Part shown: one piece after another, positions 1 to 36,401 of the stretch
Layout: the number at the start of each line of letters is the position of its first letter
Position numbering within the stretch: the first letter of the stretch is position 1
Assembly (NCBI GenBank): GCA_015486215.1
Contig: WFSA01000271.1
Coordinates: forward strand, 1-36,401
Source of the DNA: Anaerolineae bacterium
Lineage (GTDB): Bacteria; Chloroflexota; Anaerolineae; Promineifilales; Promineifilaceae
Reading direction: 5' to 3'
DNA: 36,401 nt
Notes under the pieces: generated by a model
What the model was told of the DNA's origin: nothing
The model's input: the letters and a program-made list of their open reading frames with translations, nothing else
Database searches by the model: none
Position numbers and translations under genes: made by a program

Positions 1-2538
1 ACCCCGCAGCCCGCCTTCGTTGGCCGCCAGCACGAACTCGCACGGCTGACAAACGCGCTCATCAACGCGAACAACGGGCATGGCAGTTTCCATCTCATTC
101 GCGGCGAATCGGGCGTGGGCAAAAGCAGGCTCATCGCTGAAGCATTACGCAAAAACGACACGCAGCCCATCCCCGCCAAAGAGCTATACCTTTTTCACGG
201 GCGCGGCCACGAATTTGAGGTGATGATTCCGTACAGCTTGATCACGCAAGCGTTGCAAATGGGTGCGCCCGCCATCACATGGGAGCAATTCACCCCCGCC
301 CCCGTATGGTTGAACGGGTTGTTGCCGCTGCTACCCCATCTGCCCGCCTATTTGCACGATGCAGGGATGACGATGCCGCCGTCAGAAAAAAGCTGCCACA
401 CCATCGAAGCGGCAGGTCGCCTATTCCTGACACTCAGCCGCCGCCGCTTGGTCGTTCTTTATCTCGACAATCTGCATTGGGCAGATATGCCGACATGGAA
501 TTTATTGGGCTATTTGGCACAGCGCGTCAACAATCACCGCATCTTGATTATTGGAGCCGCGCGGGTTGAAGATATGTCGCATGAACGCAATCGGTTGGCA
601 CGCAAGATGAAACGGCAACACGCTTTAGAGCAGTTGACGCTGGAACGGTTGAATCGGGAGGAAACGGCCGAACTCGCCCGTCATCTCATCCCCCCTGCCC
701 AACAGCCCGACCCGCTTTTTTTGCGCCGTCTGTATGAAGAGACGGCTGGCAACCCGTTTTTCATCGTGGAGACGGTGCGAGCGGTGCTGGATGATGGGGA
801 ATCGGACAATTGGACGCGCAATGTGCCCACAGATCGGGAAGGAAAACGGCCGTTTTTCGCCATCCCGCTTAAAGTGCAAGCGGTCATCGAATCCCGTCTC
901 GACAAATTAGAAGAAGAGAGCCGCGCCACCCTCGCCGCCGCCGCCGCCATCGGTCACGAATTCACCTTCGACCTCTTGCAGACGATCAGCCGTTACGACA
1001 CCGAGACGGTCTTAGCCGCCCTTGATGAATGGTTGGCACGCGGTCTTGTGCGTGAACAAAAAGAGAGCTATCGCTTCAGTCACGACAAGATCGAACAAGT
1101 CGCCTACGAACATCTCAGCCGCGCCCGCAGACAGTGGACACATCTGCAAATCGCCCATTATCTCGACAGCCATTATCCCGACACCGACCCCGCCCAACTC
1201 GCCCATCATTACTATCGCAGCAGCGATCCCGCCCGCGCTTTGCCCCATCTTGCCCGCGCGGGCGACCGTGCCTTGCACGTCCGCTCCTACGCCGAAGCGC
1301 GTGAATTTGGCTTGCAAGCGATTGGCCTCATGGGGCGTTTCCCCGCGCTGGCAAAGCATGACCGCGCCGAACGAATCGATCTCAATCTGCAATTGGCGCA
1401 AGCGTACGCCTTCACTGGCGACCGCGACAAAGCGTCACGCTTGCTATACGAAACAGAGCGCGTGGCAGAATCCCTGAACGATACGGAGCGGCTGGCGCAT
1501 ATTTTTTACCGTTCAGCCCAACTGTTTTGGCTGCAAGGAGACCCGCAAACGGCCGATGATTACGCCCGCCGCACCCTTCGCCGCGCCGAAGAGTTGGATG
1601 ATGCCAAACTCCGCTTTGCCGCCTTACGGATGTTGGGGCGATGCGGTATCGCTCTGAGCAGTTATGATGATGCCATCGCCTATTTATTGCGTTACATTGA
1701 CATAGGCAAACGGAAAAAACTAGCCGATCTGCCCGCTATTTACGGCTATTTGGCGGTCGCTTATGCGCGTGTTGGCTCGTGGCAGCGTGCGCTTGAGGCT
1801 GCCAAAACAGGGGTAGAGAATGCTGGCGATTTTGCTAATGGGGCGATGGCTGTCGTCTCCTTGATGCAGATGGCATTTGTATATGGAGAATTATACGAGT
1901 GGGGAAATGTGTTGGAAACGGCCGTTCCCATTCAAGACGATTGGCGCGAAGAGGGGATGAGTCCACACACGATGATGTTACGCGCCGTCGTCGGGCGGGC
2001 GATGGCGTACTCTGGACAGGCAAAGATGGGGATCGCTGAAATTCAAGCCGCGCTGGCATGGGCGGATGAGGTCGGATACAAGGTGTTAAACCATGTGGTG
2101 CGCGGCTATTTGGCAGAGGCGTATTATCAGATTGGACAGTATAAAAAAGGGGCGGAGGCGGCGGCAACGGCCGTTACACAAGCGCAGAAAACGGGAGATC
2201 GATGGGCAGAAGGGGTCAGTCTGCGCGTGCAAGCAATCTGCGAAATGCGCCTAGATCAGCCCGATTGGCTACATATCGAAACCCGCCTCCTCACCGCGAT
2301 GCGCCTCCTCCGCGATGTCCGTGCCCGTCCCGATCTTGCCCGCACCTATTTGACCTCGCGCCGCCTCTATGACCGTGCCGGGCAGACGGCGTGGGCGGTC
2401 GACTGCCATTTCCGCGCCATCACTATTTTTGAAGAGTTGGGCATGGCGGCCGAACGGCGTGCCGCGCAGGGACAGCCAAAAGGGACGAAGGGGAGCGGCG
2501 GCGTAATTTTAGGGTTGGCGTTGACAGGGCCTGTTTGA
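1..2538 (+). CDS. AAA/STAND ATPase with TPR-like C-terminal region, 5' truncated by window edge
   Basis: The reading frame is open from the first base, so the gene starts outside the window; 845 residues are visible. Numbering from the window edge, a sensor-ATPase start (FVGRQHEL, residues 6-13) leads to a Walker A motif GESGVGKS at about 35-42 and a Walker B-like LYLDNLHWAD at about 153-162. The rest, from about residue 380, is Ala/Leu/Tyr/Arg-rich helical sequence in TPR-like repeats. Family knowledge: this order is typical of large signal-transduction ATPases (MalT/AfsR/adenylate-cyclase-linked), whose N-terminus often carries a BTAD, kinase or cyclase domain. That part is not visible, so the output is unknown. 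The GTG at 115 lies inside the P-loop and is not a start. The end is followed by a nested repeat element. Confidence 0.85.
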   Translation, partial: TPQPAFVGRQHELARLTNALINANNGHGSFHLIRGESGVGKSRLIAEALRKNDTQPIPAKELYLFHGRGHEFEVMIPYSLITQALQMGAPAITWEQFTPAPVWLNGLLPLLPHLPAYLHDAGMTMPPSEKSCHTIEAAGRLFLTLSRRRLVVLYLDNLHWADMPTWNLLGYLAQRVNNHRILIIGAARVEDMSHERNRLARKMKRQHALEQLTLERLNREETAELARHLIPPAQQPDPLFLRRLYEETAGNPFFIVETVRAVLDDGESDNWTRNVPTDREGKRPFFAIPLKVQAVIESRLDKLEEESRATLAAAAAIGHEFTFDLLQTISRYDTETVLAALDEWLARGLVREQKESYRFSHDKIEQVAYEHLSRARRQWTHLQIAHYLDSHYPDTDPAQLAHHYYRSSDPARALPHLARAGDRALHVRSYAEAREFGLQAIGLMGRFPALAKHDRAERIDLNLQLAQAYAFTGDRDKASRLLYETERVAESLNDTERLAHIFYRSAQLFWLQGDPQTADDYARRTLRRAEELDDAKLRFAALRMLGRCGIALSSYDDAIAYLLRYIDIGKRKKLADLPAIYGYLAVAYARVGSWQRALEAAKTGVENAGDFANGAMAVVSLMQMAFVYGELYEWGNVLETAVPIQDDWREEGMSPHTMMLRAVVGRAMAYSGQAKMGIAEIQAALAWADEVGYKVLNHVVRGYLAEAYYQIGQYKKGAEAAATAVTQAQKTGDRWAEGVSLRVQAICEMRLDQPDWLHIETRLLTAMRLLRDVRARPDLARTYLTSRRLYDRAGQTAWAVDCHFRAITIFEELGMAAERRAAQGQPKGTKGSGGVILGLALTGPV

Positions 2539-2560
2539 TTTTATGACATGGTTCAAAAAA

Positions 2561-2737
2561 GGGTAACTACTCAGCCATTGTCCAAATTAACCACAAAGAG
2601 TAAGACTTGACAAATTTTCCTAATGGCACTCGTGTAAAATAAAGTGCTGATGAAATTTGTCAAGTCTTGTCCACGATTTATTGAGAAGATACTTTGCTTC
2701 TTTGTGGTGAAACAATTGATAGGCTGAGTAGTTACCC
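2561..2737 (-). mobile_element. MITE-2 copy 1, interrupted by a MITE-1 segment
   Basis: Terminal inverted repeats GGGTAACTACTCAGCC and GGCTGAGTAGTTACCC bound the element. Its outer halves match, in opposite orientation, the intact copy at 31999-32118, including the shared CCACAAAG and TTTGCTTCTTTGTG segments. The centre has been replaced by a MITE-1 fragment at 2602-2692. No direct repeat is visible at the flanks. It has no coding capacity and lies between the convergent ATPase and glycosyltransferase genes. Confidence 0.8.
2602..2692 (+). mobile_element. MITE-1 copy A, left end missing, nested in MITE-2
   Basis: The segment matches the inner left arm (GACTTGACAAATTTTCC), the core (CGTGTAAAATAAAGTGCTGATG) only in part quoted here as CGTGTAAAATAAAG, and the complete right end (TTGAGAAGATAC) of the 112-bp family. 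The outer left end GTATCTTCTCAGTATTC is absent. Confidence 0.8.
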
Positions 2738-2744
2738 TGATTCT

Positions 2745-3863
2745 TTACTTACGATACAGGGATAACGTAGCACGGGCGGTTTTTTGCCAGTTGAAGGTTT
2801 GGGCTTGCAAACGGCCGTTTATCACCATCTCCTCCCTCATTTTTGAATCACTCAGCACCCGTTCCATCGTTTCCGCCCATAAATCGACATCATCGGGATC
2901 AAGCTGGAGGCTGTTCTGCCCTACAATTTCGGGCAGCGAGCCGCGATTGCTGACGATGACAGGGCAATCGCTGTGCATCGCTTCCAACGCGGGCAGACCA
3001 AATCCCTCATAATGGGACGGGGTGACAAGTACGCCCGCCGCGTGATAGAGATGTGCCAGCGCATCATCAAAAATGCCCGTGAGATGATGAACGTGGGAAC
3101 GCAGCTTCAGCTCATCCATCGTGGCAAAAATATCCTCATACATCCATCCTTTGCCGCCGACAAGGACAAGGGGGACGGTGACGGCCGTTTCCATTCGCAA
3201 TTTTTGATACGCCCGCAGCAACATCGGAATATTTTTACGCGGCTCCAACGTGCCGACGCAAAGGATAAAGCCGCGCGGTAAATGATGGGCGGCCAATGTC
3301 TGCTCAACCACATCAGCCGCATACTCGCGCTGATAAAGCGGGTTGGCGGCCAAATAAACGGTGCTGACTTTTTCGGGCGGCAAGTTTAGATGGTTGATGA
3401 GGTCTCGGCGCGTCGCTTCGCTGTCGGCGGAGATGTGGTCGGCGTGGTCAACAGCCCATTGGATTTGATCAGCGTAATACCGCCTGCTTTCGGCGGTCAA
3501 GAATTGGGGGTAATAGATAAAATTGAGATCGTGAACGGTGATAATATGCCGTCGCCCGCCCCGTTGCGGTGGAATAAAATCGGGGCTGTGGAATACGTCC
3601 AGCCGATGGCGGAGCAGTTCGGCACTTAACGCCCATCGCTCTATTTTATGATGAGCGGGAGTGTATAAATTGCGTCGCTGAAAGCTGCCTTCGATACACG
3701 GGGAGGATGGGATGTAGGAACGGCCGTCTTTCCAACTATGAAAAATAGTGTACCGATTCTCATCATCCAGCGCGGCAAGGGCGGGCAGAAGATGCAGCAC
3801 ATATTGGCTGATACCACCCATCTGATAATAAGGAAGTCGTGCGTCTATGCCGATGTGCATCAT
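2745..3863 (-). CDS. Family 4 glycosyltransferase (GT-B fold)
   Basis: The 372-residue protein begins MMHIGIDARL, the usual first beta strand of GT4 enzymes, followed by a glycine-rich GGISQYV at about 16-22. The second Rossmann half starts with VGTLEPRKN near residue 200. The nucleotide-sugar EX7E signature EGFGLPALE lies near 285-293. GT4 enzymes are retaining transferases that build polysaccharide, glycolipid or cell-wall glycans from activated sugars at the inner membrane face. The exact donor and acceptor cannot be read from sequence. The start could be either of two adjacent ATGs (3863 or 3860); no good ribosome binding site distinguishes them. It stands alone on its strand and is bounded by repeat elements on both sides, so no operon partner is visible. 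Confidence 0.9.
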   Translation of the reverse strand: MMHIGIDARLPYYQMGGISQYVLHLLPALAALDDENRYTIFHSWKDGRSYIPSSPCIEGSFQRRNLYTPAHHKIERWALSAELLRHRLDVFHSPDFIPPQRGGRRHIITVHDLNFIYYPQFLTAESRRYYADQIQWAVDHADHISADSEATRRDLINHLNLPPEKVSTVYLAANPLYQREYAADVVEQTLAAHHLPRGFILCVGTLEPRKNIPMLLRAYQKLRMETAVTVPLVLVGGKGWMYEDIFATMDELKLRSHVHHLTGIFDDALAHLYHAAGVLVTPSHYEGFGLPALEAMHSDCPVIVSNRGSLPEIVGQNSLQLDPDDVDLWAETMERVLSDSKMREEMVINGRLQAQTFNWQKTARATLSLYRK

Positions 3864-3954
3864 GTATAAGGGGAAGTCCCGTTCTCAATTTGATCCATAA
3901 TGGGCGATTGTAACATGAAACGGCCGTTTTTTCCGTCATAAAATTGGACATGGC

Positions 3955-4140
3955 AGGGCGATTGCAACCTCGCCTTAACTCGTGATCGTGATCGTTTTCG
4001 TGATCGAAAATCGAAAAAATCGATCATGAAAACGATCACGAAATACGATCACGACAATCGTAACGCATAAATTCCCCTCAATTTGCATATTATGTCAATT
4101 GCAGGGTTGCTAAAAACAGTATAAATTTAGAATTTCAAAA
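3955..4140 (+). mobile_element. MITE-3 copy 1, right end missing
   Basis: Starts with the family end AGGGCGATTGCAACCTCGCC and continues through a core rich in CGTGATCG and its complement (about 3980-4058). It matches the reverse complement of the complete copy at 13914-14113 up to the segment ending TTTAGAATTTC. It then runs straight into a truncated MITE-1 at 4141, so the distal inverted repeat has been lost. The stretch 3864-3954 between the glycosyltransferase start and this element holds one ACGGCCGT site and nothing else recognisable. Confidence 0.8.
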
Positions 4141-4224
4141 CTTGACAAATTTCATCAGCACTTTATTTTACACGAGTATCATTAGGAAAATTTATCAAGT
4201 CTCCCCAGAATACTGAGAAGATAC
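4141..4224 (-). mobile_element. MITE-1 copy B, right end missing
   Basis: On the minus strand it reads GTATCTTCTCAGTATTCTGG and on through the 112-bp family to GTCAAG, where it abuts the broken MITE-3. The plus strand carries TTGACA near 4142, reading towards the coiled-coil gene. From 4225 to 4379 nothing is recognised except the likely ribosome binding site for 4380. Confidence 0.8.
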
Positions 4225-4379
4225 ATCATTTCGCATAAAATGAACCATGCCTAAAATTGAGAAAATACAACAAAGATAAAAAAACAGGTGTAACCAATCC
4301 ATGTCCCCGTCCCCCCCCGCTCGCCCGCCGTTCATGCGCGGGTTATAATGTTGCCATCATACCGAAACAGGAGAGTACA

Positions 4380-5621
4380 ATGGCAGCGACAAAATCAGAG
4401 ATGGAAGAACTTCGGCGACGATTGGATTGGTTCGACGAAGAGCGACGCAGAACCAATCGAAAACTCACGGAACTGGAACAAAAATTAACCTTGCAACAGC
4501 AAGAGGTCACTAAACGAGAACGACGTATTCGTGACTTGGAACAACAGCTATCGACTACGACATCACAACTCAGCCGTTTTTCTCAAATAGATACCCAAAT
4601 CGCCCAATTCAAGGACGAAACAATCCGCATGATGGAGCAATATGATCAACGGCGCATCACTTCTGAGAAAGAGGTTGACCGTATGCGCCGTGTGGAGCAG
4701 GAAGGGGCAGCCCGCGAATTGGCTGACATCCGTAAAGAACTGCCCGCAATCGGCCGTTTGCAACAAAACATGGAGTTACGCATCTCCGAAGAATCGCGGC
4801 TGGCTAGTTTGCTCGGCAATCAACAAAATAGAATCGCCTCTCTCGTCAACCAAATCGACAATTGGGAGCGTGCCATCACCTTTGTGGAAGAGAAGGAAAA
4901 TCGGAACACCCAATATATCAACGAAATACAGTCAGCCCAACTGGATGTGGATAAAAAGTGGAATCCGATCAATGCACGGCTAGATAATCTGTCGGGTAGT
5001 ATTTTGCGATTGGAAACGGCCAATCGGGAAATCTACGAGGCACAAGAGGTAATACGCACAAGCACGCAGCGATGGATGGAGCAGATTCAAATTGGGGAGT
5101 ACGGCCGTAATCAAAAGGTAGAAACGTGGCGGCAAGTCATTGAAGAGCAACAAGACATCATCGCTAATTTTAAGCGTGAATGGATCAAATTTAACGACCA
5201 ATATAAAGAGTCGAAGATGGCAGTGCAGACGATGCTCGGTTGGCAAGAGCAGGTCGAACAGAAGCAAAAAGAGTCATCCGAAACATTGCGCGTGGAGTCA
5301 AGCCGCACACAGAAACAGTGGGATTCATTCCAAACGGAGATTAAAAAACAGTTACGTACCTTCACAACTGACGTTGAGCAACGATGGGTGCATTATGACC
5401 GCAACACCAAGCAGACGCGAGAACGGTTTGAACTGCTTGATGGACAATTGAAAAAACTATCCGACGAGAAAGATACGCTGGATCGTATCCAAAACGCACA
5501 AGCGGACGCGATAAAACGATGGGGGCGCATTTGGATGGAAGAGGTTGAAAAGGCGATAGCCAACGATCCAAACCGCCGCCGCCAGCCCGCGCTCGTTTCG
5601 GTGCAGGACGATACGCTATAG
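4380..5621 (+). CDS. Long coiled-coil protein of unknown function
   Basis: A 413-residue protein that is almost entirely charged, Glu/Gln/Arg/Lys-rich heptad sequence with no glycine-rich or catalytic motif, no signal peptide and no membrane segment. Start chosen at 4380 because AGGAGAG sits just upstream; the frame is open further up but that part is Pro/Arg-rich and non-protein-like. Helical sections such as ELEQKLTLQQQEVTKRERR (about 25-44) and the final third suggest an elongated dimer or filament-like scaffold. The C-terminal tail (NRRRQPALVSV) is basic. It shares a general coiled-coil style, but no clear sequence identity, with the gene at 34888. It lies 78 bp upstream of selB, separated by an inverted repeat. 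No family could be assigned. Confidence 0.8.
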   Translation: MAATKSEMEELRRRLDWFDEERRRTNRKLTELEQKLTLQQQEVTKRERRIRDLEQQLSTTTSQLSRFSQIDTQIAQFKDETIRMMEQYDQRRITSEKEVDRMRRVEQEGAARELADIRKELPAIGRLQQNMELRISEESRLASLLGNQQNRIASLVNQIDNWERAITFVEEKENRNTQYINEIQSAQLDVDKKWNPINARLDNLSGSILRLETANREIYEAQEVIRTSTQRWMEQIQIGEYGRNQKVETWRQVIEEQQDIIANFKREWIKFNDQYKESKMAVQTMLGWQEQVEQKQKESSETLRVESSRTQKQWDSFQTEIKKQLRTFTTDVEQRWVHYDRNTKQTRERFELLDGQLKKLSDEKDTLDRIQNAQADAIKRWGRIWMEEVEKAIANDPNRRRQPALVSVQDDTL

Positions 5622-5685
5622 CAAGCGGCAAGTTTGCATGTGGGCAAGTTTGCAACTATACGGAACTTGCAAACTTGCCGCTTGC
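5621..5685 (+). repeat. Inverted repeat of GCAAGTTTGC type between coiled-coil gene and selB
   Basis: Perfect 18-bp arms: left 5621-5638 (GCAAGCGGCAAGTTTGCA), right 5668-5685, loop 29 nt. The left arm begins on the last base of the upstream stop codon. No T-run follows, so this is not a standard intrinsic terminator. Similar GCAAGTTTGC strings recur after the selB and secA stop codons. Confidence 0.75.
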
Positions 5686-5699
5686 CCTTGCATCTTATC

Positions 5700-7571
5700 A
5701 TGTATGTAATTGGAACTGCCGGGCATGTTGATCACGGCAAATCTACTTTAATTGAAGCGTTGACGGGGATCGATCCCGACCGATTGGCGGAAGAGAAAGA
5801 GCGGGAGATGACGATCGATCTGGGCTTCGCTTGGATTCAGTTAGGAGATGACGGGGAGACGGTCGGCATTGTTGATGTACCTGGCCATCGTGACTTTATC
5901 GAAAATATGTTAGCGGGCGTGGGCGGGATTGATATGGCCGTCTTCGTCGTCGCCGCTGATGAAGGGGTGATGCCGCAAACGACAGAACATCTCGCCATTT
6001 TGAACTTGCTGGAAATCAACGGCGGCGTAATCGCTCTAACAAAAATTGATATGGTGGACGATCCTGATTGGATTGAACTCGTCACCCTTGATTTGCATGA
6101 GACGCTGGAGGGGACGGTGTTGGAAAACGCGCCTATCATGCCTGTTTCGGCAAAAACGGGGGAAGGGCTGGCGGCGTTGCGGGAAATGCTATGGAAAGAG
6201 TTGCAGAATCGTCCCGAACGCGCGGACAACGGCCGTCCACAACTCCCGGTTGACCGCGTTTTCACCCTGTCGGGTTTTGGCACAGTGGTGACGGGAACGT
6301 TGACCAACGGCCGTTTACAGCTTGGTGACACGATAGAAATCCAACCATCAGGACGCAAAGGGCGCGTTCGCGGCTTGCAAACCCATAATCATAAAATCGA
6401 CATTGCCCATCCGGGCAGCCGCGTCGCCATCAATTTGACGGGCATTGGGCGCGATGAGGTCAAGCGGGGAGATGTCATCGCCGCGCCTAATGTGATCGGC
6501 AATACGATTTTGCTTGATGCCGCTTATACCCATCTCGCCAGCGCGGGCAAACCGTTGAAGCACAATACAGAAGTCAAACTGTTCATCGGCGCGGCTGAGG
6601 TGATGGCACGGGCGCGGGTGCTGGGGGATAAGCAGATCGAAGCGGGGCAAAATGGGTGGCTGCAATTGGCGTTAGCCCATCCGATAGCGACGGCACGGGG
6701 GGATAAATTCATCCTGCGACGGCCGTCACCCGGCATGACGATAGGGGGCGGACGGGTGTTAGACCCGCAGCCCGGCCGTCGGCATCGTCGTTTCAAAGGT
6801 AATGTCACCGCTCGTCTGCAAACGCTGGCCGAAGGAACACCATCGGAACTGTTGATGCAGCGATTGGCACGGTTGGAGCCTGCAAAAGCGGAGCGTCTCA
6901 TCGGTGAAGTGGAATTGGATCGAAAAACGGCCGTTGAGACCATCAAAACCTTAGAAGAAGAAGGGCAAATCGTGCGCGTGAGCAAACTATTGTTCACCCA
7001 CGCGGGCTGGCAGCGACTGATACAGAAGATGATCACCCTGACCACCGCCCATCATCGCCAAAATCGGCTGCGGCTGGGCATCCCGCGTGAAGAGTTACGC
7101 AGTAAATTGCAGGTCAAACCATCCATCTTCACCGTCTTGATAGAGCAGGCGGTCAACGATGGCACATTGCAGGAAGATCACGGATTGCTCCGCCTTCCCA
7201 ACCATTCAATCCGCTTTACAGGACGAGAGCAAACGGCCGTTGACCAATTATTACGCGACTTTGCCGACGCAGAGGCGAATTCGCCCAGTGTGAAATTGTG
7301 TAAAACGGCCGTTACCGATGATGTCTACTTCGCCCTGATTGATTTGGGCGAATTGATACAACTCAATACTGATGTTGTCTATACGAAAGATGAGTATACG
7401 CGTATCCGACAACAGATTATCAACTATTTAGAAAAGAAGAAAAAAATAAACGCAAGCGAATTACGTACCCTGCTCAATAGCAGCCGCAAATACAGCATCG
7501 CCATTCTAGAGCATCTGGATGAGATTAAAGTGACACGGCGGATTGGTGATTACAGGGAGATGGACGGGTAG
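5700..7571 (+). CDS. selB: Selenocysteine-specific elongation factor SelB
   Basis: A 623-residue GTPase that in known systems carries selenocysteinyl-tRNA to UGA codons at the ribosome. The N-terminus shows G1 GHVDHGKST (about 8-16), G3 DVPGH (about 60-64) and G4 TKID, with the SelB-type ADEGVMPQTTEHL. Domain II has TGTLTNGRLQLGD (about 200-212). The C-terminal part, from about 370, is a chain of winged-helix modules as expected for mRNA-hairpin binding. The start at 5700 gives the usual SelB beginning MYVIGTAGHVD; the frame continues upstream into the inverted repeat but that sequence is not protein-like. No Shine-Dalgarno site is visible. selA, selC and selD are not in the window. The size fits the family. 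Confidence 0.95.
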   Translation: MYVIGTAGHVDHGKSTLIEALTGIDPDRLAEEKEREMTIDLGFAWIQLGDDGETVGIVDVPGHRDFIENMLAGVGGIDMAVFVVAADEGVMPQTTEHLAILNLLEINGGVIALTKIDMVDDPDWIELVTLDLHETLEGTVLENAPIMPVSAKTGEGLAALREMLWKELQNRPERADNGRPQLPVDRVFTLSGFGTVVTGTLTNGRLQLGDTIEIQPSGRKGRVRGLQTHNHKIDIAHPGSRVAINLTGIGRDEVKRGDVIAAPNVIGNTILLDAAYTHLASAGKPLKHNTEVKLFIGAAEVMARARVLGDKQIEAGQNGWLQLALAHPIATARGDKFILRRPSPGMTIGGGRVLDPQPGRRHRRFKGNVTARLQTLAEGTPSELLMQRLARLEPAKAERLIGEVELDRKTAVETIKTLEEEGQIVRVSKLLFTHAGWQRLIQKMITLTTAHHRQNRLRLGIPREELRSKLQVKPSIFTVLIEQAVNDGTLQEDHGLLRLPNHSIRFTGREQTAVDQLLRDFADAEANSPSVKLCKTAVTDDVYFALIDLGELIQLNTDVVYTKDEYTRIRQQIINYLEKKKKINASELRTLLNSSRKYSIAILEHLDEIKVTRRIGDYREMDG

Positions 7572-7683
7572 GGAGTTTGCAAGTTTGCAAGCGGCAGGTT
7601 TGCATGCGGCAGGTGGTATACTCTGCACATTGTGAACTTCGCCACTCCGCAACTTCGCAATCTCGCAGCCCCACCCCCTTATT
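7572..7683. repeat. Short intergenic repeats after selB
   Basis: This spacer is built from GCAAGTTTGC/GCAGGTTTGC strings (7576-7615) and CTTCGCCACTCCGCAACTTCG-type strings (7637-7667, quoted in part). The same word types appear around 5621-5690, 12150-12175, 16812-16850 and 29775-29850. No ribosome binding site of consensus strength precedes the next gene. Confidence 0.5.
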
Positions 7684-8505
7684 ATGAAACAGATCAAAAA
7701 CCTTATATTAGACATGGATGGCGTATTGTGGCGCGGCACGGAATTGATACCGGGCTTTGCTGATTTTTTTGCAGCCTTACGCCGTTTGGATATTAACTTT
7801 GTGATGGCAACGAATAATGCCAGCCGTGTGGCGACAGAATATGTTGAGAAATTCGGCAAGTTCGGCGTGAAAATTGGGATAGAGCATATTGTCACATCGG
7901 GAGAGGCAACGGCCGATTATTTGAAAGAGAAATATGGGGATGCTGTGGAAGAGACGGCCGTTTACATCGTCGGTTCCCCCACCCTGATAAACGCTGTCAA
8001 AGAGCGCGGCTTCCAAATTGTCCCTTTCAATGAGTACGAAGCGGCCGACAAAGTGGATGTCGTCATCATCGGTTTCCATCGTGATGCGACATATAAAACA
8101 TTGGCACTCGGTTCGCTCTACGTTCACGAAGGGGCTATCTTTATCGGCACCAATCCAGATCCATCCTTCCCCAGCGAAATTGGACATTTACCCGGCGCAG
8201 GCGCATTGCAAGCACTCGTCGAGAGAGCGACGGGCATCACCCCTATCGTCATTGGCAAACCCGGCCCCACGATGTTTACAATAGCGATGGAACGCTTAGG
8301 CGGCACACCAGAAAACACAGCGATGGTCGGCGACCGTCTTGGCACCGATATTGCTGGCGGCAACGCGGCTGGAATCAGCACGATCATGGTACTATCTGGT
8401 ATTTCCAGCCGTGCTGATGTAGACGCAGGCAATGTCAAACCAGATTATATCGTTGATGATATTATGGCGTTGACAAGAAAGTTAGAAAAGGCAGTTACGA
8501 TATAG
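7684..8505 (+). CDS. HAD-superfamily IIA phosphatase (NagD-like)
   Basis: The 273-residue protein has all four HAD motifs. Motif I is DMDGVLWRG with nucleophile Asp10 and general acid Asp12. Motif II is the Thr in ATNNAS (about 42). Motif III is the Lys in VIGKPGP (about 197). Motif IV is VGDRLGTDIAGG (about 218). The spacing leaves room for the C2 cap of the NagD/4-nitrophenylphosphatase/phosphoglycolate phosphatase group, which hydrolyses small phosphomonoesters such as sugar phosphates, phosphoglycolate or nucleotides in the cytoplasm. The substrate is not predictable. Starts 112 bp after selB and is followed by a 390-bp spacer, so it may be its own unit or the end of the selB transcript. 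Confidence 0.9.
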   Translation: MKQIKNLILDMDGVLWRGTELIPGFADFFAALRRLDINFVMATNNASRVATEYVEKFGKFGVKIGIEHIVTSGEATADYLKEKYGDAVEETAVYIVGSPTLINAVKERGFQIVPFNEYEAADKVDVVIIGFHRDATYKTLALGSLYVHEGAIFIGTNPDPSFPSEIGHLPGAGALQALVERATGITPIVIGKPGPTMFTIAMERLGGTPENTAMVGDRLGTDIAGGNAAGISTIMVLSGISSRADVDAGNVKPDYIVDDIMALTRKLEKAVTI

Positions 8506-8896
8506 GACGCAGATTTTCAGGATAAACCAGAAAAAGCAATCCGCAGATTTCGCAGATAAACACAGATAAAAAAGTTAAAAATCTGGGCATGGTTCAAAAC
8601 AGGACAAATCATCTTTACAGTTTTATAAAATAATGGGACACGGATAGGACGGATAAACGCGTATAAAAAAAGAAAAACCCGCGTTCCATTTTTATCTTAA
8701 GGGAAAACTCGTAAATAACTGTGGCCAAGGTGACAGGCACTTGCCAAGTGCCTGTCACCTGAAAGTCCAAAGTTAAAAACGAACCTTCCCTAAGTCATAC
8801 AGTTGCAAAATGTAAAACAAACCCTTTGATTTTTGAATCATGTCAAAATCTACGGAAAAATTCTAAAAATCCGCGTCCCATTCAGCGAGAGAAACT
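8506..8896. other. Intergenic spacer with degenerate dispersed repeats
   Basis: No gene found. It holds an AT-rich stretch with repeated CAGATAAACACAGATAAA-like words (8510-8580), a dispersed unit GGCATGGTTCAAAAC...CAAATCATCTTTACA (8588-8622, also at 19806-19843 and, inverted, 16155-16188), a near 'GGACACGGATAGGACGGAT' word (8635-8655), and the perfect hairpin at 8728-8760. The rlmN ribosome binding site is GAGAGAAA at about 8886. Confidence 0.6.
8728..8760. repeat. Perfect REP-like palindrome
   Basis: Two exact 16-bp arms (AGGTGACAGGCACTTG and its complement) around one central C. There is no following T-run, so a terminator role is not supported. It resembles REP-type hairpins in design. 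Confidence 0.8.
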
Positions 8897-9934
8897 ATGC
8901 AACATTTATATGATTTATCTTTTGACGAACTGACTGCGTTCATCGTCGGTATGGGGCAACCCAAATTTCGGACGCGGCAAGTCTGGGAGTGGATGTACAA
9001 AAAAGCGGTCTCCTCCTTTGATGAGATGAGCAATCTTCCCCTGTCGTTTCGTCAAAAATTGGAGGAACGGGCAGTATTGGAAACGGCCGTTGTCGTCTCC
9101 AACCAGCTTTCATCCGATAAACAGACCCGAAAAGTACTGTTCCAACTGCCCGACGGGCAATATGTGGAAACCGTCTTTATGGGATACCGTCGGCGGCGCA
9201 CGATTTGCATCAGCACGCAGGCGGGCTGCGCGATGGGATGTGTATTTTGCGCCACTGGGCAGATGGGATTTGTGCGCCATCTCACCGTCGGCGAAATTGT
9301 CGCTCAAGCAATTTATTTCTCCCGCGACTTAGTCGCCAAAGGAGAGCGCATCACCAATATCGTATTGATGGGAATGGGCGAACCACTGCATAATTATAAA
9401 AACACGCTGGCCGCCATTGACCGCCTCAACGATGAGGACGGCCTCAATATCGGCGCACGTAAAATCACTATCTCCACCGTCGGTATGGTTCCTGCCATCC
9501 TTCGTTACGCTGATGAAGGGCGGCAAACGCCGATTGCTATCTCACTGCACGCCGCCACCAATGCCGAACGGGATAAACTGATCCCCGTCAATAAAAAGTG
9601 GCCTATTGAGGATATTATTGATGCCTGTCACTACTATATCGAAAAAACAGGACGGCGAATCACCTTTGAATGGGCGTTAATTTCGGGGCAGAATGATACA
9701 ATTGAGCAGGCGCAAGCGTTAGGGCGGCTGGTGCATGGGATGTTATGCCACGTCAATCTCATCCCGCTCAATCCCACGACTGGGTTTAGCGGCAACCCGT
9801 CCTCACGAGAGCGGATTGATGCGTTCCAGCAAGAGTTGGAGAAGTATCAGGTCAGTTCAACGGTGCGTTTGCGACGGGGAATTGATATTCAGGCGGGGTG
9901 TGGTCAGTTGCGGGATCGGGTGGTGAATGCGTAG
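8897..9934 (+). CDS. rlmN: 23S rRNA (adenine-C2)-methyltransferase RlmN, radical SAM
   Basis: A 345-residue enzyme that methylates C2 of adenosine 2503 in 23S rRNA, and in some species A37 of certain tRNAs, using two SAM molecules. The radical-SAM cluster cysteines are Cys111, Cys115 and Cys118 in CAMGCVFC. The glycine-rich GMGEPLHN motif follows at about 158-165. The C-terminal Cys near 335 (AGCGQLR) is the second conserved catalytic cysteine of the family. The N-terminal helical domain (FRTRQVWEWMYKK, about 26-38) is the usual RNA-binding part. Length is normal. It converges on the LysM-M23 gene with only 32 bp between the stop codons and no visible terminator. Confidence 0.97.
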   Translation: MQHLYDLSFDELTAFIVGMGQPKFRTRQVWEWMYKKAVSSFDEMSNLPLSFRQKLEERAVLETAVVVSNQLSSDKQTRKVLFQLPDGQYVETVFMGYRRRRTICISTQAGCAMGCVFCATGQMGFVRHLTVGEIVAQAIYFSRDLVAKGERITNIVLMGMGEPLHNYKNTLAAIDRLNDEDGLNIGARKITISTVGMVPAILRYADEGRQTPIAISLHAATNAERDKLIPVNKKWPIEDIIDACHYYIEKTGRRITFEWALISGQNDTIEQAQALGRLVHGMLCHVNLIPLNPTTGFSGNPSSRERIDAFQQELEKYQVSSTVRLRRGIDIQAGCGQLRDRVVNA

Positions 9935-9966
9935 GGGCGATTCGCTGAACCGCCCATTATAAAGAA

Positions 9967-10995
9967 TCAGCACCCCACATAGCCGCACGGATCGTATAAA
10001 TTTCCGTTCAAACGAATCTCAAAATGGATATGCGGGCCGGATGAGTTACCCGTGTTACCCGTCGCCCCGATGACCTGCCCTTGCGTCACAATTTGGCCGG
10101 GAACGACATTGAAACCGCTGAGATGGGCGTAAAATGTCTCGTATCCGTTGCCGTGATTGACGACGATCAAGTTTCCGTACCCGTATATATTCCAACCTGC
10201 ATACGTCACTGTGCCTGTATCGGCGGCAAAAACGGCCGAGCCGACAGATAAACCGACATCTATCGCCTTATGCCCATACCAAAAGTGTTGTGTGAGATTG
10301 TGGGAAGTGACGGGGAAGATAAACGTTCCCGTCCCCACCACCAACGGCGTGACCCCGCCGCTATTTGATGAAGATACTGAGTCTAATGTTGGCGGTGTCC
10401 AGACAAAAACGTCGCGCACGGCGCCGGGGATCAATATCTGGGTGTCGGGATAAAGGCGGTAGGGAAATTTTAGGTTATTGGGAGCGTAGGCGACAATATC
10501 CTCTTCGGCGATGCCGTATAAATAGCTCAAACTCGCCAAAGTTTCACCCGATTGTACATCGTGCAATACGCCGTCAATGGGCAGGATGAGCAGTTCGATG
10601 TCTGTTTGTAATAGGCTGGATTCTTGGCTCAAACGGGGGTTGCCGCCGAGCAATGTCTCCGTTTTTATGCCAAATGCGTCCGCTATGCCAAGCGGGGTAT
10701 CTCCGGGTTGGACGGTATATGTTTGGAAGTCGTGCGCGGGGGCAGCTGCTTCGTCTAAGGTGTAGGGGATGGGCGCGGGGGCCAGACTGTTATCTTGGAT
10801 GATGGGCAGGTCGCCGTCGGCATCTAGTTGGGGGCTTGGTGTGTTGGCGTAAGGATTATCGGGGGAGACGGCCGTTCCCCCCCCTGCTCCTCCATCACCC
10901 CGCTGCAAAAAATTGCCCGCGAATAAAATGAGGATGGCGGCCAGCAAAACGGCCGTTCCGCCATATTTCTGAATCGGATGTTTATTTTCGCCCAT
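9967..10995 (-). CDS. Membrane-anchored LysM/M23 peptidase, copy 2
   Basis: A 342-residue protein with a single N-terminal membrane segment (TAVLLAAILILFAG, about 14-27) that places the rest outside the cytoplasm. A Gly/Pro/Asp linker precedes two LysM-like modules (YTVQPGDTPLGIADAFGI and VQSGETLASLSYLYGI). The C-terminal LytM/M23 domain has the zinc motifs HKAIDVG, then HGNGYETFYAHL and GPHIHFEIR. M23 enzymes are peptidoglycan endopeptidases or activators. The stop of the upstream paralogue overlaps this ATG as TGATG, suggesting translational coupling; a GTG three bases earlier (10998) is the alternative start. It is clearly a duplicate of 10995-12080. Confidence 0.9.
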   Translation of the reverse strand: MGENKHPIQKYGGTAVLLAAILILFAGNFLQRGDGGAGGGTAVSPDNPYANTPSPQLDADGDLPIIQDNSLAPAPIPYTLDEAAAPAHDFQTYTVQPGDTPLGIADAFGIKTETLLGGNPRLSQESSLLQTDIELLILPIDGVLHDVQSGETLASLSYLYGIAEEDIVAYAPNNLKFPYRLYPDTQILIPGAVRDVFVWTPPTLDSVSSSNSGGVTPLVVGTGTFIFPVTSHNLTQHFWYGHKAIDVGLSVGSAVFAADTGTVTYAGWNIYGYGNLIVVNHGNGYETFYAHLSGFNVVPGQIVTQGQVIGATGNTGNSSGPHIHFEIRLNGNLYDPCGYVGC

Positions 10996-12080
10996 CACGA
11001 GCAGTCGCTGACGGGACCAGCCAGATAATTCAACGGATCAAGCGTCACATCCCGCAGCCGTATTTCAAAATGCAGATGCGGCCCCGTCGAGCGGCCTGTA
11101 TTGCCCGTCGCCCCGATCCATTGCCCTTTTTCGACCGTCTGCCCTGCGCTTACGCCGACAGAATTGAGATGGGCATACAGCGTCTCGTATCCATTCCCAT
11201 GATTGATGACGATTAAATTGCCATAATCATAATAGGTGCCGGCCGCCCACGCCGCATAGGTGACGGTGCCCGTATCGGCAGCGTATAAATTATCGCCGAT
11301 AGCAGTGCTGACATCAATTGCCATATGCCCAAACCACGCGCGTTGTGTTAGACAACGGCCGTTTACAGGCCATGTATACGATCCCGTGCCAACCACCGCC
11401 CATTGCCCATCGTCATACGAAATTGCACGCGGCGGAGTCCAATGGAAGGAAGCGATCTCCGCGCCGGGAATCAACAGTTGCATCTCTGGCTCTAAGCGAA
11501 ACGGGAATTCTAAATTGTTCGCTTCATACGCGATAATCTCTTCGACGGCGACATTGTACTGTTCGGCGATACCTTCTAATTTTTCTCCCGGCCGTACAAT
11601 GTGTAAAACGCCATCCATCGGCAAAATGGTGATGGTCGCCCCCGTTTGCAGGGCGTTCGCCTCATCGCTCATTTGCGGGTTGCCGCCGAGAAGGGTCGCA
11701 GGCGAAATATCGAATTTGGCAGCGATAATACGCGGCGTATCTCCCTGTTGGATGACATATGTTTGGAAATTGTGGGCGGGATGCTTGATTTGATAAGTGT
11801 GTGGATTGCTGTCGGGCGAAAGGGCATTGCTGCTGGTGAGAATGGGAACGGGTTGATCAAATGATTCGACGGCCGTTCCCATGTTTGTCTCTGTTTGTCC
11901 GCTCTCTGGCGTGACGGCGGAGGGGACGGGGGATTGGAAGGGGATAACGGCCGTTCCCCCCCCCGCAATCTGCACCCCGCGATTCTTTTGCCAAATAAAA
12001 GCGAAAGCGATCAGCATCAACAATAACAATAAATAGCCGCCTGCGCGGCGCGTATACTCTTCTTTTTCATCCATAATCAA
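10995..12080 (-). CDS. Membrane-anchored LysM/M23 peptidase, copy 1
   Basis: A 361-residue paralogue of the next gene with the same order: short acidic-basic N-terminus, membrane helix GYLLLLLMLIAFAFIW (about 15-30), Ser/Thr/Pro-rich linker, two LysM-like modules (YVIQQGDTPRIIAAKFDI, IVRPGEKLEGIAEQYNV), and M23 with HMAIDVS, HGNGYETLYAHL and GPHLHFEIR. It has an extra AAGTYYDYG loop relative to copy 2. The start is either TTG 12080, with AGGA about 7 nt upstream, or ATG 12074; the difference is two residues. Likely role is cell-wall hydrolysis or remodelling at division, in an operon with copy 2. A terminator separates it from rho. Confidence 0.9.
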   Translation of the reverse strand: MIMDEKEEYTRRAGGYLLLLLMLIAFAFIWQKNRGVQIAGGGTAVIPFQSPVPSAVTPESGQTETNMGTAVESFDQPVPILTSSNALSPDSNPHTYQIKHPAHNFQTYVIQQGDTPRIIAAKFDISPATLLGGNPQMSDEANALQTGATITILPMDGVLHIVRPGEKLEGIAEQYNVAVEEIIAYEANNLEFPFRLEPEMQLLIPGAEIASFHWTPPRAISYDDGQWAVVGTGSYTWPVNGRCLTQRAWFGHMAIDVSTAIGDNLYAADTGTVTYAAWAAGTYYDYGNLIVINHGNGYETLYAHLNSVGVSAGQTVEKGQWIGATGNTGRSTGPHLHFEIRLRDVTLDPLNYLAGPVSDCS

Positions 12081-12098
12081 AGCAGTATCCTACCACAA

Positions 12099-12132
12099 CA
12101 AAAAAAGCGTGTCAGCTATGCCGACACGCTTT
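12099..12132 (-). terminator. Intrinsic terminator downstream of rho
   Basis: On the minus strand a 10-bp stem AAAGCGTGTC/GACACGCTTT with a short loop is followed by TTTTTTTG. It lies 63 bp past the rho stop codon and just upstream of the LysM-M23 start, so it should separate the two transcripts. Confidence 0.85.
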
Positions 12133-12194
12133 CTAATCAAGTTGCATGAGTGCGAAATTACGAAATTGCGGAATGACAACTGCACCGCTTCGCC

Positions 12195-13472
12195 CTATCG
12201 CATATCCCGCGTCAATGTTTCCAAGAACTCGTAATTATTGCGCGTGTCCCGCATCCGTTTCATCACTGCGCTTGTCGCACTGCCCAAATCATAGCCGGGC
12301 GTGTCCATCAAATGCGCCAACATTTGCCGCATAATGTACACCCGCGAAAGTTCATCTCCAGAAAGGAGCAAATCTTCGCGCCGCGTGCTTGATTTTTCAA
12401 TATCATAAGCGGGGAAGATGCGCCGTTCTTGTAAGCGGCGGCTCAGGACAAGTTCCATATTACCCGTCCCCTTGAACTCTTCATAGATGACATCATCCAT
12501 ACGGCTGCCTGTATCGACCAAACAGGTACCGATAATCGTCATACTGCCGCCAAATTCAAGATTACGCGCCGCGCCAAAGAATCGTTTGGGCGGATACAAC
12601 GCTGTTGGATCTAAACCGCCGGATAATGTACGGCCGCTTGGCGGCACAATCAAATTATACGCACGTGCCAGTCGGGTGATGGAGTCGAGCAATATGACCA
12701 CATCCTGCCCCGCTTCGACTAGACGTTTGGCACGTGCCAAAGCCATCTCTGCCACGCGGCAATGTTGGCGCACAGGCTCATCAAATGTAGAACTGACCAC
12801 TTCGCCGCGAATGGAACGCTGCATATCGGTGACTTCTTCCGGCCGTTCACCAATCAACACCACCATCAGATGAATATCGTTATAATTTTCGGCAATGCCG
12901 TTAGCGATATTTTTCAACACCGTCGTTTTACCCGCTTTTGGCGGTGAAACGATGAGACCGCGCTGTCCCCGCCCGATCGGGGCGACAAGATCGATCATGC
13001 GCGTGGCGATGATGTTCGGCAATGTCTCTAAGACTAGCTTTTCATCGGGAAAGATGGGAGTCAGGCTGCCATAATCATCTCGTTTTTTCAACAAATCTGG
13101 ATGATCGCCATTGACCGTTTCAACACGGATCAAACTGTAATACTTTTCTTTGTCTTTAGGCAGGCGCACCTGCCCCATAACCATATCACCAGTACGTAAA
13201 TTCATCCGTCGAATCTGCGAACTGGAGACGTAAATATCATCGTCACCGGGCAAATAATTATCGGAGCGTAAGAAACCCATAGATTGTTTATCTGATTCTA
13301 TGATCTCTAACACGCCGCCGCGATAATCGTATCCTTGTTTTTTTGCTTCGGCACGCATGATGCCAATCACTAAATCTGGTTTTCTAGCGGTACTAAAACC
13401 AGAAATTTCTAACTCGCGTGCAATGCCACGAAGTTCGCTGAGTTTTTTTGACTCAAGTTCTCGAATATCCAT
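12195..13472 (-). CDS. rho: Transcription termination factor Rho
   Basis: The 425-residue hexameric RNA helicase shows a Rho N-terminal helical domain (LRGIARELEISG), a cold-shock-type RNA-binding domain (MGFLRSDNYLPGDDDIYVS), Walker A SPPKAGKTT (about 174-182), Walker B VVILLDSITRLARAYN and the late LSRRLQERRIFPAYDI segment. It terminates transcripts by moving along nascent RNA. Start chosen at 13472 because GGAG lies 9 nt upstream; the ATG at 13505 has no such site and would add 11 residues. No large N-terminal insertion is present, unlike Rho of many Actinobacteria. It is preceded by a leader of nearly 390 nt from the candidate promoter at 13866-13894. Confidence 0.97.
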   Translation of the reverse strand: MDIRELESKKLSELRGIARELEISGFSTARKPDLVIGIMRAEAKKQGYDYRGGVLEIIESDKQSMGFLRSDNYLPGDDDIYVSSSQIRRMNLRTGDMVMGQVRLPKDKEKYYSLIRVETVNGDHPDLLKKRDDYGSLTPIFPDEKLVLETLPNIIATRMIDLVAPIGRGQRGLIVSPPKAGKTTVLKNIANGIAENYNDIHLMVVLIGERPEEVTDMQRSIRGEVVSSTFDEPVRQHCRVAEMALARAKRLVEAGQDVVILLDSITRLARAYNLIVPPSGRTLSGGLDPTALYPPKRFFGAARNLEFGGSMTIIGTCLVDTGSRMDDVIYEEFKGTGNMELVLSRRLQERRIFPAYDIEKSSTRREDLLLSGDELSRVYIMRQMLAHLMDTPGYDLGSATSAVMKRMRDTRNNYEFLETLTRDMR

Positions 13473-13865
13473 AGAGAAATTCTCCAAAATAGAAGGGGGT
13501 TGCATTATAAGGAATGAAAATTAAATTAAATCCAAAACTGAATTATAAAATCTCCGTTCTTAGTTGTTCATCTTCCCCATACGCCATGTATCGAATTCGT
13601 AAATAAGCAGTATCGGGCAACCGTGTCGGGCAGCCACGCTACTTAAAAAAATTGATGCGAATAGTGCGCTCAATATCTAATTTTATAGGGAGGTTGAATT
13701 TGTATATCAATAGGGGGCGGATGTCATTTTTAGGGTGAAAATCAAGGCGAATCCCACAACGCCACCCTCCGCATGGTGACATTTGTTTGTTTGTTTTTAT
13801 TATTCAAAAAAATATAAAGGGTGTAAAAAAGTGCTATCGTATGGATGTTACCAGCAGACGAGCAA

Positions 13866-13894
13866 AGTATAGCACGCGATTATATTGATGCCAA
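13866..13894 (-). promoter_or_regulatory. Candidate sigma-70 promoter for rho
   Basis: On the minus strand TTGGCA (plus 13889-13894), 17 nt, TATACT (plus 13866-13871). It reads towards rho. The transcript would have a leader of about 385 nt. The spacer between 13473 and 13913 holds no recognised gene. Confidence 0.5.
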
Positions 13895-13913
13895 CTTTTA
13901 CGCAGGGCAATTT

Positions 13914-14113
13914 AGGGCGATTGCAACCTCCAAATCGCACTGTTAAATTCCAAATTTACACCGTTTTTAGCAGCTCCGCAATTGACATAACATGTGAATT
14001 GCGAGGAATTTATGCGTTATGATTGTCGTGATCGTATGTCTTGATCGGTTTTTTCGATTTTCGATCACGAAAACGATCACGATCACGAATTAAGGCGAGG
14101 TTGCAATCGCCCT
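13914..14113 (-). mobile_element. MITE-3 copy 2, complete
   Basis: About 200 bp bounded by perfect 17-bp inverted repeats AGGGCGATTGCAACCTC and its complement. The core holds an A/T-rich half and a half made of repeated CGTGATCG/CGATCACG words. The complement matches copy 1 at 3955. No direct target repeat is obvious. It lies 20 bp upstream of the candidate rho promoter. Confidence 0.85.
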
Positions 14114-14288
14114 ATAAGTTTTACTGTTTTTGCCTAAAAGAGTTGATTGGCTAGACCGCCCTGCATATATTTCAAGTTGATGAAGATTTAAACTTGTTGA
14201 CAATGTAACACCGTACATTTTTTCACGAGTACGGCCGTCATAACTAAGTAAATATGAAATATGCCGCTTGTTTTTTGTTAAATTCATC

Positions 14289-14400
14289 GTATCTTCTCAG
14301 TATTCTGGGGAGACTTGACAAATTTTCCTAATGATACTCGTGTAAAATAAAGTGCTGATGAAATTTGTCAACTCTTGTCCACGATTTATTGAGAAGATAC
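14289..14400 (+). mobile_element. MITE-1 copy C, complete, 112 bp
   Basis: Ends GTATCTTCTCA and TGAGAAGATAC are exact; the inner arms around TTGACAAATTT continue the inverted repeat to roughly 36 bp with mismatches. Flanks (AATTCATC left, TAAATAAG right) do not form a target duplication. It lies downstream of the lipoprotein gene stop. The sequence 14114-14288 is unassigned. Confidence 0.9.
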
Positions 14401-14461
14401 TAAATAAGTGTATAAAATGTTCTCTCCCCTAACTAATGGATGCGCCCTTCGCAAACTTGAC

Positions 14462-15727
14462 CTACTGGCTGTTAATATACTCTGCTAAACGGGGCAATAT
14501 CGGCTCAATGGCGTACCCTTCCCACTGTCCAATCGCCCCCGCTGTGAACAGCGTTGCGCCGATGACGTATCCATCCTGCCTTAAGCCGTTATCATACCAT
14601 TTCAACTGCTCGATATATGCCCCGATGCCATCGTCGCCCATCCCATGTTCAGCCCAATACCTTTGAAAATCGCTCCATCCTTCTCCTTGCGGGCCGGGAC
14701 GGTTGCCGATAACGCCATCTATCCCCGCTTCAGTGATGGCTAAGGGAATGTAGAGGCCGCGCGGCAGCAGGAACTCTTCATAATACCAACGATACCGAAA
14801 CATGAGCGAGCCGCGATTCTCGTGGGCAGGCCAATCGGGGGGGATGGGGTCGCCGTAATAGAGGTAGAGGTCCGGTGCGCTGTATTCGTGCAGGCTGAGG
14901 ATGCCGCCGTGTGCCAGCGCGACCTCGACTGCGGGGATGAAGCGTTCAAATTCGTTTAGTTCGGGAACGCCGGTGGAGAAACCACCAACGGCCGTTTTCA
15001 ACCCATATCCCGCCATCTGCCGCACTCGTTCCGCTTCAAACCGTGCGTACCAATCCATCCGATCCAAGCCGGGATCGGGTTCGTTAAACCCCTCCCAATA
15101 ATCAACAGCCGGATTTAGCTGGTACCGCTCCAGCTGCGCCGCCACAAAATCGCGGGCGGCTTCTTCAGGATTATCATTATACGCCATCCCATCGGCCGAA
15201 AAACGGCCGATGGTGACCGTGTTGGGCGAAACTTGCTTCACCTCAGCTAGAAATCCCAAATCATCAACCCCTTTTACAATGGCTGGCCGTGCATTACGAA
15301 TAAAATCCATCCCTTCAGGGCTGATGCGAATGACATGAATACCCAGTTTGCTGCCGCCTAAATGGGGCAGCGCAACACGTGTCGGCAACGGCGTGGCGAC
15401 TGACGGGGGGAGAATAGTCGCCGTAGCTAGTACGGCCGTTGCCGTTGCTGTATTTGTCGGGATAAACCGTGTGTTGGTGGGGATAGGAGCCGTGCTGGTC
15501 GGCACGCCGCTTTGGATGGCTGGCAAAAATGATTGAACAGGCGGTGATGTCGGCGAAGGGGCAACTGTCCATGTCGGCACAAGCTGCGGCGGTGTCACCG
15601 TCATCTCCTTTATCGGCGGTACATCGGCCACATCCGCAGGCGTAGGTAACAAAACAACTGGTGTTGGCGTAATAGAGGCGGTACAACCCGCCAAAAATAG
15701 CAATAAGAGCAAAAGATAATACATCAT
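14462..15727 (-). CDS. Lipoprotein with clan-A glycoside-hydrolase-like domain
   Basis: 421 residues. The first 15 residues are a lipoprotein signal ending LAGC, with Cys15 as the lipidation site. A long Pro/Thr/Ser-rich linker to about residue 120 follows. The rest reads as a TIM barrel: a KLGIHVIR first strand, EGFNEPDPG with Glu near 215 in the position of the clan-A acid/base, and ITEAGIDG with Glu near 331 as the possible nucleophile. Cell-surface glycan binding or hydrolysis is inferred; the substrate and even the activity are unproven. The MITE-1 relative at 15760-15882 is inserted 33 bp upstream of the start, so its promoter region may have been changed. Two adjacent ATGs are possible starts. 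Confidence 0.75.
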   Translation of the reverse strand: MMYYLLLLLLFLAGCTASITPTPVVLLPTPADVADVPPIKEMTVTPPQLVPTWTVAPSPTSPPVQSFLPAIQSGVPTSTAPIPTNTRFIPTNTATATAVLATATILPPSVATPLPTRVALPHLGGSKLGIHVIRISPEGMDFIRNARPAIVKGVDDLGFLAEVKQVSPNTVTIGRFSADGMAYNDNPEEAARDFVAAQLERYQLNPAVDYWEGFNEPDPGLDRMDWYARFEAERVRQMAGYGLKTAVGGFSTGVPELNEFERFIPAVEVALAHGGILSLHEYSAPDLYLYYGDPIPPDWPAHENRGSLMFRYRWYYEEFLLPRGLYIPLAITEAGIDGVIGNRPGPQGEGWSDFQRYWAEHGMGDDGIGAYIEQLKWYDNGLRQDGYVIGATLFTAGAIGQWEGYAIEPILPRLAEYINSQ

Positions 15728-15759
15728 AAGTAGGGATAGAGTGCAGAGATAGAGAGAAC

Positions 15760-15882
15760 GTATCTTCTCGAAAAATTAGGAACATGAGTACAGCAGATTT
15801 GGAAAAGAACAAATTCACTTGAATGACACAATTTGTTCCCTTCTTAATTTGTTGTACTCACCCCGAGATATTGAGATATTAC
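15760..15882. mobile_element. MITE-1-like copy I (divergent), with 8-bp target duplication
   Basis: 123 bp starting GTATCTTCTC and ending in GAGATATTAC. Inverted arms include TGAGTACAGCAGATTT (15784-15799) and AATTTGTTGTACTCA (15846-15860). Exact direct repeats GAGAGAAC flank it at 15752-15759 and 15883-15890. Same length class and end sequence as MITE-1 but a different core. Confidence 0.85.
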
Positions 15883-16188
15883 GAGAGAACTGTTTTGTAC
15901 AATCTCTATTTCCGTTCTCTATATAAATGCAAATTATACATGCAGATTCCAGCCCGTACAGAAATCACACCACCTGCTACTTGTGGACTTATTATCCCAC
16001 ATCTTAACCATATAAGGCAGACTCCCATTAGGGCGATTGGGCATAGTTCATTTTACGCAAGATGATCTTTACACGTTGAGGGCGGGCACAAGGCCGCGCC
16101 CCTAGAATTTACTCCTGTAGGGGCGACCCTTGTGGTCGCCCCTACAGGCAACAACTGTAAAGAGGATTTACCCTAATTCAAACCATGT
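15883..16188. other. Intergenic spacer of dispersed repeats
   Basis: No gene. 16032-16188 is a composite: GGCATAGTTCATTTTACGC and GATCTTTACA at its left, the inverse CTGTAAAGAGGATTTACC and TTCAAACCATG at its right, and inside them an inverted pair built on GTAGGGGCGACC/GGTCGCCCCTAC (16117-16146). Related words occur at 8588, 9932 and 19806-19910. Confidence 0.55.
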
Positions 16189-16336
16189 CGGCGATTGCAA
16201 CCTCCAAAATTGGACACTGATTGTACAGATGAATACAGATAAAAGAATCAAAATCAGTGAAATCAGCGTGATCAGTGTCCAATTTCAAAACAAGAGCAAC
16301 TCAATTTTCTGTAAAAGACGAAGTTGCAATCGCCCT
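16189..16336. mobile_element. MITE-3-like copy 3 with unrelated core
   Basis: Ends CGGCGATTGCAACCTCCAAA and GTTGCAATCGCCCT match the MITE-3 inverted repeats. The core is not CGTGATCG-rich: it has GGACACTGATTG and CAGCGTGATCAGTGTCC, which themselves form inverted arms. It is therefore a relative or a chimera. Confidence 0.65.
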
Positions 16337-16456
16337 GGTACACACTGGCGGAAATTCTCCGTCAATTATCGTAGGTCAAATTTGCAAATTTGACCGTGCA
16401 ATTTTGCAAAATTGCACTACAGAAAACCCCGGAGAAGGTAGACCAAGCTGTACTAG
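16335..16456. mobile_element. Two-hairpin inverted-repeat element, copy 1
   Basis: Outer ends CTGGTACACACTGGCGG and the inverse of CTAGTACAGCTTGG are imperfect inverted repeats. Inside are two perfect 22-bp palindromes with no gap between them: 16374-16395 (half GGTCAAATTTG) and 16396-16417 (half GTGCAATTTTG). The pair is flanked by GTA and TAC. Same plan as 36121-36264. Confidence 0.75.
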
Positions 16457-16636
16457 ACTCCCATAATCTGTTTAACTCCTCCCCTTCAAAGATGGTTTGC
16501 TTTCGTAAAACAGAAATATCCTGCTAATTATCATTCCATCCCCCTTTCTGATAAAATCCTCCAGATAAATTTACAATAGACAGTATCGGAATTAAATAGT
16601 AGTTTGCAGATTAGCTTAAATTTACAATTTTTAATC
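16457..16636. other. Unassigned AT-rich spacer
   Basis: No open frame of note and no recognised repeat. A/T-rich sequence between the two-hairpin element and MITE-1 copy D. Confidence 0.4.
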
Positions 16637-16750
16637 GTAACATCTCAATAAATTGGGGCAAAGACTTGACAGGTTTCATAAGAGTCTCGCGTTTTACACG
16701 AGAGTATTATAGAAAACCTGTCAAGTCTCCCCGAAATTTTGAGAAGATAC
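16637..16750. mobile_element. MITE-1 copy D (divergent), with 8-bp target duplication
   Basis: 114 bp; left end GTAACATCTCAATAAATTGG, right end TTTTGAGAAGATAC, with inner arms around CTTGACAGGTTT and AAACCTGTCAAG. Exact TTTTAATC direct repeats at 16629-16636 and 16751-16758. It lies about 130 bp upstream of the PreP-like protease. Confidence 0.9.
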
Positions 16751-16879
16751 TTTTAATCTGCAAAAATCTGCGTAACCTGTAGGTCAGTTTTTGTTTCCGG
16801 TAATATATGGTTGCGGGATTGCAAAGGTGCATATCCTCCTCTGCAACTCCGCAACAGTACCCCAGAACTTGGAGGAACT

Positions 16880-19786
16880 ATGAATCTGCATGGTTTTCAA
16901 CTCATAAAAGAAGAACAATTACCAGAACGCAACGCCCACGTCGCCCTCTATCGCCATAAAACAGGCGCAGAATTACTATCCGTACAAAATGATGACGAAA
17001 ATAAAGTGTTTGGCATCACTTTTCGCACACCGCCGACGAGTTCTAACGGCGTGGCGCACATTATGGAACATTCTGTACTGGGCGGATCACGCAAATATCG
17101 TGTCAAAGAGCCGTTCGTTGAATTGATCAAAGGGTCGCTGCAAACATTTGTCAACGCCTTCACCAGTTCCGATTGGACAGCGTACCCTGTCGCCAGCCAA
17201 AATGTGCAGGATTTTTATAATCTTATTGATGTTTATATGGATGCTGTCTTCTATCCGCTCATCACCCCGCATCATCTTGAGCAGGAAGGGTGGCATTATG
17301 AGTTAGAGTCGCTGGACGATCCGCTCGTCTACAAAGGGATCGTTTTCAATGAGATGAAGGGGGCATACTCCGATGCTGATGATATGATGGCACGGCACAG
17401 TCAGGCGGCTCTATTTCCTGATCACACATACGGCCTCGACTCTGGCGGTGACCCGCTCGTCATCCCTGAGTTGACGTATGAGCAGTTCAAGGATTTTCAC
17501 GATAGATATTACCATCCAGCAAACGGCCGTCTGTTTTTCTACGGTGACGATGACCCAGAAGAGCGGTTACGGCTGACGGCCGCATGGCTGGACGCATTCG
17601 AACCGATAGAGGTTGATTCCACCGTCCCCCTCCACGCCCCCTTTGCGGCCCCCCGTTATGTCGAATATTCTTACAATGTGGACGAAGGGGATTTGGACAA
17701 AAAAGGGATGGCGATACTCAATTGGGCATTTACGGAAAAGAGCGATCCTGTCGAGAAAATGGCGTGGGGGATTTTATCCTACGCCCTGATGGGAACGCCC
17801 GCCTCTCCCTTGCGAAAAGCGTTGATTGATTCTGGACTGGGCGAAGATGTGATCGGCGGCGGGTTGTCCACTTCATTACGGCAGCCCGTTTTTGAGGCGG
17901 GGTTAAAAGGGATTGACGGCGCAAAAGCAAAAGAGGTGGAGAGCCTCATTTTAGGCACCCTTCGTACATTGGCGGCTGATGGATTGGATCCAAAAATGAT
18001 CGCCGCCGCCGTCAACACAGTCGAATTTGCATTGCGTGAAAATAACACGGGCAGTTTTCCACGCGGGTTGAGCTTGATGTTGACCGCGATGCGAACGTGG
18101 CTGCATGATGGCGATCCATTCGCCGCATTGGCGTTTGAAGAGCGATTAACGGCCGTTAAATCCATCCTCACCGCCACCCCCGCCTACTTCCAAACCCTCA
18201 TCCAGCATGATTTGCTTGACAATACCCACCGCGCCCTCGTCACCATGCTGCCCGATCCTGGCAAGGGAGAGCGGCTGAACGCGGAAGAAAAAGCAAAATT
18301 AGCGGCGATAAAAGCGGAGATGAACGCAGAAGAATTGCAAGCGATTATCGATAATACCCGCGCGCTCATCGCCCGTCAATCCGCACCCGACGCGCCCGAA
18401 GACCTTGCCGCCATTCCCAGCTTGTCATTGGATGACTTAGAAAAAGAGGGCAGAACGCTCCCCATCGCCATCACCGAATCGAATGGCGTAGAGCTCATCC
18501 ATCACGATATTTTCAGTAATGGATTGCTCTATTTGGCTATCGGTTTTGACCTGCACACCGTTCCGCAACCGTTGCTTCCCTATCTCGGCCTATTCGGTCA
18601 ATTATTGGTAGAAATGGGGACGGAAAATGAAGATTTTGTCCAGTTATCTCAACGGATCGGCAGTGAGACGGGCGGCATATATGGATCGGTGATGACGGCG
18701 GCTAAAGTGGACAGTGCGGAAAGTGCAGCGTACTTTATGCTGCGCGGCAAATCAACCGCATCACAAGCGTCAGCCCTATTGGCTATTATGCGAGATGTGC
18801 TGCTAACGGCCGTTTTCGACAATCGCGACCGCTTCCGTCAAATCGTTTTGGAAGCAAAAGCGGGACACGAAGCGGGCATTGTGGGAGCGGGGCATCAGGT
18901 GATTAACGGCCGTCTCTCGGCAAAATTCAGCGAAGCGGGATGGGTATCCCAGCAAATTAACGGCGTGGAGCAACTCTTCTTCCTGCGCCGCTTGGCCGAC
19001 GCGATTGAGGAGGATTGGGACGGGGTGATGGCTGATTTAACGGCCGTTCGCCACCATCTCATCAACCGCAGCAGCATGCTCATCGACATCACCATTGATG
19101 CCGATAATTACGCCGCCATCCGCCCAGAATTAGTCACATTTGTCAAACAAATCCCAATAACAGACAACGACGCAACAATAGCATGGAAACCTGATTTCAA
19201 TAGCGCAAATGAAGGGTTGACCATCCCCGCCCAAGTCAATTACGTCGGCAAAGCGGCCGATTTGTATAAACATGGATACAAATTACACGGCTCATCAGCC
19301 GTTATCGGCAAATATATGGGATTGACATGGTTATGGGATAAAGTGCGTGTACAAGGAGGAGCGTATGGCGGATTCTCCACCTTCAATAATCGCTCTGGCA
19401 TGTTCGCCTTCCTCTCTTACCGCGATCCAAATTTGATGGAGACGTTGGATGTGTATGATGAAACCGTCACTTTCCTTCGCACGCTCGACATCAGCCAAGA
19501 AGAGTTAGAAAAAACAATCATCGGCAGTATCGGCAGCATTGACAGCTATCAACTTCCCCCCGCCAAAGGGTATACCGCCCTCATGCGCTACCTCATCGGC
19601 ATCAGCGACGCATCACGCCAGCAATACCGCGAGGAGTTGATGGGGACAAGTACCGCCGACTTCAAAGCGTTCGCCGATGTGTTGGAAACGGTCAAAGACA
19701 ATGGTATTGTGGTGGTGATGGGGTCGGGAACGGCCGTCAACACCGCCAACAAAGACAATTGGTTGACCATTTCTAAGGTAATGTAA
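16880..19786 (+). CDS. PreP/Cym1-type M16C zinc metalloprotease
   Basis: 968 residues, normal for the presequence-protease group of insulinase-like enzymes, which cut short unfolded peptides inside a closed clamshell chamber. The inverted zinc motif HIMEH places His60 and His64 as ligands and Glu63 as the base. The distal acidic ligand fits FNEMKGAYSDAD (about 156-167). KEPFVELIKGSLQTFVNAFT is the characteristic following helix. The weaker second half, from about 550, has the usual inactive M16 fold and a typical GGAYGGFSTF segment. The start is set by GGAGGA 6 nt upstream of ATG 16880. In bacteria it is probably a cytoplasmic peptide-recycling protease. The gene stands alone between repeat elements. 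Confidence 0.95.
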   Translation: MNLHGFQLIKEEQLPERNAHVALYRHKTGAELLSVQNDDENKVFGITFRTPPTSSNGVAHIMEHSVLGGSRKYRVKEPFVELIKGSLQTFVNAFTSSDWTAYPVASQNVQDFYNLIDVYMDAVFYPLITPHHLEQEGWHYELESLDDPLVYKGIVFNEMKGAYSDADDMMARHSQAALFPDHTYGLDSGGDPLVIPELTYEQFKDFHDRYYHPANGRLFFYGDDDPEERLRLTAAWLDAFEPIEVDSTVPLHAPFAAPRYVEYSYNVDEGDLDKKGMAILNWAFTEKSDPVEKMAWGILSYALMGTPASPLRKALIDSGLGEDVIGGGLSTSLRQPVFEAGLKGIDGAKAKEVESLILGTLRTLAADGLDPKMIAAAVNTVEFALRENNTGSFPRGLSLMLTAMRTWLHDGDPFAALAFEERLTAVKSILTATPAYFQTLIQHDLLDNTHRALVTMLPDPGKGERLNAEEKAKLAAIKAEMNAEELQAIIDNTRALIARQSAPDAPEDLAAIPSLSLDDLEKEGRTLPIAITESNGVELIHHDIFSNGLLYLAIGFDLHTVPQPLLPYLGLFGQLLVEMGTENEDFVQLSQRIGSETGGIYGSVMTAAKVDSAESAAYFMLRGKSTASQASALLAIMRDVLLTAVFDNRDRFRQIVLEAKAGHEAGIVGAGHQVINGRLSAKFSEAGWVSQQINGVEQLFFLRRLADAIEEDWDGVMADLTAVRHHLINRSSMLIDITIDADNYAAIRPELVTFVKQIPITDNDATIAWKPDFNSANEGLTIPAQVNYVGKAADLYKHGYKLHGSSAVIGKYMGLTWLWDKVRVQGGAYGGFSTFNNRSGMFAFLSYRDPNLMETLDVYDETVTFLRTLDISQEELEKTIIGSIGSIDSYQLPPAKGYTALMRYLIGISDASRQQYREELMGTSTADFKAFADVLETVKDNGIVVVMGSGTAVNTANKDNWLTISKVM

Positions 19787-19805
19787 GGCAATTGGATAGT
19801 AATTG

Positions 19806-19933
19806 GCATGGTTCAAAACTGGGCAAATCATCTTTACAATTTATCTTGTATTAGGCGATTCAACGAATCGCCCCTACGGGAGGGAATCGTAGGGGCAACC
19901 CGCTGGGTCGCCCAAAAAGTATAAAGATCATTT
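19806..19933. repeat. Dispersed GGCATGGTTCAAAAC and GGGGCGA repeats after the protease gene
   Basis: GGCATGGTTCAAAACTGG and AAATCATCTTTACA (19806-19843) match 8588-8622. 19857-19912 holds an inverted arrangement of GGCGATTCAACGAATCGCC followed by CCTACGGGAGGGAATCGTAGG. No gene. Confidence 0.6.
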
Positions 19934-20045
19934 GTATCTTCTCAGTATTCTGGGGAGACTTGACAAATTTTCCTAATGATACTCGTGTAAAATAAAGTGC
20001 TAATGAAATGTATCAACTCTTGTCCACGATTTATTGAGAAGATAC
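19934..20045 (+). mobile_element. MITE-1 copy E, complete, 112 bp
   Basis: Near-identical to copies C and G, ends GTATCTTCTCA/TGAGAAGATAC. The inner right arm has ATGTATCAAC instead of TTTGTCAAC. Flanks GATCATTT and CTCCAAAG do not match, so no target duplication remains. Confidence 0.9.
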
Positions 20046-20122
20046 CTCCAAAGTTATTTACGCGCCTTCCCTTACCTCCATCCATGACATCAGTGCAATC
20101 CGTGTCCAATTTATAAGACGAT

Positions 20123-20161
20123 GTGACAATCATCCCTCAATCGTATATACTTCGGATATAC
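20123..20161 (+). promoter_or_regulatory. mazEF promoter and overlapping operator palindrome
   Basis: GTGACA (20123-20128), 17-nt spacer, TATACT (20146-20151). An imperfect palindrome GTATATAC-TTC-GGATATAC (20143-20161) covers the -10 region. This is the usual place for autorepression by a MazE-MazF complex (family knowledge); the binding is inferred. Confidence 0.6.
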
Positions 20162-20182
20162 ATTATAACGGGAGTGTGGCAG

Positions 20183-20431
20183 ATGCAGACGAAAATTCAG
20201 AAATGGGGCAACAGTCAAGGTGTACGTTTCCCCAAATCACTTTTAAGAGAAGCCGACATACATATTGGTGATGATGTATCGATCACCATTCATGCAGGAA
20301 AAATTATTGTCGAACCGATCAATATCGTGCGTGGGCGTTATGATATTAAAGATTTAGTCGCCCAAATGCCCGACGATTACCAAGCAGAAGAAGTCGAATG
20401 GGGCTTGCCCGAAGGGACAGAGGTTTGGTAA
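20183..20431 (+). CDS. mazE: MazE-type antitoxin
   Basis: 82 residues. The first half is an AbrB/SpoVT swapped-hairpin DNA-binding fold (IQKWGNSQGVRFPKSLL, about 5-21, then GDDVSITIHAGKIIVEP). The acidic tail (residues about 60-82, rich in Glu/Asp) fits the toxin-wrapping segment that neutralises MazF. ATG 20183 follows GGGAG at 20170. Its TAA stop overlaps the toxin ATG by one base, the standard antitoxin-first coupling. Typical genome defence/stress module, or an addiction module near repeats. Confidence 0.92.
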   Translation: MQTKIQKWGNSQGVRFPKSLLREADIHIGDDVSITIHAGKIIVEPINIVRGRYDIKDLVAQMPDDYQAEEVEWGLPEGTEVW

Positions 20432-20784
20432 TGTCTCGTTATATTCCCGAACGGGGGGATTTTGTCATACTAACATTTGACCCTCAATCTGGGCATGAGC
20501 AAAAAGACCGCCGCCCCGCGCTTGTCATTTCCAACTACTTATTCAACAAACACACACACTTAGCTATTGTTTGTCCTATTACAAACACGCAGCGCAATAA
20601 TCCTTTCCATGTTCCTGTACCTGCAAAATCATCATTAATTGGCTATATTATGGTTGAACAGGTTAAATCCATTGATTTTTCTAGTAGAAAAGTCAAGTTC
20701 GTTGAAAAAATACCCCATATCACCTTATTAGATGTGCTTGCTATTTTAGATGCAGCTATTTATCAAGATGTCAATAATTCATAA
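20431..20784 (+). CDS. mazF: MazF-type mRNA interferase toxin
   Basis: 117 residues, normal size for the PemK/MazF family of ribosome-independent endoribonucleases. Conserved features are RGDFVILTFDPQSGHEQ (about 8-24), RRPALVIS with the catalytic-site Arg near 28, the Thr in CPITNTQRNNPF (about 50-56), and VEQVKSIDF (about 74-82). All key positions appear intact, so the toxin is probably active. It is expressed from the promoter before mazE. It is followed after 12 bp by the TrpC-like gene, so that gene could be read through from the mazEF promoter. Confidence 0.93.
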   Translation: MSRYIPERGDFVILTFDPQSGHEQKDRRPALVISNYLFNKHTHLAIVCPITNTQRNNPFHVPVPAKSSLIGYIMVEQVKSIDFSSRKVKFVEKIPHITLLDVLAILDAAIYQDVNNS

Positions 20785-20796
20785 TTCACCCACACC

Positions 20797-21603
20797 ATGA
20801 GCGTATCAAACCAAGCAAAGCGACAAGGTAAAATCCTAGATGAGATCATGGCATTTCATCGCCAACAATTGCCCAAAACCATGCGCGACGTGCCGCTGGC
20901 CGACTTACGGGCGTTCGCCTCCGTCGCCCCATCGCCGCGCCCCGTTCTGCCCGCTTTGCAAGGAGACGGGGTTGCCTTACTGTTGGAAGGCAAAAAAGCA
21001 TCTCCAATGACAGGGTTGATGAATCTGCATTATGATGCCGTCACATTGGCGAAGGATGCGGTTGATGCGGGAGCAACGGCCGTTTCCATCTGGACAGACG
21101 CACGCCATTATCAAGGCTCGCTCGACGATTTACGAAATGTCAAAGAGACGATCAGCATCCCCGTCATTCGTCAAGATTTTATCTTTCATCCGTACCAACT
21201 GTACGAATCATTGGTAGCGGGGGCGGATGGGATTGTGTTGATCACGGCCGTTCTCGACGACAGCACCCTGCAAAAATTAACCGCCCGCTGCCGCCGACTC
21301 GGCATGGAACCGATCATCGAAGTCCACACCCCTGACGATATAGAACGCGCCCTCGCCGTCAACCCCTCCATCATCCTGATCAACAGATACAATTGGCAGA
21401 CCTTTGCCCTAGATAAGCGGGCTGCCCGTTTAGGCAGCTTTGCCCCCGACGGCATCGCCACGCTCGTGCGCGGCGGAATCAGAACTGCCAATGATATGTA
21501 CGCTCTAGCCGACAATAAAATAGAGGGTGCCCTCGTTGGCCGTGCCCTCTGTAAAAACAAAAACCCGTATCGCACCGCCAGCATGCTCGTCCGTGCAAGT
21601 TGA
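20797..21603 (+). CDS. TrpC-like TIM-barrel protein with altered catalytic residues
   Basis: 268 residues, clearly homologous to indole-3-glycerol phosphate synthase, the ring-closing enzyme of tryptophan synthesis. Phosphate- and substrate-binding parts are present: E64-G-K66-K-A-S-P, IIEVH with Glu175, N196 in INRYNW and GALVGRAL near the end. However, the general-acid lysine of the family (KD in sequences such as LRKDFI; Lys110 in Sulfolobus) is Gln126 in IRQDFIFHPYQ. The ESG motif (Glu210-Ser211-Gly) is R225-G226-G227. No other trp gene is nearby. It may be an inactive or repurposed paralogue rather than a true TrpC; a divergent but active enzyme is not excluded. It lies between mazF and a membrane glycosyltransferase, 13 bp upstream of the latter. 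Confidence 0.8.
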   Translation: MSVSNQAKRQGKILDEIMAFHRQQLPKTMRDVPLADLRAFASVAPSPRPVLPALQGDGVALLLEGKKASPMTGLMNLHYDAVTLAKDAVDAGATAVSIWTDARHYQGSLDDLRNVKETISIPVIRQDFIFHPYQLYESLVAGADGIVLITAVLDDSTLQKLTARCRRLGMEPIIEVHTPDDIERALAVNPSIILINRYNWQTFALDKRAARLGSFAPDGIATLVRGGIRTANDMYALADNKIEGALVGRALCKNKNPYRTASMLVRAS

Positions 21604-21616
21604 AAAATTGACAATT

Positions 21617-23818
21617 ATGAAATCAATTTACTACTCTAAAAAATCACCCGCCGCTCCCATCATGGCGGCCATTTTTGGCCTGCTCTTCACCCTCTACCTC
21701 TTCACCTTCAACGGTCAATTCACCTCCATAGACGAATTTGCCCTATACGCCCGCGCCGAAAGCATCGTGCAGCAACACTCCTTCGACACCCCGCAGCTCA
21801 GCTTTGCCGCCTACCATAATCATGTCGGCGACAGCGAGCCAGGATACGCCATCGTCGCCGCGCCGCTCTATTTGATAGCACGCAATAGCGGGCGGCTGAA
21901 CAATATCCACGTTCTCATGCTGCTCAACCCGTTGTTGACCGCGATGACCGCCGCCCTCTTATACGCCATCGCCGCCCAGTTGGGATACTCGCGCATGGCG
22001 GGCATGATCGCCGCGCTCACCTTTGGGCTGGCGACATTGGCGTGGCCGTACGCCCGCACATTTTACCGCGAACCGCTGGTCGCTTTTGGCTGGACGGCCG
22101 CCCTCTACAGCTTAATTCGATGGCGGTACGCAGATGACAAACCGTTCGCCGCTCTCGCCCTCGCCCTGATTGGGGGGATGGTTTTTGTGAAGGCAACGGC
22201 CGTTGTCGGCATCTTCATCCTATTGGCAGGGTTAGCCCGCACCCGTGACCGCAAACAGTTAAAACGCGCCGCTCTCGCCCTCACGCTGCTCTTTCTCATC
22301 GCCGCCATCCTTTTTCAAATCGTATATCAATTACGCTATGGGGAGCTGTGGGGCACAGACAGCCTTACCGACTGGACGATGGCAGCAAGCGTGCGCCGTA
22401 TTTACGGGCAGCTTTTTAGTCCGGGCAAAGGGCTGCTCTTTTACATGCCCGTCATCACCCTCACCCTTCCTGGCGCATGGCTGCTATCAAGAGATCATCG
22501 AGCCGTCACATTAGCGGCAACGATGCCCTTATTGACAATGACTGCCGCTTACAGCACATACGGCGCATGGTATGGCGGTCAATCATGGGGCGCACGCTTC
22601 CTAGTTCCCGCCCTGCCGCTTCTGATGCTCACCATCGCCCCCCTGTGGGATGAGGCCAAACGATGGCGGCCGCTCAGCGCGGCGGTGATTGGGGCAGGCG
22701 TGATTTGGCAGCTCCCCGTCATCGTCACCAACTGGTGGGCAGCCTACAGTCCTTTATATGAATCGGGCAAAATGGCCGAAGATGTGGCGGGCATGACGGC
22801 CGTTTCCCTCTCCCCGCCCCTCATCCAATGGAAAAGCTGGGCAATCTCTAATTTTGATCTGCTCTGGCTCCATCCCGATCTTGATGGAATACTCCACTTT
22901 TCTCCCTTCGGTTTGGGGCTGTTTGCCACCGTCATCATCGCAGGGGGGATGGGATGGTTGATTTGGCGGCAACGATTCGCGGCGGGATGGTTCGCCTTGC
23001 CGCCATTGGCTGCCGCAAGTATCTTGCTCCTTTTTGGCGGAACGGCCGTCACGGGGTATCAAGGCATGACCGTTCTTGAAGGAGCACAAGCGGCCGCATG
23101 GCTCAATCAACATCCCGAACCGTACACCGTCGTCACCCTCTCCAACGAATTCCACATCTATTTTTATCAAGCCAATTTCACCGGCCATTTCATCCATCAT
23201 TGGCTCTCGCCCGATCAAACAGACGGCTTTGACCCGATTTTAGATGCTGCCAAAGGGAAATGGGTTTCCCTGATGATAGATCGCGTGCATAAGCGGCCGG
23301 AAGCGTCGGGGCAAGAGTTGGAATGGTGGCTGAACGCCCATCTTTTCCGCGCTGACAGCGCGTGGGTCGGCGGCTACGAGTTGACTCGTTACGCCAACCT
23401 GCCCTTGAACGGGTGGCTTTGGCAGCCAGCCGATCTGCGTTTTGGCGATATGTTTGATGTGGGATTGACGGCCGTTTACCAACAGGATTTCACCCGTATC
23501 GACGACAATGTCGTCGGCGTACAGATAGAAATTTGCCGCCATGAAAACTTACCCGCCTATCATAATTTATTCGTCCATTTAGTCGGCAGCGAGACGGTCA
23601 TACACGGCTTCGACGGCCCCATCCGTTATGGCGGCATGGTGGCTGAGACGTGGCAAGACGGGGAATGTCTCATCGAACGCCGCGCCATCCCCATCCCCGC
23701 CGATGCCCCGCCTGGACAGTACGATCTGATCATGGGATTTGATGATGAAAACGGCCGTGTATTAGCAAACGGCCGTGACGAGTACGCCGTATTGACACAA
23801 ATTGAGATTAAGGAGTGA
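21617..23818 (+). CDS. GT-C family membrane glycosyltransferase (GT39/ArnT-like)
   Basis: 733 residues. About ten hydrophobic helices from residue 15 to about 485 (for example IMAAIFGLLFTLYLFTF and LAGLARTR preceded by GIFILL), then a soluble C-terminal region of about 250 residues. The early acidic motif SIDEFALYARAE follows the first helix, where GT-C enzymes such as PMT and ArnT keep catalytic Asp/Glu. AWPYARTFYREP and FSPGKGLLFYMPV are typical loop segments. These enzymes move sugars from polyprenyl-phosphate carriers to lipid or protein on the outer face of the membrane. The acceptor is unknown. Start at ATG 21617, with no strong ribosome site; possibly coupled to the TrpC-like gene. Confidence 0.85.
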   Translation: MKSIYYSKKSPAAPIMAAIFGLLFTLYLFTFNGQFTSIDEFALYARAESIVQQHSFDTPQLSFAAYHNHVGDSEPGYAIVAAPLYLIARNSGRLNNIHVLMLLNPLLTAMTAALLYAIAAQLGYSRMAGMIAALTFGLATLAWPYARTFYREPLVAFGWTAALYSLIRWRYADDKPFAALALALIGGMVFVKATAVVGIFILLAGLARTRDRKQLKRAALALTLLFLIAAILFQIVYQLRYGELWGTDSLTDWTMAASVRRIYGQLFSPGKGLLFYMPVITLTLPGAWLLSRDHRAVTLAATMPLLTMTAAYSTYGAWYGGQSWGARFLVPALPLLMLTIAPLWDEAKRWRPLSAAVIGAGVIWQLPVIVTNWWAAYSPLYESGKMAEDVAGMTAVSLSPPLIQWKSWAISNFDLLWLHPDLDGILHFSPFGLGLFATVIIAGGMGWLIWRQRFAAGWFALPPLAAASILLLFGGTAVTGYQGMTVLEGAQAAAWLNQHPEPYTVVTLSNEFHIYFYQANFTGHFIHHWLSPDQTDGFDPILDAAKGKWVSLMIDRVHKRPEASGQELEWWLNAHLFRADSAWVGGYELTRYANLPLNGWLWQPADLRFGDMFDVGLTAVYQQDFTRIDDNVVGVQIEICRHENLPAYHNLFVHLVGSETVIHGFDGPIRYGGMVAETWQDGECLIERRAIPIPADAPPGQYDLIMGFDDENGRVLANGRDEYAVLTQIEIKE

Positions 23819-23876
23819 CTGTCACGGGGCGAACGGACTGCATTTATCCAAAATTCCACGCCCCGTGACTGTCACT
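23817..23876. repeat. Hairpin after the GT-C gene
   Basis: Arms AGTGACTGTCACGGGGCG (starting in the stop codon region) and CGCCCCGTGACTGTCACT match with one mismatch over 18 bp, around a loop of about 24 nt. No T-run follows, so it is REP-like rather than a clear intrinsic terminator. Confidence 0.65.
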
Positions 23877-24014
23877 TCATCGACCATTAACAATTGACAA
23901 TTTTCTTTCGTAAAACCAACCCACCACAGGTATAATTTCAATAAGAAACGGAATTTCAGGCAGCCATACGGGCTGCCCCTGCGCGACGGCCGTTGAAATG
24001 GATAGACAAACATA

Positions 24015-24419
24015 ATGGAAGATAAAAAGCCACGCATTTTAGTAGGAAAACCAGGCCTTGACGGGCATGATCGGGGTGTGAAAATCGTCGCTCGTGCGTT
24101 GCGCGATGCGGGCATGGAAGTGATTTACACAGGCTTGCGCCAAACACCAGCAATGATCGTCGAAACGGCATTGCAAGAAGATGTAGACGGCATTGGTCTC
24201 AGTATTTTATCGGGCGCGCATTTGCCGTTGATGGAACGGATTATGGAGTTGCTGCACGCGGAAGAGATGGATGATATTCCTGTCTTTCTGGGCGGTATCA
24301 TCCCTGATGAAGATATTCCACAGCTAAAACAGATGGGGGTATCGGCTATTTTTGGGCCGGGTACAACCATGAAAGTGATTCAAGATGCGGTATGGTCACA
24401 AATCCACAATGCGGGATAA
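24015..24419 (+). CDS. Methylmalonyl-CoA mutase-type B12-binding subunit
   Basis: 134 residues forming a complete cobalamin-binding domain: [10 protein letters not shown] with His18 as the lower axial cobalt ligand, a central SGAHLPLM segment (about 66-73), and the [10 protein letters not shown] and FGPGTT phosphate-proximal loops. In split mutases this small subunit pairs with a separate catalytic chain to interconvert methylmalonyl-CoA and succinyl-CoA, or a related acyl-CoA pair. The catalytic subunit is not in the window. It overlaps the downstream MeaB gene by 11 bp, which supports the mutase assignment. The substrate could instead be isobutyryl- or ethylmalonyl-CoA. Confidence 0.93.
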
Positions 24420-25374
24420 GATAGTGGAAACATTGATCGCGGCGGTGCGCTTGGGCAAACCGCGTGCCATCGCCCGCCTGATTACCCTTGTGGAAAATAG
24501 TGAAGAGGCGGCCAAAACGGCCGTTTTCCATCTCCATCCCCACACAGGCCGCGCCCATATCATCGGCATCACTGGATCGCCCGGAGCGGGCAAAAGCACC
24601 CTCGTCAACGAGATCGCCAAAGCGGCACGCAAACAAAACGACCGCGTCGCCATCATCGCCGTTGACCCCACCAGCCCGTTCACCGGCGGCGCACTTTTGG
24701 GCGACCGTGTACGGATGCGCGAATTGGCGGGCGATAAAGGGGTGTTCATTCGCAGTATGGCCTCGCGGGGGAGTTTAGGCGGATTATCGGCGGCGGTAAC
24801 GGCCGTTCTCACCATTCTTGATGCCGCCAATTTTGACATCATTTTGCTGGAAACCGTCGGCGCGGGGCAGGCAGAAGTGGAAATCGCCGCCGTCGCCCAC
24901 ACGACATTGGTCGTCGAAGCACCAGGGATGGGAGATGACATCCAATCGATCAAAGCGGGAATTTTGGAAATCGCCGATATTTTGATCGTCAATAAGGCAG
25001 ATCGCGCAGGCGCGGCACGCACGACGGAACAGTTACGGACGATGCTCCGCTTTGGCGAACAAAAAGCGTGGCCTGTCCCTGTGTTAGAAACCATCGCCGT
25101 CGCCCCCACAGCAAAAACGGGCGTGGCGCAGGTGATGGAGAAAATCACCGCCCATCACCATCATTTGCAAACGACGGATGAGGGCGCAGAGCGTGCAAAA
25201 ACGCGCATCCGTTGGCAGGTGGAGCAGCTTTTGCACCGCCGCCTGTTAAAAATGAGCCAGCGAGCAGAGATAGAAGCGTTATGGGACGGGTTGATAACGG
25301 CCGTTTTCCATCACCAAACAGACCCGTACACCGCCGCTAATCAGGTATTTACGAAAATCATACACGAAGGCTAG
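24409..25374 (+). CDS. meaB: MeaB/ArgK-type G3E GTPase, mutase chaperone
   Basis: 321 residues. Walker A GSPGAGKS at about 56-63, switch region [16 protein letters not shown] (about 85-100), ETVGAGQ with the G3E Glu near 147, and NKAD (about 202-205) as guanine specificity. These proteins use GTP to guard cofactor loading and prevent inactivation of B12-dependent mutases; older names (ArgK) imply amino-acid transport kinase activity, which is not supported. ATG 24409 overlaps the B12 subunit gene and suggests coupling. The stop codon lies inside the terminator stem that follows. Confidence 0.95.
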
Positions 25375-25391
25375 AAAAGCCTTCGTTTTTT
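25365..25391 (+). terminator. Intrinsic terminator after meaB
   Basis: Stem CGAAGGCT (25365-25372) with AGCCTTCG (25378-25385), 5-nt loop, then TTTTTT to 25391. The TAG stop of meaB is partly in the stem. Confidence 0.9.
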
Positions 25392-25415
25392 GTTAAAATC
25401 CAACACGGTAAAGAT

Positions 25416-25527
25416 GTATCTTCTCAATAAATCGCGGACAAGAGTTGACAAATTTCATCAGCACTTTATTTTACACGAGTATCATTAGGAAAATTTGCCA
25501 AGTCTCCCCAGAATACTGAGAAGATAC
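25416..25527 (-). mobile_element. MITE-1 copy F, complete, with 8-bp target duplication
   Basis: 112 bp in reverse orientation. Exact GTAAAGAT direct repeats at 25408-25415 and 25528-25535 mark a clean insertion. It lies between the mutase terminator and secA; its TTGACA-N16-TATTTT pair reads towards secA. Confidence 0.95.
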
Positions 25528-25535
25528 GTAAAGAT

Positions 25536-25738
25536 AGATAGAGTGTAGAGATAAAGATAGAGATCATATTCGTAAACTTAACGAATATATTTGACTGTCA
25601 TTCCTGCCTTCGCAGAGCCTGCCCTCATGAAGATGGGGGAATGACAAATCGTTAAGTTTACGATAATGAGATAGAGATAGAGATAGAGTGTAGAGATAGA
25701 GATAGAGATAGAGTGTAGAGATAGAGATAGAGATAGGG
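25536..25738 (+). repeat. Purine-rich GAGATA/GTGTAGAGATAGAG array, split by a family-4 repeat
   Basis: Repeated 6-bp units GAGATA with periodic GTGTAGA interruptions at 25540-25567 and 25668-25738. The element 25569-25664 interrupts it. A complementary pyrimidine tract lies at 25797-25836, so the leader can form a long hairpin. Confidence 0.8.
25569..25664. mobile_element. Family-4 inverted-repeat element, copy 1
   Basis: Ends TTCGTAAACTTAACGAA and CGTTAAGTTTACGAT with inner GACTGTCATTCCTGCC and GGGAATGAC arms. A second, shortened copy is at 33580-33638. Too short to encode anything. Confidence 0.75.
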
Positions 25739-25796
25739 TACAAATATTCGATTGGAAGAGAGCGTGCAAAATAGTTTTCTCCCCAATCGTATCCCC

Positions 25797-25836
25797 TCTA
25801 ACCTCTATCTCTAGCCTCTATCTCTAACCTCTACAC
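25797..25836 (+). promoter_or_regulatory. Pyrimidine tract complementary to the upstream array, secA leader
   Basis: CTCTAACCTCTATCTCTAGC and a second CTCTATCTCTAACCTCTAC directly precede secA. They pair almost completely with GTGTAGAGATAGAGATAGAG around 25688-25707. The secA ribosome site is only a weak AGG at 25840-25842. Confidence 0.5.
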
Positions 25837-25847
25837 TTCAGGTATTT

Positions 25848-28800
25848 ATGTTTAAGAAATTGTGGACAAAAATTATTGGCAACCCCGACAACAAAGTAAT
25901 TAACGGGATTATGCCCGTCGTCAATCAGGTAAATGAACTTGAAGCCGCCTTAAAGGCGATGTCGGATGAGGAATTGAGAGAGCAAACGGCCGTTCTCAAA
26001 CAGCGCGTGGCCGATGGCGAAACGCTGGAAGAGGTGACCCCCGAAGCGTTCGCCCTTATACGCGAAGCATCACAGCGCACCACAGGAATGCGCCATTATG
26101 ATGTGCAAATCATCGGCGGCGTACTGTTGCACAGCGGCGATGTCGTCGAAATGCGGACAGGTGAAGGCAAGACCCTCGTCGCCACTTTGCCCCTTTACCT
26201 CAACGCACTCAGCAACAAAGGAGCGCACTTGGTCACCGTCAACGAATATCTAGCACGGCGGGATGGCGGCTGGATGGGGCAGATTTTCCACTTCCTCGAT
26301 CTGTCTGTCGGCTGCATTGGGCCGCAAAAATTCTCGGCTCTATTCGACCCTGATTATGTCAACCCCAATGCGGAATTAGAAGATGATCGGCTGGTGCATT
26401 GGCGGCCAAGCACACGCAGGCAGGCGTACGAAGCAGACATCACCTACGGTATCAGCAGCGAATTTGGGTTCGACTATTTGCGCGACAATATGGCAAAAAG
26501 CAAGGATAAATTGGTGCAGCGCGACCTCAATTTTGCCGTTATTGATGAAGTTGACAATGTGTTGATTGACGAAGCACGCACACCGCTTATCATTTCTGGC
26601 CCTGCACCGCGCTCGGGCAAAGAGTATCAACGCTTCTCTCGTTACATTCGCGGTCTCAGCCGCAATACCGCCGAAGAGGATGAAGAGCCCAACGGCGATT
26701 ACGATTTAGACGAAAAAAGCCGCTCCATCGTGCTGACCGAACTCGGTATCATCAAAATTGAGGATCGCATTCCTGAAATTGATGCCGAAGCAGGTGACAG
26801 TTTATACGAGCCGCGCTTCTATGAGTTGACGTACTACCTAGATAATGCCCTTCGTGCCCAATATATGTTCAAAAAAGATGTGGAATATGTGGTGCAAGGG
26901 GATGATGTCATCATTATTGATGATTTTACAGGGCGGCCAATGCCCGGCCGCCGCTACTCTGATGGGCTGCACGAAGCGATTGAGGCAAAGGAAGGGGTCA
27001 ACATTCAGCGCGAAACGACGACTGTTGCCACCATCACCCTGCAAAATTATTTCCGTCTTTATGACCATTTGGCCGGCATGACGGGTACAGCCCTCACCGA
27101 TGCCGAAGAGTTCGATAAAATCTACGAATTGGGCGTAACACCGTTGCCCACCAATGTGCAATATATCGTCGATCAAGGGGATCGCGGCTTGATTGAGCAT
27201 AAGGATAAAGTGGAAGGGGATACGCGCATCTCTTATTTAGACCCTGACACTAAAAAACCAGTATTCTATAAGCGATTGGATCATAAAGATCAGGTGTATG
27301 GCACGGAGCCAGCAAAAGATGTAGCTATTGTGAGTGAGGTGTTACGGGTCCACAAGATGGGACGGCCGATTTTGGTCGGCACGACATCGGTTGAACATTC
27401 TGAAATTATCCATAAATTATTAGAAAAAGAAGGGTTGCCGCATACGGTACTGAACGCCAAGATAAAACAATCGGAAGCGTTAATCATCGCCCAAGCGGGG
27501 CGCAAGGATGCGGTCACGATTTCAACGAATATGGCTGGGCGTGGTACAGATATTATTCTGGGCGGTAATCCAGAGGGATTGACGGCCGTTTTCCTAGAAA
27601 ACGAACTATTCGACCGCCCGCTCCTTTCCACACTCGCCTATACGATGATCGCCGAAGGGGAGAACGCGGCCAAAGAACTCGTGCGCCGTCGTTCCAAATT
27701 GAGCGACGGATTGCTGATATGGCTCAAAGAGTTACAAAGCGAGTATGATGGTGCGCTAGCTGAAATTAGAGAAATTCAAATCATCGGCTATTTGGCAAAG
27801 ATATTGCAAGAGCCGTATAACATTGATTACAACAGTTTGATCGTCTTATTGCGCTTGGTGCATGGCAATAAATTGACACAAGCACGCGAATATCTGGAGA
27901 GAATCGGCAAGGAAAGCGCGTTGGCGGATGATATAGTGCGGCTATGGGGATTGTACGCCCGCTATCAAACTGCATCTCAGGACGGCCGTCAAAAAGCCCA
28001 ATTCCTCGCCGAACTCATCTTCGATAAACATTACAACGCCCGTGCTGCCCTCAGCCGCGCCGTGCTGGACAATAATATCGAAGAAGCCCGCATATTGACA
28101 GAGACCATCCCTGCCCTGCCCGCCAGCTTGATCGAAAGCATCCAACAAATTGAAACTGACGCGCAAACTGAACAGCAAGAGGTGTGGAATTTAGGCGGCT
28201 TGCACGTCGTCGGTTCTGAACGGCACGAATCACGCCGTATTGATAATCAGTTACGCGGCCGCGCCGCCCGTCAAGGCGATCCCGGCTCCTCCCGCTTCTT
28301 CCTCTCGCTAGAAGATGATCTCATGCTCCGTTTCGGCGGCGAGCGGCTAAAAGGGTTCATGTCACGCACCCAACTGCCCGATGATACACCGATTGAGAAC
28401 AAAATGCTCGACCGCATCATCGCAAGTTCACAAGAACGGATTGAAGGGTACAACTTTGATATGCGTAAAAACGTCGTCGAATATGATGATGTGATGACGA
28501 TGCAGCGGCAAGCGATTTATGGCGAACGCCGCGCCATTTTGATGGGCGAAGAGTTCGATTTAGATGAAAAAGTTGAGCAATCTTTCTCCGACAGTATCGA
28601 AGGATTAGTCGATAATTATCTCGACAAGTATCACACCTTTGCCAGTAATGAGATTGATGCTGCCATCCTGCAATTCAGCACCGAAGCGACGGATGCGATC
28701 AATATCGGCGGCATCATCGCCCGTTTGCGTGCATTGCTGCCCGGTATCACCGCGCTGGATCGGGATGAATTAGACGATTTATCTGGTGATAAATTAGCAA

Positions 28801-29774
28801 AGCGATTGATGCTCCTTGTTTATGAAAATGAGGAGAGCGGCCAAAATCTGAACCAGCTTTTGCAAGCGATGGGGCGTTTTGTACCGTTATTGACCCCCGT
28901 CCCCAATCTAGCCGCTTTGGCGGGCAGAAAATCCAATCAGGTACAGGCGCGTGAAGCTCTCAAACGGGCATATATGGGCAAATTGGAGCCATTTTTCGAT
29001 GATTTCTTGTCGGAACAGATGGAACAATCTGAACGGGATCGCATTTGGGAAAAAGCGGTCAATGCGCTGCATGAAACGTTTGATAATTTTAGTTTAGATG
29101 GGTTGACATCGGATGTGGCGGAACAGAGACAGGCAAAATTCCGCCTAAGTGCCACGCAAGTGTTGAACACGTTGTTGATGGACAGCTTGTCGGCGATGGA
29201 TGGGGAACATCTGGTCTTATCGTTGAAGGCGTATGTCAATAAGCAACAGGATACATGGCGCAAGAAAATTGGGGATGAAGAGTATGAAGCGTTCCAACGA
29301 TTGCTTTTATTAGAGGCGATTGATCGGGAGTGGCGCGATTATTTGACGGCGATGGATGATTTGCGGCGCGAAATTGGATTGGCTTCTATCGCCCAACAGG
29401 ATCCGAAAATTGAGTATAAACGGCGATCATTTGAAATGTTTGCCGATATGCGTCACAATATCGAAATGGATGTAGCGAACCGCTTTTTTGTGCAGTTGCA
29501 ATCCCATCAAAATTACATTCGGCAACAACGGGCAGAAGAGGTTTATAAATTACAAGCGCAACAGGCTGGATACCAACAGGTGGCGCGAAAGAAAGGGCGG
29601 GGAGCCGAACTGCGGCGCGATGCGCCAAAGGTTGGCCGCAATGATTTGTGTCCGTGCGGCAGCGGAAAGAAGTTTAAGAAATGTCATGGACGGCCGTCAA
29701 AAAGCAGTACGCCAACACCGCAAGCACCATCGGGAACGACGAAACGTAAAAAGCAGAAACGGCGTAAGCGGTAA
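25848..29774 (+). CDS. secA: SecA preprotein translocase ATPase, unusually long
   Basis: 1308 residues against about 800-950 for most SecA proteins. It drives secreted proteins through SecYEG. Walker [11 protein letters not shown] (about 104-113), [13 protein letters not shown] (Walker B, about 233-245), ATP-site TNMAGRGTD (about 560-568) and a helicase VI-like [21 protein letters not shown] are in order. The last is normally GRxGRQGD, so Gly is Ala here. The C-terminus carries the zinc motif [14 protein letters not shown] that binds SecB or lipids. Between GGNPEG (about 571) and [11 protein letters not shown] (about 780) lies an extra, mostly helical block of roughly 170 residues compared with E. 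coli; the PPXD-to-NBD2 region also has about 30 added residues. It follows a 473-bp repeat-rich spacer. Confidence 0.97.
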
Positions 29775-29850
29775 GAGTTTGCAAGCGGCAAGCGGCAAGT
29801 TTGCATGTATATCACTTGCAAACATGCAGACTTGCAAACTTCGCATCTCA
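29775..29850. repeat. GCAAGTTTGC-type short repeats after secA
   Basis: GAGTTTGCAAGCGGCAAGCG and CTTGCAAACATGCAGACTTG-type strings with partial inverted pairing. Same words as at 5621-5685 and 7572-7615, again straight after a stop codon. Confidence 0.6.
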
Positions 29851-29863
29851 AATCGGGGAAATT

Positions 29864-31978
29864 ATGAGCGATATAAATGAGCGAATTTCAGCTTTGCATC
29901 TATTGCGAAAGAAGGCAATGGAGGCTGAACTTTTAGTAGACATCCGCGAGGCGATGGGGTTATTTGCGTTGGATGTATTGGGAGGGGGAACGGCCGTTTT
30001 TATCCATCCTTCAACAATATCACCGATAGATGGCGACAAGAGTCTCCCCATTGGCACGACAGGGTATGCCCTGCATATACGCGGCACGCTAAATGCAGAA
30101 GATGAATCGCTCCTCCAGTTAGCCGCCCCCCTTATCGCCGAATCACCCGCCTTATCCTCCGTAGATGACATCTCCCTGACAAAAATACAGCTCAAAACAG
30201 CATTAGAACAAGCTGAACAACGTGTCAATGAGCTTTCTACCTTTCAAAAAGTTATCCTGCAACTGAACACCCCGCTAGAATTAGAAGCCGTATTACGCAT
30301 GATCGCCAAATCAGCCTTGCAATTAGTTGAGGCTGATAATTTGCATATCTATCTATATGATATGGAAACCGATCACTTCTCGATTAGTGCCGCTCTATGG
30401 CGCAATGGAAGCTCAATTCCAGCCGTCAAAATACCGCGCCGCGATGGATTAACCCATAAAGTCACAGTCCAAAAAACACCAATCATCATTAACAGCGCAC
30501 CCGACAATCCTCTATTCCAAAGCGCAAAAGCGAGCGAATGGGCGATTGAGGCGATTGCAGGCTTCCCTTTGATGCAGGGGAAAGAGGTGCTGGGCGTGTT
30601 CACCATCACCTATTTACGCCCACATATTTTCGGTGAAGATGAGTTGCGTGTGTTGACATTATTGGCCGATCAAGCGGCCGTTGCTGTGCGTAATGCAGCT
30701 TTATTTGATAATTCTCAACGCCGTCTGCGCGATATGACTGCCCTGATGGATATGGCTATGCGGGTGACAGGTACGCTGGATATCCAAGAGGTGATGCAGA
30801 CAACGGTACAAATTCTACAAAAACTATTTAATGCCCGAGCCTGCACCATCACTATGTTGACAAAAGACGATACCGAGTTATTCATCGCTGCTGGAGAAGG
30901 TGTCGCTCCTGAACGCATAGGCAAAGAGGTACGGATGAAGGTCGGCGAAGGCGTTTCTGGTCTCGCTGTCCGATTAGCCGATACTATTTACATTCCCGAC
31001 GCGCTCTCTGACCCTGATTTTCTATCCTTTAGTGATGAAGTCCGTAGTATCATCGCGGTTCCGCTTCTTATACGCGACAAGGCGATTGGGACGTTGACGA
31101 TTGATAGCAGCAAACCATACGCTTTTGACGCAGCCAATATTAAATTGATCGGCGTAGCGGCGGCGCAGGTCAGCGTCACCATCGCCAATGCACGACTATT
31201 TGGTGATTTGACCCATCATACCAAAAAGCTGGAAGCGGCCTATTTTGAATTGCAAGAAAATGACCGTCTAAAGGATGAGTTGGTACAAAATGTGTCGCAT
31301 GAACTCCGTACACCGTTAAGTTTTATTCGCGGTTATGTCGATCTGCTTATAGATGCGATGATGGGTGAGTTGAACGATAATCAGATGGATGCGTTACAGA
31401 TTGTCTCCAGAAAAACGGATGAAATCACACGTCTAATTGATGATATTGTGACGTTACAACGAATTAACGCTGAAAATTTGAGTTTTGAAGTGGTAAATAT
31501 GGTCGATTGTGTGCAAACGGCCGTTGCTGGGCATCAACTAGCCGCTCGCGAGCAAGACATACAAATCAGCTTTGACTCGGCTGCAAGTGATGAGCATATC
31601 AATGCAGAGATAGATCGGGGACGTATCAATCAAGTATTGGCTAATCTAATCGGTAATGCAATCAAGTTCAGCCCCGATGGTGATGCCGTAATCGTTTCAC
31701 TATTAAATATAGGTCAGAACGTACAAATAACCGTTGCTGACAACGGAATAGGTATTCCACAAGAAAAACAGAAACGCATATTTGAACGATTTTATCAGGT
31801 TGATGGCTCTGCCCGCCGCCGTTTTGGCGGCACAGGCGTTGGGTTAGCCCTCGCCAAACGTATTATAGACGCGCATGGCGGCGCATTATGGGTAAAAAGT
31901 GAAGAAGGAAAGGGCAGTCAATTTATGTTCACTTTGCCTATTGAACAGAAACATCAGAAGCAATTGATTAATGGTTAA
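29864..31978 (+). CDS. Soluble GAF-domain sensor histidine kinase
   Basis: 704 residues without a membrane segment. A poorly conserved N-terminal region (1-105), then two GAF domains (about 115-265 and 290-440) connected by short helices; the second contains the [17 protein letters not shown] signature. HisKA has [16 protein letters not shown] with phospho-acceptor His near 479. The ATPase domain has N box [10 protein letters not shown] (about 595), G1 DNGIGIP (about 626), F box FERFYQVD and G2 [10 protein letters not shown] (about 657). It probably senses a cytoplasmic small molecule or redox/light signal. No response regulator lies next to it, so it is an orphan. Start at ATG 29864 after GGGGA; the upstream part of the frame is repeat DNA. 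Confidence 0.93.
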
Positions 31979-31998
31979 GGCCATTTATGAAAAATAAT

Positions 31999-32118
31999 GT
32001 AACTACTCAGCCTATCAGTTATTTCATCACAAAGAAGCAAAGATCACAAAGAAAATCTTAAAAAACGTCGTGTTCTTCGTGCCTTTGTGGTTAATTTAGA
32101 CAATGGCTGAGTAGTTAC
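31999..32118 (+). mobile_element. MITE-2 copy 2, complete, with 8-bp target duplication
   Basis: 120 bp with ends GTAACTACTCAGCC and GGCTGAGTAGTTAC. Exact AAAATAAT direct repeats at 31991-31998 and 32119-32126. Inner sequence is A/T-rich with CTTTGTGG-type words. No coding potential. Confidence 0.93.
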
Positions 32119-32128
32119 AAAATAATTA

Positions 32129-32356
32129 TACGTTTGTCATTCCCGCGAAGGCGAGAATGACAACTTTAGTAGTTAAATAAATCCTCGTTCCTTAGCATGT
32201 TTCTTGTATCAGGCGATGAATTCATTCATCGACGAGCCTGAAACAAAATAGGGAGTAAAAAACCTCATAAATGGGGGGAGGGATGACCCTCCCCAAATTC
32301 TCATTCCTTAAGCATCACATAAGATTGCTTCAATTTCTCCCTGAATAAATGAATTA
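32129..32356. other. Spacer with several hairpins and a dispersed 39-bp repeat
   Basis: 32134-32162 forms TGTCATTC...GAATGACA. 32150-32196 matches 36281-36319 in inverse orientation (AAGGAACGAGGATTTATTTA). 32209-32247 can fold (CAGGCGATGAAT with ATTCATCGACGAGCCTG). 32275-32294 is a tight GGGGAGGG-ATGA-CCCTCCCC hairpin without a T-run. No gene. Confidence 0.6.
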
Positions 32357-32468
32357 GTATCTTCTCAGTATTCTGGGGAGACTTGACAAATTTTCCTAAT
32401 GATATTCGTGTAAAATAAAGTGCTGATGAAATTTGTCAACTCTTGTCCACGATTTATTGAGAAGATAC
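32357..32468 (+). mobile_element. MITE-1 copy G, complete, with 8-bp target duplication
   Basis: 112 bp; exact ATGAATTA direct repeats at 32349-32356 and 32469-32476. It differs from copy C by GATATTCG in place of GATACTCG. It lies 69 bp upstream of the adenosine deaminase start. Confidence 0.95.
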
Positions 32469-32509
32469 ATGAATTATATGGTTAAGAGATTGAAACAATC
32501 TCCAGAGAG

Positions 32510-32527
32510 TATTAGTAATTACTAATA
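32510..32527. promoter_or_regulatory. Perfect 18-bp palindrome before the adenosine deaminase gene
   Basis: TATTAGTAA and its complement, no gap. It ends at the AAGG ribosome site and 10 bp before the GTG start, so a bound repressor or RNA hairpin there would affect initiation. The function is inferred from position only. Confidence 0.45.
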
Positions 32528-32537
32528 AGGTTGTATT

Positions 32538-33572
32538 GTGAAACAAGCTAATAAAGTGACAAGATCGGCGTTGCAGGCAATGCCCAAAATAGATTTGCAC
32601 CGCCATCTGGAAGGCTCATTGCGGCTGGAAACTTTACTTGAAATCGCCACTGAGTATAAATTAGGGTATCCACATCGTACGGTTGAAGAGTTACGGGCAT
32701 TTGTTCAAATCATTAATGACCGTCCCGAACATGAGGTATTTCTTGGCAAATTCAGCGTACTCCGTCATTTTTACCGCAGCCCTGAAATTATTCGCCGTGT
32801 GGCTTATGAAGCTGTCGCCGATGCGGCCGCCGATAATGTACAATACCTTGAGTTGCGGTTCAGTCCACAAGCATTATCCCGTATTGCCAATTTTGATCTG
32901 GAGAAGGTGACGGATTGGGTTATTTTTGCGACTGAAACAGCAGCCAAAGATTTTAACATCGAGGTCAATCTCATCATCACCTTATTGCGGCACGAATCAG
33001 TTGAGTTAGCCACACGTGTAGCTGAAATCGCGTATGCGCGTGCAGACAAAGGCATCGTCGGGCTTGATTTGGCTGGTGATGAAGTGATGTTCCCCCCTGC
33101 CCCTTTCATTCCCCTCTTCAAAAAAGCGAAAGAAGTGGGTTTAGGCGTATCCATCCATGCTGGTGAATGGACAGATGCCGGCCGAGTTGATGAAGCGATG
33201 GAGCAGCTATGCGCTGAACGTATCGGACATGGTGTGCGTGTCAGTGAAAGTAGAGAAATTGCTTCAAAAGCGATTGAAAAGGGCATCACTTTTGAAGTGT
33301 GTTTAACTAGCAATTTGCATACAGGTGTAGTGCAGCATCTGAGCCAGCATCCATTAAAACGGATGCTTGATTTTGGTTTGCTGGTGACATTAAATACGGA
33401 TGATCCCGGTGTCAGCAATATCTCTTTGACCGATGAATACATCATCGCTGTTGAACAGTTGGGGCTGGGGTATGATGATTTGCGGATGATGACGTTGAAT
33501 GCGGCTAAAGTAGCTTTTTTGCCTGAAAACGGCCGTTCTCGTCTCGTCTCCCATTTTGAAAATATATTGTAG
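32538..33572 (+). CDS. add: Adenosine deaminase (metal-dependent hydrolase family)
   Basis: 344 residues. It converts adenosine or deoxyadenosine to inosine in purine salvage; some family members take adenine or other bases. Zinc ligands and catalytic residues appear intact: DLHRHLEGS (about 19-27) for the two early His ligands, GLDLAGDE (about 175), the SIHAGEW His-Glu pair (about 211-217), GHGVR (about 233) and the TDDPG Asp pair (about 291). Start is GTG 32538 with AAGG 8 nt upstream; ATG 32580 (MPKIDLH) is a shorter alternative. The gene sits alone between repeats. Confidence 0.93.
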   Translation: MKQANKVTRSALQAMPKIDLHRHLEGSLRLETLLEIATEYKLGYPHRTVEELRAFVQIINDRPEHEVFLGKFSVLRHFYRSPEIIRRVAYEAVADAAADNVQYLELRFSPQALSRIANFDLEKVTDWVIFATETAAKDFNIEVNLIITLLRHESVELATRVAEIAYARADKGIVGLDLAGDEVMFPPAPFIPLFKKAKEVGLGVSIHAGEWTDAGRVDEAMEQLCAERIGHGVRVSESREIASKAIEKGITFEVCLTSNLHTGVVQHLSQHPLKRMLDFGLLVTLNTDDPGVSNISLTDEYIIAVEQLGLGYDDLRMMTLNAAKVAFLPENGRSRLVSHFENIL

Positions 33573-33579
33573 CAACATA

Positions 33580-33638
33580 TTCGTAAACTTAACGAATATA
33601 TTTGACTGTCATTCCTGCCTTCACAGAGCCTTCGCAGA
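33580..33638 (+). mobile_element. Family-4 inverted-repeat element, copy 2, truncated
   Basis: Matches 25569 onwards (TTCGTAAACTTAACGAA, GACTGTCATTCCTGCCTTC) for about 45 bp with small changes, then is cut off by MITE-1 copy H. It begins 8 bp after the adenosine deaminase stop. Confidence 0.8.
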
Positions 33639-33729
33639 GACAAGACTTGACAAATTTCATCAGCACTTTATTTTACACGAATATCATTAGGAAAGTTTGT
33701 CAAGTCTCCCCAGAATACTGAGAAGATAC
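33639..33729 (-). mobile_element. MITE-1 copy H, right end missing, next to prfB
   Basis: 91 bp in reverse orientation. It retains the outer left end (CTGAGAAGATAC on the plus strand) but lacks the other end, starting at GACAAGACTTGAC against the family-4 remnant. Confidence 0.9.
33647..33674 (+). promoter_or_regulatory. Candidate MITE-borne promoter for prfB
   Basis: TTGACA (33647-33652), 16 nt, TATTTT (33669-33674), all inside MITE-1 copy H. It would start transcripts about 67 nt upstream of the prfB ATG. Only 18 bp separate the element from that ATG, so the natural promoter must be in the element or further upstream. Confidence 0.4.
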
Positions 33730-33747
33730 CAAATACGGATATACAAC

Positions 33748-34840
33748 ATGAGTGACTTAATTAAAACCTTAGACCAATTAGCCGAAACGATCAACGAGCT
33801 TCGGAGGCGGCTTTGACGTAGCCAATAAGGTAGACAGCATCGCCCAATTGGAGCAGTTAGCCGCCGCTCCCGGCTTTTGGGATGACACCAGTAAAGCGCA
33901 AAACTCCATGCGCGAACTGACCGCATTGCGTGACGATGTGACTATATGGCAAGATGTCAGCAGCCGCCTGACGGATGCACAAGAGTTAGCCACATGGGAA
34001 GATGAGGAATTTGAAGCTGAGTTGACCCGTGATGTAAAGATATTGTCGAAAATGGTCGCCCAATTGGAATTTCGGGCGATGTTTGCTGACCGCTATGATA
34101 ACGAAAACGCGATTTTAGCCATTCATGCGGGGGCGGGCGGCACGGAGGCGCAAGATTGGGCGCAGATGTTGCAGCGCATGTTCGTGCGCTGGGCTAATCG
34201 GCATGGGTTTACCGTCAGTATTGTGGATGAGAGTCCGGGAGATTCAGCGGGGATCAAGAGTTGTTTGATTGAGCTTGAGGGGGAGTATGTTTACGGCCGT
34301 CTCAAATCAGAGCGCGGCGTGCATCGGCTGGTACGCATTTCGCCTTATGATTCGTCCAGCCGCCGCCACACTTCATTTGCAAAGGTGGAGGTGTGGCCGA
34401 ATATCCAAGAAGATATTAAGATCGAAATCGATCCCAATGATTTACGAGTGGATCGTTTCCGTGCCAGCGGTGCGGGCGGGCAGCATGTGCAAAAGAACGA
34501 AACGGCCGTTCGTCTAACCCATTACCCTTCTGGCTGTGTCGTTTCTTGCCAAAATCAACGCTCATTGACCCAAAATATGGACACGGCAATGAAAATTTTG
34601 AAAGCGCAGCTGTTCGACATAGAACGGCGCAAACAGGATGCGGCTATCGCTGATTTGAAAGGGGAAGATGTGGATGCGGGCTGGGGCAGTCAAATTCGCT
34701 CCTATGTGCTACATCCGTATAAAATGGTGAAAGATCATCGCACAAAGGCGGAATCGGGAAATCCAACGGCCGTTCTTGATGGCGATTTAGATAAATTTAT
34801 GGAAGCATATTTAACACAAAATGTAACAGACAATAAGTAA
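33748..34840 (+). CDS. prfB: Peptide chain release factor 2 with programmed +1 frameshift
   Basis: RF2 recognises UAA and UGA and frees the finished protein. The ATG frame runs 22 codons to an in-frame TGA at 33814-33816; skipping one base after CTT (33811-33813) joins it to the frame that runs to 34840, giving about 363 residues, the normal RF2 length. The site has the standard parts: internal Shine-Dalgarno-like CGGAGG (33802-33807), slippery CTT and TGAC. The catalytic GGQ is in SGAGGQHVQ (nucleotides about 34474-34494). The stop-codon anticodon tripeptide is SPY in place of the usual SPF. WGSQIRSYV and the late AVLDGDLD motif are conserved. RF2 level autoregulates by this mechanism. Confidence 0.96.
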
Positions 34841-34887
34841 AAAACAAGAACCACCTGAGAAATACGTGGTCAATAACGGAGGTTGTG

Positions 34888-36111
34888 ATGACAGTTAGCA
34901 ACAGTAGACGAAATGCCCTGAATAAATTAAAAAAAGTAAGCCGTAAACGTGGACGACGTAAACCTCCATCACGACGGGCGGCAAAGCGAGCAGCCGTCCG
35001 CAAAGCCCGCCCGATGCCCAAACCGCGTACGCGCCCTGCCCGCCGCCGCCCCGCCGCCGCCGCCAAATTAACCGAAGAGATGCGCTCCCAATTACAATCG
35101 ATCAATTCCCACTTTGACCGTTTAGAAATCAAGGCACAATTGGCTGATGTGTACACAGCTATCGGTGATTTTGATGCTAAATTGATGGCACTGCCCATCG
35201 CCCTTGAAAAGCTGCGCGGGCGGGGATATGTGCATAATGAGCAATTGGAGGATCGGCTGGAAGCGATCGATGACCAATGGGATGATGCCCGTCCCCGCGT
35301 GGAAGAGGCGTTGGAAAAACATTTAAAGCAATTAGACCGTGAGGCGGACAGGGTTGAGCGACAAGTGGATCGCGGGGCGACAAGTGCCAGCGGGATTGAA
35401 CGGATGCAAACGGCCGTTGACCGTTTGGAAACCCATATCAACTCAGCCGCATCATCCATCACCGCCCTCTACGACGGCATAAGCCGCGAATTGCAAAGCG
35501 TTAAATGGGATATGAACAAAACGGCCGAAATGCTCGATCTCATCGACAACTCTCAAGATGTGCGCCTGCACGAAACAGAAGGGCCGCTATTAGCCATCAA
35601 AACAGAGTGGCACCGTGACGGCGACGAAGGGCCTGAAGGTGTCCTCTTTTTGACCGATCAGCGCATCCTATTTGAGCAGCGCGAAGAAATTGTCCTTAAA
35701 AAGCGGTTCGGTCTCTTCAAATCAGACTCTAAAATGGTGCAGGAACTACTGCTGGATATTCCCGTGCAAGAGATTGATGAGGTCAGCCACAAAGAAGAGG
35801 GCGGCTTTATGGGGATGGGCAAGAAGGATATTCTGGAAATTATCTTCTCGGCTGCTGCGCCTGTGGCACGCGGCCGTTTTCATCTAAAAGGACAGGATTC
35901 ATCCGATTGGGCAACGATGATCAAACTGGTGCAGACGGGCGAGATTGACAATGATCGCGCTGATGAGTATGAGGATGAACTAGAAGAGACCGATACCGTC
36001 ACCTTTCCCACCCAATGCCCTGGCTGCTTCGCTCCCGTCGAGCCGCCCGCTCGCGGAGTAACAAACGTCACTTGCGAATTCTGCGGCACAATCATCACCC
36101 CCGAAAAATAG
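34888..36111 (+). CDS. Basic, coiled-coil, zinc-ribbon protein of unknown function
   Basis: 407 residues, ATG 34888 with GGAGG 5 nt upstream (GTG 34885 is too close to it). Residues 1-60 are strongly basic (repeated Arg/Lys with Pro and Ala), as for nucleic-acid or polyanion binding. Residues about 65-215 are helical and coiled-coil-like. Residues about 225-350 look like a small beta-rich PH/GRAM-like unit (GVLFLTDQRILFEQREE, then FHLKGQDSSDWATMIKLV). Residues about 375-401 form a zinc ribbon, CPGC and CEFCG. No enzyme motif is seen. It is the last gene, 47 bp after prfB, possibly co-transcribed. A DNA- or membrane-associated scaffold is only a guess; the domain order is not one I recognise. 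Confidence 0.8.
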   Translation: MTVSNSRRNALNKLKKVSRKRGRRKPPSRRAAKRAAVRKARPMPKPRTRPARRRPAAAAKLTEEMRSQLQSINSHFDRLEIKAQLADVYTAIGDFDAKLMALPIALEKLRGRGYVHNEQLEDRLEAIDDQWDDARPRVEEALEKHLKQLDREADRVERQVDRGATSASGIERMQTAVDRLETHINSAASSITALYDGISRELQSVKWDMNKTAEMLDLIDNSQDVRLHETEGPLLAIKTEWHRDGDEGPEGVLFLTDQRILFEQREEIVLKKRFGLFKSDSKMVQELLLDIPVQEIDEVSHKEEGGFMGMGKKDILEIIFSAAAPVARGRFHLKGQDSSDWATMIKLVQTGEIDNDRADEYEDELEETDTVTFPTQCPGCFAPVEPPARGVTNVTCEFCGTIITPEK

Positions 36112-36120
36112 CCTGCATTA

Positions 36121-36264
36121 CTAGTACACGCTGGCGGAAGTCTTTGTATCTTATTTGTTGCGGGAATCAGAATTCCCGCAACTCCCATCAGATAGGTATC
36201 GGGAATTCCGATTCCCGATACAGGCGGCGTATATCATCTAAGAACTTAGGCCAAGTTATACTAG
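36121..36264. mobile_element. Two-hairpin inverted-repeat element, copy 2
   Basis: Outer ends CTAGTACACGCTGGCGGAAG and the inverse of CTAGTATAACTTGGCC. Inside are two hairpins with exact 11-bp arms and 4-nt loops: 36157-36182 (arm GTTGCGGGAAT, loop CAGA) and 36196-36221 (arm GTATCGGGAAT, loop TCCG). It lies just after the last gene and could also affect its transcript end. Confidence 0.75.
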
Positions 36265-36280
36265 GCAATTTAGCAGAGAT

Positions 36281-36401
36281 TAAGGAACGAGGATTTATTT
36301 AACTACCAAAGTTGTCATTCCCGCCCCCATCCTCACCTTCGTGAGGACAGGCACTTCGTGAGGGTAAACTCTTTTAGGTGGGAATCCATGATTTCCCAGA
36401 C
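36281..36401. repeat. Dispersed repeat shared with 32150-32196, running to the window edge
   Basis: AAGGAACGAGGATTTATTTA and AAAGTTGTCATTCCCGC are the inverse of the copy near 32170. After that, CCTCACCTTCGTGAGGACAG can fold. The GTCATTCC word also occurs in family 4. The element may continue past the window. Confidence 0.6.

Follow-up and report, generated by a model that had tools for sequence, protein, structure and literature searches.

What does a TrpC-like protein do once it has lost the catalytic lysine of its family? The question arises from an open reading frame (ORF) in a 36,401-nucleotide stretch of DNA from an Anaerolineae bacterium, hereafter the window. Its product, P0001, had been read in an earlier note as a possible repurposed phosphate-binding barrel. 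The source genome (4.13 Mb, 96% complete) is called G000 here and the suffix v marks the variant IGPS of a genome, so that P0001 is G000v. Residues such as K110, L184 and S211 are given in S. solfataricus IGPS numbering.

The window encodes an IGPS barrel with an altered active site

P0001 matched the Pfam IGPS family (PF00218) with 184.4 bits (E 2.8e-54), far above the cut-off of 27, and reached none of the NCBIfam TrpC cut-offs (best scores, 200.6 versus 329 bits and 195.6 versus 260). AlphaFold, run with a ten-row alignment, predicted a confident barrel (mean pLDDT 91.2, pTM 0.90), the closest PDB fold to which was Mycobacterium tuberculosis IGPS (3t44, TM 0.92). Family relatives have a single TrpC, with which P0001 shared 45-55% identity, compared with 39% for the canonical copy of its own genome; no plasmid-borne close relative was found above 60% identity. 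Its residues were assigned by reference to solved IGPS structures and 39 full-length canonical IGPS of the same taxonomic family, as follows.

20797 to 21603, + strand: IGPS-like (TrpC-derived) barrel without catalytic Lys, P0001; 268 aa, ATG start, no internal stops
20986 to 21006, + strand: EGKKASP, codons 64-70, beta-alpha loop 1; E51 (E64) and K53 (K66) kept
21007 to 21009, + strand: Met71 replacing an invariant Ser (equivalent to S58); all five family variants are changed here
21172 to 21174, + strand: Gln126 (codon CAA), where canonical IGPS have the general-acid Lys (K110 equivalent)
21319 to 21321, + strand: Glu175 kept (E159 equivalent)
21382 to 21396, + strand: NRYNW, codons 196-200; Asn196 kept (N180), Tyr198 for R182, Trp200 for L184
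21469 to 21477, + strand: RGG, codons 225-227, in place of ESG (E210, S211 and G212 equivalents)

P0001 thus has the equivalents of E51, K53, E159 and N180 and lacks those of K110, R182 and L184 and the ESG motif. K, E and S are fixed at positions K110, E210 and S211 in 39/39 canonical family sequences, so the changes in P0001 are not alignment noise. The replacements that the earlier note had listed along the protein, Lys to Gln126, Glu to Arg225 and Ser to Gly226, were correct by comparison with these 39 sequences, as was its statement that EGKKASP, Glu175 and Asn196 remain. It had overlooked the changes at Y198, W200 and M71.

P0001 is the ancestral TrpC in its original place, in a genome with a separate canonical set

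A search of the genome for a second, canonical trpC, proposed beforehand, identified one on contig C127 (269 bits), canonical at 16 of 17 active-site columns with D111 to E as the exception; P0001 is thus not the sole trpC. The other genes of the pathway were also found elsewhere in G000, trpD on C238 and trpF, trpB and trpA on C179, showing that P0001 is not the tryptophan enzyme of the cell. No other trp gene was seen within the window, in agreement with the earlier reading. The genes around the ORF are the following.

16811 to 19786, + strand: M16C/PreP-like metallopeptidase
20183 to 20431, + strand: mazE-like antitoxin (MazE match, 2e-10), in the place of trpD in relatives
20398 to 20784, + strand: mazF-like toxin (PF02452, 3e-26), ending 12 bp upstream of the IGPS-like ORF
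21617 to 23818, + strand: membrane glycosyltransferase-like protein of the LA_3751 family (NF047440, 1.5e-17); listed ORF from 21527
24015 to 25374, + strand: B12-binding mutase domain and MeaB GTPase, both of which anchor the synteny of the ancestral locus
25848 to 29774, + strand: secA, syntenic anchor and species-tree marker

The MazF and NF047440 matches confirm the placement of the ORF between a toxin gene and a membrane glycosyltransferase gene. In relatives, the locus runs M16 peptidase, trpD, trpC, then B12-domain mutase, MeaB and SecA; this order is whole in L066 and partly visible in L083, L086 and L092. The window retains it, except that trpD is missing and mazEF sits in its place, and no trpD remnant was found between the M16 gene and mazE. 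In G019, G020 and G009 the variant IGPS gene comes straight after the M16 gene, without trpD between them. This synteny, together with the higher identity of P0001 to the single TrpC of relatives, indicates that P0001 is the ancestral trpC product of the family. The canonical IGPS of G000, G019 and G020 formed a separate deep clade in the tree, as would be expected of a second trp gene set.

We considered whether the function of P0001 could be deduced from mazEF. This was rejected, since no mazEF adjoins the variant gene in G019, G020, G009 or G036; mazEF looks like a lineage-specific insertion that replaced trpD and has no part in the function.

Other genes of the window were recorded on the side. 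Positions 5634-7571 encode a SelB-like elongation factor for selenocysteine, which suggests selenoprotein synthesis in this organism, and the 454-aa ORF that precedes it (4257-5621) had no Pfam match.

Variants without K110 recur where tryptophan synthesis is lost or taken over

Five IGPS of the family lack K110, those of G000, G019, G020, G036 and G009. In the first three genomes a full second trp set with a canonical TrpC is found alongside the variant. G036 (97% complete) has the variant but no trpA, trpF, trpD or true trpB; in G009 trpA, trpD and true trpB are absent, but that genome is only 76% complete. The phosphate-loop backbone glycines are kept in all five proteins, whereas K53 is lost in three, and the sister variants G019v and G020v have lost both E51 and K53 and carry D at E159.

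In the wider class, K110-less copies were found in families f12, f16, f21, f34, f47, f49 and f52. Where such a variant is the sole IGPS of a genome (G036, G155, G174, G346, G115, G219 and G009), trpA and true trpB are absent (7/7). Outside the class, a scan of the phylum, in which matches rather than residues were counted, returned mostly one strong IGPS per genome.

Conserved neighbors that might hint at function were sought across the variant families, and none were found. The genes next to the variants in other families encode PBP1A-type, MBL-fold and HEAT-repeat proteins, an acyltransferase or a methyltransferase; as they differ from family to family, gene context gives no function. An apparent fused N-terminal domain in L130/L131 was rejected, as the sequence concerned is open frame ahead of the probable start and the real neighbor is a separate MBL-fold ORF.

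Several loci had features of their own. G241 (family f16; L135, L149, L150) carries three IGPS, one of the canonical family type, one that groups with the second trp set of G000, G019 and G020, and a K110-less copy that groups with its own family type. Family f21 (L133, L134, L140, L141, L142) has a strongly diverged paralogue with the IGPS fold (100-186 bits against a family profile) in which nearly all catalytic residues are missing and which adjoins HEAT-repeat, VWA, acyltransferase or methyltransferase genes. In family f47 (L123:4829-6600) the variant gene follows a PBP1A-type gene and overlaps by 4 bp the downstream gene for a 304-aa protein without a Pfam match; the two are paired in four genomes. 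Genes that by reading resemble photosynthesis genes (a reaction-centre L/M fusion, a cytochrome, bacteriochlorophyll synthase and reductase, and BchL-like and BchI/BchD-like genes) lie near the variant IGPS of G020 (L034:8556-18388) and G019 (L033:4872-6922), which may be phototrophic members of the family. The G009 contig (L082:3518-4561; G009:C60:2380-3423) carries a TrpB2-like gene and a tryptophanyl-tRNA synthetase gene a few kilobases upstream of the M16 and variant IGPS genes. Finally, in G066 and G129 (genus g40; L136:4500-5432, L137) the canonical IGPS gave two split Pfam matches within a single open frame, a pattern that would fit an insertion of roughly 30 residues into the barrel near profile position 109.

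The same pocket residues changed in separate lineages

We then compared the five variants at the 102 columns that are nearly invariant in canonical family sequences. G009v differed at 8 of them, G036v at 13, and the G000, G019 and G020 variants jointly at 16. Four columns were changed in all five proteins, namely, S58, K110 (Q, H, Q, H, Q), L184 (W, W, W, W, W) and S211 (G, G, G, N, G). In a permutation test, this shared change was reached in 0 of 200,000 draws, although the test is lenient: it assumes an equal chance for each column, and active-site columns may be freed together once function is lost. The identical Trp at L184 in 5/5 variants is a stronger point than the permutation count; the same replacement was also seen in families f12 and f47. 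A change from K to H at K110 takes two base changes.

In the tree, G036v fell within genus g17 (100/100), the variants of G000, G019 and G020 formed one clade (100/99), and G009v was placed weakly near g15. Forcing the five variants into one clade cost 28.7 log units with all columns included, and this was not rejected (AU p 0.119); when nine active-site columns were omitted, the cost rose to 42.1 log units and the constraint was rejected (AU p 0.014). A single origin of all five variants is thus rejected only with the active-site columns omitted, and their places in the tree indicate at least three separate origins. The SecA tree does not unite G000 with genus g9, so that the clade of the G000, G019 and G020 variants may reflect transfer, long-branch attraction or a poorly resolved species tree. 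Independent change of the same active-site residues in at least three lineages suggests recruitment for a second job.

The variants do not look like neutrally decaying genes

A simpler account would be that a redundant old trpC is drifting neutrally, its catalytic residues unconstrained and its frame not yet broken. The long branches (0.79 changes per site for G000v) and the loss of several catalytic residues are in its favor, and the G036v branch (dN 0.15, dS 0.44) had an omega of about 0.34, higher than the 0.21 of a canonical pair. In contrast, NG86 omega was 0.29 between G019v and G020v, compared with 0.26 between their canonical copies, and 0.19 between G000v and G019v; all omega values are rough because dS is high, and saturation made YN00 dN/dS mostly unusable. 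The ORF is intact in 5/5 family variants and in most other lineages, and G000v and G019v have diverged to about 51% identity without a stop. Changes were also depleted at near-invariant columns (odds ratio 0.37, p 0.009 for G036v; 0.33, p 0.014 for G009v), yet the same four active-site columns changed, with the same Trp in all variants. Omega values well below 1 and avoidance of near-invariant columns point to purifying selection and do not look like neutral decay, and we regard a decaying remnant as improbable.

We favor instead, with a probability of roughly 80%, recurrent repurposing of the ancestral TrpC, in its original chromosomal place, to a role other than tryptophan synthesis. The earlier reading of a repurposed barrel is thus supported by the canonical set in G000 and by the selected, parallel variants in relatives, some of which have no tryptophan pathway.

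A proposed route to a new ligand

In the favored account, a second trp gene set took over tryptophan synthesis and freed the ancestral TrpC, whose trpD partner was lost and which was then kept for another role. In the family, the switch from K110 to Q/H, L184 to W and S211 to G/N took place at least three times, on each occasion in a setting in which another gene set had assumed tryptophan synthesis or the pathway had disappeared. L184 presumably lines the hydrophobic ring pocket, as we assume from S. solfataricus IGPS structures, and in P0001 Trp200 probably fills the pocket that once held the anthranilate or indole ring. The phosphate-loop Gly backbone, Glu175 and Asn196 remain; with the pocket probably filled and these elements kept, we infer a different ligand. 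P0001 may therefore bind, and perhaps transform, a different, probably phosphorylated, non-indole metabolite.

Lys53, Lys110, Glu159 and Asn180 are essential in IGPS (PMC7681013), and even the Lys119Arg replacement in M. tuberculosis IGPS lowers kcat more than 2700-fold (PMC10591298). From such mutants, P0001, with its general acid K110 gone, would no longer form indole-glycerol phosphate efficiently. It could be argued that the residues it keeps at E51, K53, E159 and N180 still support a weak or specialised IGPS, with Q/H126 and a water molecule, or K66, as the proton donor. The cost of the lysine replacement and the position of the Trp in the expected ring pocket both speak against this, and G036 keeps its variant without trpD, trpF, trpA or true trpB, so that no CdRP would be made there. 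Residual IGPS activity as the reason for retention is in our view very improbable.

The protein might also have no catalytic activity and act as a partner or regulator, binding an enzyme (a Trp enzyme or a product of the neighboring genes) or sensing a phosphorylated metabolite. Such a role would itself be a form of repurposing and would not compete with it. It would fit a protein that has lost the general acid yet retained the fold, and also the persistence of variant genes in other families although most catalytic residues are gone. However, a Trp-enzyme partner is absent in G036, neighbors are not conserved between families, and the specific, recurring changes of the pocket residues suggest a selected ligand pocket. 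We consider a purely non-catalytic role possible but rather unlikely.

A broader form of the repurposing proposal is that the TrpC of this family has a latent second biochemical function, released repeatedly as lineages lose or outsource tryptophan synthesis. Each release would involve the same rebuilding of the pocket (K110 to Q/H, L184 to W, S211 to G) and recreate a protein not described so far, either an enzyme or a binder of some metabolite. This would have happened in three or more lineages of the family and probably in further lineages from other Anaerolineae families. We offer this tentatively, at somewhat less than even odds.

Relation to known TrpC variants

P0001 resembles canonical TrpC (EC 4.1.1.48, PF00218) in fold, ancestral genome position, sequence identity (45-55%) and the equivalents of E51, K53, E159 and N180. 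It differs in K110 to Q, R182 to Y, L184 to W, E210 to R and S211 to G, and in not being the only IGPS of the cell. PfAMR1 and Vitrella plastid IGPS-like proteins are kept in tryptophan auxotrophs with unconserved catalytic residues and have been read as having a new function; they are reported to have failed to complement E. coli trpC, and the authors could not verify expression (PMC6380595). The two marks of repurposing applied in that work, altered catalytic or substrate-binding residues and retention independent of tryptophan synthesis, were both found in P0001, which shares with those proteins the IGPS barrel as well. The plastid proteins are eukaryotic and carry large extensions, and their likeness to the bacterial variants is one of description, with no sign of common descent.

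In Leucomyxa plasmidifera, which has no tryptophan synthesis, the essential TrpC lysine of a TrpF-TrpC fusion pseudoenzyme is replaced by Ala (PMC11528492). Loss of that lysine is common to this protein and the bacterial variants, but the former is a single eukaryotic case, fused to a TrpF that has lost its key Cys. Streptomyces trpC2, found in antibiotic biosynthetic clusters with trpD2 and trpE (PMC5270213), is like P0001 a second TrpC outside housekeeping tryptophan synthesis, although it is not described as having lost the catalytic lysine. No bacterial IGPS pseudoenzyme, from free-living bacteria or others, was found in the freely accessible literature searched. A repurposed TrpC is therefore already known in kind from the plastid and Leucomyxa precedents; here it is bacterial, recurrent and convergent.

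The switch recurs within one bacterial class, where it involves parallel pocket changes and is clearly linked to a tryptophan pathway that has been lost or taken over. The question thereby becomes testable with small bacterial proteins and natural before-and-after pairs, such as G036v and G039. As the variant ORFs score as TrpC, annotators would wrongly credit tryptophan auxotrophs with an IGPS. More generally, these variants bear on how enzyme barrels change jobs.

Follow-up and report, generated by a model that had tools for sequence, protein, structure and literature searches.

In the genome analysed here (4.13 Mb in 341 contigs; contig C271, 36,401 nucleotides long, is called the window), a truncated copy of a 112-bp repeat, MITE1, lies immediately upstream of the release factor gene prfB and carries a candidate promoter facing it. 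Judging from the sequence, we give about even credence to an accidental co-option of the MITE1 promoter at prfB after a rearrangement, by which some or all of the prfB mRNA would start in the element.

Gene order and the spacer upstream of prfB

In 44 of the 45 family genomes having both genes on one contig, prfB immediately follows ftsY in the same orientation. The 45th genome, G049, has them 2.2 kb apart, and a named locus with a gap of 2,160 bp and two genes between ftsY and prfB probably belongs to it. Same-strand adjacency was seen in 26 of 30 compared loci, a set which includes the present genome; the two genes are each at a contig end in G010 and are split between two contigs in G050. 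The present genome has its own ftsY on contig C168, where it is followed by a MITE1 remnant and intact copies and then by an unrelated gene on the opposite strand, so that prfB has, as assembled, lost its ancestral upstream neighbor, with both sides of the break embedded in repeats. The adjacency of ftsY and prfB does not prove their co-transcription. The neighbor now upstream of prfB is add, which was found adjoining prfB in no relative examined by tblastn of add against the prfB loci of the relatives.

Lined up downstream of ftsY in this genome (L204, reverse complement 2530-3089) are the remnant of a palindromic repeat, a MITE core truncated on both sides and lying between direct repeats of 18 bp (TTTTTTCACGAATTGTAA), an intact MITE and a diverged MITE. 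In G010 (contig C145, 1-126; L199) prfB is preceded, at a distance of 23 bp, by another kind of hairpin repeat (GTAGCTAT...ATAGTTAC), located at the contig end; this is a second MITE-like element, perhaps of independent origin, at nearly the same place.

The spacer between add and prfB is 177 bp long (33573-33749), and positions 33576-33729 of it are derived from two truncated repeats fused to each other, leaving as non-repeat bases only three after add and twenty before prfB (Table 1). The first-pass annotation had reported a TTGACA-N16-TATTTT pair facing prfB inside a truncated MITE, which was confirmed. It had also placed the end of the MITE 18 bp before the prfB ATG; the closeness holds and the figure is to be corrected to 20 bp. 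Because the copy is truncated, its target duplication is unreadable. The pair ends 75 bp before the ATG and so faces prfB at a workable distance, with a predicted transcript start near 33681. The prfB gene is genuine: besides its PCRF and RF-1 domains it contains a programmed +1 frameshift at CTTTGAC (33813-33819), with the RF2 frameshift site CGGAGGCGGCTTTGAC. Its ribosome-binding pairing energy is -3.3, compared with medians of -6.4 in the relatives and -2.9 in this genome; the idea that the insertion had spoiled the ribosome-binding site was dismissed, as the value is weak against the relatives and ordinary for this genome. Another dispersed repeat, with the ends GTAACTACTCAGCC / GGCTGAGTAGTTAC, was observed in the window at 31998-32119 (before add) and 2563-2735, and elsewhere in the genome.

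Table 1. Features of the window discussed in the text
Feature	Position	Strand	Remarks
MITE1 copy, left-truncated, facing the coiled-coil gene at 4380	4137-4224	+	pair 4142-4169
MITE1 copy, full	14289-14400	-	pair faces minus-strand gene 12195-13505, about 840 bp away
MITE1 copy, full, facing secA	25416-25527	+	pair 25445-25472
Second repeat, full copy between MITE1 and secA	25565-25669	+	
MITE1 copy, full, upstream of add	32357-32468	-	points away from add
add (adenosine deaminase), present upstream neighbor of prfB	32538-33572	+	Pfam A_deaminase
Second hairpin repeat remnant, right side cut off, fused to truncated MITE1	33576-33636	+	98% identity over 56 bp to copy 25565-25669 before secA
MITE1 copy before prfB	33637-33729	+	nhmmer model positions 20-112; first 19 of 112 (left outer inverted repeat) missing
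TTGACA-N16-TATTTT, candidate sigma-70 promoter	33647-33674	+	TTGACA 33647-33652, TATTTT 33669-33674; PWM score 11.1
Non-repeat DNA, MITE1 end to prfB ATG	33730-33749	+	20 bp
prfB (release factor 2)	33750-34840	+	ATG 33750; Pfam PCRF and RF-1

MITE1 and its copies

An nhmmer profile made from the intact copy upstream of secA found 296 non-overlapping copies of MITE1 in 1.42 of the 4.13 Mb, 231 of them with the full length of 112 bp. In the 0.95 Mb of this sample chosen independently of copy content the density was 187 per Mb, corresponding to about 770 copies per genome. The consensus, GTATCTTCTCAATAAATCGTGGACAAGACTTGACAAATTTCATCAGCACTTTATTTTACACGAGTATCATTAGGAAAATTTGTCAAGTCTCCCCAGAATACTGAGAAGATAC, has the ends GTATCTTCTCA...TGAGAAGATAC and long inner arms. 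Its two halves are largely complementary, with TTGACA in both arms, and the element is therefore a hairpin, of which the TTGACA of the candidate promoter is, by this consensus, an arm. A perfect 8-bp direct repeat flanks 127 of 207 full copies, compared with 0.8 in shuffled controls, and this target duplication identifies MITE1 as a true MITE. Judged by these features, MITE1 is a non-autonomous hairpin transposable element of 112 bp that has reached several hundred copies. Neither a transposase between matching ends nor an autonomous partner was found in the sample of 1.42 Mb, roughly one third of the genome. A phage origin and a structured RNA family were also considered and set aside, as the core had no exact match in viral contigs and the window had no Rfam match. 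At L155:11295-11665 lies an element of 371 bp whose ends resemble those of a MITE and which has a perfect duplication of 8 bp; nested in it are one entire MITE1 and a portion of another repeat.

The 1.42 Mb contains 201 exact TTGACA-N16-TATTTT pairs, all 201 inside the MITE1 family and none elsewhere, so the pair does not arise by chance. The same pair had been noted in front of secA and of a coiled-coil gene, and it is indeed present at both places, where it is again the top-scoring promoter-like site. For the coiled-coil gene there is, besides, an exact TATAAT at 4344-4349, about 30 bp before its ATG and nearer to the start than the MITE1 pair, with a poor -35 sequence. A further copy in the window faces, at a distance, a putative rho-like gene on the minus strand. 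Runs of GATAGAGATAGAG were observed between the MITEs and secA, at 25540-25740.

The presumed promoter function of the pair was assessed across the copies in the 1.42 Mb. With genes called by a simple codon-usage script and not a standard gene finder, MITE1 copies in tandem spacers showed no preference for facing the gene (73 facing and 81 opposing, p=0.57), and within 150 bp of gene starts 66 copies face the gene and 61 do not. The exact pair is retained no better in facing copies: 72% of the copies that face a gene start no more than 200 bp away have it, as do 72% of the non-facing copies (p=1.0). Native promoters behind facing copies showed no decay, with scores as good as behind opposing copies (p=0.88). 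Insertion biased to the 5' sides of genes was rejected, since copies in tandem, divergent and convergent spacers (154:58:28) follow the lengths of these spacers (122.7:48.5:22.4 kb). Selection for the pair inside the element was likewise rejected: conservation is 97% at the -35, 94.5% at the -10, 93% in the spacer and 96.5% in the right arm, the hexamers thus being no more conserved than the rest, and related elements have CGTCTT (G010) or TGTTTT (G012) at the -10 position, with TTGACA kept in both. Since there is neither orientation bias nor better retention nor native decay, and the -10 is not conserved, the pair is best read as a chance property of the subfamily amplified in this lineage, a passenger of the element and not a selected function. 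The lack of orientation bias, better retention and native decay also leaves without genome-wide support the wider suggestion that secA and the coiled-coil gene are driven by the pair as part of a general pattern.

Transcription of prfB

The quality of the pair as a promoter was scored with E. coli-type weights. These were judged usable in this genome since the best sites upstream of 20 of its tRNA genes show a clear TTGACA-N17-TATAAT pattern, with scores of 3.5-13.9. The score of the prfB pair, 11.1, lies within this range, and the pair ranks first among the sigma-70-like sites of the plus strand between 25,473 and prfB. Between 25375 and 33749 only two plus-strand sites reach at least 11, namely this pair and the one before secA. 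Sites of at least 11 occur outside MITEs at 0.06 per kb per strand and are found in 5.9% of MITE-free upstream regions of 177 bp (2.3% after shuffling). By a local scan alone the pair is unremarkable, with one site found and 0.7 expected; its TATTTT matches TATAAT at four of six positions and its spacer is 16 instead of 17. The leader beginning at the predicted start is unstructured (z +1.15).

With the linkage to ftsY lost and the spacer made of repeats, the MITE1 pair is left as the best candidate at prfB. In the mechanism we propose, a rearrangement with both ends inside repeat clusters would have parted prfB from ftsY and put it behind add, so that two truncated repeats, fused to each other, make up nearly all of the spacer. 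MITE1 would happen to hold a sigma-70-type promoter, with the predicted -35 in the hairpin arm and the -10 in the loop, and transcription from about 33681 with a leader of about 70 nt would account for some or all of the prfB mRNA. We infer the use of the pair by RNA polymerase, the need of prfB for it, and recombination between repeats as the cause of the rearrangement. The first-pass annotation had proposed that prfB is transcribed from the MITE and depends on it. The former is the best reading of the sequence, given the lost ftsY linkage, the repeat spacer and the only good sigma-70-like site; dependence does not follow, as prfB could also be co-transcribed with add.

Such co-transcription is the main alternative, somewhat less probable in our estimation but a serious one: prfB would be transcribed by read-through from add or from further upstream, with MITE1 as a passenger in the leader and its pair unused. 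The two genes share a strand, no terminator was found in the 177 bp between them, and the pair is neutral genome-wide. The MITE arms would form a strong hairpin in a read-through transcript of the spacer, which folds far better than shuffled sequences (-39.1 versus -26.4 kcal/mol, z -3.75). This hairpin may affect processing or stability of the mRNA, by analogy with RNase III, which is reported to cleave transcripts containing Correia elements (review PMC10969869). However, the best plus-strand sites score only 7.5 upstream of add and 8.0 inside it, compared with 11.1 for the MITE1 pair, add and prfB are not an ancestral unit, and the MITE1 copy upstream of add points away from that gene.

Left-truncated copies may be a special case. 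Outside the window, they face gene starts in a ratio of 17:5, compared with 104:92 for full copies (Fisher p=0.04); this hypothesis was formed post hoc on a small sample, and p varies from 0.04 to 0.10 with the definition and cut-off. Their left ends are concentrated in the outer arm between element positions 5 and 25, just ahead of the -35 (position 30), with 26 copies there against 13 with mirrored right ends (p=0.05). The boldest reading would be that the essential prfB, cut from the family-conserved ftsY-prfB order by a repeat rearrangement, was rescued by the promoter of a broken repeat, and that truncation makes the MITE a fixed promoter unit whose retention is favored where it faces a gene; taken as a whole, this we consider unlikely. 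Quite unlikely, too, is the explanation that left-truncated, immobile copies as a class are kept as promoters, having lost the outer inverted repeat with the promoter spared, and face gene starts because they are used. Both the facing ratio and the concentration of left ends speak for it, but deletions sparing the 5' side of the gene would give an equal bias without any use of the promoter, and the right ends of truncated copies also gather, less strongly, in the mirrored outer arm, which points to a mechanical cause. Finally, the separation of prfB from ftsY could be an assembly error at the repeats, with prfB still behind ftsY and a MITE inserted between them, which is conceivable with so many contigs and about 770 repeats, the flanks of both genes crossing repeats and exact shared stretches of up to 74 bp on the ftsY side, but is very unlikely, as the junction on the prfB side has no exact match longer than 48 bp elsewhere in the third of the genome that was sampled, so that a misjoin would need a short overlap, and the fused sequence GAGCCTTCGCAGAGACAAGACTTGAC occurs only once there.

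Comparison with known elements

The Correia elements (CREE/NEMIS) of Neisseria are about 104-156 bp long and have a TA target duplication. Like MITE1, they are short, high-copy MITEs of spacers with an internal sigma-70-like sequence and with arms that form hairpins in transcripts. The sequence of MITE1 is different, and its length of 112 bp, its ends (GTATCTTCTCA) and its 8-bp duplication set it apart; since these ends and this duplication are unlike the Correia ends and TA, an assignment of MITE1 to the Correia elements was rejected. MITE1 further differs in having one inward-reading pair, with the -10 in the loop, in that its full copies are not enriched facing genes, and in that its promoter is a prediction from the sequence. 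MITE promoters which drive neighboring genes are already known: the sigma-70-like promoter in a Correia element can transcribe the adjacent chromosomal uvrB gene (Black et al. 1995 and Siddique et al. 2011, as cited in PMC10969869). Sigma-70-like sequences have also been described in the bacterial elements MITEAba12, BrickBuilt, QMITE1 and SonMITE_1 (PMC10969869), which share with MITE1 the promoter-like hexamers inside the MITE; their hosts are unrelated, and in the present case the hexamers are joined with the lost ancestral linkage of an essential gene. The REP/GTAG repeats, palindromes of 20-40 bp reported in Chloroflexi too (PMC3733652), are likewise high-copy and intergenic, whereas MITE1 is 112 bp long, has extended inverted repeats and duplicates 8 bp of its target.

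More generally, a promoter-like pair carried by all copies of a repeat is no proof that the repeat serves as a promoter: in MITE1 the hairpin imposes the -35, and the -10 belongs only to the amplified subfamily of one lineage. If the co-option of the MITE1 promoter at prfB is confirmed, it would be a clear case at the sequence level of an essential gene which lost its ancestral transcription context and was re-equipped by a mobile repeat, and a lineage with hundreds of copies would make such events frequent.
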